This document shows, piece after piece, positions 1 through 64,000 of a stretch of 64,000 nt of DNA. Below the pieces are notes generated by a model. It had not been told where the DNA came from and searched no databases. It worked only from the letters and a program-made list of their open reading frames with translations. Location of the stretch: the IMG/VR virus record IMGVR_UViG_3300031673_000014, positions 17,146 to 81,145 of that record; one strand, written 5' to 3'. The translations under genes were made by a program, and so were the position numbers. The number at the start of each line of letters is the position of its first letter. The first letter of the stretch is position 1. The DNA comes from a virus.

Positions 1-1
1 G

Positions 2-187
2 TTCGGTCGGAATAATCTTATTAAATATTTGAAAGATGAAAAAATTATCATGAAATCTAATGAACCATATCAAAAATATCTACATTATTTTAAAGCTGTA
101 GAGGTTGAAACAAGTGTTGGATTAAAATTAAAACCAGTAGCTTTTCAGAAAGGTGTAGATTTTATTTTAAAAAGAATAGGGAAATAA
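2..187 (+). CDS. KilAC-type phage antirepressor, C-terminal fragment
   Basis: The frame is open from the window edge to a TAA at 185-187, giving 61 residues. The tail contains 'MKSNEPYQKY' followed by 'KPVAFQKGVDFILKRI', which matches the end of KilAC domains (a short helix, a 'pYQkYi' segment, a 'T.KG..yi.k.i' end). Proteins with this domain usually counteract a phage repressor. The start lies outside the window. A second KilAC protein is encoded on the minus strand near 26 kb, so the phage has at least two. Confidence 0.65.
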   Translation, partial: FGRNNLIKYLKDEKIIMKSNEPYQKYLHYFKAVEVETSVGLKLKPVAFQKGVDFILKRIGK

Positions 188-199
188 AATTAATTCCTC

Positions 200-228
200 T
201 TGACAACCTATCTAATCGGGTGTAGATT
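200..228 (+). promoter_or_regulatory. Sigma-70-like promoter with spacer operator CTAATCGGGTGTA
   Basis: TTGACA at 200-205 and TAGATT at 223-228 are 17 nt apart. The spacer ends in CTAATCGGGTGTA (212-224), an element seen again at 32507, 50332, 60768 and, on the minus strand, 23657-23669. It drives the sigma-like gene at 252. Confidence 0.75.
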
Positions 229-251
229 TTAGGTATATTCAAGGGGGAATT

Positions 252-1025
252 ATGAAGGAAATACGCTTAGTTGGAAGAGCTAAAAATAACATTTTTCTAT
301 CTATCTGTGAGAAAAAAGGATTATTCACAAATAGGGTGATAGCTGATTACTTTGGTATACCGGAAGGTAAAATAGGAAAGATTATTAATCTGGCTAAAGG
401 CTCTGTTTTAAACTCAAAAGGGGATTACTTAGAGTCATCGAAGATTATAGCAAAAAAGCTAAATCTACTTGAAGAAGATTTGTTTCCATTTTCATTATAC
501 AGCATTGAAGAGACCAAATTTAACCTAGAGATGAACATTGAAGACAGGGTTAAAATTTTAGACGATTCTTATATATTTGACAGGATAGAAAGCAATCAAT
601 TAAAAAAATCTTTAAACGATATACTTGATACAATCCCACCGAGGGAAAAGCTTGCAATCGAACACAAATACGGTCTTAACGGAGAAGAACCTAAAACCTT
701 AGAAGCCGTCGGAATGATCCTTAATGTTTCCAAAGAAAGATGCCGACAAATAATATGTAAGGGCGAAAGGAGACTAAGACATCCTAAAAGAGTATCCAAA
801 CTAATACAATTTATGGATTTCGAGCCTACCGACGGGGATGGAATAGGCTCTAGTGTTATTAAGATAAAAAGATTAAAAGAAGAAATAAAAGATCTTTATA
901 GAAAGGTTTCTTCTGGGGAAATATCCCGAAAGGAATATAGAGACTTTAATAGTCGTTTAAATTGTTTACAGATTATGCTCAATCGAGAGATATTAGAACT
1001 TAAAACAAAAAAGGGGGAATTATGA
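252..1025 (+). CDS. Sigma-70 region-4-like transcription regulator
   Basis: This is a 257-residue protein. Residues about 117-180 look like sigma-70 region 4: 'TIPPREKLAIEHKYGL', then a helix-turn-helix 'TLEAVGMILNVSKERCRQI' and 'GERRLRHPKR', as in primary sigma factors. Residues 25-80 look like a separate XRE-type helix-turn-helix. I see no region 2, so it is not a normal sigma factor. It may recruit or redirect RNA polymerase, perhaps at the late promoters. The start follows AGGGGGAATT. It is the first gene after a spacer-operator promoter, so it is probably controlled with other operator-bearing genes. Confidence 0.7.
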   Translation: MKEIRLVGRAKNNIFLSICEKKGLFTNRVIADYFGIPEGKIGKIINLAKGSVLNSKGDYLESSKIIAKKLNLLEEDLFPFSLYSIEETKFNLEMNIEDRVKILDDSYIFDRIESNQLKKSLNDILDTIPPREKLAIEHKYGLNGEEPKTLEAVGMILNVSKERCRQIICKGERRLRHPKRVSKLIQFMDFEPTDGDGIGSSVIKIKRLKEEIKDLYRKVSSGEISRKEYRDFNSRLNCLQIMLNREILELKTKKGEL

Positions 1026-1180
1026 TAGATATGGCACAGGAATGGAAAAAGAAAATAGACCAGTTAGACGAGAAGATTCGGAACACTGAATCCGGTAAAG
1101 ATGGAAGATTAAGACAATTAAGTGGCTGGAAAGCTAATATCCAATTAGCATATTTAAGATGTTTGGTGGCTAAAGTATGA
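1022..1180 (+). CDS. Small hypothetical protein (52 aa)
   Basis: The ATG at 1022 has a good ribosome site (GGGGGAATT) and its last four bases overlap the next gene as ATGA. The product is short and charged ('MIDMAQEWKKKIDQLDEK'), with a probable coiled-coil start. No family is recognised. It lies inside an apparent operon with the sigma-like gene and the kinase-like gene. Confidence 0.65.
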   Translation: MIDMAQEWKKKIDQLDEKIRNTESGKDGRLRQLSGWKANIQLAYLRCLVAKV

Positions 1181-1608
1181 AAGTAGTTTTTACTCAAGGG
1201 CTCCAAGGAAGCGGCAAAAGTACTTGGGCTAAAATGAAGGCAATGGATCCAGAGTGGAAAAGAGTTAATAGAGATGATCTCCGACTCATGTTGGATAACG
1301 AGAGGTTTAATCCTAAGAATGAAAATTTCATCACTGTTGTGGAAGATCAAATAATAGCTTCGGCAATAGCTTCGGGATATAATATCATCATTGATTCAAT
1401 GAATTTGAATACACAAAGAATCAGAGAAAGGTTTGCTCAGATCTCAAGATACATTCCTTCGGTTGTTTGCGAAATTAAAAGTTTTAGAGATGTACCATTA
1501 GAAGAGTGTTTAAAAAGAGATTCTGTTCGTGAATTTCCTGTTGGAGAGTTTGTGATAAGGAAAACGTATAATAAACATTTTGATATTACAACGGGGGAAT
1601 TGTTATGA
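1177..1608 (+). CDS. Polynucleotide-kinase-like P-loop phosphotransferase
   Basis: The 143-residue protein starts with a Walker A loop 'GLQGSGKSTW' (residues 8-17), followed by 'VNRDDLR', the usual motif after the first helix of T4 Pnk-type 5'-kinase domains, and 'IIDSMNL' as a Walker B-like strand. It has the length of a kinase domain alone with no phosphatase domain. It would phosphorylate 5'-OH nucleic acid ends in RNA or DNA repair. ATGA overlaps exist on both sides. Confidence 0.75.
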   Translation: MKVVFTQGLQGSGKSTWAKMKAMDPEWKRVNRDDLRLMLDNERFNPKNENFITVVEDQIIASAIASGYNIIIDSMNLNTQRIRERFAQISRYIPSVVCEIKSFRDVPLEECLKRDSVREFPVGEFVIRKTYNKHFDITTGELL

Positions 1609-1775
1609 ATGGCACAAGCCGCAACTGTTTTAATTATTCAAATATTGATCGAATTCTTCCAACAAAAGAAGAAGTTGACTTTCTCTGTAAAGATATCAAA
1701 ATTATAGATAAAGTTGCTGAGAACGCCATCCTAAGCGGTGATTTAGAGACAAAAATAAATCCTGTTGACAAATAA
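1605..1775 (+). CDS. Small hypothetical protein (56 aa)
   Basis: The ATG overlaps the stop of the kinase gene (ATGA) and follows GGGGGAATTGTT. The product begins 'MNGTSRNCFNYSNIDRI' and matches no family I know. Its last codons contain the TTGACA of the next promoter. Confidence 0.6.
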   Translation: MNGTSRNCFNYSNIDRILPTKEEVDFLCKDIKIIDKVAENAILSGDLETKINPVDK

Positions 1776-1793
1776 ATATTAAAGACTTAAAAT
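1765..1793 (+). promoter_or_regulatory. Predicted late promoter ahead of head genes
   Basis: TTGACA at 1765-1770 and TAAAAT at 1788-1793 are 17 nt apart. Transcription would start near 1800 and meet a strong terminator at 1826-1859, making a leader of about 60 nt unless the terminator is bypassed. Confidence 0.55.
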
Positions 1794-1825
1794 CATAACA
1801 TAAATCTAACGGGAGTTCGATAACG

Positions 1826-1859
1826 AGACCTGTTCCTTAACTGGGACAGGTCTTTTTTT
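1826..1859 (+). terminator. Intrinsic terminator directly before the protease start
   Basis: AGACCTGTTCC (1826-1836) pairs with GGGACAGGTCT (1843-1853) with one G-U pair, then seven T follow. The T tract ends at the start codon of the next gene, so the hairpin could act as a terminator and could also mask the start. Confidence 0.8.
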
Positions 1860-3353
1860 ATGCTTATGATAGAAAACGATTATATTTACACAGAAGCAAG
1901 AATCTCGAAAAGCATTGTCGGCGAACAATGGGAAACTGATAAGGCCGGAAATCCTATTATAATAATCGAGGCTTCTAATGAGGATCTTGACTATGAGGGC
2001 GAACGGGTCCTGAGATCTGCTCTATTAAACAGTAGAGATTACTTTCTTCAAAACGGCGTTATTTCTTATGATCACAAACATCTACCTTCCTCAGACAATC
2101 ACTCATGGGATCCTGAATGGAATTCCGAGAAATATGTAATAGGGAAACCTATAGATGCATGGGAAGGAAAAGACGATAACGGAAAAAAAGTAGTTCTTGT
2201 AAAAGCTGTCCTTTCCCGGTCAAATGCTATTGCCAAAGAGATAATTGGAAAACTTCGCGACGGACTAGAAACTGTTAAAGCTTCCGTTGGCGGTCGTAAA
2301 GTGAAAAAAGCGTTTAAAATGGATACGAACACATATAAAGAAGTACCTACCATTATGGCGGTAGACTGGGATGAAGTCGCTTTGACTTACAAGCCAGTTA
2401 ATCAGTCTCTTGGAGCTACAACTTTATGTCCGAAGGAATTTGTGAAATCTCTTACTGCCGGTTCAAGTGCGAATCCTGCAGAGATGTCCGGGGGAAATGC
2501 CTTACAAGTGCAATCCTTAGAGGGGTCTCCTGTTAGATCCTTAATGACTAAGTTAAGAAATAAAGAGATAAGCAAAAGTAGTGATGCAATTAATCATCTT
2601 GTGAATCTTGGTTACTCGACAGAGAAAGCCGGGAATGTCCTCAAGGTGATATTGAAAAAATATTTAGGAGATATTGTTATGGCAAAAAACGACAACGTTA
2701 ATGACATCATCGATTCCTCCACCGATGAGCTTTTAAAAGCCCTGGAAGACCTTGAGGGCGGTGGTGATGTTCTTATCAAAGGTATTGATAAGATGAAAGA
2801 TGATGGCGTGTACAAAAACCGTGGTGGTCACATGTACATGAAAAAAGCCGATGGAAAATATGAGAAGATGGATGAAGATTCACCTGATTATGACGGCGAA
2901 GATGATGATGATGATGACAATGATGAAGACGACATGGGTAAATCCCTTGGCGAAGAAGTCATTGATGCAACTGAAGTCATCGAAAGTATGGAAAAATCAA
3001 TCAAAAAACTTGTTGGAATGGTTGAATCCCTTTCGACAACTGTTGAAAAACAGAGTTCTTTGATGAAATCTATTGGGGCTGTTACTGCCGAAGATTCTGT
3101 TTTGATTAAATCAATTGCAGGAACTCCGCAACCGAGACAGACAACCAATGGGTTAAAAGTTGAACCAAGATTTCAAAAATCTCAGGTAGACGCGCTGATG
3201 AAAGTAACAACTGAATCGTTGATCAAATCAATGATTGATGCAGATATTGATGGAAACACAATGGCTGCGGCAAACCTTGCTTTCAGAAAAGGCGGAATTC
3301 AGGCTGTTGTGGCCAACGTTCCCCGAGTTGCTGAACTGCTGGTGAAGGAGTAA
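1860..3353 (+). CDS. Prohead protease fused to scaffold domain
   Basis: This 497-residue protein has an N-terminal prohead-protease/XkdF-like domain: 'SNEDLDYEGERV' near 39-50, a His in 'ISYDHKH' (68-74), a probable catalytic Ser in 'VKASVGG' (139-145) and the typical end 'WDEVALTYKPVN' (170-181). An acidic Asp-rich linker near residues 340-360 and a coiled-coil region follow, typical of a scaffold. Residues 198-221 repeat a motif found in the capsid protein. The start is uncertain: ATG at 1860 and 1866 both lack a clear Shine-Dalgarno and abut a terminator. Protease and scaffold in one gene recalls lambda C/Nu3. Confidence 0.8.
   Translation: MLMIENDYIYTEARISKSIVGEQWETDKAGNPIIIIEASNEDLDYEGERVLRSALLNSRDYFLQNGVISYDHKHLPSSDNHSWDPEWNSEKYVIGKPIDAWEGKDDNGKKVVLVKAVLSRSNAIAKEIIGKLRDGLETVKASVGGRKVKKAFKMDTNTYKEVPTIMAVDWDEVALTYKPVNQSLGATTLCPKEFVKSLTAGSSANPAEMSGGNALQVQSLEGSPVRSLMTKLRNKEISKSSDAINHLVNLGYSTEKAGNVLKVILKKYLGDIVMAKNDNVNDIIDSSTDELLKALEDLEGGGDVLIKGIDKMKDDGVYKNRGGHMYMKKADGKYEKMDEDSPDYDGEDDDDDDNDEDDMGKSLGEEVIDATEVIESMEKSIKKLVGMVESLSTTVEKQSSLMKSIGAVTAEDSVLIKSIAGTPQPRQTTNGLKVEPRFQKSQVDALMKVTTESLIKSMIDADIDGNTMAAANLAFRKGGIQAVVANVPRVAELLVKE
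2679..3353 (+). CDS. Possible nested scaffold protein from internal in-frame start
   Basis: Within the protease gene an in-frame ATG (codon 274) follows TTTAGGAGATATTGTT, a clear AGGAG ribosome site. Translation from it gives a 224-residue protein beginning 'MAKNDNVNDIID' that holds only the acidic linker and coiled-coil scaffold part. Lambda Nu3 is made in this way from inside gene C. This is an inference from the sequence signal. Confidence 0.5.
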   Translation: MAKNDNVNDIIDSSTDELLKALEDLEGGGDVLIKGIDKMKDDGVYKNRGGHMYMKKADGKYEKMDEDSPDYDGEDDDDDDNDEDDMGKSLGEEVIDATEVIESMEKSIKKLVGMVESLSTTVEKQSSLMKSIGAVTAEDSVLIKSIAGTPQPRQTTNGLKVEPRFQKSQVDALMKVTTESLIKSMIDADIDGNTMAAANLAFRKGGIQAVVANVPRVAELLVKE

Positions 3354-3357
3354 TAAG

Positions 3358-4791
3358 ATGGATGTAAACAATTTTGCAACAAGCAATTACGGGTTTGGCG
3401 GTGGCGTAGGAGTTGGTAATATTGATGCTGAAGCATTGAATAAAGCTCTTACTGCCGGTGATTCTGCTAATCCTGCCGCAATGGGAACTGGTGGTAATAC
3501 CCTTCAGTTCGAGTCACTTGAATCTCAGCTTATTTCGGCTCTTGCTGAAAGAGTAGAAGATTTTAAACTGATGAAGATGCAACCTAAAAACAAGGTCGGA
3601 TCTACTGTTCATCAGTACACACAGGCAACTAACTCAGGAGAGTATGAAGGGCTCGGTACTGCCGAACTTGGCGATCCCATTGAGTCAACGTCTGTATTCG
3701 CTAGAAATACTCGTAATGTGAAGTATTTCCAGACAAAAAGAGAAGTTTCAATTCAGGCTCAGTCATTAAGCCCTGTAATCGGCGGTGCGGCTGAAGCAAC
3801 CGAAGAAAGACTTGGAACACATGTTATGTTGAAAGGTACAGAGTACTATTGTTTCCATGGAAACGAAGCGGTTTCTCCAAACCTTCCAAGTGGGTATCCT
3901 GCACAGATTAGAGCTGAAGCTCCAAACAATGTTTTTAACATGAATGGACTGAAAGTTTCTGACGCTGGCGGTGAGGCTGTTATAGAAGCTGCAATCGGTT
4001 CTATTTATGAGCTCGGTGGTGAAGTATCAGATATGTTCTTCCCCCCTTCCATTGCTAATGACTGGCAGAATCTTTTAAAAGACAGATACCGATACAATTC
4101 TGGTGACAAAACAGCCGGAACAAAATTGACTACTTTTCAGTCAATGTACGGTCGAGACATTTGGATCTCTGGTAGAGCCGGAATCGACAAAATGTATAAG
4201 ATCAAAACAAGGCCTGTAGCGTCTTCTTTGACGACTTTAAGACCTACAGCTCCGACTTTCGCTCTCGCTGCTCAGGCTTTAACGGCTCCCGGAACTCCCG
4301 GTTTTGTAACTGCTACTGCAGGAACTTACCGATATACAGTTTTTGCTGTTGATGCAAGTGGTCTAGTTTCTGCCGCCGCTGCCGAGGCGAATCTCGCTCT
4401 TACTGCCGGTCAGGAAGCAAAAATAACAATCACTCCCGGTATTGCTCCTTTGGCAACTGGTTATATTGTTTGTCGTGGAAAGAAAGACGTTACTACAGGA
4501 ACTGATGTTCGTGAAATGTATAGAGTCGCTGATAGTGGTGCTGCTACTACTGTAACTCTTGATCAGAATGCTGAACTTCCGGGAACTGCAGAAATGCTTC
4601 TTCTTTCTTCTGAAGGCGTTGAAAACTCTTATCAGTGGGATTCGTTCCTTGATCTTAGAAGATTCAACCTTGGGCCAACAAGAGCGTCAATTCCTTTCCT
4701 ACTCTTATGGTATGGAACACCTGACCTGAAGATCGCCAACTTTAACGGGATCATCAAAAACGTCGGACACAGTGGTATTGACTGGTTCTAA
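3358..4791 (+). CDS. Major capsid protein
   Basis: A 477-residue protein directly after the protease/scaffold, with ribosome site AAGGAG. The N-terminal ~55 residues are Gly/Ala-rich and carry 'LTAGDSANPAAM' (31-42), shared with the protease, suggesting a processed arm. A region around residues 285-400 is Ala/Thr/Gly-rich with 'YRYTVFAVDASGLVSA' typical of Ig/fibronectin-type domains, apparently inserted before the final 'GVENSYQWDSFLDLRRFNLG' segment. A terminator follows, which fits a very strongly expressed gene. Identity comes mainly from position and composition. Confidence 0.8.
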   Translation: MDVNNFATSNYGFGGGVGVGNIDAEALNKALTAGDSANPAAMGTGGNTLQFESLESQLISALAERVEDFKLMKMQPKNKVGSTVHQYTQATNSGEYEGLGTAELGDPIESTSVFARNTRNVKYFQTKREVSIQAQSLSPVIGGAAEATEERLGTHVMLKGTEYYCFHGNEAVSPNLPSGYPAQIRAEAPNNVFNMNGLKVSDAGGEAVIEAAIGSIYELGGEVSDMFFPPSIANDWQNLLKDRYRYNSGDKTAGTKLTTFQSMYGRDIWISGRAGIDKMYKIKTRPVASSLTTLRPTAPTFALAAQALTAPGTPGFVTATAGTYRYTVFAVDASGLVSAAAAEANLALTAGQEAKITITPGIAPLATGYIVCRGKKDVTTGTDVREMYRVADSGAATTVTLDQNAELPGTAEMLLLSSEGVENSYQWDSFLDLRRFNLGPTRASIPFLLLWYGTPDLKIANFNGIIKNVGHSGIDWF

Positions 4792-4800
4792 AAATAACAA

Positions 4801-4820
4801 GAGCCCTTCGGGGCTCTTTT
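4801..4820 (+). terminator. Intrinsic terminator after capsid gene
   Basis: GAGCCC (4801-4806), UUCG loop, GGGCTC (4811-4816) and TTTT. It probably lowers transcription into the connector genes after the capsid gene. Confidence 0.85.
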
Positions 4821-4832
4821 AGGAGAAAAATA

Positions 4833-5324
4833 ATGAGTTACAAAGATAAACTTATAAAAGCTTTTCCCGTATTCAGTCATTTATTGAAAAACCCTCTCAT
4901 AAAATCAGCTACTATAGCTGGTGGAGCTGCAGGGGCTTTGACTGTAACCGGGATTAAGAAAGACGATGAGATCGTAAGTGTTGTGAACGTAAGCGGAAAT
5001 ACTCAGGTTCTTGCCGCTGGTGGTGCTGCCGGAGATTTAACGGCGACTGGAGTCTCTGCTGGTGATGTTCTAAAGAGTGTTATTAATTTAACAGATTTAA
5101 CAGATGTTACCTCCGAGTTCTCAATCACAGCGGATGATACGATAAATAACACTGGCGGAACAGCTACAACGGGAGACGTTCTACTGGTTGTTTTTGAAAA
5201 AGCAAAATCTGACTTGGCTTCTGAATTTATTGTTACTGCGGATAATACCGTAAACAATACCGGGGGAACTGCTACAACTGGCATGACTCTGCTCGTAACA
5301 TGGCTCCAATGGGCTATAAGATAG
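4833..5324 (+). CDS. Putative head decoration protein with internal repeats
   Basis: 163 residues. Two copies of a beta-rich unit occur: 'SEFSITADDTINNTGG' and 'SEFIVTADNTVNNTGG', each followed by 'TATTG..LLV'. An earlier 'GGAAGDLTATGVSAGDVL' unit is related to 'GGAAGALTVTGIKKDDEI'. The location directly after the capsid gene, the size and the repeats suit a capsid surface or decoration protein, but I do not recognise a named family. Ribosome site is TAGGAG. Confidence 0.6.
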   Translation: MSYKDKLIKAFPVFSHLLKNPLIKSATIAGGAAGALTVTGIKKDDEIVSVVNVSGNTQVLAAGGAAGDLTATGVSAGDVLKSVINLTDLTDVTSEFSITADDTINNTGGTATTGDVLLVVFEKAKSDLASEFIVTADNTVNNTGGTATTGMTLLVTWLQWAIR

Positions 5325-5335
5325 AATAGGGGGAA

Positions 5336-5683
5336 ATGATGGATTTAAAAGTATTGAGTATTGATGAAATGAAATCTTTAGCTGATGATTTTAAAATTAA
5401 ATATCATCCGGCTATCGGAGAAGATAAACTTCTTGAGAAACTCGAAAGACATGTTGAGGAAAACCCCGGATGCCTCGGAGAAGATGAAGAGGTAAAAGCT
5501 AAACCGATTGAGCCAGTGAAAACACCGGCAAAAAAAGGTAAAGTTAAAATCAAGTCTCAATTTTTTGGAAAAATATCTTCTTCTTTCGGAGTGATAGACT
5601 TCGGAGAAGACGGGATTGCAGAAGTTGAACCGGAAGTAGCAGAACATTTCTGTAGTCTTCCAGTAGGATATGAAAAATGTTAA
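5336..5683 (+). CDS. Head-module protein with HeH/LEM-like N-terminus
   Basis: 115 residues. The start 'LSIDEMKSLADDFKIKYHP' to about residue 40 resembles small HeH/LEM or Rho-N-type helical domains. A Lys/Pro/Glu linker follows, then a beta-rich C-terminus. Such proteins occur between capsid and connector genes in many phages. The function is unknown. Ribosome site is GGGGGAA. Confidence 0.55.
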   Translation: MMDLKVLSIDEMKSLADDFKIKYHPAIGEDKLLEKLERHVEENPGCLGEDEEVKAKPIEPVKTPAKKGKVKIKSQFFGKISSSFGVIDFGEDGIAEVEPEVAEHFCSLPVGYEKC

Positions 5684-6741
5684 TAGCTACAAAAAGTGGC
5701 ACAAACATAATTTTAAAAATCTCAAATGCAGTATCTTTCGTATTATCTCGAAAGGTTAATACTGGATCGTGGGAAGACTGGGACGGCTCCTCATGGGGAG
5801 GCGTTCCCGTTTCTTTATCCATAACAAATTTTACAGATTACGATTTGTCAGATGGAATCTATCAGTATAGATATACAACAACAGAAATCGTTTATTCAAA
5901 CTGTATAGCCATAGGCTCTGATGCTGTTGGTTGGACTTTTGAAAACTATATAGTACCTGATGGTCAATTCGGTGAAATCCTGACTGCAGATGATGTTAAA
6001 TACTCATTTATGTGGGGACAGGCTTTTCTTGCTTCCAACGGTGATGTATGGAGTGATGCTCAGACTAGAACGATGATCAAGTGGGCTGTAAAACAATTAG
6101 AAAAGAAATTAAACATAGATATATTCCCACGTGAGTATTTCTGTGATGACATAACAAACGACGCTATAGATGAGTCAGAATACGTTAAAAAAGAATTTCC
6201 ATATCCTAACAGGAGAAAAAGGAAATACACTATTGTATCGCGACATAGGCCGGTCAGGGAAGTTACCCGGCTCGATATGTACGCTCCGACTGACGATAAA
6301 ATATTAAATCTTCTCCAGTGGTTAAGAATAGACCGAAGAAACGGGAAATTCAGAATATATCCAAGGCAGGGGAAAATACAGAGTTTTACTTCAAATTCCT
6401 ATCCATGGATGAGACTGCTCGATATGTATGATTATCCCGATGCTTTTCATATAGACTATACTACTGGCTACAAAACAGCCGATCTTATCCCGGATGATTT
6501 AAGGGATATAATTGGAAAGATAGCAACTCTTAAAATGTTAAATGTGATCGGTGACGGTTTATTAGCTGGTTTTTCTTCATCTTCACTGTCTTTAGACGGA
6601 ATGAGCGAATCTTTTAGTTCTACTCAGTCGGCAACGTCGGCCTATTATGGGGCAAGGCTGGCTGTGTATAAAAAAGAAGTGGAAGAATACATCGACGAAA
6701 ATAAAAACAAATACGGAAATTTCTTAATAGGTAGTTTCTAA
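5677..6741 (+). CDS. Head-tail connector (adaptor) protein, putative
   Basis: 354 residues. An N-terminal beta domain (about 1-95) is followed by a helical part with 'WSDAQTRTMIKWAVKQLEKKLNIDIFPREYF' and a C-terminal 'IDYTTGY......IPDDLRDIIGKIATLKMLNVIGDG', the pattern of gp6/gp15-like connector adaptors. It overlaps its neighbours by a few bases. The order after the capsid gene supports the role. Confidence 0.6.
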   Translation: MLIATKSGTNIILKISNAVSFVLSRKVNTGSWEDWDGSSWGGVPVSLSITNFTDYDLSDGIYQYRYTTTEIVYSNCIAIGSDAVGWTFENYIVPDGQFGEILTADDVKYSFMWGQAFLASNGDVWSDAQTRTMIKWAVKQLEKKLNIDIFPREYFCDDITNDAIDESEYVKKEFPYPNRRKRKYTIVSRHRPVREVTRLDMYAPTDDKILNLLQWLRIDRRNGKFRIYPRQGKIQSFTSNSYPWMRLLDMYDYPDAFHIDYTTGYKTADLIPDDLRDIIGKIATLKMLNVIGDGLLAGFSSSSLSLDGMSESFSSTQSATSAYYGARLAVYKKEVEEYIDENKNKYGNFLIGSF

Positions 6742-7823
6742 TGGCTAATGCAGGACTCGGAGAAATAACACCAGTAAAACTTCAACTCTCAAGAGAAAAC
6801 TTTAACGCTTTAATAGGTCGTCATTCACAGCCTATACGGTGGCTTATTTCAGAAAAATGTCCTTGTGTACAGAATAACCTTAAAGTTGACGAGAACTGCC
6901 CTTTATGTAAAGGGAACAGCGTTATTTACAACAATCCAACGGGATCATTAAGAGTTGAATCTTTAAAAGCTCCCATTGACGGCGTAATTGATCAAACGAA
7001 TATTATATGGGTCCGGGACTTTTCCGGAAATGATTATCCGGTAACAACTCAAGATTGTATGGCTTATGTTACAGGGGTTAAAAAAGGGCAGGTTTATCAG
7101 GTTAAATATACCGAAGAAGTGAATTTGTCCGGTTCAGGAATAGCCGAATATATCGCGGATAAATTATATAAAATAGATATTCCGACATTGGTAGAGTTCG
7201 ATACTGTCCAGGGATCTATTTTGTCAGTGAGTGCCGTTGCTAATGGGTCTCCATTAACAGTGTCAACAATCTTTAGAAATTGCTTTGAGATAACCGATAC
7301 AATTTTACCGGCTGATGAAGTGACGGTCACTTATGAATATATCAATCCCTTCAAGTTTGCTTTGATTCAAAATAATTTTACTAAAACAGACCAGAAATTT
7401 CTCTCAGATATAGGGGGAGATGGAATATTGATATTCCCTCAGAGATGGGAAGTATACGAAAAGGATATTATAGTTGCTCTTAATGCAAGCCAAATAAAAA
7501 AGACTGTTTTCAGGTCCACAGGGGTAATTGATACATTGCCCTCTTTTTATCCTTACGAACTTAAGAGCGCTTATGTTCTCCGGGCAGGGGTGAAATACCC
7601 ATTTGAGCCGGGTGTTGATTTTGTTTTATATAGTGGAAATAAAATAAAATGGATCGGGGACGCTCCGACTGATAAAGAACAAGTAAGTATTTCATATTCA
7701 TATAATGTTGTTTACAGAGTCATGAGTGAATCTCCTGCTCCAAGAACAAGCGAAGATAACAGGTTTCCAAGAAAGGTTGCCCTTAAATTAGTTACCGATT
7801 TTAACGGCCGGGAGGGTTTCTGA
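6741..7823 (+). CDS. Neck/head-closure protein with Cys cluster, putative
   Basis: 360 residues. An N-terminal 'CPCV' and 'CPLC' pair near residues 40-60 could bind zinc or iron-sulfur. The remainder is beta-rich. The start overlaps the upstream stop (TAATG). Its place between the connector and HK97 gp10-like genes suggests a neck component. I cannot name the family. Confidence 0.5.
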   Translation: MANAGLGEITPVKLQLSRENFNALIGRHSQPIRWLISEKCPCVQNNLKVDENCPLCKGNSVIYNNPTGSLRVESLKAPIDGVIDQTNIIWVRDFSGNDYPVTTQDCMAYVTGVKKGQVYQVKYTEEVNLSGSGIAEYIADKLYKIDIPTLVEFDTVQGSILSVSAVANGSPLTVSTIFRNCFEITDTILPADEVTVTYEYINPFKFALIQNNFTKTDQKFLSDIGGDGILIFPQRWEVYEKDIIVALNASQIKKTVFRSTGVIDTLPSFYPYELKSAYVLRAGVKYPFEPGVDFVLYSGNKIKWIGDAPTDKEQVSISYSYNVVYRVMSESPAPRTSEDNRFPRKVALKLVTDFNGREGF

Positions 7824-8677
7824 TGATGACATTGTCAATTGTCCCTACCGATCCAGTTTTAATTGAATTGATAGGCGCTCTCGGAGGAATTGGATCAAAC
7901 GGTGGTCTTAGGTATACCGAAAGGGCTGTAGAAAAACTATCCTCAAATATTGCCTGGGCTTGGCAGCAAACCGTAGGATCTAAACATGTGATCGAAAAAA
8001 AGAAACTTACTCCATTTTCTCATGCTGTATTTTCCCGAGATGATGTTGTTCATTGGTTAGAATATGGACTTAAGCCATTTGATATGAAAATGACTCACCC
8101 TTTCGGAAAGAAGTCGAGAGTTGTTAAACCCCGTAAAGGATCAGGCGGAAAGGTAATATCATCATGGACTCAGACCAGAAAAGACGGAAGTACTTATACT
8201 GTCCATGCCGGAGATCCTTATTTAATAATCCCTATGAGACATAAAACTGCAGGACAAAAGAATAAAGAGGGAGATACAACAAGCCCTAGAACATTGTCTG
8301 ATGTATATTCAAAAGTTCAAAAAGGAATGAAAGATCCTTCTTTTGAGAGAAGTTTCGTTACTACTTCTCCAAGTAAAAGCGATAAAATAGAGCCAAATTA
8401 TTGGAAAGTGGCCGTAAATAGAGCTAAATATTCTTGGGGTACAAGATTCTCATTCCCGGAAGATGATACTTTTAAAAACCTACGAGGTATGGTTGTAATG
8501 GGAGAGAAAGGGGATAGTCAGTTTATGACCTTTAGAGTTGTTTCTGTGAACTCTCCGTCAAGTGCATGGATGCACCCCGGAATTAAAGCAAGGCATAACC
8601 TTGCCAATATTCTTGAGCGAGGCCGGGAAACAATGCAGGGAGTTATTGAAGATGCTCTGCGGAGGGATTTTAGATGA
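7823..8677 (+). CDS. Head-tail joining protein (HK97 gp10-like), putative
   Basis: 284 residues, basic. 'TERAVEKLSSNIAWAWQQTV' and a C-terminal 'WMHPGIKARHNLANILERGRETMQGVIEDALRRDF' fit the gp10-like tail-completion family, which ends in a HPG[FI] motif and a long helix. It overlaps the next gene by 4 bp. It is longer than the usual ~150 residues and carries a basic insert near 90-120. Confidence 0.55.
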   Translation: MMTLSIVPTDPVLIELIGALGGIGSNGGLRYTERAVEKLSSNIAWAWQQTVGSKHVIEKKKLTPFSHAVFSRDDVVHWLEYGLKPFDMKMTHPFGKKSRVVKPRKGSGGKVISSWTQTRKDGSTYTVHAGDPYLIIPMRHKTAGQKNKEGDTTSPRTLSDVYSKVQKGMKDPSFERSFVTTSPSKSDKIEPNYWKVAVNRAKYSWGTRFSFPEDDTFKNLRGMVVMGEKGDSQFMTFRVVSVNSPSSAWMHPGIKARHNLANILERGRETMQGVIEDALRRDFR

Positions 8678-9417
8678 TCGTAGCATATAGTTATATTCCA
8701 GTAATAGAAGAGATATTAATCGAAAGACTCACGAAATTCTTAATGGAAGATTGTAAATGGGCTGATCAGTTCCCGAATTTCCCACAAGTAAGGATTTCCA
8801 ATGAGTACCCATGGGTGCCTTATATGGCTTCGGAAGAATTTTTTACTAATGGGTGGCTGGATCTTAATAAAGTATCTGAGACTCTTTTCCCGAGTGCGAC
8901 TATTGTTACAAGTGCCGATTCTAAGTCTCCACAGTTATATGTTTCAATGAAGCCGACTACATTGGAAAAAACAGAAGTCACCGCTTTTAAAGCTCAGGCT
9001 GCTTTAGATGGATATTTGATATCTCCTGCGGCTTTAACTGAGATAGATACTCATTTTGTGACAAACGATTCTTTGAATGGTGTAAACATTGTATATCAGC
9101 GACGAGATACAATAAATATTGATATTACAACCGACGATCAGACAAATATTAAGAATAGATTGTACGATTTGATCAGTCTCTTTCTTATAGGTCATGGAAA
9201 TGTAGAGCTGAAAACTGATCTTGATATTGCCATTATTGAAAGTAGTGTAAATGGATCCCGGTCTGGTGTATATAATAATGATTTTGGTAGAGTCTTGAGA
9301 GGTGCGTCAATTCAGTTCAATGTGGATTATAAAATCTCTCAAGTTTTTTATAATACTGATTCTGGATTAATTGACAGTGTTTTAATCGATCATGAAGTTT
9401 CAGTCGTTGGAGGATGA
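8674..9417 (+). CDS. Tail terminator/neck protein, putative
   Basis: 247 residues following the gp10-like gene with an ATGA overlap. Mixed alpha/beta, no motif I can assign. The position just before the sheath is where tail-terminator proteins are found. Confidence 0.45.
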   Translation: MIVAYSYIPVIEEILIERLTKFLMEDCKWADQFPNFPQVRISNEYPWVPYMASEEFFTNGWLDLNKVSETLFPSATIVTSADSKSPQLYVSMKPTTLEKTEVTAFKAQAALDGYLISPAALTEIDTHFVTNDSLNGVNIVYQRRDTINIDITTDDQTNIKNRLYDLISLFLIGHGNVELKTDLDIAIIESSVNGSRSGVYNNDFGRVLRGASIQFNVDYKISQVFYNTDSGLIDSVLIDHEVSVVGG

Positions 9418-9601
9418 ATTGAAAGAAGATAAAAAAGATCCTGTAAAGGATCTAAGAACGTATCCCGTTAAGGAGTATTTAAAAACTACTACCCGAAAGG
9501 ATGCTGTTAAAAAGATGATGATGGATCTTTTCATCGGTCAATCAAGAACGATGGAAGAATGGGCAATTGCAGACAAACATATAAATGAAGGGAGGTGCTA
9601 A
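9392..9601 (+). CDS. Small hypothetical protein (69 aa)
   Basis: The frame overlaps the preceding gene by 26 bp and ends just before the sheath gene. The product is Lys/Asp-rich ('LKEDKKDPVKDLRTYPVKEY'). No good ribosome site precedes the ATG, so translational coupling is likely. Unknown function. Confidence 0.5.
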   Translation: MKFQSLEDELKEDKKDPVKDLRTYPVKEYLKTTTRKDAVKKMMMDLFIGQSRTMEEWAIADKHINEGRC

Positions 9602-9603
9602 AA

Positions 9604-11313
9604 ATGGGCGTTAATCCTGCGACCTTTTCAAGTGCTGGTCAAATTAGTCAGCATTACATACCTGGGGCTTACTCCAGAAGAAATTTTGTTTCAAATGAGG
9701 GCGGTGGAGTTTCTGCCGGAAACATTTGTATTTTAGGTTATGCAGAACTAGGGAAACCACAAGTTTTACAGGTTTTTGATTCTGCTAATGAGGCAAGGGC
9801 GGTCTTAAGCTCAGGAGAGGGACTTGAGGGTGTTATTCAGGCTTTTGCTCCGGGCAACGATCTTACTCCTCAGCAAGTCGGGTTTATCCGAGTCAACCCC
9901 GGGACACAATCTTCTCGTGTACTTCAAAAGTCTGCCGTTGATGTTTTTACAGTAAAATCATTCTCATACGGTGTCCCAATGAACCAATTGAGATTGAAAT
10001 ATTCTGCCGGAACTGTTGTCGGATCATATAAGGTTCAAACAGAGTTCAAAGGGAATACCAGCGAGACTGACAATATTGAAAGAGATTCTTTGTCGATTCA
10101 GTATATTGGTGCCGGTTCAGCCACAACGATGACTATCAATGCGACAACTCTGGCAACCACAGTTACAGGAGGTCCGGGTTCAGAAGATTTGTCTTTAACT
10201 CTTTTAGACTTCCCGACAATAAGCGAACTTGTCCAGTACATTGATAATCAGGCTGCTTATAGCTGTTCTGTTTTAACTGATGCTCCGACTCAATTATCTT
10301 CCCAGTTAGACTATGTAACTGCTCAGAATATTTTGACGGCTGCATATTCAGCAAAATCAGACTACCAAGCAGTTTACGAGGCTCTTGTTGCTGATGTTTA
10401 TATTGATTCTGTTGTAAAAAACGGCGTCATAAGAAATGCTCCCGATGTCGATCTGGACTATGTTTATCTCTCAGGTGCAACTTCAGGGGCTTATACAACT
10501 GCAGAGTTTACGGATTCCTTAACAGTTCTTGAACAAGAAGATGTTCAATTAATAGCTACTCCGTCAACACTAGAGTCTGTACATATCTTGATGAAAAATC
10601 ATTGTGTGATTATGAACTCTGTTGAAGGTAGGAGAGAAAGACAGTTCTATGTCGGTGGTGCTTTAGGGGAAGATGAAACGGCGGTAGCTGCAAGGGCTGT
10701 TGTTCTTAATTCTTCTTTTGGGTCTCTTTGTTCTCCCGGGTATTACCAGTTTAACGATTCAGGAATAGAAACTTTATATGCTCCGTCTTATTATGCTTGT
10801 AAACAGGTTGGTATGGTATCAGCTCTATCTCTGAACAATCCCACAACTTCAAAGGCAGTTAATGTTACGAAATGGGAAAAAGACTATACAAGAGCTAATA
10901 TGAACACTCTTATTAAAGCCGGTGTTTTGATTGGCGGTAAAGATCAGGACGGATCTTATATCACTATAAGATCGATTACAACTTACCAGGGATCTCTTTT
11001 ACAGCAAAATGAAGCTTCCATTATGAGAGAATCTCTTTATCAAAGTGCTGATCTTAGAAGAAGACTTGAAAAAGCTTTGATTGGTACTCCAAATGTTGGT
11101 CAGGCTCAGTTGGCTACTGTTGACTCAATTTTCGAGAGAACTATTCAAGATTGGAAGGGGCAGGGAATAATCGTTGCAAACGGCGGTATACTTTATTCTG
11201 GGTATACTCGTAAAATTGTTGCAGATCAGATTGTTGTTGAATATAACACGTGGAATACAGCGCCTACAAACTTTGTATTCGTAACTCATAACATTTCACT
11301 GTTGGTACAGTAA
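9604..11313 (+). CDS. Tail sheath protein
   Basis: 569 residues. The ATG at 9604 follows GGGAGGTGCTAAAA, which decides the start over an in-frame GTG at 9595. The opening 'FSSAGQISQHYIPGAYSRRNFV' and the C-terminal 'VTKWEKDYTRANMNTLIKAGVL' to 'SLLVQ' are typical of contractile sheath proteins, and the next gene is tube-like. It defines the phage as a myovirus. Confidence 0.85.
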   Translation: MGVNPATFSSAGQISQHYIPGAYSRRNFVSNEGGGVSAGNICILGYAELGKPQVLQVFDSANEARAVLSSGEGLEGVIQAFAPGNDLTPQQVGFIRVNPGTQSSRVLQKSAVDVFTVKSFSYGVPMNQLRLKYSAGTVVGSYKVQTEFKGNTSETDNIERDSLSIQYIGAGSATTMTINATTLATTVTGGPGSEDLSLTLLDFPTISELVQYIDNQAAYSCSVLTDAPTQLSSQLDYVTAQNILTAAYSAKSDYQAVYEALVADVYIDSVVKNGVIRNAPDVDLDYVYLSGATSGAYTTAEFTDSLTVLEQEDVQLIATPSTLESVHILMKNHCVIMNSVEGRRERQFYVGGALGEDETAVAARAVVLNSSFGSLCSPGYYQFNDSGIETLYAPSYYACKQVGMVSALSLNNPTTSKAVNVTKWEKDYTRANMNTLIKAGVLIGGKDQDGSYITIRSITTYQGSLLQQNEASIMRESLYQSADLRRRLEKALIGTPNVGQAQLATVDSIFERTIQDWKGQGIIVANGGILYSGYTRKIVADQIVVEYNTWNTAPTNFVFVTHNISLLVQ

Positions 11314-11324
11314 GGAGGTAGGAA

Positions 11325-11810
11325 ATGCCATTACCAAACGCGAGCGAAAAATTAATCCAACAGGGATCGTTTTGTAACGTTGTAATTTATGATGCAACGG
11401 CAAACCGGCAGACATTAGGATTAGTACAAAATGCTTCTTTTAATGAGGACTTCAACGTTGTAACTGCTCAGGTAATAGGATTCTTTGGTCCAGTTTCTCT
11501 GGATTCTCAGAACTATTCTTGTACGTTGACGTTGGGAACTTATGTTGCATTAAGGCCTAGAGAAGATATTGTAATTCCATACCTTGACGGAGGGGAGACA
11601 ACTATTCAGAAATTGTTGAAAACGAGATCTGAAATAGCTCTTACCGGAAAAGGGACGGTTCTTAGTCAGATAGACTTTGTTGATCTTCAGGCTGGAGTAG
11701 TATACAATTCCTTTAACCAGTGTGTAATATCCACAAACGGTGTTACTATTGGGGTTGCTGCTTATGTAACAGCAAATATTCAACTAATGTGTATCGAAAG
11801 AACACTATAG
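11325..11810 (+). CDS. Tail tube protein
   Basis: 161 residues directly after the sheath with ribosome site AAGGAGG. Beta-rich with the pattern of contractile-tail tube proteins ('VQNASFNEDFNVVTAQVIGFFGPVSLDSQNY'-like central strands). Sheath-tube-chaperone-tape measure order is the standard arrangement. Confidence 0.75.
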   Translation: MPLPNASEKLIQQGSFCNVVIYDATANRQTLGLVQNASFNEDFNVVTAQVIGFFGPVSLDSQNYSCTLTLGTYVALRPREDIVIPYLDGGETTIQKLLKTRSEIALTGKGTVLSQIDFVDLQAGVVYNSFNQCVISTNGVTIGVAAYVTANIQLMCIERTL

Positions 11811-11819
11811 GAGTAGTTA

Positions 11820-12206
11820 ATGTTTGAAGAGAATACCATTGTAGGTAAAATTGCAAAGGGGGAATTCCCGGAAGAAAGTGTTAAAACTAAATACGGTGAA
11901 TTTGTAATAAAATTTCCTTCAGGAGAAGATTTCATGATCATTTCCAGAAAGAAAGCGACTTATTTTGGCGGGCTTCCCATTAATTCGTTTGATATCAGAG
12001 TACAAAACGTGGCTGAGAGGGATGCAACTCTCTCAGTCATTATTAATCAATATCCTGAAAAATTCCCCGAGAAGTGGGAAGGGGACGGTTTTATAAACTT
12101 CCCGGATGAGGAGGTGAAGAACACCATTTATAAGGCGTTCAATACCTTTTACAGTAAAACTCAGGACCGAATATCAGGAAGGGGTCGAGGAAAAGATAAA
12201 GAATGA
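11820..12206 (+). CDS. Tail assembly chaperone, first frame
   Basis: 128 residues located between tube and tape measure, where chaperones analogous to lambda gpG/gpGT lie. Ribosome site is AGGAGTAGTTA. The end of this frame (12118-12206) is overlapped by an open second frame that continues into the next gene, suggesting programmed frameshifting. Confidence 0.65.
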   Translation: MFEENTIVGKIAKGEFPEESVKTKYGEFVIKFPSGEDFMIISRKKATYFGGLPINSFDIRVQNVAERDATLSVIINQYPEKFPEKWEGDGFINFPDEEVKNTIYKAFNTFYSKTQDRISGRGRGKDKE

Positions 12207-12237
12207 GGATCCAGAATTAACAGTTAGAATCTGGTAT

Positions 12238-12495
12238 ATGGATCGTTATTCACTTACTCCATTCGACAAAAGGTATTTAAAACTACCCTATGAATGGATG
12301 GAGTATTCTTATCTTAGATTTATGAGTAAAAATGGCTTTGAAGAAATTCGAGATTATCATCTTAAAACGATGTTTGAAGCTGAAAAAAACAAAAAGTACG
12401 ACGAAGAGTTGAAAGAGCAAATGGAACAGTATGGTGATGGATTTAGTCCGGCCATGATGGAAGACGTTATGAAAGCTTTTAAGGATGCAAAATGA
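12238..12495 (+). CDS. Tail assembly chaperone, second frame (likely frameshift product)
   Basis: 85 residues from the ATG, but no Shine-Dalgarno is present upstream (AATCTGGTAT). The frame is open back to 12118 and reads 'YQEGVEEKIKNEDPEL' before the ATG, a plausible protein. It lies in the +1 (or -2) frame relative to the preceding gene. A run AAGGGGT at 12179-12185 is a candidate slip site. The most economical reading is a frameshifted fusion product, as in many tail chaperones. Confidence 0.6.
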   Translation: MDRYSLTPFDKRYLKLPYEWMEYSYLRFMSKNGFEEIRDYHLKTMFEAEKNKKYDEELKEQMEQYGDGFSPAMMEDVMKAFKDAK

Positions 12496-14306
12496 TTGAA
12501 ACGGGAACGATAATAACGGTTCAAGACAATGCCAGCGCTAGTGCGAAGAGAATATCTGAAGAACTTCAGGGCGTTGCTAGAAGTGCTGATAACGTCAACT
12601 CTTCTTTTGATTCGAGAGTCTTAGACGAATATGATAAAAAGCTTACCCAGATAGGGGAAAACTTTTCTAAACTTCAACAAAAACAGCAAAATGTAAACAG
12701 AATGCAAGTGCAGAGAGGACATCAAATACAAGGGATGACTTCTTCTGCAGTGTCTACCTTAACACAGGCCGGAAGGGGAGATGTCGGAGGGGCTACTGAT
12801 ACTGCCGGGAAGGGCTTATCTGGTCTTGCTTCTCTTATGGGCGGCTCAGGAGCTTTACTTGCAGGAATGGCGGTTGCCGGTGTCGCGGTTGCCGGAACAA
12901 ACGCTTTAGCCAACCAATATGAACCAAGAAGCGGACCGGCTACAAAACTGGCCGGGTTACAGGGTGATTTTGGAACCGACATGGAAGCCAATACGAAGGC
13001 TTTGCGTGAAGCAATGGCTTCTACCGTAGAATCAGTGTCTAAATTCGGTATTACGTTTGAAGAAGGAGCCAAAGCTCAAGAGGCATTCTTAATGGCCGGT
13101 GGTACTGATTTTCCGGGAAGTCGTGCCGGTGATTATGCTATGGCTGGAAGGGGCTCAATAGGGCAATTGTCTGCTACTTCGGGTTTATTCCAAAGATATG
13201 GACAGACAGGAGTATTAGATACTGCAGAAAAATTAAGAAAGTCCCAGGGTTTAGAGGTTGCTCAATACGGGGAACTTTTAACAGGAATAGAAAGTGCTTT
13301 TACTTCTGCCCTTTCCCGGGGTGTAATCAGAGATCCTAACGATATAGCAATAACTCAGGCTTTTATGGCAAGGGGCGGAGAAACATTTCAGGGTGCTTTA
13401 GGTGCTCAGAAAGTTGCTGGTATGGATCAGGCAACCGCTAATGCCGGGAATCTGCAAAGTCAAGAAGATATCTTTTTATATAGAGCAGGTCAAAAACTTA
13501 AAGCCAATAAAAGTGGTGGTTTAATAGAAACTCAAATGTTACTTGAACAAGGGCTTTCTCCTGAGTTATTAAATAACTTATTCGGGGAATATGAAGCTTA
13601 TGGCTATGGCGAAACAGAGCAAATAAAGAAACTTCAATCTGCTTTTGGTCTTAGTGTTACCGATGCCAGCAAGATATACGGTATGGATCGAGCAAACATG
13701 ACTCAAAATGATCTTGATAACTATACCGGAGTAAAATCAGGAACCGGACAAACAATAGAAACACAATATACTGAGAATATAGAGAACCTAAGACAAACTA
13801 TTGCCGGGGAAATGGGAGCTGTTGCTTTTGATATAAGGGCGAAATTTGTAGAAGGTGGCACAGAGCTTTTAGATAAATTTAAATCGTGGTTTTCTGAACT
13901 TGGAGATTCAAAAACTGCCGAGGCAATTCATACCAGAACAATTGTTGCTTCTTCTATTCAAATAAATGAAAACATGGCTACCGATACTTTTGGGGCTGAG
14001 GTATATTTGCCAGCGGTAAATATGGGAAAATCAAGGGCTGGGTACTCGGAGCTTGTTACAAAAATAGATGAAGCTAGGGCAGATGGAGCGACAGAAGCAC
14101 AGCTTTCCGGAATAACCGGAAGATATATGGAATATACTAAAAAAGACTCTGTTGGAGGCGTAGACATTGCCCCTACAGAGCTTGCAGTTCTTAATATGAT
14201 GATCGATGCTATTACCGCTTCTAATCAAAAAGTAATAGAGGCTATAAACAGCCCTATGCAAGTTTACGGCAGAACTAGAGGCGTTGACCTGGGAGAAACT
14301 CCGTAA
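12492..14306 (+). CDS. Tail tape measure protein
   Basis: 604 residues. N-terminal helical/coiled-coil part (about 1-80), a Gly/Ala hydrophobic region around residues 95-145 ('SLMGGSGALLAGMAVAGVAVAG') and a long helical remainder. Position after the chaperones supports the call. At roughly 1.5 angstrom per residue the tail would be short, near 90 nm. This is an inference. Confidence 0.75.
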   Translation: MIETGTIITVQDNASASAKRISEELQGVARSADNVNSSFDSRVLDEYDKKLTQIGENFSKLQQKQQNVNRMQVQRGHQIQGMTSSAVSTLTQAGRGDVGGATDTAGKGLSGLASLMGGSGALLAGMAVAGVAVAGTNALANQYEPRSGPATKLAGLQGDFGTDMEANTKALREAMASTVESVSKFGITFEEGAKAQEAFLMAGGTDFPGSRAGDYAMAGRGSIGQLSATSGLFQRYGQTGVLDTAEKLRKSQGLEVAQYGELLTGIESAFTSALSRGVIRDPNDIAITQAFMARGGETFQGALGAQKVAGMDQATANAGNLQSQEDIFLYRAGQKLKANKSGGLIETQMLLEQGLSPELLNNLFGEYEAYGYGETEQIKKLQSAFGLSVTDASKIYGMDRANMTQNDLDNYTGVKSGTGQTIETQYTENIENLRQTIAGEMGAVAFDIRAKFVEGGTELLDKFKSWFSELGDSKTAEAIHTRTIVASSIQINENMATDTFGAEVYLPAVNMGKSRAGYSELVTKIDEARADGATEAQLSGITGRYMEYTKKDSVGGVDIAPTELAVLNMMIDAITASNQKVIEAINSPMQVYGRTRGVDLGETP

Positions 14307-15763
14307 TGAATAACACGTATTACAGAAATCCCGAGTGGATTGTAAAAGTACAAAGACCTGATTATACAAAATCGACAATAACCTATAAGACTGTCCCGGA
14401 GTGGTCTCAAACTGGGTACCAAGTTTCTAAAGTGGAATTCTCATCATCTTTAGACAAAACTAATTATCTATACGGAAACACTGATTTAATCGGATATGAA
14501 TATGAAGAATCAATAGGCAGTCCTGGAAACCCGTTTTCATTGACGCTTGTGCCTATCGAAGATAAAAAAGGACATACCTGGAAAGATAAAATAAAAGCCA
14601 GAGATGTTGTTTCAATTATAGAATTCGGGAAAGTACGATATATAGGAATTGTAAAATCAACCGGCTATTCTTCATCAATGGATAATAACGGCAACCCGAT
14701 AAGGTCAATTGTTATATCAGGGGAATCGTTAGGGGGGATGATAAGCAGTTTTAATTTGCCGATGAACTTATATCTTTGGTATAATGTCGGAGCTGATGCT
14801 GCAAACCGAAAACTTTTTGAAGACCTAAATTCAGTTGCTGCAAAAGGTCAATCTATAGGTGAAGTTTTTAGGAAAATAAAAGAAGATTTTTTTGAAGTTG
14901 TATTTGGCGCTGATTTTGGGGGATTTATAGCCGTACTAGATGCGTATTTTTCTCTTGATATTGATAAATTGGAAGCTTACTATCCGATGAACTTGAAACC
15001 ATTCCAGATCGATACTAATAATTTATGGGAAATATTCAGGCAGATTGCGCCTACTCCCATATATGAACTGTTTGGAAGATTTGAGAAAGATAAATACCGT
15101 CTAATATGCCGGGAAACTCCGTTTGATACTCAAGATTGGAATAAGCTAAAGAGAACAGAAATAAATACATTATATTTAATAAGTCAAAACTTGAGTGATT
15201 CAGACGGCCAAGTCTATACTCATTATTTTTCACAGATGCCAAATTCTGCATTAACCGAGGCAGAAATTTGGGTAAATAGTTCCTTGAGTGAGATATCTGT
15301 TTTCGACAAAGATAAACTTCCTATTTACGGTTACAACCAATTAAAGGCGACATTTCCATTTTTTGATTTAGATAAAGGAAGGGCAGAATCTTCTATAAAC
15401 TTTTTGAAAAACAATTCTGCAAGAATGTATGCATGGTATAAAAATAATGTCGATTTTCTTTCTGGTAAAATTGAGATGATGACCGTACCAGATAAAGAGA
15501 ATAATTATATTTCTATTGGAGAACGGATATCCCATTTCCAAGGATCAAACAATTCGATTGAATTTTATGTGGAAGCGGTTAAAAGAAAGATGGATTATCC
15601 CGGGACAATGACATCGGAATACTCTGTTACACGAGGGTATGAGTACGGGTATGCGTCGGTAACGGTTGAAGGCGTAACTTTGAGCACACCCCAGGTAAAA
15701 AGGATTTCCCAACAAGGTAGAAAGATGATACAATCTGAGAAAGATATAACAGGAGGGAGATAA
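14306..15763 (+). CDS. Baseplate hub protein, putative
   Basis: 485 residues. It follows the tape measure with a 1-bp overlap and precedes a gpV-like spike gene, the place of the gp27/gpD-like hub. The N-terminal beta-rich part includes 'ARDVVSIIEFGKVRYIGIV', similar to hub beta-barrels. Confidence 0.6.
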   Translation: MNNTYYRNPEWIVKVQRPDYTKSTITYKTVPEWSQTGYQVSKVEFSSSLDKTNYLYGNTDLIGYEYEESIGSPGNPFSLTLVPIEDKKGHTWKDKIKARDVVSIIEFGKVRYIGIVKSTGYSSSMDNNGNPIRSIVISGESLGGMISSFNLPMNLYLWYNVGADAANRKLFEDLNSVAAKGQSIGEVFRKIKEDFFEVVFGADFGGFIAVLDAYFSLDIDKLEAYYPMNLKPFQIDTNNLWEIFRQIAPTPIYELFGRFEKDKYRLICRETPFDTQDWNKLKRTEINTLYLISQNLSDSDGQVYTHYFSQMPNSALTEAEIWVNSSLSEISVFDKDKLPIYGYNQLKATFPFFDLDKGRAESSINFLKNNSARMYAWYKNNVDFLSGKIEMMTVPDKENNYISIGERISHFQGSNNSIEFYVEAVKRKMDYPGTMTSEYSVTRGYEYGYASVTVEGVTLSTPQVKRISQQGRKMIQSEKDITGGR

Positions 15764-16378
15764 TTGAAAGTATTAAAATTTAATAATTCGCCCCGCCCGA
15801 TCAATCAAACCAATTCAAGATCTTCATTTTTTTCAAAATCACTATCGGTAACATATGGAAGTATAGATAGTAATAATACCGACAGTACTTGTAATGTTCT
15901 TTTAAAGAGTGGATTCGTAGCTACAAATATCAGACTTTTATCAACGGTATTTCCTTCAAAAGATCCGACTTATGGCGGTGTTAATTATCCTCAAATAGAA
16001 GCTGAGGTTTTAATCATTCATCCTGAAGGAGACTTGAGTTCGGGGTTTATAATTCCTTCTCCTCTCGATGTAAGAGATGATACCGTTAAAACTGACCTAT
16101 TTGATCAGGGAGACATAACGTTGCTCCCTGGGGGCTGGAAACATCTATATGATAAAGAAACTGGCAAAGCACAATTCTTACATGGAGACTTTTTTAGTCT
16201 TATAGCAGATCCCGATACTGAAAAGGTTACTTTTGTGGATTTTAAACAAAATAAAATCACGACTGATACCAATGGAATGCTTTTGGAAGATCTAAATGGA
16301 AACACCATAAGCATGGAAGCGGCAACTCCGACAACAAAAAAAGTCTTAATAAATGGTAATTTGGAGATATTACAGTAA
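15764..16378 (+). CDS. Baseplate spike protein (gpV-like), putative
   Basis: 204 residues from a TTG start supported by AGGAGGGAGATAA. A basic N-terminal part is followed by an OB-fold-like section and a C-terminal repetitive beta region ('TDTNGMLLEDLNGNTISMEA') expected for a spike beta-helix. Immediately downstream of the hub. Confidence 0.6.
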   Translation: MKVLKFNNSPRPINQTNSRSSFFSKSLSVTYGSIDSNNTDSTCNVLLKSGFVATNIRLLSTVFPSKDPTYGGVNYPQIEAEVLIIHPEGDLSSGFIIPSPLDVRDDTVKTDLFDQGDITLLPGGWKHLYDKETGKAQFLHGDFFSLIADPDTEKVTFVDFKQNKITTDTNGMLLEDLNGNTISMEAATPTTKKVLINGNLEILQ

Positions 16379-16770
16379 TGGCTAGAAAACTTTTAGCAGT
16401 AGAAGGATTAACAATATCTCACAGTTCAGGTTCGGCGGTTTCCGGTGGGACTTTCACTATTACAAGTGCTCCCTCTTTAAAATATGCTGTTAAAAATGTC
16501 ACTTTTAAAAAGGTATACAGAGGAACTTTAACTTTTACCTTTACCGGAGGTAGTCACTCTTCCGGGACTTCTGGTTCAGCTACAGGGGCAGGGACCATAA
16601 ATTTTACAGCTACAAAAAATAAGATTGACGGACAGTTTGTTTTAAGAGTAGAGGATACCGGGACTTTAACAGGAGTTTATATTCCCCCAAGTGTCCCACC
16701 GCCTACTGTGGCGTTTACTTCTAATGTAGAGATATCAGATGCCGGACAGTCTAAGGCTTTAGGAGAATAG
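16378..16770 (+). CDS. Small baseplate/spike-tip-like protein
   Basis: 130 residues rich in Gly, Ser and Thr, with a Pro-rich 'YIPPSVPPPTV' near residue 100. It lies between the spike and the LysM baseplate gene. PAAR-like tip proteins occur here, but no PAAR motif is visible, so the role is open. Confidence 0.45.
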   Translation: MARKLLAVEGLTISHSSGSAVSGGTFTITSAPSLKYAVKNVTFKKVYRGTLTFTFTGGSHSSGTSGSATGAGTINFTATKNKIDGQFVLRVEDTGTLTGVYIPPSVPPPTVAFTSNVEISDAGQSKALGE

Positions 16771-16771
16771 A

Positions 16772-18457
16772 ATGGCTTATACAGATTTATATAAAAAATC
16801 AATATTTTTTGAAATACTTTCTGTTGATTCAAATGGGCAGCCGTTGGTTACTGTAGAGTCTTTCGCTTTTACAATACCGCCGTCTAGTTTGGAGATTGTT
16901 CAAACTCAGAGAGTTACAAAAACAGCTACTCCCGGAGGATTCTTTATTGATAACTACGGAATGGGCAGCGCCAATATAACAATAAGTGGAGAAACTGGAA
17001 ACGAAGAGAAGCGATTGTCTATTTTAGGACCGGGCAAAACCCCCCGATCTCTTACCGGTCAAGAATGTTTCTTTTATTTCAGAGATAAAATAGCAAGATA
17101 TTCACAGAAAAATCAAAACTATGTTATGAGGTTTTATGATCTTACCCATAAAGGAGGTAAGAATATTTTCAACCGTTTGTCGTTCGGCGGCAATTCTCAG
17201 TTTTCAGAGGCATGGGAAGTTGTTTTAGATGAATCGGCAATGAGAAGAACTTCAGCAAAACCTTTCTTTTATCCATATACAATCAATCTAACTGGACTAA
17301 GGCCACTGGGAACTTATAATTCTGGTGCTGTTGGGAAAGTTATTGGATTTTTAAGCGATATAAAAAATAAAATTGATGCTGTAGTAGCGGCCATTGAAGA
17401 ATTCAAAACAAACATAACTTTCTTACTTGATAATGCTTTTGAGTTTGTTTCTGATGTAGCCAGTATCTTGACTTCTGTAAATTCGTTTGTTTCTCAGCTC
17501 ACAAGTTTTACGGGTCTGGTTTTAGAGTATGAAAAGAAACTAGGCGGTCTATTTGATGATGTAATCTCAGAGACCAGCCAATTCATATCATCAGGATTGC
17601 AATTAATATCATTTCCTTACGATGTATTAGAAACGGCCAGACTTGAAGCTTTAGATGTAGTGGATAAAACAAACCAGTTAATTAGCAGCGCAAAAACGGC
17701 AGGAAAAAATGTTTTAAATAAATATGACTGGACAGAAAATATCGATCCTGTCTCTAATATCGGGTTGTCCCTTATAGCGATAGAAGAAAAATTTAATGTT
17801 ATTGTATTGTTGGCAAAACAGGATTCGTCTTTTGAACCGATAGGAGGAATAATTTTAAACGGAATTGTTACTCCGGTCTATGGTCAAGTTTCATATGTCG
17901 TACAAGAAAATACACGGCTAGATAAATTAGCGAGGGATATTTACGGAGATCCGGACCTTAAAGATGTCATTGCTGGTATAAACGGAATATATTCAAATGA
18001 TGAATTGACAGCTTCGACCATATTGAGTCTTCCAATTTTATCCCCCGATATAAGATATGCAAATAACGCCGTCTATAACACTCCGGATAATAGAAATGAT
18101 GTGTTAGGTAAAGACGCTCACGTTGTCGAGGGAGTTTTTGATTTAAACTCAGAAGATTATGCTATTACGGCAGGGGAAGGAACAATTTTACAGGCTATTT
18201 CATTTAGACTGACAGAAAAAAAAGGCCGTCAAATTCGTGATGGATCATATGGGATTGTGGCTCAGATAGGTACAGCTTTAAATAGTGATGCTCCTTTTGA
18301 GTATTTAAGCGTATCGTTGGCCGAGACATTGATCCAAGATCCGAGAATAACCGCCGTTTATGGATTGAACTTCTTAGGTGACGGAGATAAACTATATCAG
18401 GAATTTAAAGTGGATACTTTATCTAAACCAGCTATAACATACCGGGAGGGACTATGA
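16772..18457 (+). CDS. LysM baseplate protein fused to gp25-like domain
   Basis: 561 residues. The N-terminus is a beta-rich tail domain. Residues about 370-415 are a LysM-type domain ('YVVQENTRLDKLARDIYGD' to 'STILSLPIL'), as in gp53-like tube-initiator proteins. The last ~125 residues ('RNDVLGKDAHVVEGVFDLNS' ... 'ETLIQDPRITAVYGL') look like a gp25/gpW baseplate wedge domain. These are separate proteins in P2- and T4-like phages. Confidence 0.65.
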   Translation: MAYTDLYKKSIFFEILSVDSNGQPLVTVESFAFTIPPSSLEIVQTQRVTKTATPGGFFIDNYGMGSANITISGETGNEEKRLSILGPGKTPRSLTGQECFFYFRDKIARYSQKNQNYVMRFYDLTHKGGKNIFNRLSFGGNSQFSEAWEVVLDESAMRRTSAKPFFYPYTINLTGLRPLGTYNSGAVGKVIGFLSDIKNKIDAVVAAIEEFKTNITFLLDNAFEFVSDVASILTSVNSFVSQLTSFTGLVLEYEKKLGGLFDDVISETSQFISSGLQLISFPYDVLETARLEALDVVDKTNQLISSAKTAGKNVLNKYDWTENIDPVSNIGLSLIAIEEKFNVIVLLAKQDSSFEPIGGIILNGIVTPVYGQVSYVVQENTRLDKLARDIYGDPDLKDVIAGINGIYSNDELTASTILSLPILSPDIRYANNAVYNTPDNRNDVLGKDAHVVEGVFDLNSEDYAITAGEGTILQAISFRLTEKKGRQIRDGSYGIVAQIGTALNSDAPFEYLSVSLAETLIQDPRITAVYGLNFLGDGDKLYQEFKVDTLSKPAITYREGL

Positions 18458-19542
18458 GCGAAATATTAACGCAAAAAGATTTCTACGAAGCAATGAAGTC
18501 TTATCTCGTTGCTAATCAGGATAGAGTTACAGACTTTAATAAAGGATCTACTTTAGATACTCAGTTAAATGCAATTGCTACTCAGTTAAATCAGGCTATG
18601 GTAAAGGCAAGTGGAGGGTTTAAGGTCCAGTTTGAACAAATTCCTTACCAAGTTTTTGACTTTAATAGAAAAACACCGAATACAGCTTCAGGAACAGTCA
18701 TATTCTCTCGCCAGACTCCCGATGCTGTACAAATAACAATTCCTATAGGAACTTTGGTAGGAACTGTTAGCGGTCTTTTATATGCTACTCAGGCAGAGGC
18801 AATCATCCTATCGGGTAATCTAAATTCTTCCGTTGTATCTATAATCGCAAACGATATAGGAACGGCTTACAATGCGGTTATCGGAGATGTGAACCAGATA
18901 AACTCATCAGTCCCCGGGATAAACTCAGTTACGAATAATACTGCGGTTGCCGGTGGTACTGATAAAGAAAATAACTCATCGTATTTTACCAGGTTCACTA
19001 ATTTTATACTTGGGTTGGCGGGTTCTAATCGGTTTGGAATATTAACCGCTGCTACTTCTGTTGAAACTATTCAATCTGGATATGTTGAAGATCATTTCCC
19101 CCCGGAATCGGGGCTTTATAATTACACTATTTATGTTGATGATGGCTCTGGAAGTGTCCCTCAATTAAAACTGGACGAAATAGAACTTGTTATATATGGA
19201 AATGATACATCTATTTACAAAGGGTATAATGCAGCCGGAATTAATTTTCGTGTATTATCTGCCGGGCTTATATCTATAGCCGTCGCGTATACGGTCGAAG
19301 TGGATGTCGTTAGTTATGATCTTGATGCTACCGAAACGCAAATACAAGAAACCATATTAGGCTATGTGAATTCATTATGGGTTGGAGCAGAGGTAATCAG
19401 AGCTGAGATAATAAAACTGATCCAGGGACTTGATGCTGTTTTGAACACTACCGTTTTAACTCTGAACGGAGGAGTAATTGATATTGCGGTTCTTCCAGCT
19501 CAGGTAGCAAGAATCAGTACAATTGTAGGTACACTGTCATGA
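18454..19542 (+). CDS. Baseplate J-like wedge protein
   Basis: 362 residues. 'GTVIFSRQTPDAVQITIPIG' early in the protein, 'GGTDKENNSSYFTRFTNFI' in the middle and the 'VYVDDGSGS'-like loop are hallmarks of the gp47/gpJ baseplate family. It follows the gp25-like domain with an ATGA overlap, as expected. Confidence 0.85.
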   Translation: MSEILTQKDFYEAMKSYLVANQDRVTDFNKGSTLDTQLNAIATQLNQAMVKASGGFKVQFEQIPYQVFDFNRKTPNTASGTVIFSRQTPDAVQITIPIGTLVGTVSGLLYATQAEAIILSGNLNSSVVSIIANDIGTAYNAVIGDVNQINSSVPGINSVTNNTAVAGGTDKENNSSYFTRFTNFILGLAGSNRFGILTAATSVETIQSGYVEDHFPPESGLYNYTIYVDDGSGSVPQLKLDEIELVIYGNDTSIYKGYNAAGINFRVLSAGLISIAVAYTVEVDVVSYDLDATETQIQETILGYVNSLWVGAEVIRAEIIKLIQGLDAVLNTTVLTLNGGVIDIAVLPAQVARISTIVGTLS

Positions 19543-20627
19543 GTCAAATTACAGAGCTTAATGAACAGATATTAGAAGCCATACTGAAAACAGATCCTTT
19601 CTATGAAGCTCTTTATGGAAAAGTAAACTTTTTACCAGAAACCACAATCACCGGTCCGAATGATTTTAACTGTGGAGCGATAGCAAACGGACTGGAATAT
19701 CTTTATCAGTTCGTAAGAGAACTCACAGAACCGGAAATTGCCAACTTGAAAGCTCCTTATATTGATATAGTAGTTTTCTTCTTTACCGGGCTTAAGCGAT
19801 TCGTTGATGAGACAACAGTTAAGTTTTTAAACAGAATGCAATCTCTTACAGTAAGAGAGTGTGGTGGTTGGAGCGCTGACAAATTAGGTACTCCATGGGA
19901 TATTTTAAATGTTTTATGTTATTATTTAGACCGAGAATTGTTATATTATATCCCTAATCATGTTTTGACTAATCTGATGGTAAATGGGGACTTTGAAACG
20001 GCTTTGGGCGCTGAGTGGGTTACTGCAGGAGCAAGGACGATAAGTGATGCATTTTCCGGAGACTGGAAGATGGACTTTTCAACTTTTAGTTCTCTGGCTC
20101 AGACTATAGCGGTGACGGCAGGATCTTTTATTATGAATTGTTTCATAAACCCTGCAGTTGATCCCGTTGGAGATACGGACATCTTTTCATTTAAAATACA
20201 AAGGTCTTCGGATAGTAAATATTTCAATACTTCTACCCTGGTATGGCAAGTTGCGGATCCTTTAAATGTTCATTCAACAGATAAAGCAGGGTATAGCCTG
20301 GCTGAATATTTTGTAATAGTCGATGGAAGTTATAATATAACGATAACTTTTACAAAAGTTGTTTCATTTATGTTAGATCATGTTGAATTCGGGGAGAAAC
20401 TTTACCCCGCTTTTGAGATAATTTATGTAGATAGTGGGTTTGCGGATAGTTTTGCTGCGACCTGGTTAGATGGTACAGTCAGCCCCGAAAACGCTTCTTA
20501 TATCGAGCAAGACTTTATGTTTTCCAGTTCAACGAGTGTGTATTCGGATGTTTATTTCCAGTCGCTTATCGATACGGTAAAAGCTTCCGGAGTCAAAGGA
20601 ATTTTTAATAGAGAGGTTAGATCATGA
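19539..20627 (+). CDS. Baseplate-to-fibre protein (gpI-like) with inserted beta domain
   Basis: 362 residues. The N-terminal third ('LTVRECGGWSADKLGTPWDILNVLCYY') is compatible with gpI-like wedge proteins. A jelly-roll/carbohydrate-binding-like segment begins 'NLMVNGDFETALGAEWVTAGA' near residue 147, a common start of such domains. The C-terminus ends 'GVKGIFNREVRS'. Located between gpJ-like and fibre genes. Confidence 0.55.
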   Translation: MSQITELNEQILEAILKTDPFYEALYGKVNFLPETTITGPNDFNCGAIANGLEYLYQFVRELTEPEIANLKAPYIDIVVFFFTGLKRFVDETTVKFLNRMQSLTVRECGGWSADKLGTPWDILNVLCYYLDRELLYYIPNHVLTNLMVNGDFETALGAEWVTAGARTISDAFSGDWKMDFSTFSSLAQTIAVTAGSFIMNCFINPAVDPVGDTDIFSFKIQRSSDSKYFNTSTLVWQVADPLNVHSTDKAGYSLAEYFVIVDGSYNITITFTKVVSFMLDHVEFGEKLYPAFEIIYVDSGFADSFAATWLDGTVSPENASYIEQDFMFSSSTSVYSDVYFQSLIDTVKASGVKGIFNREVRS

Positions 20628-22840
20628 AAAGAGCTAGATGGGAAGGAAACGAAATAATATTAACTGATGACATGGAAAACAACTCTATTAGTCTGGTAGA
20701 GAATAACGATGAATCTTTCGAGATAATCGGGGCTACTACCATAATGAGGGGCTTCCAGTGTACTCAATCGGTAACTCCGGGCATGAGTGCCATTATTCCT
20801 TATGGGATAGCATACGATGAGACCTTAAAGAAGCTACTTGTCAATCTCGCTTCTGTAACCGCGACATTTACGGCGGCTGACCCGGTATCTGCAAGAAGAG
20901 ATATTGTCGAAATAAGAAGACTTGAATTTGAAACTACCTTAGCAAACAGACAGTTTAAAAATGCAGGAACCGGGGCTATTTCTACTTCTCCGATTAATAC
21001 AGAGACCGAATACAATATAGAAGTAAAAGTCGTTGCCGGATCTCCCGGGGGAAGTGCTCCTTCGGTAGAAGCTGGATGGATAAAGATAGCAGAAGTTTTG
21101 ATCCCGGCTGCCTCTTCAACTGTTGTTAATGCGAATATTTTTAATGTAAATTCGGTTGCTACCGGGCTTTCTAATACTTCATGGACAACAGATATAACAT
21201 CAATTCACAGAAACGGTTCGTTAAGTGAGATGAAAACTCAGCTTTATGGACTAACTCAATCAATAACAACAATTTCTCTTACGGTAACAGGACTTACGGC
21301 TACAGCAACCTTAACCTCAACAGGACAAACCATACTTGCAAGAGATGGTGGTCAGGTACTGGTTTCAGGACATTCAGGGACAACTTATAACCTCGGAGTA
21401 AAAACTGTAGCAGGGAATGCACTAGCTCTGGGAAATGCGACAGGTAACGGTGATATATTCTTAGATTTTACAAACTCAGTAACAGCTGTTAGAGCTAGGA
21501 TTGCCAGTAAAAACGAAACAACGGCAGATTTAGACTTTTATACAGGTGGGAACATTACTACACCCAAACTGTCTATTCTTAATAGTGGTAACGTCCTAAT
21601 AGGAACACCTACTGACTCAACAATTGGAATCCTTCAATTAGAAACAGACTCAGTTAATACTTTGAATATAAGGAACTCAACAGGAACTGTTAACAAAAGA
21701 AGTTATGGATTTTATGCTGCGAATGACTTTCTAAGGTTAAGATCATTTGATGATGCTGGAGCATCAGCATTTAGTGCAATTATGGAATGGACACACGGAG
21801 GAAATGTCTTAATCAGGGGTGGAGCAGACACAGGCGAAGGTCTACATGTCGGTTCAGGTGGGATGAGGGTTACTGGGACAAATGGTTCTATAATAATTCA
21901 ATCAACAGGCGACACTTTCCAAATGACTAGAAACTCTACAAATTTTTTATGGGCTACTGGCTCTATTGCAACGGTAGCTATTGGTACAGGGCCAACAGTA
22001 ACGCTTACAGATGCAAACCTGATTTGTAACGCCGATCAATCAGTAACAGTAAATACAACTTTACTTGTAGACACAATAAGCGAGAAGACAGCAAGTGCAG
22101 GTGTAACTATTGATGGTTTACTCATTAAAGATTCTGGAATTGGAGCATCTCTTACTATAACCGGTTCTTTAACTGCTACAACTTCTTTGATTACTAATAC
22201 TATTTCAGAAAGAACAACTGCTTCTGGAGTTACAATAGACTCTGTATTATTAAAAGATAATAGTGTTACAGCTACAAGCATTTTTACAGGCACAATAAGC
22301 GAGAAGACAGCAAGTGCAGGTATAACATTTAATAATATTGTAAAAGTAGACACAATAAGCGAGAAGACAGCAAGTGCAGGTATAACATTTAATAATATTG
22401 TAAAAGTAGGCACAATCAGCGAGAAGACTGCAAGTGCAGGGGTGACTTTTAATAATGTTGTAAAAGTAGACACAATCAGCGAGAAGACTGCAAGTGCAGG
22501 GGTTAGTGTTCAGGCTTCAAGTGGAGAGCAGTTATTAACAAAGATTATTCCTATTGGTGATTGGGATATGACAACCACCAATAGTTTATCAGTAGCTCAT
22601 ACTATTCCTGATTATTCAAAAATAAGAACAGTATACGTTCTGGTGAGAAGGGATTCGGATGCTGCAACACCTCAAGTTACACGACTTGATTATGATGACA
22701 ACATTGTTTCTGGATATTATACAAATATAGGGGTCACGAACATGTTATTAGTTGCTATCTCCGGAGGGATTTTTGACAATATTAACTATAATCAAACCAG
22801 CTACAACCGAGGTTGGATCACAATCACCTATGAAGTGTAG
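20624..22840 (+). CDS. Tail fibre protein with 20-residue repeats
   Basis: 738 residues, last gene of the structural operon. The N-terminal part resembles baseplate-attached fibres; the middle is Thr/Ser/Gly-rich; residues about 480-625 hold repeats of the form 'TISEKTASAG(V/I)T'. The C-terminal ~100 residues after the repeats are probably the receptor-binding end. No chaperone gene or reverse transcriptase follows. Confidence 0.75.
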   Translation: MKRARWEGNEIILTDDMENNSISLVENNDESFEIIGATTIMRGFQCTQSVTPGMSAIIPYGIAYDETLKKLLVNLASVTATFTAADPVSARRDIVEIRRLEFETTLANRQFKNAGTGAISTSPINTETEYNIEVKVVAGSPGGSAPSVEAGWIKIAEVLIPAASSTVVNANIFNVNSVATGLSNTSWTTDITSIHRNGSLSEMKTQLYGLTQSITTISLTVTGLTATATLTSTGQTILARDGGQVLVSGHSGTTYNLGVKTVAGNALALGNATGNGDIFLDFTNSVTAVRARIASKNETTADLDFYTGGNITTPKLSILNSGNVLIGTPTDSTIGILQLETDSVNTLNIRNSTGTVNKRSYGFYAANDFLRLRSFDDAGASAFSAIMEWTHGGNVLIRGGADTGEGLHVGSGGMRVTGTNGSIIIQSTGDTFQMTRNSTNFLWATGSIATVAIGTGPTVTLTDANLICNADQSVTVNTTLLVDTISEKTASAGVTIDGLLIKDSGIGASLTITGSLTATTSLITNTISERTTASGVTIDSVLLKDNSVTATSIFTGTISEKTASAGITFNNIVKVDTISEKTASAGITFNNIVKVGTISEKTASAGVTFNNVVKVDTISEKTASAGVSVQASSGEQLLTKIIPIGDWDMTTTNSLSVAHTIPDYSKIRTVYVLVRRDSDAATPQVTRLDYDDNIVSGYYTNIGVTNMLLVAISGGIFDNINYNQTSYNRGWITITYEV
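22292..22500 (+). repeat. 60-bp tandem repeats in the tail fibre gene
   Basis: The block CACAATAAGCGAGAAGACAG starts at 22292, 22352, 22412 and 22472 with only a few changes, giving an exact 60-bp period (20 codons). A further copy of the core is at 22072. The near identity suggests recent unequal recombination. Confidence 0.9.
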
Positions 22841-22866
22841 AAGGTGGTGGTTTTAAAACATAAAAA

Positions 22867-23217
22867 TTATTTATTCGGATAAATTTGAATAAAGGTGTAA
22901 TAGTAAGATGCTTCATACTCAGTTATTTTATTTCCTGTGTATGCACTATATAACTGACCATCAAGGACAACAACTGCATGGTCAGTTATTCCCCCAATTC
23001 CAACGGATCTCTGTCTATAAGGTGTACAGTAAACAGAAGCATACCCAAAATCAACACCCAATGAAAAATGTGCAATATTCATAAAAAGAAGAGCGTGGGT
23101 CACACAATTCCCTTTCCCAATTATAGATGGAAATGTTGGACTAGTTGGAAATGTAACAGTTTCTTGGTGAGAAAAATTTATATTGTTACAATACTTGCTG
23201 GGGATACTGCCTTTGTT
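22867..23217 (-). pseudogene. Decayed transglutaminase-like cysteine protease gene
   Basis: The frame is open from 23217 down to 22867 but has no usable start except a GTG at 23103 in mid-domain. Translation shows 'GKGNCVTHALLF' and later 'GGITDHAVVVLDG', the Cys and His segments of transglutaminase-like or bacterial-type cysteine proteinases. An overlapping frame just upstream reads 'NNYVILVHETKAVSPAS' and would join well after one frameshift near 23190. I read this as a frameshifted gene in a minus-strand accessory block. Confidence 0.55.
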
Positions 23218-23238
23218 TCATGTACAAGGATGACATAG

Positions 23239-23634
23239 TTATTTAAGTCTCCTGGTATCAAAGTTAATATATATTTTATCATACTGATCAAAGTACCCAT
23301 AACTCCTATCAATGTTATGGGTACAGAGATGCTGATACCCTATTTCCAATATCCATAGATTGATTCCTGCTGTTACATAATACTTTTCTTTATATGGTGA
23401 AAAATAAAATGATCTTGATTTTGTAATATCTACTTCTTGATTTACATCAACGAACAGAAACTTCCATGCTATGCCTATCCCTATATTTGTTGAAAAATAC
23501 ATGTTCTCATCATTTGTAAATCTATCCTCTTTCATAGGATAATAAGCAAACTCCCCAAATGAATAGAAACTAAAATCACTTGCATATAAATAACTGCTCA
23601 ATAATAACATCAATAAAACTATAATCTTTTTCAT
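23239..23634 (-). CDS. Secreted beta-rich outer-membrane-like protein
   Basis: 131 residues. A clear signal peptide 'MKKIIVLLMLLLSSYLYAS' is followed by alternating aromatic/hydrophobic strands ('FSFYSFGEFAYYP', 'NMYFSTNIGIGIAWKFLF', 'YYVTAGINLWILEIGYQHL'), as in small outer-membrane beta-barrels. It is transcribed against the structural operon from its own operator-bearing promoter. This looks like a lysogenic-conversion gene and implies a host with an outer membrane. The start follows AGGGGGAATTT. Confidence 0.65.
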   Translation of the reverse strand: MKKIIVLLMLLLSSYLYASDFSFYSFGEFAYYPMKEDRFTNDENMYFSTNIGIGIAWKFLFVDVNQEVDITKSRSFYFSPYKEKYYVTAGINLWILEIGYQHLCTHNIDRSYGYFDQYDKIYINFDTRRLK

Positions 23635-23652
23635 AAATTCCCCCTACTTTTA

Positions 23653-23680
23653 ATTATACATACGATTAGAATAAAAGCAA
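23653..23680 (-). promoter_or_regulatory. Minus-strand promoter with spacer operator CTAATCGTATGTA
   Basis: On the minus strand TTGCTT (675-680) and TATAAT (653-658) are separated by 16 nt; the operator element occupies 23657-23669. It drives the secreted protein gene. Confidence 0.75.
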
Positions 23681-23691
23681 GGGAAATCGCT

Positions 23692-24117
23692 TTATTCCCC
23701 GATCATTCCTAATTTATCAAAAACAGATAGATCAGAAAGAGATAGAACAGCTTTTTCGTCTTTCATCTCTTTCATCAAAGCTTTGAACGTTTCTTTTTTC
23801 AGGACCGGGAAATCCAGTTTTACAGGAACCGGAGAATTCAGGAACAATTCAGTTTCAGTAAGGTTTGATTCTTGCTCGTCTGCAGAGTTATAACCACCGG
23901 GATTGAATTGTGTTATTCTTTTTTCTGCCATTTTTCCATACTTCAAAGCAATAGAATTTGATCCTTTTGTGAACAATTCATCAACTTTGACGAAATCCTG
24001 CTTTAATTTAGCAACCATGATAGATTCTTCCCAGTCCGGAAACCCTGGAAGTTCAAAAAGTTTTGTCATAGCAACTCTACTCTCTCTGAAATCTTTAAAA
24101 GTAAACTCTTCTTTCAT
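23692..24117 (-). CDS. Hypothetical protein (141 aa)
   Basis: Acidic, helical protein starting 'MKEEFTFKDFRESRVAM' after AGAGAGGATAAT. No family recognised. It lies downstream of the helicase on the same strand and probably shares its transcript. Confidence 0.6.
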   Translation of the reverse strand: MKEEFTFKDFRESRVAMTKLFELPGFPDWEESIMVAKLKQDFVKVDELFTKGSNSIALKYGKMAEKRITQFNPGGYNSADEQESNLTETELFLNSPVPVKLDFPVLKKETFKALMKEMKDEKAVLSLSDLSVFDKLGMIGE

Positions 24118-24169
24118 ATTATCCTCTCTTGAATTTATTTAAGGTGAATTAAATTCCCCCTGATTCCTA

Positions 24170-25666
24170 TTATACTTTCTTGGCTGTAAGAGTCAAGATG
24201 ATGTTTCTTGCAGTCTCCATTTCACTCATATTCATTTCTTTTAATTGACACTTCCGGCCAATAGCGACATATATCTTCATCCATAAGATATTCCTTCTCC
24301 GGAAACTTTCGGTATGGATTATTCTCTTTTTACCGTCCAGTTCCTTTACTGATTGCTCACCTACGTACCGATTGATCATTGCGTTAATTTCTTCACGGAA
24401 AGATTTTTCTTTCATTGACGGGGTAATATGAGCGTTTCCAGAGATTATCTCAAGTTCTGGTTTATGCTGTCCCGGGAGACCTTTTCCTCCGTCTTTTTTT
24501 TCTTTATATTCAAGAGCCCTGTCTTGTTCCCATATCCAATTCTTGAAAAAAGATATGAAGTCCGGATCTGCCGGTGCTGTGATATAAGCGAAGTCTTTGT
24601 ATGTTTTGAATCTTGTCGCTCGATTCAGGCATTGGATTAACCATGGCTCAGAGCGGTATATGTGCAGAATGATCATAAATGCTGTATTCGGGGCATCTAA
24701 TCCTTCTGAAGCTTGATTACAGCTACTTAAGACAGGGAATTCACCTTTTCTATAACTTTTTATTATACCAAGAGAATCTTTCATTTGAGAGTCAACGGAT
24801 TTACATTTACACCACTTATGATTTACATGTCTGGAATACTCTCTGGCTAGTTCAATGTCAGCTCCAACAATAATCATTTGAGCCCAAGGATTATTTCTTC
24901 TATATTCCATAAATTCAGACATTGCATTGTCTATTACTTGAAAAGCATAATCACTTCGAACGGCTGCATTAAGATGTTCTCTGTCCATAGAGTCATATTC
25001 AATAATCTTTTCACCTTTTTTATATTCCCCGGATCCGTCTATAAGATTTAATTTTACAGGAATAATGGCATCTTCTCTGAGGGCATCTTCCCGGGTATAT
25101 GTTACCCATCGTATATTTTTAGTTTCTGTTTTATCCAGCATATTATTTTTATATGGGAAAAATGAGATCTTATCCCCGGTGTGACGAAAGGCGGTCCCGG
25201 TCATAAAAACACAAAGTTTTGCTAATTTTACCAACTCAAGAAAAGGCTTCTCCCAGCTCCCATCACTGGAAACGTGATGATGTTCATCAGCAATAAGAAT
25301 ATAATTATATTTTTTGAAATCTTCTATTATATTGTCGGCATTACTGGCAATGGCTTGAAAAGTTATCCCGAATCCGTCTAATCCCCTTGATGGATCTTTT
25401 CCGTTATCCGCAACCCTTATTGTTTTCCCGGAATCAAAGAAAGGATCAATCATACTTTCTTCAATTTGGTATACTAACGATAACCGGGGCGCGACATGCA
25501 TAATTTTATCAAAGCCATTACCAATTAGATGTTTTGCAAATAGAATAGAATCTCCGCTTTTACCGGATCCCGGATGAGCATCTATAAATATTTTATTTAT
25601 TGGTTCACCTTCAATAATTTCGTTACATATAGAAATTACTTCAGATTGATGTTTTCTCCAAGCCAT
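24170..25666 (-). CDS. SF2 DEAD/DEAH-type helicase
   Basis: 498 residues. Walker A 'AHPGSGKS' (30-37), motif Ia 'VAPRLSLVYQ', motif II DEHH (127-130), motif III 'MTGTAF', and motifs V/VI 'SEGLDAPNT' and 'QCLNRATRF'. This is a complete SF2 helicase core of the UvsW/restriction-helicase type. It could act in recombination or replication fork processing. Ribosome site AAGGATAATAAATA. Confidence 0.85.
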   Translation of the reverse strand: MAWRKHQSEVISICNEIIEGEPINKIFIDAHPGSGKSGDSILFAKHLIGNGFDKIMHVAPRLSLVYQIEESMIDPFFDSGKTIRVADNGKDPSRGLDGFGITFQAIASNADNIIEDFKKYNYILIADEHHHVSSDGSWEKPFLELVKLAKLCVFMTGTAFRHTGDKISFFPYKNNMLDKTETKNIRWVTYTREDALREDAIIPVKLNLIDGSGEYKKGEKIIEYDSMDREHLNAAVRSDYAFQVIDNAMSEFMEYRRNNPWAQMIIVGADIELAREYSRHVNHKWCKCKSVDSQMKDSLGIIKSYRKGEFPVLSSCNQASEGLDAPNTAFMIILHIYRSEPWLIQCLNRATRFKTYKDFAYITAPADPDFISFFKNWIWEQDRALEYKEKKDGGKGLPGQHKPELEIISGNAHITPSMKEKSFREEINAMINRYVGEQSVKELDGKKRIIHTESFRRRNILWMKIYVAIGRKCQLKEMNMSEMETARNIILTLTAKKV

Positions 25667-25750
25667 TATTTATTATCCTTTCTGCAAAATAATACGCGAT
25701 GATCATAATCTTGCACCGTTAAATAAGATAGGTCGAAATCCTGTCCGATC

Positions 25751-26374
25751 TTATTTATTCTCTTTAATATATTTCTTCCTGAAATTATCTATGTTCTGCA
25801 TTGTCATAACTGCTTGAGGGTAGTTTCTACTCTCGGAGACGTTTGTTCTAAGAGTCAATAATCCAAGATTTAAAGATTTTTGAGAGGGTATATTTTTCCC
25901 GGTCAACAACCCATTATCTCTCATAATGTCAAATATTTCTGTTTGGCTTAACCCTAAATGTTTGCCAGCATCACGAATAGAATAATGTTTTGATTCATCT
26001 CTCAGGGCAGCATCAGCAAGTGCAGCTTTTGGTTTTAGAATTGCATTTTCTTCCTCTAGTTTCTTATACCTCTGAATAGCGAGCTCATAACCTTTTACGA
26101 TCATCAAAGCTTCTTCTGCCTGTGTTGTTGGCAACTTCCTACGATCATCGGAAGTGATTAAAGAACTATTTTCCTTAATTCTCATTGAAACTGCCGTTAC
26201 TTCATATTCGTTCAAATAAGTAATCTTACCATTCTTAACTTTATCAGGAAAAATCTCATTAACCCTTTTTATTACAAGGGCATAACTTACTCCTAATGAA
26301 TCTGCAACTTCTTTTATGGTCATTGTTTTTTCTGGAAAATCTTCTTGTGGAAATAATGCAAGATCTCTGTTCAT
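25751..26374 (-). CDS. KilAC-domain antirepressor with N-terminal helix-turn-helix
   Basis: 207 residues from the ATG after AAGGAGTTTTTT. N-terminal 'MTIKEVADSLGVSYALVIKRV' is a helix-turn-helix; a coiled region ('YKKLEEENAILKPKAALADAAL') leads to a KilAC domain ('YSIRDAGKHLGLSQTEIFDIMRDNGLL'). The ribosome site is buried in a perfect 18-bp hairpin and a 20-codon leader frame precedes it. A longer form from GTG at 26407 is possible through coupling to the leader. Confidence 0.75.
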   Translation of the reverse strand: MNRDLALFPQEDFPEKTMTIKEVADSLGVSYALVIKRVNEIFPDKVKNGKITYLNEYEVTAVSMRIKENSSLITSDDRRKLPTTQAEEALMIVKGYELAIQRYKKLEEENAILKPKAALADAALRDESKHYSIRDAGKHLGLSQTEIFDIMRDNGLLTGKNIPSQKSLNLGLLTLRTNVSESRNYPQAVMTMQNIDNFRKKYIKENK

Positions 26375-26379
26375 AAAAA

Positions 26380-26455
26380 ACTCCTTAAGTCTTCCTGTAG
26401 CGACCACTAAAAAGCTAGTTCGGAAAACTTTATAGGGCAGGAAGACTTAAGGAGT
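26380..26455 (-). promoter_or_regulatory. RBS-sequestering leader hairpin of the antirepressor
   Basis: Positions 26380-26397 and 26438-26455 are perfect 18-bp inverted repeats around a 40-nt loop. In the minus-strand mRNA the downstream arm contains the AAGGAG of the antirepressor, so the site is fully paired. A smaller inner stem (CTAaAAAG/CTTTaTAG) extends the structure. Confidence 0.85.
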
Positions 26456-26469
26456 CTTTCAAATCCCAA
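26407..26469 (-). CDS. Possible 20-codon leader peptide
   Basis: A TTG start preceded by GGAGAG gives a 20-codon frame that runs through the first hairpin arm and stops at TAG inside the loop. The TAG shares its G with a GTG that is in frame with the antirepressor. Translation would open the hairpin and allow reinitiation. Confidence 0.4.
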   Translation of the reverse strand: MGFERLLKSSCPIKFSELAF

Positions 26470-26515
26470 ACTAATATAACTCTCCGCTAAAAGAGCAGAT
26501 CAACGATCTTCCATA

Positions 26516-26544
26516 ATAATACAGACATTAAAGAACATTGTCAA
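26516..26544 (-). promoter_or_regulatory. Minus-strand sigma-70 promoter for the antirepressor
   Basis: Read on the minus strand, TTGACA (544-539) and TATTAT (521-516) are separated by exactly 17 nt. It would start transcription near 26508, leaving a leader of about 130 nt. Confidence 0.75.
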
Positions 26545-26562
26545 ACAATATAAAATAAACTA

Positions 26563-26575
26563 GACATACGATTAT
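26563..26575 (-). promoter_or_regulatory. Operator-like element ATAATCGTATGTC
   Basis: This differs at two positions from the CTAATCGTATGTA element at 23657-23669. It lies between the divergent antirepressor and 26607 genes, upstream of the minus-strand promoter and within the weak plus-strand promoter region. Confidence 0.55.
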
Positions 26576-26606
26576 TATTGTGCTACTGTTTAGTTCAGGG
26601 GGATAT

Positions 26607-27638
26607 ATGAACTATACCGAATATCTAAAAAGAATTGATGTTTTAAAAAAACAGAACATCAAAGTAGGAAGTTTTGACTTTAATGGTCAAATGCCGATTG
26701 AATTCCTTAAGATTGAAATAATTGAGGAAGAAGTGACCGATTCTGCTTTTCATTGGCAGGACAAGTGGTCAAATAATGGGGGGAAATGGGTAAAAGAAAA
26801 ATCTATCGTTGACTGGGATAAAAACTACATTCTTATGCTTGGCGGTTTGTGTGGGATCGAGTCTGATCACTCTAAAAGCGAAAAAATGGGAAAATACTCA
26901 TATCTTTCAAAGTCTACCTGTTATCGTGTTCTTCCTTCGGGGAAAAAAGAGTATGAGTCTGCAGAATATGAATTTGATGCTGAGGTCAGGGCTGAAGAAG
27001 TAGTTTTGAAAAATGAGATTAAAGCCATGGAGTATGAGGAGAAAAAAGCTTCTAATTCTCTACGGCAGAATGACAGAGAAGTTTCCCGGAAATACAAAAG
27101 TGATTTTGAGAAACAATTAGTCGTTGTTGAAATGGCTAAATTCGGCAGACAGAGGGCTGACACTGGGGCTCACAAGAGAGCAATACAAAAGATGATAAAA
27201 TTACCGTCTGCAAACGAATCGTTGATTGGTACTCATTTATTCTGTTTTCAGTGTGTTCCTGATTTTTCTAATAAAAATGTTCGTCAAAAGTATCTTGAAA
27301 CTGACAGTCCCGGTTCTTCTGTTTTCGGACAAATAGAACATAGAGATTCTGATGTTATTGATCAGAAAGATACTGAACCATCGGCAATGTTCCAGATAGC
27401 AGAAAAAAAAGGATCGTTAAAATCAAATGCTGTTTTATACAAGTTGGCAGGATTTGTACTTGAGTCTGAGGCACACGCTGAAGGTTTTCTGGATCTTTTA
27501 AAGGGGTATAATGAGATTGAAGATAAAACTTCAAAGTTGATATTCTGGGTAGATCTATTTGAATCAATAGATCCTATTATTAAAAATGGCACTATCGGTG
27601 CTAAAAAAGATTACTTAAAAAACTGGGGGAATAAATGA
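26607..27638 (+). CDS. Hypothetical protein, possibly a recombination protein
   Basis: 343 residues from the ATG after CAGGGGGATAT. 'VVEMAKFGRQRADTGAHKRAIQKMI' near residues 170-200 resembles the 'aeT.A..RAir' pattern of single-strand annealing proteins (Rad52/Erf/Sak groups), but this is weak. It is the first gene of the operon that contains the SbcD-SbcC fusion, which would fit a recombination role. Confidence 0.5.
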   Translation: MNYTEYLKRIDVLKKQNIKVGSFDFNGQMPIEFLKIEIIEEEVTDSAFHWQDKWSNNGGKWVKEKSIVDWDKNYILMLGGLCGIESDHSKSEKMGKYSYLSKSTCYRVLPSGKKEYESAEYEFDAEVRAEEVVLKNEIKAMEYEEKKASNSLRQNDREVSRKYKSDFEKQLVVVEMAKFGRQRADTGAHKRAIQKMIKLPSANESLIGTHLFCFQCVPDFSNKNVRQKYLETDSPGSSVFGQIEHRDSDVIDQKDTEPSAMFQIAEKKGSLKSNAVLYKLAGFVLESEAHAEGFLDLLKGYNEIEDKTSKLIFWVDLFESIDPIIKNGTIGAKKDYLKNWGNK

Positions 27639-27769
27639 AAAGTTTACTTAACAACGTTATCATACTGACAAGTATAATGGCCGGATTTATACTGACCTTT
27701 GTATGGTTTGGATGGAAAATGGCTATAGTATTATTATTATTAACACAATTCGCAGGGGGAATAGAATGA
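27635..27769 (+). CDS. Small membrane protein (44 aa)
   Basis: ATG after GGGGGAATAA. 'LLNNVIILTSIMAGFILTFV' and 'MAIVLLLLTQFAG' form one or two membrane segments. A holin-like role is possible but unsupported. Confidence 0.55.
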   Translation: MKSLLNNVIILTSIMAGFILTFVWFGWKMAIVLLLLTQFAGGIE

Positions 27770-28020
27770 AAATATCTATAGAAATGGAAATACCGGACAA
27801 TGTTTTAAAAGGAATGTTCGGTGTTGCGGATGTGAACATAAAAATGGTTGAAGACATGGTAAGAATATCTTTTTATCAAGAGGTTGCCTCTAAACATGGC
27901 GATATTGATAGTGTATTGGATTGGATTGCATCGGATGATGTTTCAGAAGTTGAAAGAAGATTCCGTAAAAACCTTATTGAAATGACAAGAAAGTTCAATC
28001 AAAAGAGGAAATCTAAATGA
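27766..28020 (+). CDS. Hypothetical protein (84 aa)
   Basis: Start ATG at 27766 overlaps the previous stop and follows AGGGGGAATAGA. The protein begins 'MKISIEMEIPDNVLKGMF' and is helical and basic at the end. Overlaps the next gene by 4 bp. Confidence 0.6.
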   Translation: MKISIEMEIPDNVLKGMFGVADVNIKMVEDMVRISFYQEVASKHGDIDSVLDWIASDDVSEVERRFRKNLIEMTRKFNQKRKSK

Positions 28021-31000
28021 AAACAGCGCATATAGCAGACTTACACCATAGTCCAGAGAGACATAAAAAAGTAATGAGAATCTTGGATCAGGTTATTGAG
28101 ATCCTTCCAGATGTTGATTTATTGACAAATTCCGGTGAGAATTTCAATAATCCTTACAATATTGGAGAGGTTTACAATCAGCTGCTTGATAAGTGGGGAG
28201 AGGCTACAGCGATTAAACCGGTGGCTACAATAGATGCTACTCAAGGAAAGCACGAACGGGAAGGAATGCTAAGAGGTCTCAAAAGTGCTGGTATAGTTAT
28301 TATAAAGCCCGGAATGGCTTATGGGTATGGAGCAGGACAGATCTATCCTAAAATTGATGGGCTTGAGCCAGAAATGCTATTATTCGGCGTTCCTCATGCT
28401 CATAAGGGAAAAATCGTGATGGGTGAAATGTCCAGAGATGAAGCCAATGCTAAAGTAAATCAGGAAATGGCAAAACTGTATTCTTTTTATGGTGCATTGA
28501 GAGCGAATAATCCCGATATACCAGCCCTTGCCGTTGGTCATGGAGTCGTACAGGGTAAGAATACCAGAGATTTACATGCTATTAAGAACAGTTCTATTTA
28601 TTCAACTGAAGCTGAATTAAAACAAATGGGCTGTGATTTTTACGCATGGGGACATTATCATGTCCCTACAGAGTTTGAATTAATCAAGGGCGGTTATCTC
28701 GGTTCGTTTGCCTGGGATTGGAACGAATTGAACTATAAACCGGCAATTACTATCATGGACTGGGATACAATGGAAGTTACCAGACATGAGCTTGATATCA
28801 ATACAAGAAAAAAACTTGTTATGTTTCCAGGGGATAAAATACCAGACCTGACCGGTTGTGATGTTCATTTGATCAATAATGAAACTGAATGGACTGAATC
28901 TGACTGCAGAGATGCCGGAGCCGGACAGATAAAAATAACAACAGAGGTTGAACTTGAAAACAAGATAAGATCTCAGGCAGTAGTCGAAGCCGTTTCTTAT
29001 CCGGAAAAATTCAAAGCGGTTTATCCCGATGCAACCGATAGGCAATTACAGGTTTGTGATGAAATGTGGGAAGCTGACAAAGCAGAGGGTAAGATACCCG
29101 AAGAAAAGGTCATAACTCCTCTATACCTGACTGTCCATGGATCAAAGAACTTCCTAGAAAGAATAGGCAGGGAAACAATAAAGATTGATTTTAGAGACCA
29201 TGACGGCCTTGTAATGCTTATCGGTGACGGTGGACTCGGAAAGACAACGTTGTTTGATTATGCTAATCCGTTTCCGCTGCTTTTCGCTCAGGGGAATTCA
29301 TTACTTTCTACTTTCGAGATGGAAGATTCTTTTATTGAGCAGGGATGGGATATAAACGGGGAAGTTTTTATTATAAAGAAATTTTTCAAACCTACTTTAA
29401 AAAGTCCTAAAGCCGAATATTATGCTTTTAAAGAAAATGGCGAAAAGATATCCGGTCTGGATTCTGGGAATGTTGGACCGTATAGTGATTGGTGTCTGTC
29501 TATGTTTGGATCTCCCCGAAGATATTCTTCTTCTGTTTTCAATACTCAGTTTGACGACAATCCTGCGACATTCTCAGGGCAAAAGATAAATCCTTCCATA
29601 TTTCAGGCAAATAATATTGAGTTAAAATCATTATTTCATGAGCTGGCAGGAACAGATTTGAAACATCTTGAGCTGCAATGTAAAGCAAAAGCCGACGAAT
29701 TCAAAGATATGGCTGAGAATGAGCTTATGAAAAAGTCCGGTGTAGAAGAAAGTATTCCCGATACTGCGGTATTTATGGAAAGGATGTCAGAAATAAATCA
29801 CGAAATTGCTGATAAGAGTATTGTGTTAGGGGCAATAGACAGTGAAATATTATCCTGCAAAGTAAAAATCAAAGATATAGAGAAGATTGAAGAGGGAAAT
29901 AGAGACATTGATACAACAGTCTTTATTCTTAACGGACAGATTGGTACGGAAACTGCGAACAGGAATACCCTTAACCATGAGCTGTCAGGGCTTAATAATG
30001 TCGACATTGATACTGTTACCAAGGTTTTAGAAAAGATGGATTCTGACAAGGTTATATACGATTCTCGCTTAAAAGAACTTCCAGAGATCAAAAGACATAA
30101 TGTTGATATTCAACAAACATTTATGAAAGCTCTTGAAAATTGGAATACTGATAACCTGGGAATTGTAGAGCATAACAACAGTGTTTCATCTATTAAAAAA
30201 GAGATTGAAACTGCCATGTTGAATAAAACAAGGGCAATTACAAGAAAAAAAGATAAACAGGTCAGAGCTGAACAGGATCAAAAAAACCAGAACATAAACA
30301 TTGAAAATGAATATGGAAGACTTAAGGTAGGGATTGAACAATCCATATCCACTTTGAATGAACAGATCAAAACCGGAAAGGAAATGGTTGAAAATATCGT
30401 TGCCTGTCCTAAGTGTGGATATCAGGATGAAGATTCTCTCAAAAAGAAGTCTGACTATGAAGCAAGAATAAAGCTGAGAGAGACCGAACTTGATGGTAAA
30501 GTGAAAGAACTTCTTGAATTGGTAGAGCCGGAAAAAGTAACCGTAAAGGCTGATTGTTCGGAAGAAGATAAAGAAATTGTCGAATATGATGAGATAATCA
30601 ATCAGGTAGTACCAGAGATAAAGCCAGTCCCCGATAAACCGATTGAACCGGTTTACTTGAATGAAGATCTCCCGGTGTTTGATTTTGACAAATATTCTTC
30701 TTTGAAAGACCAGATTTCTTCTTATTCTGAATCAAAAATAACAGAACTGCAGACAAGAATTTCAGAGTGTACAAAGAGAATAGCTGATTTACAGAATCAA
30801 AAAGAGTCTAAAATAAAGACCGAAATTGATTATTCTCCTGTTGATCAATTGAAGGCTGCCGAAGAAAAACTGAAAACTATTGAAAAAGAGATCCAACAAT
30901 TAAACAATGAGATTTCTTTAAAAGAGTCTAAGATATCTGATATCAATAAGATGAGAGAATCACTTGTTGAATACGACAACCGGATAGAGAAGTATAATGA

Positions 31001-31505
31001 GGAATTTACTTTCTGGGCTGATATGAAAGAGAAATGGGGTCCTAAAGGGATACCGGCCAGAATACTTGAGCATACAGGACCTTATGTTGATCAGGAGGCG
31101 AACAGGATACTCGCGAAATATTACCCATTGTATAAAGTTCACTCAGAGACTACAAAAATGTCCAGTGATGGTAAAAAAGAGCTGGAAGTGTTTAATATCT
31201 CAGTAGTGAATCAAGAGACTACCAGAACAAAGCCGTTGAACTGTATAAGTGGAGAAGAGAGAAACTTCATTAATGAGGCTCTACGGTATGCTTTCAGGAA
31301 AGTAAACGAACAGAATTCACTTGTCCGGTATAATGTTATGTTTGAGGACGAGCCCGACTCACATGTTTCTAGTGCTCAATTACATACGTTTTGGGATTTA
31401 TTAACCGATATATCAGAAGATCGATTATCTTTTTGTATATCTCATTCTCCGGAAGTGAAACATAGATCAGCGACAACAATAGATATAATAGATTTGGAGG
31501 GGTAA
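28017..31505 (+). CDS. SbcD-SbcC (Mre11-Rad50-like) fusion nuclease-ATPase
   Basis: 1162 residues in one frame. The N-terminal 250 residues are an SbcD-like metallophosphoesterase: 'ADLHH' (7-11), 'GKHE' (77-80), 'GHG' (174-176) and 'GHYH' (212-215). From about 370 an SbcC-like SMC-type ATPase begins: Walker A 'GDGGLGKTT' (403-411), long coiled coils, zinc hook CPKC (797-800), signature 'SGEE' (from 1078), Walker B 'VMFEDEPD' (1107-1114) and H-loop 'ISHS'. Normally these are two proteins. Motif II 'GE' (40-41) and 'GKHE' deviate from 'GD' and 'GNH', so nuclease activity needs testing. Confidence 0.85.
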   Translation: MKTAHIADLHHSPERHKKVMRILDQVIEILPDVDLLTNSGENFNNPYNIGEVYNQLLDKWGEATAIKPVATIDATQGKHEREGMLRGLKSAGIVIIKPGMAYGYGAGQIYPKIDGLEPEMLLFGVPHAHKGKIVMGEMSRDEANAKVNQEMAKLYSFYGALRANNPDIPALAVGHGVVQGKNTRDLHAIKNSSIYSTEAELKQMGCDFYAWGHYHVPTEFELIKGGYLGSFAWDWNELNYKPAITIMDWDTMEVTRHELDINTRKKLVMFPGDKIPDLTGCDVHLINNETEWTESDCRDAGAGQIKITTEVELENKIRSQAVVEAVSYPEKFKAVYPDATDRQLQVCDEMWEADKAEGKIPEEKVITPLYLTVHGSKNFLERIGRETIKIDFRDHDGLVMLIGDGGLGKTTLFDYANPFPLLFAQGNSLLSTFEMEDSFIEQGWDINGEVFIIKKFFKPTLKSPKAEYYAFKENGEKISGLDSGNVGPYSDWCLSMFGSPRRYSSSVFNTQFDDNPATFSGQKINPSIFQANNIELKSLFHELAGTDLKHLELQCKAKADEFKDMAENELMKKSGVEESIPDTAVFMERMSEINHEIADKSIVLGAIDSEILSCKVKIKDIEKIEEGNRDIDTTVFILNGQIGTETANRNTLNHELSGLNNVDIDTVTKVLEKMDSDKVIYDSRLKELPEIKRHNVDIQQTFMKALENWNTDNLGIVEHNNSVSSIKKEIETAMLNKTRAITRKKDKQVRAEQDQKNQNINIENEYGRLKVGIEQSISTLNEQIKTGKEMVENIVACPKCGYQDEDSLKKKSDYEARIKLRETELDGKVKELLELVEPEKVTVKADCSEEDKEIVEYDEIINQVVPEIKPVPDKPIEPVYLNEDLPVFDFDKYSSLKDQISSYSESKITELQTRISECTKRIADLQNQKESKIKTEIDYSPVDQLKAAEEKLKTIEKEIQQLNNEISLKESKISDINKMRESLVEYDNRIEKYNEEFTFWADMKEKWGPKGIPARILEHTGPYVDQEANRILAKYYPLYKVHSETTKMSSDGKKELEVFNISVVNQETTRTKPLNCISGEERNFINEALRYAFRKVNEQNSLVRYNVMFEDEPDSHVSSAQLHTFWDLLTDISEDRLSFCISHSPEVKHRSATTIDIIDLEG

Positions 31506-31507
31506 TT

Positions 31508-31843
31508 GTGGGAAGACCAGCAAAAAAATATGGAGGAGATGCTCGAAAAGAGTATCTCGATGTAGCAAAAAAACTTTTCATAAAGAAAGGTTTTGCAAAT
31601 ACTTACATAAGAGAAATAGGCCGGTTGTCAGGGTATAATGAGAGTAATCTTTACACTTATTGGAAAACAAAAGAGGATCTTTTTAATGAAATTACAGCTT
31701 GTGTTTCTGATATGGATTTGGATTCTGCTTGCCAATTTCCTATAGAGTATGCAATTATGGTAGAGAAGATGCTTTCTGAAGAAGGAACTTTGATTACTAA
31801 GTTATCAGAATTAAGCCCGGAACTTTTAGTTTCAATGCTATAA
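31508..31843 (+). CDS. TetR-type DNA-binding domain protein, short
   Basis: 111 residues from GTG after GGAGGGGTAATT. Residues about 10-58 are a TetR N-terminal domain: 'YLDVAKKLFIKKGFANTYIREIGRLSGYNESNLYTYWKTKEDLF'-type spacing. The usual 120-150-residue ligand domain is missing, leaving about 50 residues. It may be a truncated or minimal regulator. Confidence 0.7.
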   Translation: MGRPAKKYGGDARKEYLDVAKKLFIKKGFANTYIREIGRLSGYNESNLYTYWKTKEDLFNEITACVSDMDLDSACQFPIEYAIMVEKMLSEEGTLITKLSELSPELLVSML

Positions 31844-31884
31844 ATATGAGGGGGAGAAATCCCCCGGTATCAAGAGAGGAAACT

Positions 31885-32493
31885 TTGAAAAACGTAATTA
31901 TTTATTTATCTGTTATTTTTTGTTTTATAATATTAGGGATTTTGATCGGTCGTTATATAATCCCTAGGGATCCTGTAGTGATTGAAAAAGTGGTCGAAAA
32001 AATTGTTTATTTGGAAAAGCCGAAAATAGAAAAAGTGTTCAATTATATAAATCCTATCCATGAAGAAGACTATATTAAATTAAGCAGTCCATACGGTCTA
32101 AGAGAAATTCCGAAAGGGATCTATACCGGGGGAGCATTAGACCGGGATCATGAGGCACTTGATTTATATGGTACTTGGCAAGCCCGGATTGTGGCCGTCG
32201 CTGATGGTGTTGTTAAAGAAAAATGGTATGTTCCTAATGAATATAAAGGCTATAAAGGACATCCGATTTATGGCGGATATATTGTAATACTTCATTCAGA
32301 CGGAAGCGAGACAGGTTACGGACATCTTAGCTGGATAAGCTCAGAGGTCCATGAGGGAGACTTTGTTTCTCAGGGTCAAGTAATTGCCCGGCAGGGTGAC
32401 ACGGGACTGTCAGACGGCGGACATCTTGATTTTTCCGTTAAGATAAATGGAGAATATGTAAATCCGTTAAAATATGTTGACATAGAAGAATAG
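31885..32493 (+). CDS. Membrane-anchored M23-family (LytM) peptidase
   Basis: About 202 residues from TTG at 31885 (after AGAGAGGAAAC); an upstream ATG at 31846 lacks a ribosome site and lies next to a GGGGG/CCCCC hairpin. 'NVIIYLSVIFCFIILGILIG' is a signal anchor. The catalytic domain has 'DRDHEALDLYG' (HxxxD), 'GYGHLSW' and 'GGHLDFSV'. In active M23 enzymes the last motif is HxH; here it is HLD. It is the only cell-wall hydrolase I see and so the best lysis candidate. Confidence 0.75.
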   Translation: MKNVIIYLSVIFCFIILGILIGRYIIPRDPVVIEKVVEKIVYLEKPKIEKVFNYINPIHEEDYIKLSSPYGLREIPKGIYTGGALDRDHEALDLYGTWQARIVAVADGVVKEKWYVPNEYKGYKGHPIYGGYIVILHSDGSETGYGHLSWISSEVHEGDFVSQGQVIARQGDTGLSDGGHLDFSVKINGEYVNPLKYVDIEE

Positions 32494-32495
32494 TA

Positions 32496-32523
32496 TTGAC
32501 ATCTATCTAATCGCATGTATAAT
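32496..32523 (+). promoter_or_regulatory. Promoter with spacer operator CTAATCGCATGTA
   Basis: TTGACA (32496-32501), 16-nt spacer, TATAAT (32518-32523). Operator at 32507-32519. Close match to the minus-strand promoter at 23653-23680. Confidence 0.85.
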
Positions 32524-32540
32524 TAAGTGCAGGGGGAAAT

Positions 32541-32840
32541 GTGAAAAAATCTAAAGTATATTTTGAAGAATTAAAAGAAGCTCTCGAATCTAAAAATGAA
32601 GAATCTATTAATAAAAAAATAGTTTCTGTTTTCAATGATATTTTCATAAAGGAAATACCTGAGATAATTGAAATGAGAAGGGCTGAGTCTGATTCTGCAA
32701 TGAAGGCTATTTTTAGGGAACAAAACCAGAAGTGGAATTCTATCTGTAATAAGTGTGAATCTATTGGATGTAATGTCTTAAAAAGAGATGCAATAAAAAA
32801 TATTGTTGAAAAAGATGTTCTCCATGGTGAAGCATTGTGA
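32541..32840 (+). CDS. Hypothetical protein (99 aa)
   Basis: GTG start after AGGGGGAAAT, 17 nt from the promoter. Helical with 'NKCESIGCNVLK' near residue 75. First gene of the long replication/recombination operon from the operator promoter. Confidence 0.6.
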   Translation: MKKSKVYFEELKEALESKNEESINKKIVSVFNDIFIKEIPEIIEMRRAESDSAMKAIFREQNQKWNSICNKCESIGCNVLKRDAIKNIVEKDVLHGEAL

Positions 32841-33364
32841 GAATTAAAGTCAATCAAGTTATGCCTAAAGACGGATTTAAACAGCCATGGTTAAAAGCTA
32901 TCATTCTCGATGGTGAGATAAAAGAACAATCAGTCTACGAATTAATATTGATTGACGAACAAACTGATCAGCAAAGAAAATTGTTTAATCCTTTATGCCG
33001 GTTGTATTTCGATTCTCTATGTTATCAGAGGGTTGCTGTCGATTGGCTTGATCTCCGGGACCAGATAAAACTTAAGCTTGGAGCCGGGTATGAAACTATT
33101 CGGTTTACAACTTCTGATTATGCTATCCATGAGATACCGTACAAAGAGAAAAACGACATTCCTAAAGATGTTATAGAAGATTACCGGAAAGGCAATGAGG
33201 CCAGAGTACAGCTCATTTTAAAGTCTATGAGGGACTACTCAAAGAAAGAAATGACCGATATAACTGATTCGCTTATTCGCGAGATGATTACTGCAGGAGT
33301 CGGTCAATCCAGCAAGGCAAAAAGATTTAATGAGATCCTGGAAAAGATAAAATTTCAGGAATAG
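32837..33364 (+). CDS. Hypothetical protein (175 aa)
   Basis: GTG start overlapping the previous stop. Mixed fold, C-terminal basic helix ('SSKAKRFNEILEKIKF'). Its place shortly before ninG recalls NinB-type recombination genes, but I see no decisive motif. Confidence 0.55.
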   Translation: MRIKVNQVMPKDGFKQPWLKAIILDGEIKEQSVYELILIDEQTDQQRKLFNPLCRLYFDSLCYQRVAVDWLDLRDQIKLKLGAGYETIRFTTSDYAIHEIPYKEKNDIPKDVIEDYRKGNEARVQLILKSMRDYSKKEMTDITDSLIREMITAGVGQSSKAKRFNEILEKIKFQE

Positions 33365-33372
33365 GGGGAATT

Positions 33373-33723
33373 GTGAAAAGATGCGAAATACTTGCACGTG
33401 TTATTTGTGATATTCAAAAAAGTTTTATATCTTCTTCTTTTTATGATGATGGTGATAGAACCCATAGCAATGTCTCTCAGATAGGATTTATTAAAGAATA
33501 TAGTGGATCTTATGGATCAATCGGAGCTCTTTGTGGATTATCTGTTACTGAAGAAGACGCTAAAGAAGAGGGGCTAGATTTAAAATATTCGGGGGAGTAT
33601 TCAGGAAGGGTAGAGATCTTTACATACAATAATGTTAGGGTTAAAGCGATGCTTCTTAGCCAAAGCGGCCCTTACAGCTACGCCGGACCGATGATATTGT
33701 TTTATAAAATTAAGGGGGAATAA
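33373..33723 (+). CDS. Hypothetical protein (116 aa)
   Basis: GTG start after AGGGGGAATT. Contains 'YSGEYSGRVEIFTYNNVRVKAMLLS', a beta-rich segment. No family recognised. Confidence 0.55.
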   Translation: MKRCEILARVICDIQKSFISSSFYDDGDRTHSNVSQIGFIKEYSGSYGSIGALCGLSVTEEDAKEEGLDLKYSGEYSGRVEIFTYNNVRVKAMLLSQSGPYSYAGPMILFYKIKGE

Positions 33724-34287
33724 ATGAAGGTAGAAGTTTTTAGAGAAGTAGAAGAGATCGATTCTAATGAGTCCGGATATGTTCAGTTTTCGAGAGAAAG
33801 ATATAATTCTGAATATTTCGGGGGAATGCCGGAAGCTGTTGATTTTTCAAGAGAGCAATACAAAGTCAGGACGGTTGCTCAGGTTAGAGCTTTACCGACA
33901 ACAATCAATAGAGAACACGTCCTTAGAGAAAAAACAAAACTCCTGCAGGATGGTTTTAAGGAAAGAGACCGAACCGGATATGAAGATCCCAGGCTTATAC
34001 TTTTTGACAAAAGAAAGGATTTTGTTATTGCTGATAAAATGATCGATTCTTATATCGGAAGCATGTCAGAAGAAGATCCAGAAATTCTCGACAAAAGAGG
34101 AATGAATCTTCTTTTAATTGATCTTGTCTGTGAGGTAAATAAGCAAAAGACAGATCTTGAATCTAAAAAAGAGCTTATCGGGAATTATAGAGCAGAATAT
34201 CTTAGGTTGCAAAACAGCCATAGATATCTGAAATCCAGAAATATTTTTCAGAGAATATTTTTATGGAAAAAATCGATAAAGGAATAG
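33724..34287 (+). CDS. Hypothetical protein with cationic C-terminal tail
   Basis: 187 residues after AAGGGGGAATAA. Mostly helical with an end 'IFQRIFLWKKSIKE'. The same tail ('LFQRIFMWKKYTKGE') ends the unrelated protein at 45178-45579. It resembles amphipathic membrane-targeting tails. Confidence 0.55.
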   Translation: MKVEVFREVEEIDSNESGYVQFSRERYNSEYFGGMPEAVDFSREQYKVRTVAQVRALPTTINREHVLREKTKLLQDGFKERDRTGYEDPRLILFDKRKDFVIADKMIDSYIGSMSEEDPEILDKRGMNLLLIDLVCEVNKQKTDLESKKELIGNYRAEYLRLQNSHRYLKSRNIFQRIFLWKKSIKE

Positions 34288-34288
34288 T

Positions 34289-34681
34289 ATGAAACCGAAC
34301 GAAAAGAAAGCTAAAGAGATATTTTCCAGATATGTAAGGGTCCGGGATTGTGTTAAGACTTCTGGCACCCCTCATATTGGAAAATGTTTTACTTGTGGGA
34401 GAGTATTCACTTATGATGAGCTTCATTGTGGCCATTTTGTAAGCGGTAGAGGGAATTCTTTATTCTTTGAAGAACATAATTCTACTATTCAGTGTGGGAC
34501 TTGTAATACATCTCTGGGAGGCAATCCAGAGGTTTACCGTAAAAAGATGATCAATAAGTATGGAATAGAAGAGGTTGAACGACTTGAATCTCTCAGGCAT
34601 GTTCCTGTAAAAATAAGAGAGTCGGAGTTTAAAGAATTGAGTATTAAATTTGACATTAAATTTAAGAATATGTTAGATTAA
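34289..34681 (+). CDS. ninG: NinG/Rap-type recombination protein
   Basis: 130 residues. 'CFTCGRVFTYDELHCGHFVSGR' is followed by 'EEHNSTIQCGTCN' and 'GGNPEVYRKKMINKYG', the conserved Cys/His and 'CxxCN' pattern of NinG, which has a His-me/HNH-like metal site and promotes recombination in lambda-like phages. It is shorter than lambda NinG (204) and lacks the N-terminal part. Confidence 0.8.
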   Translation: MKPNEKKAKEIFSRYVRVRDCVKTSGTPHIGKCFTCGRVFTYDELHCGHFVSGRGNSLFFEEHNSTIQCGTCNTSLGGNPEVYRKKMINKYGIEEVERLESLRHVPVKIRESEFKELSIKFDIKFKNMLD

Positions 34682-34700
34682 ATTTAACAGGGGGAAAATT

Positions 34701-35414
34701 ATGGATATAAAGAAATTAGTAGATGATCAGACAACAAAATTTATAGAGTCTGGCGAATTGGAAAAATTGATCACTGAGAATGTGCAGAAGTCTATAGAAA
34801 AGGTAATTACCGAAAAATTTGGAGGATATTCTTTTCAGAGAGATTTAGAAAAAAAACTATCTGAAGAAATTGAGCCGTTACTAGGAGAAATCTCTTTTTC
34901 CGGATATAGAAATGTGATTATTGACAGGATAAAAGCTATTCTTACCGGCCTTGTAGATTCTGAATTGGTTGAAAAAGTGGAGGAAGCATATAAAGATATT
35001 TTTATCTCTTCTTCAGAGCCATTAAAGATGTCAGATTTTTTCAAAATAGTTCGAGATTGCTATCTTGATGAAGACGGACAATCTTACGGGGAATTTTTTA
35101 AAATAGAAATTTCTGATGACGAAGGCTCAGATCCCACCTTTAGACATATAGAAATTTCATTTTCGGAAGATGAAGGCGACTGTCGATGCACAAACAGCTT
35201 TAGAATGATGTCTTATAAACAGGAATTATTCACTATCTACTCTTTAAAAACAGAGCATTTATCTTATGAGAAAGATTCTAAGACATTATTAAAAGTGAAA
35301 TATCTTGATAAATTCGAAAGAATTCTTTTGAATGCTTATATAAACGATCAGAAAATAATCTTTGATATTGAAGAGGATGATATTGATCGATCAAAATTTG
35401 AAGGTGACTATTAA
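34701..35414 (+). CDS. Hypothetical protein (237 aa)
   Basis: Start after AGGGGGAAAATT. N-terminal helical half ('KKLVDDQTTKFIESGELEKLITENVQKS'-like) and acidic beta-rich C-terminal half. It overlaps the methylase gene by one base. Unknown. Confidence 0.55.
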   Translation: MDIKKLVDDQTTKFIESGELEKLITENVQKSIEKVITEKFGGYSFQRDLEKKLSEEIEPLLGEISFSGYRNVIIDRIKAILTGLVDSELVEKVEEAYKDIFISSSEPLKMSDFFKIVRDCYLDEDGQSYGEFFKIEISDDEGSDPTFRHIEISFSEDEGDCRCTNSFRMMSYKQELFTIYSLKTEHLSYEKDSKTLLKVKYLDKFERILLNAYINDQKIIFDIEEDDIDRSKFEGDY

Positions 35415-36163
35415 TGGGAGCGGCTTTTAATACTGCAAAAAACAAGTATTTTGATAAAACAAAGAATCATACAATCTTTACACCGCCAACGGTCTGTAAT
35501 TGGTTATATGAAATATTGCAACCGGAACTGGAAGATGTTAAGACTGTATTTGACCCGGCCTGTGGCTCAGGTAATCTACTGATGCCGTTTAAACAAAATC
35601 CTGATATTGTAACAATGGGATGTGATATCGAAGATTTTGGAGCAGATATAGATCATTTGTTCAAAGACGATTTCCTGACATGGAAAGGGGAATTCCCGGA
35701 AATTGACTTATGTATGATTAATCCGCCGTTTAATCATACCCCGGAGTCCCGGAAGAAATGGGGAAAAACGAATCTTCTCCCGGAGCTATTTATTCAAAAA
35801 TGCTTTGATTTATTCGGGAAAGATGTAAAAGCGGTTTTGTTTACTCCAATGGGGTTTAGGTTGAATACTAGATGTTATACTGAGAAGCAGGGCAGCCGAT
35901 ACCGGAATATAAGAGATAATATGGGGAAAATTACTTCTATAGTCTCTATTCCTCTTGATATGTTTCCAAATCCTGATTTTGATGAAAGACTTCCAGAGCA
36001 GAGGAAAAATCCAAGGTTAAAAATTCCGAACTCCAATATCAAGCGAAAAGAGATTCAACAGGAAATAATTTTCTTTAATATGCCGAAGCTGGATCCTCAT
36101 TATTGTCTTCCGGATTCAGTCATTGAAGACCTGAGAGAGATGGACCGGGAGACCTGGGGATGA
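35414..36163 (+). CDS. N6-adenine DNA methyltransferase
   Basis: 249 residues. SAM-binding motif I 'FDPACGSGN' (46-54) precedes catalytic 'NPPF' (103-106), the order of gamma/alpha-class adenine methylases. No restriction partner is nearby, so it is probably an orphan enzyme that protects phage DNA or regulates. Confidence 0.8.
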   Translation: MGAAFNTAKNKYFDKTKNHTIFTPPTVCNWLYEILQPELEDVKTVFDPACGSGNLLMPFKQNPDIVTMGCDIEDFGADIDHLFKDDFLTWKGEFPEIDLCMINPPFNHTPESRKKWGKTNLLPELFIQKCFDLFGKDVKAVLFTPMGFRLNTRCYTEKQGSRYRNIRDNMGKITSIVSIPLDMFPNPDFDERLPEQRKNPRLKIPNSNIKRKEIQQEIIFFNMPKLDPHYCLPDSVIEDLREMDRETWG

Positions 36164-36291
36164 ATATCTTTTGTGAGGAGTTAATATCTCTTGAAATTAA
36201 GAAAAAACTCGATGATAAAGAAGCTATAACCGAATACTGGGAAAATATTGCTATAGAAGCATTTGAGGCAGGAGAAGAAAATGACAATTGA
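36160..36291 (+). CDS. Small acidic hypothetical protein (43 aa)
   Basis: ATGA overlap with the methylase stop; the end overlaps the next gene. 'MNIFCEELISLEIKKKL' with an acidic end. Short but tightly packed between genes, so likely real. Confidence 0.5.
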   Translation: MNIFCEELISLEIKKKLDDKEAITEYWENIAIEAFEAGEENDN

Positions 36292-36514
36292 AATGTTTAT
36301 GAAAATACCAGTAGATCAGCTATCGAATTTCAAGACAAATTTAATCTATGCTTATTTGAATCAATTCTCTGATCCTATTGGACAAGTTGTGAAGGTCAAG
36401 GATGAGGCAGGAGAGGGTATTTATAGATGTGATGTATTTGTCTATCAGAATCATGAAAAAGAAGTCCTGGAAGCCATGGCGAAGGAAGTAGGGCGATTAT
36501 CTAATGGTAATTGA
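36281..36514 (+). CDS. Hypothetical protein (77 aa)
   Basis: ATG at 36281 after GGAGAAGAAA. 'MTIEMFMKIPVDQLSNFK' start; no known family. Confidence 0.55.
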   Translation: MTIEMFMKIPVDQLSNFKTNLIYAYLNQFSDPIGQVVKVKDEAGEGIYRCDVFVYQNHEKEVLEAMAKEVGRLSNGN

Positions 36515-36689
36515 GTTACAAGTTAAGATTTCTCCCTATACGAGATATTTACATATTACACCGGTTTACGTTGAAGGTAGGGAAGTAGGGTTTATAGATG
36601 AAATAATTTCTCATTTAGACGGGGATGTATTTCTGTGCTCTATTGTTTTGAATAAAGAGTCAGAGAAAATGATAAAGGATAGGCGTTAA
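36504..36689 (+). CDS. Hypothetical protein (61 aa)
   Basis: ATG 11 bp before the end of the preceding gene. 'TRYLHITPVYVEGREVGFIDE' is beta-rich. The last gene before an 86-nt AT-rich gap. Confidence 0.5.
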   Translation: MVIELQVKISPYTRYLHITPVYVEGREVGFIDEIISHLDGDVFLCSIVLNKESEKMIKDRR

Positions 36690-36775
36690 TTTTTTTTGCT
36701 CAAATAATATTATATAGTTGTAATAAGAATAATATGAGTATAATATAGATAAATTAAGAGATAAGGAGTTGTTAT

Positions 36776-36922
36776 ATGTGGTTGACTGTAAAAGAATATG
36801 CTGAAAAGCATGGTATAACCGATCAGGCAGTAAGAAAGCGAATGAAAGCAGGGCATATCCCTGAAATTAGAATCAGAAAAAACGACGGGGGAAAGATTGA
36901 GATAAAAGAGAGGGAATCATGA
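36776..36922 (+). CDS. Small MerR/excisionase-like helix-turn-helix protein (48 aa)
   Basis: Ribosome site AAGGAGTTGTTAT. 'WLTVKEYAEKHGITDQAVRKRM' is a helix-turn-helix followed by 'AGHIPEIRIR', the pattern of small MerR/Xis-like proteins. It overlaps the replication regulator by 4 bp. The AT-rich upstream gap (36690-36775) probably holds its promoter, with a TATAAT at about 36740. Confidence 0.65.
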   Translation: MWLTVKEYAEKHGITDQAVRKRMKAGHIPEIRIRKNDGGKIEIKERES

Positions 36923-37626
36923 CTATAAAAGAAATTTCAGATTTTACCGGGAAAGAGATAAGAACTATAAGAAGATGGATTGCCAAAGCAGGTGACAAAG
37001 TGTCACAGGTGCCCCATGACAAAATGTCACAGGGTATTCCTTTCGATTATTCAATAGATGATGTTGAATGCATATTGCAGTCAGGATCAATGTCTAAAGA
37101 TGCCGTAACTATTGTTATGAGTAATGCAAGAAACAATAATAAAACATCGGACACTTTGGCAGACAATACGTCCGGCGGTGATATTGTTGTGTATAATGCA
37201 CATAATCAAACAGAATTGTTTTTAAGATTTTTTGATAAAATACAAAAAGATAATTTAAATGCAATTGATAGAATGCAAAAAGACAATCAAATATTCATGC
37301 AAAATATTATTGCTGAGATCAGGTTGCAAAATGCAACCCAATCAAAACCTAATAATCAGTTACAAATAGAAGATATACCAGAAAAGCCATTAAGAGAGGC
37401 ATATAAAGAGAAAATGAGAGAATATGCCTTCAAGTCTGGTAAAGATTTTGGAACAGCGTATCGATATGTTTATGATGAAATCGGTTCTATATATGGGATT
37501 AGGGTAATGGCAAGAGCTAAAAATAGAAAATGCACCGGAGTTGATATACTTGAATCTGACGGATATCTGAATAAAGGAATCTCTGTAATCATAAAGCTGA
37601 TCAAAACATTAGAAGAGGGAGTTTAA
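36919..37626 (+). CDS. Phage DNA-binding protein with HTH and ORF6C-like C-terminus
   Basis: 235 residues. N-terminal helix-turn-helix 'TIKEISDFTGKEIRTIRRWI', a variable middle, and a C-terminal 'YRYVYDEIGSIYGIRVMARAKNRKCTGVDILE' segment as in ORF6C/antirepressor-like C-termini. Just upstream of the replisome organiser. The gene contains two palindromes. Confidence 0.6.
   Translation: MTIKEISDFTGKEIRTIRRWIAKAGDKVSQVPHDKMSQGIPFDYSIDDVECILQSGSMSKDAVTIVMSNARNNNKTSDTLADNTSGGDIVVYNAHNQTELFLRFFDKIQKDNLNAIDRMQKDNQIFMQNIIAEIRLQNATQSKPNNQLQIEDIPEKPLREAYKEKMREYAFKSGKDFGTAYRYVYDEIGSIYGIRVMARAKNRKCTGVDILESDGYLNKGISVIIKLIKTLEEGV
36992..37029 (+). repeat. Paired palindromes TGACA-N3-TGTCA
   Basis: GTGACAAAGTGTCAC (36992-37006) and TGACAAAATGTCA (37017-37029) are two near-identical palindromes with centres 24 bp apart, inside a coding region. 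They could be operator or origin sites, or only reflect the repeated peptide 'DK.SQ'. Confidence 0.6.
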
Positions 37627-38333
37627 TGGCCGAGCGTAGAATGTTTGCAAAGACAATAATAGATTCTGATATATTTCTTGATATGCCTCAGACAACACAA
37701 AATCTATATTTCCATTTGAATATGAGAGCTGATGATGAGGGGTTTGTCAACTCTCCTAAAAAGATTATGAGAATGGTCGGGTCTAATCAAAACGATTTAG
37801 AAATATTATTGGCGAAACGTTATTTAATAGCGTTTGAATCCGGTGTAATCGTAATTAAACACTTTAAATTACATAATACAATCAGAAAAGACAGGATGAA
37901 GGAAACTCTTTATCTTGAGGAAAAATCAAAATTAAGAGAGAAAGTAAATGGGTCGTATACAGAGGTTCAACCAGATGACAACCAAATGTCAACCAAGTGT
38001 ACTCCTAGTGTATTAGATTGTAGTATAGTTAAGTCTAGTATAGATGAGATTAATACGGCAGAGCCGAAATCTAAAAAACCTACAAAAGAGATAAAAAATA
38101 AACATGGTGAATATGGAAGAGTTTTTTTAACTGAAAAACAATTTGATAAGTTAGTAGTAGATTATGGAGAGTCTAAAGCAAAAGGCATGATTGAAAACAT
38201 TGATACATATTTTCAAGAACACCAGAGTAAAATTAAAAACTTTTCAGATCACAACTTGACAATGCGGAAATGGGCCGGTGCTCCTGCAGAAAAACAGAAA
38301 GACGGTGAAAAAGAGGATCTCATATGGAATTAA
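37626..38333 (+). CDS. Phage replisome organiser (DnaD-like) protein
   Basis: 235 residues. The N-terminus 'MAERRMFAKTIIDSDIFLDM' through 'RADDEGFVNSPKKIMRM' is the well-known replisome-organiser N-terminal domain, a winged helix that loads the host helicase at the phage origin. C-terminal half is helical. Its own gene or the upstream palindromes may hold the origin. Confidence 0.8.
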   Translation: MAERRMFAKTIIDSDIFLDMPQTTQNLYFHLNMRADDEGFVNSPKKIMRMVGSNQNDLEILLAKRYLIAFESGVIVIKHFKLHNTIRKDRMKETLYLEEKSKLREKVNGSYTEVQPDDNQMSTKCTPSVLDCSIVKSSIDEINTAEPKSKKPTKEIKNKHGEYGRVFLTEKQFDKLVVDYGESKAKGMIENIDTYFQEHQSKIKNFSDHNLTMRKWAGAPAEKQKDGEKEDLIWN

Positions 38334-39016
38334 AAACAATAACGCTATTAAACGGAAAAGAGATCCAACTGAATCAGGCTTTCAATATGGATTGCCTTCA
38401 GTTTATGAAAATGCTTCCTGACAAATGTATTGATTTAGTTTTGACTGATCCTCCTTATGGGATTGGTGCTGATAAGGGTGTTGGAGGTGGTTCAAAGCGT
38501 GGAGATGTTAAAAAGTTTTCAGGAGATTGGGATTCAAAAATACCAGAAAAAGAACTATTTGAACAGATATTCCGGATATCAAAAAATCAAATAATTTGGG
38601 GTGGTAACTATTTTACGGAATATTTAAAACCAACATCATCATGGATAATATGGGATAAGAGAGAAGGACTTCCGGAAAGAACATTTGCAGATTGTGAGAT
38701 GGCTTGGAATAGCATCAAAAGCCCTGCAAGAATATTTCGCCACAAGTGGGACGGTATGATTCAAGAGAACATGAAAGACAAAGATATTAGAATACATCCA
38801 ACTCAAAAACCTGTAAAACTTTTTAAATGGTGTATAGAAAAATATGTAACAAATGAGAAAATAATATTTGATCCATTTTTAGGATCTTTTTCTTCTTCTA
38901 TTGCATGTAATTCTTACGGGTTAAATTGGTTAGGTTGTGAATTATCGGAGGAGTTTTATACGTCAGGCTATCACCGATACGAACAAGAAACAAAGCAGAT
39001 GTTAATGGAGTTTTAA
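38324..39016 (+). CDS. Beta-class DNA methyltransferase (N6-A/N4-C)
   Basis: 230 residues. Catalytic 'DPPYGIG' (42-48) precedes motif I 'DPFLGSFSSSIAC' near 190, the beta-class order. 'HPTQKPVKL' is typical. Second methylase of the window, probably an orphan. Confidence 0.85.
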   Translation: MELKTITLLNGKEIQLNQAFNMDCLQFMKMLPDKCIDLVLTDPPYGIGADKGVGGGSKRGDVKKFSGDWDSKIPEKELFEQIFRISKNQIIWGGNYFTEYLKPTSSWIIWDKREGLPERTFADCEMAWNSIKSPARIFRHKWDGMIQENMKDKDIRIHPTQKPVKLFKWCIEKYVTNEKIIFDPFLGSFSSSIACNSYGLNWLGCELSEEFYTSGYHRYEQETKQMLMEF

Positions 39017-39019
39017 AAT

Positions 39020-39481
39020 ATGGAACTGAGAGAGCTAGAGGACAAGATTGTTAAATATTATGACATTCATAAAAGCAAATATGTCCAGAGTGTTGTTATG
39101 GCTTATGTAAAATCTCATTATGACAAAAAAAATTACGATTCCCTCCTTCAGTCAATAATAAGATCACATCCGTTTAATTTTGGTTTTCCTGATGTATGTG
39201 CCATAGAAGACGCTCAGGATAAACTTTATATCAGAGATAAAAAGTCACTAAGAAAGAGCCAGACTTCTTCGGATTGGAAAATTCCAATAAAACCATTGAC
39301 AGAAGAAGAGAGAAAAGAAGCCGAACCAATGTGGAAAGATTGGAAGAAATTTGTCGGTAAAATATCCTATAAGGCAAAAGATAAATTATCCTGTTCAACT
39401 TGTACTTACTTAAAACCAACGAAAACAGGGATATGTGAAAAGTGTATAGATTTTTCAAAACATGAAACGGGGGAAAAATGA
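39020..39481 (+). CDS. Hypothetical protein with C-terminal zinc ribbon (153 aa)
   Basis: C-terminal 'CSTCTYLKPTKTGICEKC' holds two CxxC pairs. The N-terminal part is helical. Between the methylase and YopX genes; role unknown. Confidence 0.55.
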   Translation: MELRELEDKIVKYYDIHKSKYVQSVVMAYVKSHYDKKNYDSLLQSIIRSHPFNFGFPDVCAIEDAQDKLYIRDKKSLRKSQTSSDWKIPIKPLTEEERKEAEPMWKDWKKFVGKISYKAKDKLSCSTCTYLKPTKTGICEKCIDFSKHETGEK

Positions 39482-39819
39482 CAGATAGCAAATTTAGAAT
39501 ATTTTGGACACTTCCTGAAAGTGATAGTAGTGGTTTTGATTACTTCAAAGCCGGTGAGATTTATTTTCAATCAGATCCTAATCAAGAATTTGACGAGTTA
39601 GAGCAATTTGTAGGAGTTAGTGATAAAAATGGGAAAGATTATTTCATCGGAGATAAAGGTCGCTTTGATAACGGAGATACTTTCGTCTTAAAAATGGAAG
39701 ATAACTGTTTACAAGTATATGTTGATTGGATAGGCGATCCAGAATGTGAAGATCAGGCAAGAGATTTATACAGAATCTCAAAAGCTGAAATAGTAGGTAA
39801 TATACACGAGGGGGAATAA
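39478..39819 (+). CDS. YopX-family protein
   Basis: 113 residues. 'LEQFVGVSDKNGKDYFIGD' and the end 'AEIVGNIHEG' match the YopX family of small phage proteins of unknown function. ATGA overlap upstream. Confidence 0.7.
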   Translation: MTDSKFRIFWTLPESDSSGFDYFKAGEIYFQSDPNQEFDELEQFVGVSDKNGKDYFIGDKGRFDNGDTFVLKMEDNCLQVYVDWIGDPECEDQARDLYRISKAEIVGNIHEGE

Positions 39820-40061
39820 TGAAAGAGAGGCCGATAATTTTTAATACTTCACTTGAAATAACTGATGTCAGAGTTGAAATGGTTCAGGAGATAGACAACG
39901 ATTCTGCAATAAAAGAGGGAATTATTGTTGAATCAGGGCTTGAAAATGGGATAAATAACCTTGCAAAGGCTAGATTTGCTGATTTATGGGATTCTATCTA
40001 CAAAAACTGGGATAAGAGCCCATGGGTATGGGTAATTGAGTTTAAAAGGATCGAAAGATGA
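39819..40061 (+). CDS. ASCH-like phage protein, internally shortened
   Basis: 80 residues. The start 'MKERPIIFN' and the parts 'LEITDVRVEMVQEI' and 'WVWVIEFKRIE' match the two ends of a common phage ASCH-like protein of about 150-200 residues, but the middle part (usual 'TQTRRV' region) is missing. It may be a deletion derivative. Confidence 0.55.
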   Translation: MKERPIIFNTSLEITDVRVEMVQEIDNDSAIKEGIIVESGLENGINNLAKARFADLWDSIYKNWDKSPWVWVIEFKRIER

Positions 40062-40264
40062 AAATCTCATATACCGATGGAATGTTTGAAGTAGACTCTC
40101 CGAATATCTGCTATGGAAGATTTGAAAATATGTATCATTCTGGTGATGGTGTTGGTCTACAGGTTAATAATGAGTCCCGGAGAGAAGAAATTGAAAAGAA
40201 ATGTGATGAAATATACAAATTGGTTGTCGAGCTGGATAATCTAACAAAAGAGGAGGTTTTTTAA
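40058..40264 (+). CDS. Hypothetical protein (68 aa)
   Basis: ATGA overlap upstream, 1-bp overlap downstream. C-terminal helix 'EEIEKKCDEIYKLVVELDNL'. Unknown. Confidence 0.5.
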   Translation: MKISYTDGMFEVDSPNICYGRFENMYHSGDGVGLQVNNESRREEIEKKCDEIYKLVVELDNLTKEEVF

Positions 40265-40485
40265 TGCAACCAGAATCAGTAAATATGTTTTTTCGCGAAG
40301 TAAAAGATGAATTGAGGATAAGAAAATTAAAACAAGGGGCTTTTGCTGAAAAAATTGGATTGTCCCCGACTTCTATGAGCTGTTACATGAAAAGGAAAAA
40401 GACTCCTTCACTTAAAACTCTTGAGGACATTGCTGAGGGCTTAGGAATGAATGTTATAGTTTGTTTGGGGGATAAGGATGATTGA
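40264..40485 (+). CDS. XRE-family helix-turn-helix regulator
   Basis: 73 residues after AGAGGAGGTTTTT. 'QGAFAEKIGLSPTSMSCYMKRKKTPSLKTLEDIAEGLGM' pattern is a complete XRE/Cro-type domain with no oligomerisation domain. It is a candidate for the Cro- or repressor-like partner of the spacer operator. Confidence 0.8.
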   Translation: MQPESVNMFFREVKDELRIRKLKQGAFAEKIGLSPTSMSCYMKRKKTPSLKTLEDIAEGLGMNVIVCLGDKDD

Positions 40486-40786
40486 TTTTTTAAATGATGC
40501 TGAGTGTAAGATTATATGGGATGCCTGGATGAAATGGCACAGTGTTGAAGGTTCAAGCTTTGATGCTTTATGGTTTGGATATTCTGATTTGTCGGACCAG
40601 ACCAGAATTGATGTAAAAAAACTTAAGAAGTTTATAAAAGTACTGAGAGATGGAAATATTGCTTATTCATCTTCTTTGTGGAGTGAAGAGGGAATGTTGA
40701 GAGGCAAAGGCAATTTTATCCATGATAAGTATCTGTATAAGCCCTGGGATGAAATAAAAATAATTCTTGATAAGGATAAAATATGA
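40478..40786 (+). CDS. Hypothetical protein (102 aa)
   Basis: Eight-base overlap with the XRE gene; ribosome site GGGGGATAAGG. Trp/Asp-rich ('CKIIWDAWMKWHSVEG'). Ends with the peptide 'IILDKDKI', also found at the end of the next gene ('IILDKD'). Confidence 0.5.
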   Translation: MIDFLNDAECKIIWDAWMKWHSVEGSSFDALWFGYSDLSDQTRIDVKKLKKFIKVLRDGNIAYSSSLWSEEGMLRGKGNFIHDKYLYKPWDEIKIILDKDKI

Positions 40787-41007
40787 GTATTGTCATTCAT
40801 AATAAAACCGGGAAATTTTATATTCTTATTAAATTATTTGCTATAGATTCCACAAATGGGAAACATAGATATTTTTCTGTTTACAAGAGACCTTTCGGAA
40901 AGCATGTTTTTGTAAGAAGAACTCATGAGTTTTGTATGAAATTTACTCATTGGAAAGACTGGGACTTTAAAAACAGAAGAAGAAAAATAATTCTTGATAA
41001 AGATTGA
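40783..41007 (+). CDS. Small basic hypothetical protein (74 aa)
   Basis: Overlaps the previous stop. Basic ('KRPFGKHVFVRRTHEF', 'NRRRKIILDKD'), could bind nucleic acid. Last gene before the hairpin region. Confidence 0.5.
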   Translation: MSIVIHNKTGKFYILIKLFAIDSTNGKHRYFSVYKRPFGKHVFVRRTHEFCMKFTHWKDWDFKNRRRKIILDKD

Positions 41008-41056
41008 ATCATGGATTATAGTTGATTTATCAGTTTAGAACCTGACTATACGAACA

Positions 41057-41075
41057 ATAATCTAAATTAGATTAT
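41057..41075 (+). promoter_or_regulatory. Palindrome ATAATCTAA-A-TTAGATTAT
   Basis: A perfect 9-bp inverted repeat around one base. It is AT-rich and lies 3 bp before a long hairpin, so it could be an operator controlling that RNA or the AntA/AntB gene. Confidence 0.65.
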
Positions 41076-41077
41076 GA

Positions 41078-41174
41078 GACTGGTAATAGTTTTCAGAGGA
41101 ATAATACAATATGGCCGTTGTTCGTGGTTTGTATCATTCGTTCTAACTCGGGAAACTATTGCTGGTCTTTTTTT
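41078..41174 (+). ncRNA. 90-nt hairpin RNA or attenuator ahead of antirepressor
   Basis: GACTGGTAATAGTTT (41078-41092) pairs with AAACTATTGCTGGTC (41153-41167) over 15 bp with three wobbles, followed by seven T. Inside, GAATAATACAA (41099-41109) pairs with TTGTATCATTC (41129-41139) with one mismatch. No frame spans it. It is terminator-like and its T tract ends 14 nt before the antirepressor start codon. Confidence 0.65.
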
Positions 41175-41188
41175 ATTTGGAGGATTTT

Positions 41189-41887
41189 ATGAACGATTTA
41201 ATTAAGATTGAAAACAAGAACGGAATTGAGACCGTCAACGCAAGAGAACTTCACGAGTTTTTAGAGAGTAAACAGGATTTTTCTACATGGGTAAAAGGTA
41301 GAATTAAAAAGTATGATTTTTCTGCAAACATCGATTTTATTTGCTTCCATAAAAAAATGGAAGCCAACAATGCAACCATAATAGACTATCATATCTCACT
41401 TGATATGGCTAAAGAACTCTCCATGGTTGAAAATAACGAAAAGGGAAGAGAAGCCAGAAGATACTTTATTGAGTGTGAGAAAAAGGCTAAAGGCTTTGTT
41501 ACTCAAAATATAAACAGTTCTGATGTAATTATACAACTGCTACAGCAAAACCAGATAATCATGAAATCACTTATTGAAAGAGTTGATAAGGTAGAGAGTA
41601 ATTCTTTTATTGTTTCTTCCGGGAAAAAGCAAAAATATAAACTTCCCCCGGCGAAACAAATGGAATTCCAGAGTATTGGAGAAGATTATTACACAATAGC
41701 AGCTTACCAGAAGATCAGGAAAATTTCTCTTTACGATACGTCTTCACATGGGAAAATTCTTACTGGAATATGCAATCGGGAAGGAATACAGATAAGTTCT
41801 GTTAAAAGCACTACTTTCGGGATAGTAAATTCTTATCCTGAATCAGTTCTTAAGAAATATTTTGATTCTATGGTGGTCGGGAAGTAA
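41189..41887 (+). CDS. AntA/AntB-type antirepressor
   Basis: 232 residues from the ATG after TTTGGAGGATTTT. 'NARELHEFLESKQDFSTWVKGRIKKYDF' and 'YHISLDMAKELSMVENNEKGREARRYFIECEKK' are the AntA/AntB domain. The C-terminal part is variable. Antirepressors of this kind bind and inactivate the phage repressor. Expression is probably controlled by the hairpin upstream. Confidence 0.85.
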   Translation: MNDLIKIENKNGIETVNARELHEFLESKQDFSTWVKGRIKKYDFSANIDFICFHKKMEANNATIIDYHISLDMAKELSMVENNEKGREARRYFIECEKKAKGFVTQNINSSDVIIQLLQQNQIIMKSLIERVDKVESNSFIVSSGKKQKYKLPPAKQMEFQSIGEDYYTIAAYQKIRKISLYDTSSHGKILTGICNREGIQISSVKSTTFGIVNSYPESVLKKYFDSMVVGK

Positions 41888-41964
41888 TGAAATATGTTTT
41901 ATTTGCTTTAATAATTGTTCTTATTCTGGTTGTGTTCTGGTTAGTTTCGGGAGATGGTAAATGA
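41887..41964 (+). CDS. Tiny membrane peptide (25 aa)
   Basis: TAATG overlap with the antirepressor and ATGA overlap with the next gene. 'YVLFALIIVLILVVFWLV' is a single membrane helix. Short, but the junctions support translation. Confidence 0.5.
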   Translation: MKYVLFALIIVLILVVFWLVSGDGK

Positions 41965-42212
41965 CTGTAGAAGATTTAATTGAACAGCTCAAGGTTTCAC
42001 TTGAAATGGGAGTTATTGATAAAAACGATATTGTTTCTATAACTACAAATACTGGAAAAGGCTGGAATACGGAATTTGTTAGATCAATAACAGCTCCGAC
42101 TATGAGATATCCAGCTCCTAAAGAACAGAGAGCAATACATCAAATATCTTTTGTAAAGTTTATAGAAATAGAAGACGAGAAAAACCAGATAAAAATGAAT
42201 TTTTTAATTTGA
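41961..42212 (+). CDS. Hypothetical protein (83 aa)
   Basis: Begins 'MTVEDLIEQLKVSLEMGVI'. Resembles small phage proteins that follow regulators; no known function. Its end overlaps the -35 of the next promoter. Confidence 0.5.
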   Translation: MTVEDLIEQLKVSLEMGVIDKNDIVSITTNTGKGWNTEFVRSITAPTMRYPAPKEQRAIHQISFVKFIEIEDEKNQIKMNFLI

Positions 42213-42237
42213 TTAATAACAGAATAAGAGTTATTAT
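42209..42237 (+). promoter_or_regulatory. Promoter of the large RNA
   Basis: TTGATT (42209-42214), 17-nt spacer, TATTAT (42232-42237). Predicted start near 42245. No gene begins for the next 830 nt. Confidence 0.65.
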
Positions 42238-42842
42238 TTTAATATCGGGGGATATGAGAAAATTCCCCTTTAAATCTTTTCCGTATGGAGAAGAAAATTA
42301 TACCTAATTAAAAGTATCTAAAAATTAGGTCCCGATTTTATAGCAATGTAGTAGTAGTGGTAGGATCGAAAAGGAGGGAACTACCTGTAGGTTAAAGTAT
42401 CGATGAAAAGATTCTGCCGTGGAACTGTCAAAGGTTTTCGGCGGTAAATTAACGTAGATGGTTAAGGCTATCCGTTTATGTTATACTGAAATAAATGCAA
42501 TTCGATTTTACAGGTCTTATTGTGTTTTAACGATCTTGCCCGTATGGGCTGATCTAAACAAGGGATAGTAACTGGTCCCGAAAACAATTGATTATATTTT
42601 CCCTCACACGAGGGGTTCTTCGGGGACGGTCAAGGGTCCCCGGAGATAAATACTTGTGTTAATGTTGATAGTGTTGCAAGTGCTAATGTTGATCAAGTAG
42701 AGACTGAAATCAGGCAGTCTTTAAAGAAATCTGTGATACCACGGGAGGTAAAAGATAAATCCCTATACCAGCGGAAAAGCTGTGATTTCCTAAAAGTCCA
42801 GGTTGTTTGAGATATTTCAACTGTAAAAGAAATACTCGTCAA

Positions 42843-42915
42843 TGGGAGCTGGTGAAATATGGGATCACGGCAATACAAGTTATGGCAATATGCGGTTCAA
42901 GTCCGTGGCTTCCAA
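42843..42915 (+). tRNA. tRNA-shaped element inside the large RNA
   Basis: All four arms can be drawn with standard spacing: acceptor TGGGAGC/GCTTCCA, D arm GTGA/TCAC with a GG-containing loop, anticodon arm, 4-nt variable loop and T arm TGCGG-TTCAAGT-CCGTG. The anticodon loop ACAAGTT has C instead of U33 and the anticodon stem has one A-G mismatch, so charging (formal anticodon AAG) is doubtful. No CCA is encoded. Confidence 0.5.
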
Positions 42916-43013
42916 TTGCCTCGCATGAGGTAAAACATAAAAGAAATATTAAGAAGTGTTTTGAATTAGAACAAACAGGTTTCTGACGGTTTCTTATTAT
43001 GTAATTCTCCTTA

Positions 43014-43054
43014 GCCGGATCGATGAAGAGGCACTTCGGTGATCCGGCGTTTTT
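43014..43054 (+). terminator. Intrinsic terminator ending the large RNA
   Basis: GCCGGATC (43014-43021) pairs with GATCCGGC (43041-43048), with an inner GAAG/CTTC stem, then GTTTTT. Confidence 0.9.
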
Positions 43055-43075
43055 ATTTCCAGAATCGGGGGATCT

Positions 43076-43570
43076 ATGGAATGTGAAAAATGTAACTATA
43101 TGGACAAAACCTGTACCATAGAGAGTCTTTATGGCATAGATCAATTAAAGTCATGCCCTTTCTTGAATGAGCCAGTGCTGAACGAATACGGTTGGCTTAT
43201 GAATCCGCCATTTACAGAGAAGTACCAATTATCTTCAGGTCATGTTTTTCTTATCCCGGAAAAGATAGATTCTAAATGGATTGTTCATTGGAGTTTATTT
43301 AAAGATGGGGCTGGAAGCTGCGGAAGATCAGAAATAGATTTATTTATCCTGGCATATAAAAAAGCAATAAAAGATTTATTGTCAACTTATAGGTTGACAG
43401 ATATTGACCGGGAAGAAATACAATATATATCTGATAATAAATTTGATAACAGAAGATCGTTTCTTCCGAGAGAAAACAAAATAGAAGAAATCCCCGAAAA
43501 AATTGAATACATAAGCCCGTTTTCGGATATGGAATTTGGGGAAATAGGAGATCAACTAGAATTGTTTTAA
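43076..43570 (+). CDS. Hypothetical protein with N-terminal Cys cluster (164 aa)
   Basis: Ribosome site GGGGGATCT. 'MECEKCNYMDKTC' and a later 'SCPF' give four cysteines that could bind zinc. The C-terminus is acidic. First gene after the large RNA. Confidence 0.55.
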   Translation: MECEKCNYMDKTCTIESLYGIDQLKSCPFLNEPVLNEYGWLMNPPFTEKYQLSSGHVFLIPEKIDSKWIVHWSLFKDGAGSCGRSEIDLFILAYKKAIKDLLSTYRLTDIDREEIQYISDNKFDNRRSFLPRENKIEEIPEKIEYISPFSDMEFGEIGDQLELF

Positions 43571-43573
43571 TTA

Positions 43574-43612
43574 GACTATTTACTATAATAAGGTATATTA
43601 AATTAAGGAGAC
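43574..43612 (+). repeat. Leader repeat unit 1 (promoter/RBS cassette)
   Basis: GACTATTTACTATAATAAGG followed by TATATTAAATTAAGGAGAC is identical to 44051-44089. It contains TATAAT and the ribosome site AAGGAGA, so the whole promoter-to-RBS stretch is duplicated ahead of small genes. Confidence 0.85.
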
Positions 43613-43618
43613 ATGAAG

Positions 43619-44044
43619 ATGAAGAAAACAATTTACATTATTATTGATGGGTGTTATTCAGACTGGTTTATACATGGATATTTTAATGATATAGAAAAAG
43701 CTGAAAAATATGTTGTTTGGTATAATGCCAATCATAATGGGTATGGTGATGAGGCATACATTCAGGAACATGAACTACTTGAACCTGAAATAGATTACAA
43801 TGCTATTAAAGTTCTTAGGAATCACAAGGTTGTTTTTGATAAGCGTGGCAACTCATGGAACATGAGGAATGAACCTGATAGATATGATATATATACAGGA
43901 GTTAAAAAAAAGACTGTTTCTGGACTTTGGGCACATAAAAAACAGATATATCATGTTGAAGTAACAACACACGAAAGAAAAAAAGCTGAAAAAATAGCAC
44001 AGGATTTGTTATACAAATGGCTTGCTGAATCTAATGGACTATAA
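43619..44044 (+). CDS. Hypothetical protein (141 aa)
   Basis: The ATG at 43619 is preferred because it is 8 nt from GGAG; an ATG at 43613 is too close. 'MKKTIYIIIDGCYSDWFIHGYF' start, basic end. No known family. First of four small genes with the repeated leader. Confidence 0.6.
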   Translation: MKKTIYIIIDGCYSDWFIHGYFNDIEKAEKYVVWYNANHNGYGDEAYIQEHELLEPEIDYNAIKVLRNHKVVFDKRGNSWNMRNEPDRYDIYTGVKKKTVSGLWAHKKQIYHVEVTTHERKKAEKIAQDLLYKWLAESNGL

Positions 44045-44050
44045 AAATAA

Positions 44051-44089
44051 GACTATTTACTATAATAAGGTATATTAAATTAAGGAGAC
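44051..44089 (+). repeat. Leader repeat unit 2
   Basis: Identical over 39 nt to 43574-43612, ahead of the gene at 44094. Confidence 0.85.
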
Positions 44090-44093
44090 AATA

Positions 44094-44297
44094 ATGAAAT
44101 ATCCGTACATACATAGCACATCAAAATTAAGGAAACATAAAGGGTTATGCAAAATATGCTTAGAGCCAAAATCTGACACAAGGGTTGATGTTGCTTTTAA
44201 TGTATTTAGAGGTGATGATAGTGTTTATACAGTACATAGAGATTGTTTGTATAATATTGGTAAAAAAGAATTTATTGAAAGATTATTTGTTAAATAA
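44094..44297 (+). CDS. Small hypothetical zinc-site protein (67 aa)
   Basis: 'GLCKICLEPKS' and 'VHRDCLYN' could form a Cys3His zinc site. Basic start. Second gene of the leader-repeat group. Confidence 0.6.
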   Translation: MKYPYIHSTSKLRKHKGLCKICLEPKSDTRVDVAFNVFRGDDSVYTVHRDCLYNIGKKEFIERLFVK

Positions 44298-44302
44298 AAC
44301 AG

Positions 44303-44326
44303 CTACTATAATAAATAAAAGGAGAC
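44303..44326 (+). repeat. Leader repeat unit 3 (shortened)
   Basis: CTACTATAATAAATAAAAGGAGAC matches the unit-4 sequence but lacks the GACTATT start. It precedes the frame with an ATA in place of a start codon. Confidence 0.7.
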
Positions 44327-44333
44327 ATACAAA

Positions 44334-44507
44334 ATAAGTAGAACTTACAAAGATAGACTTCCTAAAAAGTACAGGAAAGGATATTGCTGGCTTTCGGACT
44401 CATATAATAATAAAATTCTTAGGAGGCGCATTGAAAGAAGTGATATACAAAATGGTTCATCTTTTAAAAAACTAGCGAATAAATTAGATGAATATGCAGG
44501 AATGTAG
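44334..44507 (+). CDS. Small basic ORF with ATA at the start position (57 aa)
   Basis: After unit 3 a 58-codon frame reads 'SRTYKDRLPKKYRKGYCWLS' and ends 'LDEYAGM'. At the expected start there is ATA, 8 nt from GGAG; no ATG, GTG or TTG lies near. Either ATA is used or the gene lost its start codon by one base change. Confidence 0.45.
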   Translation: MSRTYKDRLPKKYRKGYCWLSDSYNNKILRRRIERSDIQNGSSFKKLANKLDEYAGM

Positions 44508-44512
44508 GACAA

Positions 44513-44542
44513 GTCTATTTACTATAATAAATAAAAGGAGAC
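44513..44542 (+). repeat. Leader repeat unit 4
   Basis: GTCTATTTACTATAATAAATAAAAGGAGAC, same core as units 1-3, ahead of the gene at 44546. Confidence 0.8.
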
Positions 44543-44545
44543 AAT

Positions 44546-44782
44546 ATGATTTGTGATAGAAATAGTGAAGACATAATTAAATGTCATGCTTACAATAATG
44601 GTGAGTGCATGAACAGTGTTACGTGCGGTGGAATTATGGCTACTTCTCCAATTAAAACCATTCATAACAGAGTTTTTTACAGTTCTATAATAGATCCAAC
44701 GTTATATCATTGCGAACATTCTACTGCAAAAATAAGCAAATATCCCTACTGCCCTTTTTGTGGCGAGAAAATAGATAAATAA
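44546..44782 (+). CDS. Small zinc-ribbon protein (78 aa)
   Basis: C-terminal 'YPYCPFCGEKI' and several other cysteines ('CHAYNNGECMNSVTCGG') suggest a zinc ribbon. Last gene of the leader-repeat group; followed by a terminator. Confidence 0.6.
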   Translation: MICDRNSEDIIKCHAYNNGECMNSVTCGGIMATSPIKTIHNRVFYSSIIDPTLYHCEHSTAKISKYPYCPFCGEKIDK

Positions 44783-44818
44783 AAAACCCCGTCCGGTTAA
44801 CAACACGAACGAGGTTTT
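44783..44818 (+). terminator. Terminator, usable on both strands
   Basis: AAAACC-CGT (44783-44792) pairs with ACG-GGTTTT (44809-44818) with one mismatch. It has A runs before and T runs after, so it can act in both directions. The minus strand beyond it has GGGGGAATT-ATG-AAA-TAG at about 44848-44866, an RBS followed by an immediate stop, probably a gene remnant. Confidence 0.65.
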
Positions 44819-45028
44819 AATCTTAAGAGTTATCCAACGTTTGTCTATTTCATAATTCCCCCTATAAGATATTTTTTAAACCGATTACTAATCTACCGGA
44901 TAACATCCGATTTATGTATAAAGTTAATCCCTTTAAATTGAGCTGTCAAGAACAAAAAATAAAAATAACCATTGATTAATACATGAAACGAGTATAAACT
45001 ATGTACAAAAGACAAAAAGGGGTAAGAA

Positions 45029-45175
45029 GTGAATGTAAAGACAGAATGCTATGGAGAAGTTGAAAAACTACTCATAGCACACCAGAAGAAGTATTTCTCG
45101 CATATAAAATCTACAGGGGCGTACTTGGTTGAAATGGCAAGGCAAAGAGCCGAAAAAGACATGAAGGGAGAATAG
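45029..45175 (+). CDS. Small hypothetical protein (48 aa)
   Basis: GTG after AAGGGGTAAGAA. Helical, 'YGEVEKLLIAHQKKYFSHIK'. Upstream at 44972 TTGATT with TATAAA at 44993 may be its promoter. Confidence 0.55.
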   Translation: MNVKTECYGEVEKLLIAHQKKYFSHIKSTGAYLVEMARQRAEKDMKGE

Positions 45176-45177
45176 AA

Positions 45178-45579
45178 ATGGAAGTGGAAATCTATAAATA
45201 TGACAGCAAAGTAGAAATACCAAAATTTATGAATACTGGAAAAGAAAGGACTTCGATCCAATTTGAATTAAAAACCGGAGGGACTATTCGTTTTGAGATA
45301 AATAATATTCTTCAAAAAGAAAACTTTCTTGTATCATCGACTAATGCAAGAGAAAAAAGGACAGAGCTTGCAACTAATAATTTTTTGCTGGTCAAAGAAT
45401 CTTTGGGTAGGGAGTTCTGGGAGAAAAATAGATATTATTGTATAGCCGATAAAAAAATAAATGCAATACAAACGGAATCGGTTTTTAATAGCTATAAAGA
45501 TGAAGCAATTTACAAAATTAAATCTCTTAACCTGTTTCAGAGAATATTTATGTGGAAGAAATACACAAAGGGGGAATAG
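45178..45579 (+). CDS. Hypothetical protein with cationic C-terminal tail (133 aa)
   Basis: Ends 'LFQRIFMWKKYTKGE', the same tail as the protein at 33724-34287, although the rest differs. Upstream ribosome site AGGGAGAATAGAA. Unknown. Confidence 0.55.
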   Translation: MEVEIYKYDSKVEIPKFMNTGKERTSIQFELKTGGTIRFEINNILQKENFLVSSTNAREKRTELATNNFLLVKESLGREFWEKNRYYCIADKKINAIQTESVFNSYKDEAIYKIKSLNLFQRIFMWKKYTKGE

Positions 45580-46337
45580 TGAATCAGGACCAATTAAAAA
45601 TAAAACTTGATAGTTTTACAGAACATAAAGACTTCCAGGTTATCTTCTCCGGGAAGCACAGTACTAAAGTTGATGGAATATATAATCCCGAAAAACATGA
45701 AATAATAATTCACAACAAAAACTTTAGCGAAGAAAACGGATTAATGTATACAGCGATACACGAGCTGGCTCACCACATTGATTTTAAAGACAACCGGGAG
45801 AAAACTACCCGGAACGCACACGGGGGAGAGTTTAGAACAATATTCCATTTTTTACTTGAAAAAGCTATTGAGTCCGGAGACTACAAAGAATTTGAAGATC
45901 CCTTTCTTGATCAGGTAGTCGCGATAAACAAAGAGCATACCGTTTTCTTGAAAAAGTTCGGAAAAGCTTTGATTGCATTACTGGAAAAATGCCAGCAATC
46001 ATTCAATTTAAGCTATTTTGAAGACATTGTGGATCGTAAATTGTCTTTAAAATACGGACAGGCAAAAGAGATTATGGCCGTTTATGCAATGGATATATCC
46101 GAAGAGATCGGCGGGGAGTTCTCGAAAAAGGTAGCAAAGATAAAAGATCCTGCTGAGAGAAGAGAAGCCGAAGAAAAAGGTGAAATTCCTGTAAAGATAA
46201 AAACTGTTCTTTCCGGTCCGGAAAGCGAACTAGCTGAAGCTGAAAAAGCTCTGAGAAGAATTGAGAAGGCAATAGAAAACCTGGAAAGGAAAAGACAGGT
46301 CTATTTAGATCAAATTGAGGGGTATGAACATGAGTGA
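45579..46337 (+). CDS. SprT-like zinc metallopeptidase
   Basis: 252 residues from GTG overlapping the previous TAG (GGGGGAATAGTG). Zinc motif 'HELAHHIDF' (61-69) with a third ligand in 'NAHGGEFR' about 15 residues later. The C-terminal 100 residues are helical with a final coiled coil. SprT/Spartan-like peptidases act on DNA-bound proteins. Confidence 0.7.
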   Translation: MNQDQLKIKLDSFTEHKDFQVIFSGKHSTKVDGIYNPEKHEIIIHNKNFSEENGLMYTAIHELAHHIDFKDNREKTTRNAHGGEFRTIFHFLLEKAIESGDYKEFEDPFLDQVVAINKEHTVFLKKFGKALIALLEKCQQSFNLSYFEDIVDRKLSLKYGQAKEIMAVYAMDISEEIGGEFSKKVAKIKDPAERREAEEKGEIPVKIKTVLSGPESELAEAEKALRRIEKAIENLERKRQVYLDQIEGYEHE

Positions 46338-46476
46338 TCAAGAAAAAAAAGCCAGAGAATATCTTAAAAAAAGAGAAGAAAGACTGTCCCAGAAAACAGG
46401 TACAATATTTCAATATAGTGGATATGAAGAGAATTTGATAATTCAGTCTTACATTTCCGGAATGGAGGCCAAGTGA
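46330..46476 (+). CDS. Small hypothetical protein (48 aa)
   Basis: Eight-base overlap upstream, 4-base overlap downstream. Lys/Glu-rich start 'MSDQEKKAREYLKKREERL'. Unknown. Confidence 0.5.
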   Translation: MSDQEKKAREYLKKREERLSQKTGTIFQYSGYEENLIIQSYISGMEAK

Positions 46477-46730
46477 AAGATAATAGCTTGGAAGCAAAGA
46501 CAGCAGCCGAAACAATAATGTCAATATGCACTGATTATCTCATGGGAGGGCAAAATACAGAGTCTTTCAAAAGAAATATAAGAATGTATAGCAAGTTTCT
46601 AAACCATGGAAAACACGCAATATCAAGAATTGAAAACATTTTCATTGATGGGTGGGAAAATGATGATAGTGGAAATCATTATGACATGCTGAAAAGCATT
46701 TCTGAGATAATAAAAGAGGGCAAAAGTTAA
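46473..46730 (+). CDS. Hypothetical protein (85 aa)
   Basis: GTG start at a GTGA overlap after AATGGAGGCCAA. Helical. Unknown. Confidence 0.5.
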   Translation: MKDNSLEAKTAAETIMSICTDYLMGGQNTESFKRNIRMYSKFLNHGKHAISRIENIFIDGWENDDSGNHYDMLKSISEIIKEGKS

Positions 46731-46731
46731 A

Positions 46732-47577
46732 ATGAAAGATCTAAAATATTACGAAGAAAAACAGAAAAATCTACTTGAAAACACAATTAAGCTGGATCTC
46801 TTGAGGGGACCAGTTCCTATAACAGTGGATTGCACGATTGAAACAGAAGAAGATCTTGAAAAATCCTCTGTACAATTTGCTTTAAGGCGAACATGGCGAA
46901 GGGCTGCTCAGGTAGACTTTGAAAAGTCTCACGTCCCGGAGATGAGATTTATAAAACCTATGCCTGGATCATTATTAAACGGAATTCCTCTTGATGAAGG
47001 GATAATCCTGCCTATTTTCGCTGCCGACATGCTGGAGGATAGCGAAATTACAACAGCAATGATGATTGAGGGCTTAATTTTGCATCTTAAGCATGAATTT
47101 GATACTTATTACTACAGATTGCTCATATCGTTTGATCTGAGCGTTTTACCAGAGCAAATACAAGAAAAAATACAGGAATGGGGGGGAAGGTTGATGATTA
47201 AAGGTGAAATAAAAAAGTTAAAAGACATCGCAGACAGTGGCACAATAATAACGGTTTCAGGGATAGTAAACGAAATAGAATATGATGTAATTGAAGGTGG
47301 AAAAGAAAAGCTTAACCGGGGAAGTTTATTTCTCCTTTCCGGTACAAAAGCAATAGAAGTTGATGTTATAGTCGAAGTGTGGGGATCTCCTGGAATCTCT
47401 AAATCAGATACAAACCAGAGAAGATTGGTATCTCTCCCAATTAGGGAGACATTTCAAGCTAAAATATCACACATAAAAGTTAGCAGAGTAAACGGGTTAG
47501 ATTTCATATCAAGACTTTGGGTTTCTGTGGTTAGCGACTACTCAGAGAAGATACAGGAGAAAACCGAAAATGCATAA
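46732..47577 (+). CDS. Hypothetical protein (281 aa)
   Basis: Begins 'MKDLKYYEEKQKNLLENTIK'. The second half is beta-rich ('GTIITVSGIVNEIEYDVIEGG'). Weak ribosome site, likely coupled to the upstream gene. No family recognised. Confidence 0.55.
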   Translation: MKDLKYYEEKQKNLLENTIKLDLLRGPVPITVDCTIETEEDLEKSSVQFALRRTWRRAAQVDFEKSHVPEMRFIKPMPGSLLNGIPLDEGIILPIFAADMLEDSEITTAMMIEGLILHLKHEFDTYYYRLLISFDLSVLPEQIQEKIQEWGGRLMIKGEIKKLKDIADSGTIITVSGIVNEIEYDVIEGGKEKLNRGSLFLLSGTKAIEVDVIVEVWGSPGISKSDTNQRRLVSLPIRETFQAKISHIKVSRVNGLDFISRLWVSVVSDYSEKIQEKTENA

Positions 47578-47830
47578 AACACCGAAAAGAAGAATGAGCA
47601 CAAGATATTTTCCGAATCGAGAAGTAACGGTCGGAGAGTACAAAATTTCAATAAACAGGACGGGAGCAGTATATCAGACTAATTGTCCCGGTCACAGAAA
47701 ACTTGATTCTATGTTTATCGGCGGAGCTCTCCATGTAGTTCTTCCGAATGAAGAAACCGTTGAGATAATCCAGAACGAAAAAGGTGAACTGGAAGAAAAG
47801 AAAATTGTAAAGACGGTTCCTGTAGTATGA
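47570..47830 (+). CDS. Hypothetical protein (86 aa)
   Basis: 8-bp overlap upstream. Basic start 'HKTPKRRMSTRYFPNREV' and a beta-rich body. Unknown. Confidence 0.5.
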   Translation: MHKTPKRRMSTRYFPNREVTVGEYKISINRTGAVYQTNCPGHRKLDSMFIGGALHVVLPNEETVEIIQNEKGELEEKKIVKTVPVV

Positions 47831-48144
47831 AAATATATCTTTCAGGTGGAATAACCAATGTAAAGAACTATGATGAAGTATTTCAGGCAGCCGAAACACT
47901 TCTTAACACAAAAGGAATGGACTCAAAAAGAATTTATATTTCAAAATCCAACCTGGAAGTAGTAAACCCGGTAAAACTTCCTCATTTCCATGATCATTCA
48001 TGGGAAGCATACATGAAAGAATGCATTATCACTCTATGTGATTGTCAAATGATTTATATGCTCAAAGGCTGGTGGAAGTCCAGGGGAGCAAGAATTGAAT
48101 GGATTACTGCTAAGATATTAAAAATTGAGGTAGAGTATCAATGA
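47827..48144 (+). CDS. DUF4406 protein (nucleoside deoxyribosyltransferase-like)
   Basis: 105 residues. 'MKIYLSGGITNV' and 'WEAYMKECIITLCDCQMIYML..W..S.GARIEW' match DUF4406, a small Rossmann-like family related to nucleoside 2-deoxyribosyltransferases. Substrate unknown. Confidence 0.75.
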   Translation: MKIYLSGGITNVKNYDEVFQAAETLLNTKGMDSKRIYISKSNLEVVNPVKLPHFHDHSWEAYMKECIITLCDCQMIYMLKGWWKSRGARIEWITAKILKIEVEYQ

Positions 48145-48260
48145 TTGTTTGCTGTTTAAAATGCCGGACAGATAGAAAGAAGAAAGTGAGGATGATATTG
48201 AAAAGAAATCATGTATTTTGTCCGGTATGCAAAAGGGCGGTCAAGAGGAGAGTGTTATGA
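48141..48260 (+). CDS. Tiny zinc-ribbon protein (39 aa)
   Basis: 'MIVCCLKCRTDRKKK' and 'FCPVCKRAVKRR' form two CxxC pairs in a very basic peptide. ATGA overlaps on both sides. Confidence 0.6.
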   Translation: MIVCCLKCRTDRKKKVRMILKRNHVFCPVCKRAVKRRVL

Positions 48261-48373
48261 ATTACAATAGAAAACTAAAAAAATCACAAAGACGGTACGC
48301 ATTACAAGAATTGCGTAGGATAGCCAAGATTAGAGATGAGCTTAAAAAAACATCCAACCCGGGGAGGAAATGA
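48257..48373 (+). CDS. Tiny basic protein (38 aa)
   Basis: ATG after AGAGGAGAGTGTT. Arg/Lys-rich ('YNRKLKKSQRRYALQELRR'). Unknown, could bind nucleic acid. Confidence 0.5.
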   Translation: MNYNRKLKKSQRRYALQELRRIAKIRDELKKTSNPGRK

Positions 48374-48377
48374 AATA

Positions 48378-48497
48378 ATGACATATTTTTTTCTAGTTCT
48401 AATATTGGCCCAATTAGTGGCAATTGGAGTCTTTCTAATTGTAATTATTAACAAATTAGACCAGATTATTCACAGGAGAAATCAAAATGAAAGATGA
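48378..48497 (+). CDS. Small membrane protein (39 aa)
   Basis: 'YFFLVLILAQLVAIGVFLIV' is a membrane helix; short basic tail. RBS GGGAGGAAATGAAATA. Overlaps the next gene by 11 bp. Confidence 0.55.
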   Translation: MTYFFLVLILAQLVAIGVFLIVIINKLDQIIHRRNQNER

Positions 48498-48948
48498 TGA
48501 CTCAGGAACACAATCAAAGCAACCTTGTCCATGTTGTGGGGAAAGATTACCAGAAAACGGTAAAGAGCTTTGCAGTAGGTGTGATACCCTTCCCTCACAG
48601 TCAGAACTAGAATACAGCTCAGGGATGCCCTTAATGAAAGATGAAGAGATGAAACCATATAAAGACATTGCAATTCTACAAAGAGAAATGAATGATCAGG
48701 CTCAAGAGATTATTAACAGAGACAAAGAAATCTCTGAGCTAAAAGATATAATCTCAGTTCAAAAAGAAGATCTTGAAAATGTCAGATTGTTAGCTGTAGA
48801 GCTGAGAGAATGTAATAAAATACTCGCAAAATTTAATCTAAATAATGCAGGGAAGATAGCAGAATGGAAATCCGAATTCGAACGGGTAGATTCAGAAAAG
48901 GATGATTTACTAAAATTGGTTGAAGATTTAAGAGAAGAACCAAGATGA
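48487..48948 (+). CDS. Zinc-ribbon plus coiled-coil protein (153 aa)
   Basis: 'PCPCCGERL' and 'LCSRCDTLP' form a treble/zinc-ribbon-like start; residues 60-150 are a coiled coil. RBS AGGAGAAATCAA. Similar architecture to the gene at 52685. Confidence 0.6.
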   Translation: MKDDDSGTQSKQPCPCCGERLPENGKELCSRCDTLPSQSELEYSSGMPLMKDEEMKPYKDIAILQREMNDQAQEIINRDKEISELKDIISVQKEDLENVRLLAVELRECNKILAKFNLNNAGKIAEWKSEFERVDSEKDDLLKLVEDLREEPR

Positions 48949-49052
48949 ATAAATTAAAACAGATCTTAAGCGATATGGGATATTTCTTCTCCCGATGGTG
49001 TTCAAATGCACTCATAAGCTATCTAAGCCCGAAAAGGAAAAAGAATGGCTGA
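48945..49052 (+). CDS. Tiny hypothetical protein (35 aa)
   Basis: ATGA overlap upstream; end overlaps the next gene. 'MGYFFSRWCSNALISYL' then basic. Uncertain. Confidence 0.4.
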   Translation: MNKLKQILSDMGYFFSRWCSNALISYLSPKRKKNG

Positions 49053-49275
49053 TAAAACTCTTTGTAACGATTGCGGAAATGAAGTAAAATATATTAATAC
49101 CAGAAAAGAGGGTATACTCAAGTGTGTATCTTCTACGGTAAAAGCAGTACAAGAATCAGGAAGGATAATAGAGGTATTTTTAATTCATGAATGTAACAAT
49201 AGGTCACTTGATGAAACATCTATCGGAGAAGTTAAAGAAAGGAAACTATGGGTCGGTCCTGATACACATCCGTGA
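49045..49275 (+). CDS. Small zinc-site protein (76 aa)
   Basis: 'LCNDCGNEVKY' and 'HECNN' suggest a zinc site. Its last 89 bases overlap the following gene, so one of the two ends may be misjudged. Confidence 0.5.
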   Translation: MADKTLCNDCGNEVKYINTRKEGILKCVSSTVKAVQESGRIIEVFLIHECNNRSLDETSIGEVKERKLWVGPDTHP

Positions 49276-49510
49276 TGGCGTCATTACCGGAGTCAAAGAT
49301 AATATTGAATGGAATGCCGATTCTTTTGTAGAATTTGTAGAAAATGCACAAAAACCAATAACTCGTTATGTAGTAAAGAATAAAAAGAACGAAATGCCCG
49401 AAAATGACGTAAAAATAGATACAATTGAAGTTATGATTATACCAACTGAAAGCATTAATGCGAAAAAATTGCATAATGATGCTATTATTTTACCGGATGA
49501 AAAAGAATGA
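49187..49510 (+). CDS. Hypothetical protein (107 aa)
   Basis: ATG 49187 inside the previous gene, GAGG 12 nt upstream. 'MNVTIGHLMKHLSEKLKKGNY' resembles the starts of small phage proteins. Followed by a ~100-nt gap with TAGACA-17-TATAAC at about 49557. Confidence 0.5.
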   Translation: MNVTIGHLMKHLSEKLKKGNYGSVLIHIRDGVITGVKDNIEWNADSFVEFVENAQKPITRYVVKNKKNEMPENDVKIDTIEVMIIPTESINAKKLHNDAIILPDEKE

Positions 49511-49612
49511 TATCGAATAAACCGTTATTGAGTAAGAAAATAAAAATATGCATTATAGACATTAGTAATGTATTTAATTATAACAAAATAAAAAACGGGG
49601 GAATTGTTTAAA

Positions 49613-50311
49613 ATGGCGTGTAAAATCTGTAATGACAAAAAACTACCCCTTATCAACAGGATGATACTAGATAATGCCCCGAATACCGCTATAGTAAAAA
49701 GATTTGGATATGATCCCAGAACAATAAAAAAGCATAAAAAAAACTGTATATCAGAATCAATTTTAAAAACTGCTCAAGCCCGGGAGATAATTGCTTCTTC
49801 TGCTTTGCTGGAAAACGTAGAATCTAAAATAGAAATGATGGACAAGTTAATCGAGGGCTGCGCCGACTACCTGGTAGATCCAGATGATCCTAATAAATAT
49901 TTTCTAGGTGCACGGGGATCAGAAATTCAGGTTGTTTATCAAGAAATTAACGAAAACGGGAAACCCGGGACACTTCAGAAAAAAGCTACCCTTCAGGCTC
50001 TCTTAGATGCCATTTCAGAAGATGGTCACTACATTGTGATGAATACTACAATAAAGCATTCTGATCCCAGGGATCTTCTTTTAAAGGGTATTTCAGAATT
50101 AAAATCGGTTGCAAAAATGTTGATTGATGCAAGTCAGGTCGTAATAGAACACGAGCGCCTTAATTTAGCGTATGAGCGAATATCTAAAGAGGGCGGTTCT
50201 ATATCAATAGAAAAAGAAATATCCTCTTTAACAGAGAGAATAACCATTGCCCTTAAAGGGAGCAATACAGAGGAATTATCAAAACTTGCCGGACTGCCGG
50301 ATCTGGACTAA
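49613..50311 (+). CDS. Terminase small subunit, putative
   Basis: 232 residues. The start 'CKICNDKKLPLINRMILDNAPNTAIVKRFGYDPRTIKKHKK'-type region is a helix-turn-helix used by small terminases to bind pac/cos DNA; a long helical body follows. The start codon is uncertain (TTG 49604 is closer to GGGGGAA than ATG 49613). It is separated from terminase large subunit by 7 kb of accessory genes, which is unusual. Confidence 0.55.
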   Translation: MACKICNDKKLPLINRMILDNAPNTAIVKRFGYDPRTIKKHKKNCISESILKTAQAREIIASSALLENVESKIEMMDKLIEGCADYLVDPDDPNKYFLGARGSEIQVVYQEINENGKPGTLQKKATLQALLDAISEDGHYIVMNTTIKHSDPRDLLLKGISELKSVAKMLIDASQVVIEHERLNLAYERISKEGGSISIEKEISSLTERITIALKGSNTEELSKLAGLPDLD

Positions 50312-50319
50312 AATTATGC

Positions 50320-50348
50320 TTGATTAAATTACTAATCGGGTGTATTCT
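50320..50348 (+). promoter_or_regulatory. Promoter with spacer operator CTAATCGGGTGTA
   Basis: TTGATT (50320-50325), 17 nt, TATTCT (50343-50348). Operator at 50332-50344 is identical to that at 212-224. Confidence 0.75.
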
Positions 50349-50366
50349 TTTTATCAGGGGGAATAT

Positions 50367-50678
50367 GTGAAAGCAGAGAAAATAATATCTAATTACATAG
50401 CTGAGTTTGATCGGTTGACAAATACCGAAGAGAAATTCTCAGGGAATAAACAGGGTGAGGATCACTTGAATAGTTTTGTTTGTCCAGACTGCCGGGACAT
50501 TCTTATAAATCAGGGCGACGCTCTTTTTTGTGAAAATCCTGAATGTAGTAACACCGAAAGGTATGAATATACTTACATGAAGATTACTGGAAAGCCAACC
50601 TTTACCATAGAAAAAGATTTTCCAGATCCCTTGAAAGAAATATATGATATTGATCCGATGATGGTGAAAGATGACTGA
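50367..50678 (+). CDS. Zinc-site protein (103 aa)
   Basis: GTG at 50367 after AGGGGGAATAT. 'VCPDCRDIL' and 'LFCENPEC' are a zinc ribbon. First gene of an operator-controlled transcript. Unknown. Confidence 0.6.
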   Translation: MKAEKIISNYIAEFDRLTNTEEKFSGNKQGEDHLNSFVCPDCRDILINQGDALFCENPECSNTERYEYTYMKITGKPTFTIEKDFPDPLKEIYDIDPMMVKDD

Positions 50679-51066
50679 AAAATGTGACTTCACAGAAATG
50701 GAGATGTGCGATAGGGCAAAAGACAGTGGAATAATCACTTTCGGAATTTCTATAACGAATGGATTTGCTGCAACAATAGTTGGATCAGGTCTAAAAATTG
50801 ACTATTGCCCGTATTGTGGATCAAGTCTTAAGGATTTCAAATTAATAATGAAACCTATATTTTCCCGGGGATTAAATTTTAAATATAAGATTGATACAAT
50901 GAGATTGGAAAACTTTTTTGTAACTCAAGAAGAGGCTATTGGAAGATATAAGTTCCAAGACCATATTGAGGATCTTAAGAAAGAAAAGTCTCCCTCATAT
51001 GTCAAAAAAAGTCTTAATGATATTTTAAACTCCAATGAAGGAGCTACGAATTTCAATGAAATCTAA
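50671..51066 (+). CDS. Hypothetical protein with CPYCGSS site (131 aa)
   Basis: ATGA-type overlap upstream. 'YCPYCGSSLKDF' mid-protein. C-terminal helical. Unknown. Confidence 0.55.
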   Translation: MTEKCDFTEMEMCDRAKDSGIITFGISITNGFAATIVGSGLKIDYCPYCGSSLKDFKLIMKPIFSRGLNFKYKIDTMRLENFFVTQEEAIGRYKFQDHIEDLKKEKSPSYVKKSLNDILNSNEGATNFNEI

Positions 51067-51220
51067 TTGTTTATCATACTGCAAAGATACCGGGAAATGT
51101 AATTCAAGAGAAAGTTCATGCTTCTATAAGAGCATGGATAATTTAAACTGTAAATCAAAGGGAGTTGTCCCTGAAATAAAAAACCATGATTATTATCATA
51201 ACAGAGCAAGGGGGGAATGA
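51056..51220 (+). CDS. Small Cys-rich protein (54 aa)
   Basis: ATG 51056 overlaps the previous stop; an earlier ATG at 51035 is possible. 'CLSYCKDTGKCNSRESSCFY' has four Cys. Unknown. Confidence 0.5.
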   Translation: MKSNCLSYCKDTGKCNSRESSCFYKSMDNLNCKSKGVVPEIKNHDYYHNRARGE

Positions 51221-51226
51221 AACGAT

Positions 51227-51385
51227 ATGATAAAAGGCAATATAAAGATAAATCAAGAGGTAGCCAACCGGATCCGTGATGAATATTATATCCCTGGGGT
51301 CACAGCAAAAAGTTTGGCTGAAAAGTATGGTGTATGTATATCTACCATTTCAAATATAATAACTTTTAAAACGTGGAGAGGATAA
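51227..51385 (+). CDS. Small helix-turn-helix protein (52 aa)
   Basis: 'GVTAKSLAEKYGVCISTISNII' is a resolvase/Hin-type or homeodomain-like helix-turn-helix. RBS GGGGGAATGAAACGAT. The stop and next ATG share a base. Confidence 0.65.
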   Translation: MIKGNIKINQEVANRIRDEYYIPGVTAKSLAEKYGVCISTISNIITFKTWRG

Positions 51386-51867
51386 TGAGATATAATTTTA
51401 CAAAAGAGACCGAAACGGCAAAACTACCAACCAGACATACTCAGGTATCTGCAGGAGTAGATTTTTATTCTGATGAAACCGTCGCTATCCCGGCAAACGG
51501 TAGGGCGGTAATATCAACTGGAATTTCATGGAATCCCTCATTTAATTCAAAAGAATCTTTTAGTTTTCCTTTTTCATGCTTTGTATCATTAATCATACAA
51601 TCCCGGTCAGGGCTTGCCTTTAAAGAAAATATTGAATGCTCAAATGCCGGAGTTATTGATCAGGATTATGTTTCTACTGCCGAAAACAAAGCTGTAATCA
51701 ACGTTATGATGCATAATCACAATAGTGAACCGCGACATATTTACAAGGGAATGAAGATCGCTCAGGGAGTCCCTAATTTAATACCGTATTTTGAAGATGT
51801 GGAGAATTTGGATGTTACCCGGGATGGTTTGGGGTTTGGAAGTTCGGATGAAAAGGAAAACAAATGA
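51385..51867 (+). CDS. dut: dUTP diphosphatase
   Basis: 160 residues from ATG after GGAGAGGATA. All five trimeric dUTPase motifs are visible: 'AGVDFYS', 'SRSGLA', 'GVIDQDY', 'KIAQGV' and 'RDGLGFGSS'. It converts dUTP to dUMP, keeping uracil out of phage DNA and supplying dTMP synthesis. Confidence 0.9.
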   Translation: MRYNFTKETETAKLPTRHTQVSAGVDFYSDETVAIPANGRAVISTGISWNPSFNSKESFSFPFSCFVSLIIQSRSGLAFKENIECSNAGVIDQDYVSTAENKAVINVMMHNHNSEPRHIYKGMKIAQGVPNLIPYFEDVENLDVTRDGLGFGSSDEKENK

Positions 51868-52013
51868 GAAGGGTAATAAATGTGGTAATATCAGCAATAG
51901 CACCCGTTGTACTTCATAATGACATGTCAGTTTATCAAACTATGATGCTTTATTTGGCTTGTCTGTTTGTTTTAAATTCAATTGATTTTATGTATGGAGA
52001 TACAAAAAAATGA
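51864..52013 (+). CDS. Small membrane protein (49 aa)
   Basis: ATGA overlaps on both sides. 'VINVVISAIAPVVLH' and 'MMLYLACLFVLNSIDFM' are two hydrophobic segments. Unknown; holin-like shape. Confidence 0.55.
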   Translation: MRRVINVVISAIAPVVLHNDMSVYQTMMLYLACLFVLNSIDFMYGDTKK

Positions 52014-52192
52014 AATATAAAGAGTGTCCATTTTGCGGATCAATTCCATGTATAAATTCACAATTTCCTAACAGTGTAATAATAATGCATTACCCTAGAT
52101 GTTACATGCTGTCCGGCATGATCCAGCACCAATTACTGATAAACGATCCAGAATCATGGAATACACGATTCGAGAAGAAGGAAATAAAATGA
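52010..52192 (+). CDS. Lar-like zinc-ribbon protein (60 aa)
   Basis: 'ECPFCGSIPC' start, a single later Cys in 'PRCYM' and 'WNTRF' at the end resemble the Lar/restriction-alleviation zinc-ribbon family, though the second CxxC is reduced. Function inferred only. Confidence 0.5.
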   Translation: MKYKECPFCGSIPCINSQFPNSVIIMHYPRCYMLSGMIQHQLLINDPESWNTRFEKKEIK

Positions 52193-52530
52193 GAAACCCT
52201 ATAGATGTTAATAAAATAGAATTAGTAGATTTCCATAAACTATTCGATAAAATATGGACGGAAGATATTACAGATGAAGATGAAATGATGTTTTTTAAGT
52301 TCTATAAAGCAGGGGTAAATATTCATAAAGAATATTATAGAAAACTAGAATCATACTGCGAGAAGCTTGAAAAAGATAAAGAGATTGCGGTTGAGATATT
52401 GGGTGAAGTATTACAAGATGCTGATTCGTTATATATGCAGCTTCAACATGCTCAAGACAATCCACCACCTACCGTTAATTATTTTAAAAAAGAAAAAGAA
52501 ATACTTCGGAAACTAAGGAGTGAATTGTGA
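52189..52530 (+). CDS. Hypothetical protein (113 aa)
   Basis: ATG overlaps upstream stop. Helical, acidic; ends 'EKEILRKLRSEL'. A remnant of the same C-terminal peptide ('LSKLRSE') occurs at 53930-53956. Confidence 0.55.
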   Translation: MRNPIDVNKIELVDFHKLFDKIWTEDITDEDEMMFFKFYKAGVNIHKEYYRKLESYCEKLEKDKEIAVEILGEVLQDADSLYMQLQHAQDNPPPTVNYFKKEKEILRKLRSEL

Positions 52531-52688
52531 TTGAAGCAAGATGTTTGGTTTGTGGTTCCCCAATGGGAGAGTTGATGACTCATTTATCATCACGTAATCA
52601 CGAAGGGAGAGAGACAGAATGTTGCTCAGAAGAATGTGAAGAAATATACTATGACCAAGAAGAACAATGGCAAGAGGAGCAAAAATGA
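52527..52688 (+). CDS. Small zinc-site protein (53 aa)
   Basis: GTG after AAGGAGTGAATT. 'CLVCGSPM' and 'CCSEEC' make a zinc ribbon; Glu/Gln-rich end. Confidence 0.6.
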   Translation: MIEARCLVCGSPMGELMTHLSSRNHEGRETECCSEECEEIYYDQEEQWQEEQK

Positions 52689-53191
52689 ATAATGAAGTTA
52701 ACTGTGATAATCCAGAATGTAGAGACGGTAAGATTGGGTATGGGCTAAATGATAATGTTATTAAACCATGCCCCGATTGCACAGACCAAGAGGAAAAGAA
52801 TGATTTAATAATAAAATTAAAAGATAACGACCCTGCGAAAGATTGGTATAATAAATTAACTGAATCTGAAAAAACAATTTTTTATGCGGGATACAAGCAT
52901 CAATCAGTAAAACTAAAACAGCAAGCCGAAGAGATTGAGTCAAATAAGGCATTTTTAAGTTATTATTCTAAAAAGATTACAGAGTTAAAAGAAGAGATTG
53001 AACAGCTAAACAAAGAAAAGGTTCATTACTTTGATATGACTGTTAAACTTAAAGAACAAATAGAATCAATGAAGTGCTGCGGGAATTGCGGAAATGAAAA
53101 GTATTACTATACGGATAAAAGAGTGTGTAATGTTGGGGTACAAGACTGTTTACCTGGATGGCGAAATAAATGGAAATCAATATTATTATAG
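52685..53191 (+). CDS. Zinc-ribbon and coiled-coil protein (168 aa)
   Basis: 'CDNPECRDG' with 'CPDCTDQ' gives an N-terminal zinc site, a coiled coil follows, and 'CCGNCGNEKYYY' makes a second site at the end. The RBS-start stretch AGAGGAGCAAAAATGAATAA is repeated exactly ahead of the gene at 54555. Confidence 0.6.
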   Translation: MNNEVNCDNPECRDGKIGYGLNDNVIKPCPDCTDQEEKNDLIIKLKDNDPAKDWYNKLTESEKTIFYAGYKHQSVKLKQQAEEIESNKAFLSYYSKKITELKEEIEQLNKEKVHYFDMTVKLKEQIESMKCCGNCGNEKYYYTDKRVCNVGVQDCLPGWRNKWKSILL

Positions 53192-53202
53192 GTGAGGGGA
53201 GA

Positions 53203-53409
53203 ATGGAAGATTTATATAAAGAATTTTTAAAACAAAACGGATATCCAGAACCAACCGAAATAAATCTTATTAGCATTAAAAGACCTAATATAGATCCTAA
53301 GCTAAATAATATATATTCTAAATCTATTCAATGTGGAATGACTAATTATAGATTTAAGAATTTTATGGATCATATAGAGTCTATTGTTGATGGTGAGGGG
53401 AGAGAGTGA
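53203..53409 (+). CDS. Hypothetical protein (68 aa)
   Basis: The ATG at 53203 follows GAGGGGAGA and is preferred to an upstream ATG at 53170. 'MEDLYKEFLKQNGYPEP' start. Unknown. Confidence 0.5.
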   Translation: MEDLYKEFLKQNGYPEPTEINLISIKRPNIDPKLNNIYSKSIQCGMTNYRFKNFMDHIESIVDGEGRE

Positions 53410-53410
53410 G

Positions 53411-53535
53411 ATGATAATGGCAGCTGCAATAAAACATGATGGTGTAGTTTAGTACATGATTTTATTGAATCAAAAGATATTGAAAAAGAACTTGTAAAAT
53501 ACTTAGAAGAGCATAAGGATAATAATCATGATTGA
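53411..53535 (+). pseudogene. Short broken frame
   Basis: 'MIMAAAIKHDGVV' from ATG 53411 ends at a TAG; another frame continues 'HDFIESKDIEKELVKYLEEH' to a TGA at 53533-53535. A single frameshift near 53450 would join them into a 40-residue protein. Low certainty. Confidence 0.3.
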
Positions 53536-53896
53536 CGATAAAATGAAAAAAATAATTAAAGATATAAAATATCTTGTTAATGAATTAGAATTTGAATATA
53601 AGAATACAAATAATAAAGAGTTCCATCATCATAAAAAATATCAAGATTACAAATTGGGGTCTGATATTTTAAACGAACTAACAAGACTTATGATTGGGTT
53701 TGATATTGAAAAACTAGAAGATAAAAATGAATTATTAAAATGTTACAAAATTATAAACACTTGCTACGATCTTTTAAGTGATTCCATACATTCATTAAGA
53801 GAATCAGATACATTCGAGCAAGAGTTACTTTCAGGCGGCATAATGTATTATATAGATACTATTGAAATCACAAAAATACGAGAGTATATAAAATAA
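53528..53896 (+). CDS. Hypothetical helical protein (122 aa)
   Basis: RBS AAGGATAATAATC. Rich in Lys, Asn and Glu, all helical. Unknown. Confidence 0.55.
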   Translation: MIDDKMKKIIKDIKYLVNELEFEYKNTNNKEFHHHKKYQDYKLGSDILNELTRLMIGFDIEKLEDKNELLKCYKIINTCYDLLSDSIHSLRESDTFEQELLSGGIMYYIDTIEITKIREYIK

Positions 53897-53959
53897 AATA
53901 GGTTTATTTAAATTAGGAGAGGATAAGGCAAAAGCACTATCCAAACTAAGGAGTGAATG

Positions 53960-54541
<582 letters not shown>

Positions 54542-54554
54542 AAGAGGAGCAAAA

Positions 54555-54851
54555 ATGAATAATGAAGTTAGATGTGAAACATGTGGTGGTAAAGAATATT
54601 GCTATAGAGATAAATTAAATATGATAGATAGGGATACCTGTAGAGATAATCAATTTAATGACTATTGGCCGGAAGGAACTATTCAACCCGATTGCACAGA
54701 CCATCAGACAGAGGATGATCAGATAAATATAGAGGATAAATTATATATTATATGGAAAGATGGGTTTGATTCAGAAAATCTTAGTCAGTATGAGTTTAAT
54801 GATGATATATGCAAGCTTGAAGAAAGCGTGCAAGAGAAGCCGGATTTTTAA
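54555..54851 (+). CDS. Zinc-site protein (98 aa)
   Basis: 'CETCGGKEYC' start. The first codons and RBS copy the gene at 52685; the remainder diverges. Acidic end. Unknown. Confidence 0.55.
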   Translation: MNNEVRCETCGGKEYCYRDKLNMIDRDTCRDNQFNDYWPEGTIQPDCTDHQTEDDQINIEDKLYIIWKDGFDSENLSQYEFNDDICKLEESVQEKPDF

Positions 54852-54931
54852 TGAAGATGAATCAAACACTGAATAAAGACATAACTTTATTTGACAAAAA
54901 AGAGATTGATCGATTATGGTGTGAAGTATAG
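54851..54931 (+). CDS. Tiny ORF (26 aa)
   Basis: TAATG overlap with the previous gene. 'LNKDITLFDKKEIDRLW'. Possibly a decayed gene end. Weak. Confidence 0.3.
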   Translation: MKMNQTLNKDITLFDKKEIDRLWCEV

Positions 54932-54959
54932 AGTGAATAGGTAAAACTTATGACCACGA

Positions 54960-54988
54960 TTGACATAAAGAATAGATTCGGTTATATT
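54960..54988 (+). promoter_or_regulatory. Sigma-70 promoter of rha
   Basis: TTGACA (54960-54965), 17 nt, TATATT (54983-54988). The spacer has TAGATTCGGTTATA, a possible degenerate copy of the spacer operator. Confidence 0.7.
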
Positions 54989-55008
54989 TATCTGAAAGGT
55001 GGGTAAAT

Positions 55009-55701
55009 ATGAAAAATATAGTTATTTTAAATGGGAACTCTGTTTACACGACAACTCTTATAATAGCTGAGGGTGTTGGTAATGATCACAGGAATGTAAT
55101 GAGGTTGCTTAAAAGGTATTCAAGTACAAAGATTCTTTCGACCTTTGAAACCGCAAAAGTATCAAATGGTGGTAGACCTGTAGAATATGCTATTCTAAAT
55201 GAAACACAAGCTACATTTTTAGTCACTCTTATGAACAACTCTGAAATAGTGGTGTTGTTTAAGGAAGCTCTTACAAATGCGTTTGTGAGGCAAAGAGAGA
55301 TTATTTCAGGGCTTATTCAACAAAGAAAAGATCCAGACTGGCAAAATATAAGAAAGGATGGAAAGACCGTATACATTCAAAAGACGGATATAATAAAAAG
55401 ATTTGTAGACTATGCTACAAGTCAAGGAAGTAAGTCAGCTAAAATGTATTATATGAATTTTGCAAAAATGGAGAATTCTGCATTATTTTTCTTTGAACAA
55501 AAATATAATAACCTCCGAGAGATAATGACGATCAAACAATTAATGCAAGTAGCTACTGCCGATAGCGTAATTGAAAAGGCTATCCAAGATGGTATGGAAT
55601 CTGAAATGTATTACAAGGATATATATAAACAGGCAAAAGAGAGAATTATATCGTTTGCAGAGATTATAGGAAGATCGCCAATATTGGCACTGGGGGAATA
55701 G
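55009..55701 (+). CDS. rha: Rha-family phage regulatory protein
   Basis: 230 residues. 'TTTLIIAEGVGNDHRNVMRLLKRY' followed by 'GGRPVEYAILNETQATFLVTLMNNSE' is the Rha domain. Rha proteins are phage regulators that interfere with growth in some hosts. RBS AAGGTGGG. The C-terminal ~130 residues are helical. Confidence 0.85.
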   Translation: MKNIVILNGNSVYTTTLIIAEGVGNDHRNVMRLLKRYSSTKILSTFETAKVSNGGRPVEYAILNETQATFLVTLMNNSEIVVLFKEALTNAFVRQREIISGLIQQRKDPDWQNIRKDGKTVYIQKTDIIKRFVDYATSQGSKSAKMYYMNFAKMENSALFFFEQKYNNLREIMTIKQLMQVATADSVIEKAIQDGMESEMYYKDIYKQAKERIISFAEIIGRSPILALGE

Positions 55702-55702
55702 A

Positions 55703-55885
55703 ATGTCATATGAGTATGATCTAATTAAAGACAAATTGGAAGAAATCAGAGCTGCCGAAGAGAACGGAAAACTTGAGTTAAACGACTGGGAGATAAACTT
55801 CATTGATGGTGTTTATGAAAATTATAAGTGGACCGGCGCTCAGGAAGATAGAATAAAATTAATTCACAATAGGATTGAGTCATGA
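55703..55885 (+). CDS. Small acidic protein (60 aa)
   Basis: RBS GGGGGAATAGA. 'YDLIKDKLEEIRAAEENGKLEL' and 'IDGVYENYKWTGAQEDRI' resemble small phage proteins with a helix-loop-helix. Overlaps the next gene. Confidence 0.55.
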   Translation: MSYEYDLIKDKLEEIRAAEENGKLELNDWEINFIDGVYENYKWTGAQEDRIKLIHNRIES

Positions 55886-56091
55886 ATTTGTATGATGAAA
55901 AAGATTTTGAGGATGCAGCCGATAAACCGCCATTAGGATTAACACCTATCAAAAACTGGGAGCAGGGCAAAGATAAAGAACGTATAGCCGATATAGTCGA
56001 TGCAATGACCCGGTACTCGGAAAACGAAAAGGTGATCCCTCTTGACTGGATAAGCGAGCTGTGGGGCAGGGTTACAAACCTGGGGGGATAA
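55882..56091 (+). CDS. Small hypothetical protein (69 aa)
   Basis: ATGA overlap. 'LGLTPIKNWEQGKDKERIADI' and 'WISELWGRVTNL' pattern; common in phages, function unknown. Confidence 0.55.
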   Translation: MNLYDEKDFEDAADKPPLGLTPIKNWEQGKDKERIADIVDAMTRYSENEKVIPLDWISELWGRVTNLGG

Positions 56092-56610
56092 ATGAACATA
56101 CAAGATAAGATTTTAAAATTACTAAAAGAAAAACCTATGAGCCGAATTGCAATTGTAAAGGCAATTCCTGAAGAAATGGCTCATGCGGTCAATGGTAATC
56201 TAAACGCTTTGTTGATCGGTAGTAAAGTTATATATGATGGTATAGGTTATTCTATTGCACCGAAACTAAGCAAATATAGAAATGTAAAAACAGAAGTTGA
56301 CGGTATTAAGTTTGACTCAAAAGGCGAAGCCGGGCGATATCAGAAATTGCTTTTACTGGAAAAGGCCGGAATGATTACAGACCTTAAAAGACAGGTGCCG
56401 TTTATTATTGCTGATGCTGTTAAATGGGACGGTAAGGTTATCAGGGCTAAAAAATATGTCTGTGATTTTGCTTATACTGATATAAGTACTGCAGAAATAA
56501 AGAAAGTTGTGGAAGATTTTAAGGGTAAAAAGACAGATTTGTATTTACTTAAAAGAAGTCTATTCTTGAATAGATACCCGGAATATTGGTTTCGGGAGAC
56601 AGAAAAATAA
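56092..56610 (+). CDS. DUF1064 nuclease-like protein
   Basis: 172 residues. N-terminal winged helix (1-60). From residue 63, 'KYRNVKTEVDGIKFDSKGEAGRYQKLLLLEKAG'-type sequence, then 'YVCDFAY' and 'VVEDFKGKKTDLY', matching DUF1064. The E...D...ExK pattern fits a PD-(D/E)XK endonuclease, possibly for Holliday-junction-like substrates. Confidence 0.7.
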   Translation: MNIQDKILKLLKEKPMSRIAIVKAIPEEMAHAVNGNLNALLIGSKVIYDGIGYSIAPKLSKYRNVKTEVDGIKFDSKGEAGRYQKLLLLEKAGMITDLKRQVPFIIADAVKWDGKVIRAKKYVCDFAYTDISTAEIKKVVEDFKGKKTDLYLLKRSLFLNRYPEYWFRETEK

Positions 56611-56622
56611 TAGGAGACAAAA

Positions 56623-56862
56623 ATGCCAGTAGGTGAAATTAAATTAAGAACCATAAAAGTATCAGGTAGTTACCAGTCTTTCTCTAAAGGGGAAGATGTT
56701 AAAATAACAGATGAAAATGGAAATATAATCTATGCTGAAGGTCTTGATATTACAATGGGAGTTCATGGAGAGTTTAATAAAGCTGTTCTTCGTGAAATTG
56801 TTGGGATTGAATTTTGTGGTGAAATTGAAAATACAACCAATAAAAAAAGAAATCCCCGGTAA
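56623..56862 (+). CDS. Hypothetical protein (79 aa)
   Basis: RBS AGGAGACAAAA. Beta-rich ('GEDVKITDENGNIIYAEGLDI'). Unknown. Confidence 0.5.
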   Translation: MPVGEIKLRTIKVSGSYQSFSKGEDVKITDENGNIIYAEGLDITMGVHGEFNKAVLREIVGIEFCGEIENTTNKKRNPR

Positions 56863-56923
56863 AGAAATGGAGCTTAATCGTGAATAATGGGGGAATACCC
56901 ATAAAAATATTATAGGAGTGTTT

Positions 56924-57066
56924 ATGAGTGAAGGAACAGCAAAGACTATGAGTTTCGGTGAAGCTTTAGAGGTTTTAAAAAAAGGGCATAAAGTAGCAAG
57001 GTGGGGTTGGAACGGTAGCTGGCAAGCCAGACAGATATCCTGGCTGAAGATTGGGTGGGTGTATGA
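56924..57066 (+). pseudogene. Broken Tad2 (DUF2829, anti-Thoeris) gene
   Basis: From the ATG (RBS AGGAGTG) the frame reads 'MSFGEALEVLKKGHKVARWGWNG', the N-terminus of DUF2829/Tad2. The other frame then reads 'ASQTDILAEDWVGV' with a stop at 57064-57066, the exact Tad2 C-terminus. The central ~30-40 residues are gone and the frame is shifted. The ancestral stop overlaps the next ATG as ATGA, confirming the original frame. The present frame would run to 57085 with a foreign tail. Confidence 0.7.
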
Positions 57067-57338
57067 AGCATTTAGAGATTATTGAATCAATAAAAAAACT
57101 GAACAATAAGATTGATCAGTTAGAAGGGTTTGTGAGTCGTATTGAAGATGATTCGCCGACATGTTTAACTGGTGATGACAGAAAAGAAGAAGACCCTCTT
57201 TCAATGAGCCAGTTTCTTTCCGGGGGTGGTCGAGTTTTAATAGAACATCTTAATGATAGAGTTGATCATATCCATAAAAAACTATCAGATCTGCTAGAAG
57301 GAACTAGAGATATAGTAATAGATAAGCCAGAAAAATAA
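57063..57338 (+). CDS. Hypothetical helical protein (91 aa)
   Basis: ATG at 57063 overlaps the ancestral stop of the Tad2 gene. 'IIESIKKLNNKIDQLEGFVSRI' is a coiled coil. Unknown. Confidence 0.55.
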   Translation: MKHLEIIESIKKLNNKIDQLEGFVSRIEDDSPTCLTGDDRKEEDPLSMSQFLSGGGRVLIEHLNDRVDHIHKKLSDLLEGTRDIVIDKPEK

Positions 57339-57343
57339 TTTAA

Positions 57344-57372
57344 TTGACAATCCAAGTGAAAGGATATAATGT
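57344..57372 (+). promoter_or_regulatory. Predicted late promoter ahead of terminase
   Basis: TTGACA (57344-57349); -10 is either TATAAT (57365-57370, 15-nt spacer) or TAATGT (57367-57372, 17 nt). A terminator at 57414 follows. Confidence 0.55.
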
Positions 57373-57413
57373 TAATTTGGTTTTCATAATTTTCCTTTAT
57401 TTATTTTTACATT

Positions 57414-57446
57414 AGTCCCGGTTAGTGCAGCCGGGGCTTTTTCTTT
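57414..57446 (+). terminator. Intrinsic terminator in terminase leader
   Basis: AGTCCCGG (57414-57421) pairs with CCGGGGCT (57431-57438), with T-rich tail TTTTTCTTTT. Confidence 0.75.
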
Positions 57447-57530
57447 TATAATCATCCAAGTATTTAGTCTCAAATTTAACAAGATAAATCAGGGCTTTTT
57501 TTATCCGCAAATAGTGTGTATAATGATTTT

Positions 57531-59132
57531 ATGTGGACAGGTGAACAAAAAGTTGTCGTAGCAACGGCAGCACTAACGACAATGAATCCAGAGTTTAAAC
57601 TCGACTTCTGGCAGGACTGGTATTTAAAGTCCAATGAAAGATTTTTAGTTGTCAATAAGAGCCGTCGTATTGGATGGTCTTATATTACTTCTTTGAAGAG
57701 TGTAGTCGAAGCAAATTCCCCGGATGTCTATAAATATCAGAATGTTTTCGTTTCGTATGGTATGAACGATGCCATAGGAAAAATATCCGATGCCAGAAAT
57801 GCGTTAATGAATCTTCCGGACCGGTGGAGAAAAGAAATATCTTCTGATTCTAAAACATCACTTGAATTTTGGGATAAAGACAGAAAAAGTAAATCTCAGC
57901 TTATATCACTCCCTAATCGTACACTGAGGGGTTTTGGTACTTCTAATCCTTTCGGGGGAATCAGTCTCGATGAATTCGCTTTTCATCAAGATGATAAGAA
58001 AGTTTACGAATCAGCTTTACCGTGTCTCACAAGGGGCGGTTTGCTGTCAATTGGATCAACTCCTTTAGCAAAGGCCGGAATGTTTTATGATATCCTTTCT
58101 GACAAAGATAAATATGCGAGGTATCAAAGATTAAATATTCCCTGGTGGTGGGCTTCTGCTCTGTGTATCGATGTAAATACAGCTCTTAAAATAGCGCCTG
58201 ACTTAACCACGTGGGAACGGGTTGATCAATTCGGAACTGATATTTTAAAAGAAATATTCTCTTCTATGGGATTATCATCTTTTAAACAGGAATTTGAATG
58301 TGAATTCACCGATGAGTCCGAAGCTTTCATAACACTCGAAATGATTAAGTCCTGTACTCCTCAGCAAGTAGAACAGTATGAATATCAAAATATTGCTGAA
58401 TTACTCAATGGTGTAGATATTCCTGAAATATGTACCGGGTTTGATCCAGACGGACAACCGATATTTGAATCGGTAACAGCTCCGGCCTATGATCCTGAGA
58501 TCCATGGTGTGTTATTTGCCGGGTGGGATATGGGAAGGACTAAAGACGCTTCTGTATTTACATTAATCGGATATAAAGACGGGAAATTTCATGTCTGGAT
58601 GTCATACGAATTAAAAAATACTCCATTTGATGAACAGAAAGAATTTGCTTCTCTGGCATTGTCTTCACTTCCAATACAACAATTTTTAATAGATAAGAAC
58701 GGTCTCGGTATGGACTTTGCGGAATGGGCTGAAAAGAAATTTCCGACTATTGCTCATGGTGTCCAGTTTACCAACGAAACTAAAGAAGTTATGGCCAATA
58801 AAGTTTACCTGGGATGTGAGCGAAGAGAATATGTTTTCCCGATGAACAAAAAACTTCATGCAGATATCCATTGTATAAGAAAGACTCTTACTGCAATGAA
58901 ATTCAATAAGTATGATGGAAGTACCAAAGACTCTCATGCAGACCGTTTCTGGAGCTTGGCGCTTGCTACAATGGGAATTACGACAGAGAATAGTAATATA
59001 TCTCAATTTTATTCTCAGTATAGGAAAAATAAGGGTGAAACTAAAAAGAGTGTTAGAATATCGACAGGGAATCCCGAATTAGATAGAATCAAAAGAATGG
59101 TAAGAAGGGGTAATAGGCATGGTAGACGGTAA
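57531..59132 (+). CDS. terL: Terminase large subunit
   Basis: 533 residues. ATPase motifs: Walker A-like 'NKSRRIGWS' (42-50), Walker B 'ISLDEFA' (144-150), 'SIGSTP' coupling motif. Nuclease domain: Asp333 in 'AGWDMGRTKDAS' and Asp residues in 'DSHADRFWSLALA' near the end. It packages phage DNA through the portal. No clear Shine-Dalgarno; a TATAAT lies 9 nt before the ATG. Confidence 0.9.
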   Translation: MWTGEQKVVVATAALTTMNPEFKLDFWQDWYLKSNERFLVVNKSRRIGWSYITSLKSVVEANSPDVYKYQNVFVSYGMNDAIGKISDARNALMNLPDRWRKEISSDSKTSLEFWDKDRKSKSQLISLPNRTLRGFGTSNPFGGISLDEFAFHQDDKKVYESALPCLTRGGLLSIGSTPLAKAGMFYDILSDKDKYARYQRLNIPWWWASALCIDVNTALKIAPDLTTWERVDQFGTDILKEIFSSMGLSSFKQEFECEFTDESEAFITLEMIKSCTPQQVEQYEYQNIAELLNGVDIPEICTGFDPDGQPIFESVTAPAYDPEIHGVLFAGWDMGRTKDASVFTLIGYKDGKFHVWMSYELKNTPFDEQKEFASLALSSLPIQQFLIDKNGLGMDFAEWAEKKFPTIAHGVQFTNETKEVMANKVYLGCERREYVFPMNKKLHADIHCIRKTLTAMKFNKYDGSTKDSHADRFWSLALATMGITTENSNISQFYSQYRKNKGETKKSVRISTGNPELDRIKRMVRRGNRHGRR

Positions 59133-60612
59133 TCAGTTTAGAGAAGCAATGCAAAAAGCTGTTAAAAAGGATCAGAGAAAAGAAGAGTTAAAATCGAAAC
59201 TTATTGATCCAAGATATAGAGGATATCAAAGAGGGCTTTTGAGTCCGGAAAAATCCTATTCAATGCAATTGTTCAGGAGAATTTCAGAAAAAGCATGGTT
59301 AATAAATGTCGTAATAGGACATATTATTGATAAAACAATTCCTTATATGAGACCGGAATCGGCAAGAGGGTCCAGATATTTCGATATAGAATTGAAAGAT
59401 CCGGACAAAAAGCTTACCGATAAGCTTAAAAAAAGAGCTATGGAAATTCAGGAATTCTTTCTTCAAACAGGCTGGGATAGACTTAATCCAGACCGGGAAG
59501 ATGACCTACCCCATTACACGAAAAAGATTTTAAGAGATCTTCTCACCTTAGACCAGGTTGCAGCCGAAAAGGTAAAAACGTATAGCGGAGACATGCATTC
59601 GTTTTATGCCATAGATGCAGCTACTATCTTAAGATGTACTGAAGAGGGCTATGAGGGCGACGATAAGATTAAATTCGTTCAAATGATCCAGTCTCAAATA
59701 GTTTCTACTTATCATGCCGGACAAATAATATTTCAATTTGACAATCCCCGGACTGATGTACTTCATTATGGATATGGATATTCAAAAATAGAACAGTGTG
59801 TTGGATTGATCATATCTTCAATTAATACTTTTGCTTTCAATGCCGGAGCGTTTACAGAAGACAAACTCCCCCGGGGTATGCTACTCCTCAATGGCGATAT
59901 TGGTATGGAAGAAGTCGAAGAGATAGAAGACTATCTAATCGACGTTATGGGTCCCGATGGAATATCAGGAGCTACCGGCCGGTGGGGGATCCCGATTATC
60001 CCTTCCGGGAAAAGTGGAGACAAAAGTTCTATTTCATGGCAACCAATGGGAAATTCCAATCAGGAAATGCAATATAGCCGATGGCAAGACTTTCTTAACA
60101 TGGGAATAGCCGCCATTTACGGTGTAGATATAGAGTCAACCGGGATAAAGAACGAAAAGGGCGCTAAAATCATGGAATCGGGCTCTGCCGAAGCTCATAA
60201 GTATTCTGATGATAAAGGTATAGGTAATGCCTTAACGTTCTTAGAACGTCATTTTCAGACCATCCTGGATGAAATAGATCCTCAGTTCCGTTTTGTCTTC
60301 CATGGTTTTGAACAGGACGATGCAAAAGAAATGAGAGACGCTACTAAATCAGAGCTTGAAAGTAGTAAATCTCTTAATGAACTGAGACTGGAAAAAGATT
60401 TAAAACCAGTTCCTTTCAAGTTTGCCGATGTTCCGGGATTACAGAATCCTCAGTATTTACAAGCTTATCAGGCCGAAGTCGGTGGAGGTGAAGAAGAGGG
60501 TGCTCCCGGGGGAGATCCCGGAGCTGAAGATCAAGGGATGGATGAGTTTGATCAGGGTTTTGATGATTTTGAAAAATCAATGAATAACGATATTATAACA
60601 ATTGTTATATAA
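59119..60612 (+). CDS. Portal protein
   Basis: 497 residues overlapping terL by 14 bp. 'VIGHIIDKTIPYMRP', 'LPHYTKKILRDLLTLDQVAAEKVKTYSG' and 'LNMGIAAIYGVD' are typical of phage portals of the SPP1/HK97 type. The end is Gly/Glu/Asp-rich, perhaps a disordered tail. Forms the dodecameric DNA channel. Confidence 0.85.
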   Translation: MVDGNQFREAMQKAVKKDQRKEELKSKLIDPRYRGYQRGLLSPEKSYSMQLFRRISEKAWLINVVIGHIIDKTIPYMRPESARGSRYFDIELKDPDKKLTDKLKKRAMEIQEFFLQTGWDRLNPDREDDLPHYTKKILRDLLTLDQVAAEKVKTYSGDMHSFYAIDAATILRCTEEGYEGDDKIKFVQMIQSQIVSTYHAGQIIFQFDNPRTDVLHYGYGYSKIEQCVGLIISSINTFAFNAGAFTEDKLPRGMLLLNGDIGMEEVEEIEDYLIDVMGPDGISGATGRWGIPIIPSGKSGDKSSISWQPMGNSNQEMQYSRWQDFLNMGIAAIYGVDIESTGIKNEKGAKIMESGSAEAHKYSDDKGIGNALTFLERHFQTILDEIDPQFRFVFHGFEQDDAKEMRDATKSELESSKSLNELRLEKDLKPVPFKFADVPGLQNPQYLQAYQAEVGGGEEEGAPGGDPGAEDQGMDEFDQGFDDFEKSMNNDIITIVI

Positions 60613-60621
60613 AGAAGTATA

Positions 60622-60650
60622 TTGACAACCAGCCCTATAGAATATATCTT
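60622..60650 (+). promoter_or_regulatory. Predicted promoter of a short leader RNA
   Basis: TTGACA (60622-60627), 17 nt, TATCTT (60645-60650). Followed by a 70-nt segment and a terminator. A 23-codon frame from ATG 60660 crosses the hairpin but has no ribosome site. Confidence 0.55.
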
Positions 60651-60676
60651 TAAAGCATGGATGAGCTTGCTCTCCT

Positions 60677-60720
60677 ACCCCGGCAACATATTCCCCTGAA
60701 TCTGAAAGCCGGGGTTCTTT
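60677..60720 (+). terminator. Intrinsic terminator after portal
   Basis: ACCCCGGC (60677-60684) pairs with GCCGGGGT (60708-60715), with a T-rich tail. Confidence 0.75.
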
Positions 60721-60755
60721 ATTTATAATACTTTCACGAATAACTAAAATAATGT

Positions 60756-60784
60756 TTGACAGAGAAACTAATCGGTTGTATATT
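60756..60784 (+). promoter_or_regulatory. Promoter with spacer operator CTAATCGGTTGTA
   Basis: TTGACA (60756-60761), 17 nt, TATATT (60779-60784). Operator at 60768-60780. Drives the gene at 60808. Confidence 0.8.
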
Positions 60785-60807
60785 TTAAGTATCAACAGGG
60801 GGAATTT

Positions 60808-61038
60808 ATGACAAATATTCAAGAATCGGTAATAAGAGCGACAATTTTTACAGAGATAAAATCTTTTTCTAACCAGGAAATAAAAGATATTATCCAAAAC
60901 AAAGCGAATGTTATTTTAAATGGCAGTCTTTGTGCGTCGGGTGATGTAGCGTTTACAGGAAAAGAACTTTTTTGTGGATCATATATAAATAATATTCTTG
61001 CTGTAGTCGATTATGAAGGGAACAGGCTTACGGCATAA
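60808..61038 (+). CDS. Hypothetical protein (76 aa)
   Basis: RBS CAGGGGGAATTT. Helical first half, 'VILNGSLCASGDVAFTGKELF' in the second. First gene of an operator-controlled unit inside the head module. Unknown. Confidence 0.6.
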   Translation: MTNIQESVIRATIFTEIKSFSNQEIKDIIQNKANVILNGSLCASGDVAFTGKELFCGSYINNILAVVDYEGNRLTA

Positions 61039-61050
61039 AGGAGAAAACCC

Positions 61051-61242
61051 ATGACAGTAATTGAAAGACGTTATTTTAGCGGATTGATAGAAATCCAGAT
61101 AGACCATACCAGATCAAGTAGCGGTCATAATGAATTGGATAGTCACGATGAGTATGAGTCATCATTTGAGACTATTGAAAAAGTGAATGAATTCATCGAA
61201 GATATAGATGAGGAATTCACAAGATTACCAGATATCAATTAG
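61051..61242 (+). CDS. Hypothetical protein (63 aa)
   Basis: RBS AAGGAGAAAACCC. Acidic; 'FETIEKVNEFIEDIDEEF'. Unknown. Confidence 0.55.
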   Translation: MTVIERRYFSGLIEIQIDHTRSSSGHNELDSHDEYESSFETIEKVNEFIEDIDEEFTRLPDIN

Positions 61243-61250
61243 GGGGATCC

Positions 61251-61535
61251 ATGGAAAAGAATATACCAGTAGCAGAAATAATGATGCTCGACCTTATGCA
61301 GAGCGATGCAATAGAAGACTATTCAAACAAAATGAGAGTCTATATGTTTTGTATGGATATGGAGAACGTCGGAAAGGAATTGATGGGAGAGGAATATTCT
61401 GAGCTTCTTTTTATTGAGAAGTTTATCGAGAAGATTCAGGAAAGTTCTGGATATTTGAGTTTTGCTTCTTTCTGTGAAGTAGATTTAGAGGGATTGGAAG
61501 ACCTTGCTGAAAAGGTTTTTAAATTATTAGCATAA
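61251..61535 (+). CDS. Hypothetical helical protein (94 aa)
   Basis: RBS AGGGGGATCC. Met/Glu-rich, all helical. Unknown. Confidence 0.55.
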   Translation: MEKNIPVAEIMMLDLMQSDAIEDYSNKMRVYMFCMDMENVGKELMGEEYSELLFIEKFIEKIQESSGYLSFASFCEVDLEGLEDLAEKVFKLLA

Positions 61536-61574
61536 ACAATCTTGTGATTGTACAAATATATTTATGGGGGAATT

Positions 61575-62459
61575 ATGAAAGCAAAAGACTTAACTGTGAA
61601 TTGTACATATTGTGGCAAAAGGTTTTTGCCAAGTGCCAGCGCAAGGTGTCGTCATAAAAAACACGGAACTAATATCTTTTGCTCAAGAGAATGTCACCAT
61701 ATGAACTCTGGACACCATTTCGGGAAATATAATATCAAATGCAAAACGTGTGGTAAAGAAATGGTTTCTACATATGATGGGAGAAAATATTGTTGTCTCA
61801 AATGCTATATGGCTGACCCGGAAACGAAACATAGATTAGAAGATATGAATCTTAAGAAGAAGAAAGATGCAGAAGTGATAAAGAAATGTGCTTATTGTGG
61901 GACGGTTTTACATATGAAAAAATCCAGAGAATCTAAAAGGAACTATTGCAATAAGGTATGTTCGAGGGCTTATATGTCGGAGAGATTTGACCGATTCGTT
62001 GTATCTGAAATGTCTTTAGGTAAAATAAACAATTACGATGAGTTTTTATCTAAAGAGATATTACCATGCCCTGTGGATGGATGCGACTGGGAAGGGGAGT
62101 GGTTGTCATCTCATATGAATTTTGAACACGGGATAAAGAAAGATGATTTTAAAAAAATGATGGGGTTCAATATCAAGTCGGCGATAATGACATCAGGTCT
62201 TCATCTTCAGTTCCTAAATAAAGATACAACACATTTAGACCAATATAAGGGCAAGGCTATTGGGAACTTAAAACATAAGAGAAAAGATAATTATTACTCA
62301 AGTGAGGCAAGTGAACATAAATCTAAAGAGTTCGCCCTAAGAGAAAATATTAAAGAGTGTGTAGTCTGTGGAGAAGAATTTAGAATAACCAATTTTGGAA
62401 ACCATAGATACTGCTCTGTAAGGTGCCGGGAAAAAGAATATTATAAAGATAAACTGTAA
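61575..62459 (+). CDS. Multi-zinc-finger protein (HNH/MucR-like parts)
   Basis: 294 residues from ATG after GGGGGAATT. At least four Cys clusters: 'CTYCGKRF...CSRECH', 'CKTCGKEM...CCLKC', 'CAYCGTVL...CNKVC', and a final 'CVVCGEEF...CSVRC'. A part near 175-215 ('CPVDGCDWEG..SSHMNFEHG') resembles Ros/MucR-type fingers. Zinc-finger arrays like this occur in phage DNA-binding or homing-type proteins. No clear HNH triad is seen. Confidence 0.65.
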   Translation: MKAKDLTVNCTYCGKRFLPSASARCRHKKHGTNIFCSRECHHMNSGHHFGKYNIKCKTCGKEMVSTYDGRKYCCLKCYMADPETKHRLEDMNLKKKKDAEVIKKCAYCGTVLHMKKSRESKRNYCNKVCSRAYMSERFDRFVVSEMSLGKINNYDEFLSKEILPCPVDGCDWEGEWLSSHMNFEHGIKKDDFKKMMGFNIKSAIMTSGLHLQFLNKDTTHLDQYKGKAIGNLKHKRKDNYYSSEASEHKSKEFALRENIKECVVCGEEFRITNFGNHRYCSVRCREKEYYKDKL

Positions 62460-62461
62460 GG

Positions 62462-62482
62462 GCTCCTCCGGGAGCTTTTTTT
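62462..62482 (+). terminator. Intrinsic terminator
   Basis: GCTCC (62462-62466), TCCG loop, GGAGC (62471-62475), seven T. Ends the operator-driven unit from 60756. The next 190 nt hold no gene. Confidence 0.85.
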
Positions 62483-62669
62483 ATTGCAAAAATCTTATAT
62501 ATGAACTAATCTAAACCAATGATTAAATCTAATCCAGCCATTTAGAATAACGGCATTTCGTGTCTGAGTGGTTGGTGCACACCACGTTTCATAATGATCA
62601 GGCAAGGTTCCTTAGTTCGAGTCAAGGAAATGGTTGTATATAAATGCTTTTATAGGTTAAAATTACGGT

Positions 62670-63773
62670 ATGAAAATAGTGAAACTGGAAATAAACGATA
62701 TCAATGATCTTAATAGGGCTGATAAGTTCCAGAAAGCTATTGATATCTTATCAAAAGAACTGAATATCCCGGCAACAATAGAACATAAAGAGCATGGAAA
62801 AGAAGAATTTCCCTTTATTGCTCAAAACGAATTATATGAAATGTATAAAACTCGTTTCGGTTTACTCATGGATGATCTATATTCCCGGGTATGTTCAACA
62901 GTCGGACTCCGGCCAATCTCTACTTTCAAGAAATCAATCGATCCTAAAGCGCCAAAGCTCGGTAAAGAGATATTATGGAATCCAGAGACAGGACTTCCAA
63001 TTACTCAAAAAGATCTTGACAGGCTCTTAGGTGCCGTTGATAAGTTCATGAATAGAAATAATCCCACAAAAGAATTTGTAATTAATCAGGCTGCCGTCTC
63101 CAGGATAATCTCGGATATGAGAAAAAAATCAGATATGGAAGCTTTGAGAAAAATTCCTCTTAAAGATGTTGTTTTCAAAAAAACAAGTTGGGATCAGTTC
63201 AAAGACTATACAGATATTAAAAACTTCTTCCCGAGTTCAGATATTAACCGGTTGAAATTCAGAGAGAGAATAGTCGGAAATTATATTCAGGATGTAAACG
63301 ATAAAACCAGAAAGGGAATAAGAGACATTCTTGATCAGGGATATATGGCCGGAAAATCAAAAGGACAAATATCTCAGGACCTATTCTATAAGTTTGGAGA
63401 CTTGAATAAAGACTGGGACAGGATAATTGATACTGAAGGTGTGAATATCTTTAATGCCGAATACATAGATGAGCAGAAAAGCGAATCCCTGCCCGGTGAG
63501 CCCTTGTATTTCGTTCGTAGAGAGTATGGCGATGCAAATACTTGTTCTTTCTGTATGGGCGCAGTACAGGATCAAATTATTGCTCGATGGTCTGATGTTC
63601 CCTTATCTGATGAAAATATAAATGATCCTATTGCCTCTATTGCTATCTGGGATGGGAAGAGTAACTATGGAGTTAAGAGGGATAGTTGGGCGTGGTCTGC
63701 TGGACCAAACCATCCCCGATGTCGCGGCTCATGGGATAGATACTATGAAGAACTGGGAGATATTGAATTATGA
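62670..63773 (+). CDS. Minor head protein (SPP1 gp7/Mu F-like)
   Basis: 367 residues. The C-terminal domain has 'DTEGVNIFNAEY', 'YGDANTCSFCMGAVQ' and 'NHPRCRGSWDRYY', the typical pattern of phage head morphogenesis proteins. Cysteines may bind metal. Weak ribosome site. Confidence 0.8.
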   Translation: MKIVKLEINDINDLNRADKFQKAIDILSKELNIPATIEHKEHGKEEFPFIAQNELYEMYKTRFGLLMDDLYSRVCSTVGLRPISTFKKSIDPKAPKLGKEILWNPETGLPITQKDLDRLLGAVDKFMNRNNPTKEFVINQAAVSRIISDMRKKSDMEALRKIPLKDVVFKKTSWDQFKDYTDIKNFFPSSDINRLKFRERIVGNYIQDVNDKTRKGIRDILDQGYMAGKSKGQISQDLFYKFGDLNKDWDRIIDTEGVNIFNAEYIDEQKSESLPGEPLYFVRREYGDANTCSFCMGAVQDQIIARWSDVPLSDENINDPIASIAIWDGKSNYGVKRDSWAWSAGPNHPRCRGSWDRYYEELGDIEL

Positions 63774-63922
63774 AATGTGAATGCGGACTTAATTTAGAGA
63801 ATATCGGCGGTCTTATGTTATGCCCTGAGTGTGATATAATAGAAGAACCAATGGATAAAACATTGAGTGATGCTAAATGGGTACAGGAGAAACACGATGA
63901 TAGTAATCAGAAAATCAATTAA
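63770..63922 (+). CDS. Small zinc-ribbon protein (50 aa)
   Basis: ATGA overlap upstream. 'MKCECGLNL' and 'LCPECDIIEE' form a zinc ribbon. Its last 26 bases overlap the next gene. Confidence 0.6.
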   Translation: MKCECGLNLENIGGLMLCPECDIIEEPMDKTLSDAKWVQEKHDDSNQKIN

Positions 63923-64000
63923 CTTAAAAGGGAAAGGCGACAAATTTAATCTCGAAAAGATTTCCGAAAAACATAAGGTTTCTCTTGATAAAATAGAAAA
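63897..64000 (+). CDS. Start of a head-module gene (DUF5661-like?), truncated by window
   Basis: ATG after ACAGGAGAAACACG. 'FNLEKISEKHKVSLDKIE' recalls the start of small phage proteins (DUF5661 type), but only 34 residues are available. The gene continues past the window. Confidence 0.4.
   Translation, partial: MIVIRKSINLKGKGDKFNLEKISEKHKVSLDKIE

What the first reader, a model, noticed from the sequence alone, without database searches (positions are those of the whole stretch)
42245..43054. An ~810-nt promoter-to-terminator region with dense RNA structure and no convincing gene
Seen: TTGATT-17-TATTAT at 42209-42237, then 810 nt without a gene, ending in an 8-bp GCCGGATC hairpin with T run. 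The region has many strong local stems, the best a perfect 10-bp helix at 42618-42645. The largest open frame is a start-less 72-codon frame in the middle. Known: GOLLD and ROOL are large structured RNAs of about 600-900 nt found in phages; some GOLLD RNAs contain or neighbour a tRNA. Inference: a member or relative of such a class, beside an antirepressor gene.
Basis: partly seen in the sequence, partly recalled or inferred. Interest (0 to 1): 0.92.

Follow-up and report, generated by a model that had tools for sequence, protein, structure and literature searches.

The report
Phage structured RNA with tRNA mimic
A virus of bacteria carries an ~810-letter stretch that makes no protein but very probably makes a large folded RNA ending in a defective look-alike of a transfer RNA; two other viruses carry the same unusual parts, and it matches no known RNA family.

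Summary
42240-43054 lies between genes, has no convincing ORF, folds far better than shuffled sequence (z about -6 to -7), is GC-richer than its flanks and ends in a terminator-like hairpin. Two other phage contigs (G003, G008) share, in the same order, two conserved hairpins, M1 (AACUGUCAAAGGUU) and M2 (UUUCAACUGUAAAAGAAA), with M2 followed at once by a tRNA-like element that is abnormal in its anticodon arm each time. The M1 stem shows compensatory changes. In related phage G003 the syntenic site holds a shorter (~236 nt) noncoding element with a homologous terminator, while G003's M1/M2 module lies 33 kb away. GOLLD and ROOL covariance models find nothing at E<=10 in the three phages (ROOL positive control succeeds); no Rfam family matches except tRNA in the relatives. 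So: a rare, modular, tRNA-linked large phage RNA, similar in layout to GOLLD/ROOL but not a detectable member. The mechanism (scaffold or decoy built around a tRNA mimic) is inferred. Only three members were found and none has expression data.

The parts
42209..42237 (+). Putative sigma-70-type promoter TTGATT-17-TATTAT
   Evidence: not above chance on its own. Placed just before the structured region, overlapping the end of an 83-aa ORF (41961-42212).
42240..43054 (+). Whole candidate noncoding RNA
   Evidence: No coding signal; MFE z -6.3 and -7.4; single copy in the 81-kb record.
42414..42444 (+). M1 hairpin, loop and closing pairs AACUGUCAAAGGUU
   Evidence: Same 14-nt core in G003 and G008; 11 of 12 aligned stem pairs form in the window (33 of 36 cells over the three phages), 4 pairs with two-sided changes; sliding controls fall to 28-50% paired.
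42506..42513 (+). UUUUACAG, complementary to the M2 loop CUGUAAAA (possible pseudoknot)
   Evidence: G003 has UUUACGGU, G008 only a weak UUUAUGG. Suggestive only.
42533..42555 (+). Hairpin with GCCC-GUAU-GGGC
   Evidence: Similar TTGCCCGTATAGGCT follows the tRNA-like element in G008; may be chance.
42617..42646 (+).
   Evidence: Minimum-energy fold; no counterpart recognised in relatives.
42795..42842 (+). M2 conserved block; hairpin 42809-42837 with loop AACUGUAAAA
   Evidence: 91% identical over 54 nt to G003; aligned with G008 with a 1-nt deletion inside the block.
42843..42915 (+). tRNA-like cloverleaf (ARAGORN: Leu, AAG) with A.G mismatch and C33 in the anticodon arm
   Evidence: 0 hits in 100 shuffled windows; isolated MFE is a cloverleaf of -17.5 kcal/mol; tRNA-like elements at the same place after M2 in G003 and G008. 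Not recognised by the Rfam tRNA model.
42916..42933 (+). 7-bp hairpin directly after the tRNA-like element
   Evidence: UUGCCUC-GCAU-GAGGUAA; hairpins also follow the tRNA-like elements in the relatives.
43014..43054 (+). Terminator-like hairpin and T run
   Evidence: alignment across it and into the next gene: 69% over 90 nt with the G003 syntenic site.

Best explanation
42240-43054 encodes a large structured noncoding phage RNA with a modular plan: a variable multi-hairpin 5' domain with the M1 hairpin, the conserved M2 hairpin, then a tRNA-like domain with an abnormal anticodon arm, a short hairpin and a terminator. Shown: the folding excess, the shared M1-M2-tRNA order in three phages, compensatory changes in the M1 stem, a syntenic noncoding element with a homologous terminator in phage G003, and no match to GOLLD, ROOL or another Rfam family. 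Inferred mechanism: the tRNA-like domain is a non-decoding mimic recognised by host or phage tRNA-binding proteins (RNase P and Z, a synthetase, EF-Tu or a tRNA-attacking defence nuclease), and the upstream structure is a scaffold held next to it, so that the RNA either sequesters such a protein or is matured by tRNA enzymes into a stable scaffold.
For: Fold z-scores; ARAGORN cloverleaf with 0 false hits in 6.4 Mb of shuffled sequence; M2 91% over 54 nt in G003, and M1 and M2 in the same order in G003 and G008; M1 compensatory changes; tRNA-like elements after M2 abnormal each time: 36-nt insert in G003, class-II Leu-like with a 6-nt anticodon loop in G008, mismatch and C33 in the window; syntenic noncoding element with homologous terminator in G003; the model with all comparative helices is only 3.8 kcal/mol above the free minimum of -250.5.
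Against: Only three members, so covariation is limited to one hairpin of 12 pairs; M2's stem shows only one-sided changes. The Rfam tRNA model does not recognise the window's tRNA-like element. G003's M1/M2 module is much shorter and folds only moderately (z -2.8), G008's not significantly (z -1.2). No transcript data. The free minimum pairs the tRNA-like 5' half with about 42760-42773 instead of forming the cloverleaf. Nothing here tests any binding partner.
Confidence: 0.55

Rival explanations
1. A degenerating phage tRNA locus: the tRNA-like elements are pseudogenes of former tRNA genes, and the rest is structured spacer or leader sequence without a function of its own.
For: tRNA-like elements differ in type between phages and all look damaged; G003 also has an ordinary array of five tRNAs; G008 carries an intact tRNA-Gln between M1 and M2.
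Against: M1 and M2 are more conserved than anything around them, with compensatory changes in M1; z of -6 to -7 over 815 nt is not expected of decaying spacer.
Confidence: 0.2
2. A very divergent GOLLD or ROOL RNA that the covariance models cannot recognise.
For: Same size range, phage origin, tRNA link, and variable region able to hold a real tRNA, as in GOLLD (PMC12286853; G008).
Against: No match at E<=10 in three phages; positive control works for ROOL. The GOLLD model was not checked on a known GOLLD here.
Confidence: 0.1
3. A long 5' leader of the downstream gene (43076-43570): a tRNA-sensing attenuator whose hairpin at 43014-43054 is read through when regulated.
For: The terminator ends 21 nt before the start codon, and gene and terminator are syntenic in G003; the tRNA-like 5' half has an alternative upstream partner, so two folds are nearly isoenergetic.
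Against: No T-box or other riboswitch match in Rfam; the interior is not conserved between the two syntenic sites; no antiterminator partner of the terminator stem was identified.
Confidence: 0.1
4. The conserved pieces act as DNA (protein-binding or recombination sites) or as short coding sequence.
For: M2 is an imperfect palindrome; an FNCKRN peptide frame runs through M2 in all three phages.
Against: The M1 stem keeps pairing while its letters change; a 1-nt deletion inside M2 in G008 breaks any shared frame across the block; no ORF matches a family.
Confidence: 0.05

Closest known systems
GOLLD RNA (RF02032)
   Same: Large (>800 nt) phage/prophage RNA of unknown function, near tRNAs, sometimes with tRNAs in its linker region (PMC12286853).
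   Different: No covariance-model match at E<=10 in the three phages; here a degenerate tRNA mimic follows a conserved hairpin at a fixed place.
ROOL RNA (RF03087)
   Same: Phage/prophage RNA of similar size, often near tRNA islands (PMC12286853).
   Different: No match at E<=10 although the model finds a known ROOL at 130 bits; the held locus of that ROOL lacks the M1/M2 core.
Phage tRNA genes
   Same: Cloverleaf with canonical T-loop UUCAAGU; Leu-type call by ARAGORN.
   Different: Anticodon arms abnormal; window copy not recognised by the Rfam tRNA model; preceded by a conserved M2 hairpin.
tmRNA
   Same: tRNA-like domain joined to a larger structured RNA.
   Different: ARAGORN reports no tmRNA in the window, no Rfam tmRNA match, and the tRNA-like element is contiguous, not formed by the two ends of the RNA.

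Membership tests
GOLLD | Match to the GOLLD covariance model | tested here: not met
   No match at E<=10 in G000, G003, G008; no positive-control record could be loaded.
GOLLD | Phage/prophage encoded, long, linked to tRNA | tested here: met
   Virus record, ~815 nt, tRNA-like at 42843-42915.
GOLLD | Homo-oligomeric RNA nanocage | not testable with these tools
   Needs cryo-EM or native gels.
ROOL | Match to the ROOL covariance model | tested here: not met
   No match at E<=10; positive control passes.
tRNA | Cloverleaf with standard arms | tested here: met
   ARAGORN; isolated MFE is a cloverleaf.
tRNA | Match to the Rfam tRNA model | tested here: not met
   No hit in the window's record; the G003 element and two other tRNAs of the G008 locus do hit.
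tRNA | Decoding-competent anticodon arm (7-nt loop, U33, paired stem) | tested here: not met
   Window: C33 and A.G mismatch; G003: 36-nt insert; G008: abnormal short loop.
T-box / riboswitch leader | Match to a known leader family | tested here: not met
   No Rfam match.
Any Rfam 15 family | Match at gathering threshold | tested here: not met
   0 matches in 64 kb.

The most novel reading that the evidence does not exclude
A previously undescribed class of large phage RNA, unrelated to GOLLD and ROOL, whose integral 3' domain is a tRNA mimic and which carries two copies of an ACUGUNAAAG hairpin motif; the module sits at different sites in related phage genomes and may tether or sequester tRNA-handling proteins.
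Probability: 0.4. Interest if true: 0.8.

Novelty: new variant of a known kind. Interest (0 to 1): 0.6.

Why it matters
GOLLD and ROOL are large phage RNAs of unknown function found near tRNAs. An apparently unrelated RNA of the same style, in which a defective tRNA is part of the conserved architecture, would suggest that the tRNA link is functional and not a neighbourhood accident, and would give a small, testable system (one hairpin plus one tRNA mimic).

Tried and rejected
Homology of the region in 50,697 phage and 72,556 plasmid records: only chance or tRNA-derived hits. A Sporomusa plasmid hit to M2 (H112) is a different array of repeats without a tRNA. Eight viral scans: only G003 and G008 carry M1+M2; the other pattern hits lack a tRNA and look coding. 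Two bacterial-genome scans: no M2; one M1-like match in Pedobacter without M2 beside it. Fragments of phages related by terminase or capsid gene do not hold the motif. Alanine identity (G3-U70) was considered for the window's element and dropped: in the ARAGORN cloverleaf numbering the wobble is G4-U69. The 10-bp repeat ATCGGGGGAT at both ends was considered as an insertion footprint and dropped: GGGGGA before a start codon is common in this phage and looks like its ribosome-binding site, and similar ends occur at the G003 site. Group I intron and tmRNA: no Rfam or ARAGORN support.

Full report
What the window is. The window is bases 17146-81145 of an 81,145-base virus record. Its genes (capsid, tail sheath, portal, terminase, DnaD-like loader, AntA-type antirepressor) describe a contractile-tailed phage with few relatives. 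The region in question lies between an 83-aa ORF (41961-42212) and a 164-aa ORF (43076-43570).

Is it real? Yes. No ORF above 61 aa lies wholly inside, and none of the three largest overlapping ones matches a PHROG. The predicted fold is far more stable than that of dinucleotide shuffles (z -6.3 with 0 of 20 reaching it; z -7.4 with 0 of 40). In 200-nt windows, six of nine across the region have z <= -2.8, while about 2.5% of 157 background windows fall below -3. GC is 0.39 against 0.33-0.34 in the flanks. The promoter match is no better than chance. The terminator is better supported, because its sequence and position are shared with phage G003.

ARAGORN finds one tRNA-like gene in the window, at 42843-42915. 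In 100 shuffled copies of the window it finds none. Folded alone, the piece is a cloverleaf. But the anticodon stem has an A.G mismatch, position 33 is C, and the Rfam tRNA model does not recognise it. It looks like a mimic or a degenerate tRNA, not a decoding tRNA.

Relatives. A terminase search led to phage contig G003 (87.8 kb; most shared proteins 45-85% identical to the window's). G003 holds a block 91% identical over 54 nt to 42795-42848. A pattern search with its core found one further true member, contig G008, which shares few genes with the other two. In all three, hairpin M1 (AACUGUCAAAGGUU) comes first and hairpin M2 (UUUCAACUGUAAAAGAAA) follows, 380, 152 and 389 nt later. A tRNA-like element starts within a few bases of the end of M2's flank. 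In G003 it has a 36-nt insert in the anticodon arm. In G008 it is class-II Leu-like with an abnormal short anticodon loop (ARAGORN gives a two-letter anticodon), and an intact tRNA-Gln lies between M1 and M2.

Structure evidence. The M1 stem has 33 of 36 cells paired and four pairs with changes on both sides; sliding the partner by 1-3 columns drops pairing to 28-50%. M2's stem is kept by one-sided changes, and a 1-nt deletion within M2 in G008 breaks any shared reading frame across the block. Forcing M1, M2, the cloverleaf and the following hairpin into the full fold costs only 3.8 kcal/mol of 250.5. An alternative pairing between the 5' half of the tRNA-like element and about 42760-42773 is almost as good, so two states are possible.

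The syntenic site. In G003 the homologue of the downstream gene (58% aa) lies 33 kb from the M1/M2 module. Directly upstream of it is another noncoding element of about 236 nt (L115 4371-4606). It ends in a hairpin and T run homologous to the window's terminator (69% over 90 nt, running into the gene) and is preceded by a similar small membrane-peptide gene. Its 5' part begins GGGGATATGGCAGAATGG, which resembles the start of tRNA-Leu genes (recalled, not tested), and its predicted fold is cloverleaf-like, only weakly significant (z -1.9, 7 of 200). I read this as one noncoding-RNA locus with a conserved 3' end and a variable, modular interior; in the window's phage it includes the M1/M2 module, in G003 that module is elsewhere. 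This reading is inference.

Relation to known RNAs. The GOLLD and ROOL models give no match at E<=10 in the three phages. The ROOL model recovers a known ROOL from L. salivarius pMP118 at 130 bits; a known GOLLD record could not be loaded as a control. No Rfam family reaches threshold in the window. The likeness to GOLLD (size, phage origin, tRNAs in or near the RNA; PMC12286853) is therefore a likeness in layout, not membership.

Mechanism. The most economical reading is an RNA in which a non-decoding tRNA mimic is held next to a structured scaffold. It could capture tRNA-binding factors or be cut by tRNA-processing enzymes to give a stable scaffold. None of this was tested. The main rivals are a decaying tRNA locus and a regulatory leader of the downstream gene.

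Limits. Three members are too few for a statistical covariation test beyond M1. No collection with expression data was available. The host is unknown.

Noticed in passing
L039 2025-2157 (minus strand), contig G008: A tRNA (48 bits) with a 63-nt insert in the anticodon loop, about 350 nt upstream of M1; too short for an ordinary group I intron.
   Followed up: partly
G003:61661-62081: Array of five ordinary tRNAs just upstream of the terminase gene in the related phage, whereas the window's record has no Rfam-level tRNA at all.
   Followed up: no
L115 4371-4606: Syntenic ~236-nt noncoding element in G003 with tRNA-Leu-like start, cloverleaf-like fold and homologous terminator.
   Followed up: partly
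window 57601-57800: Strongest 200-nt folding signal of the sampled background (z -5.9), inside the terminase large-subunit gene.
   Followed up: no
window, many places: GGGGGA(A) shortly before start codons is very common in this phage and looks like its usual ribosome-binding site, which may help to identify the host.
   Followed up: no
window 44783-45177 and 48145-48486: Two other gaps of 340-400 nt without an ORF of 60 aa or more.
   Followed up: no
window 41159-41887, 25751-26407, 54982-55701: Three antirepressor or Rha-like regulators in one phage, suggesting a temperate life style.
   Followed up: no
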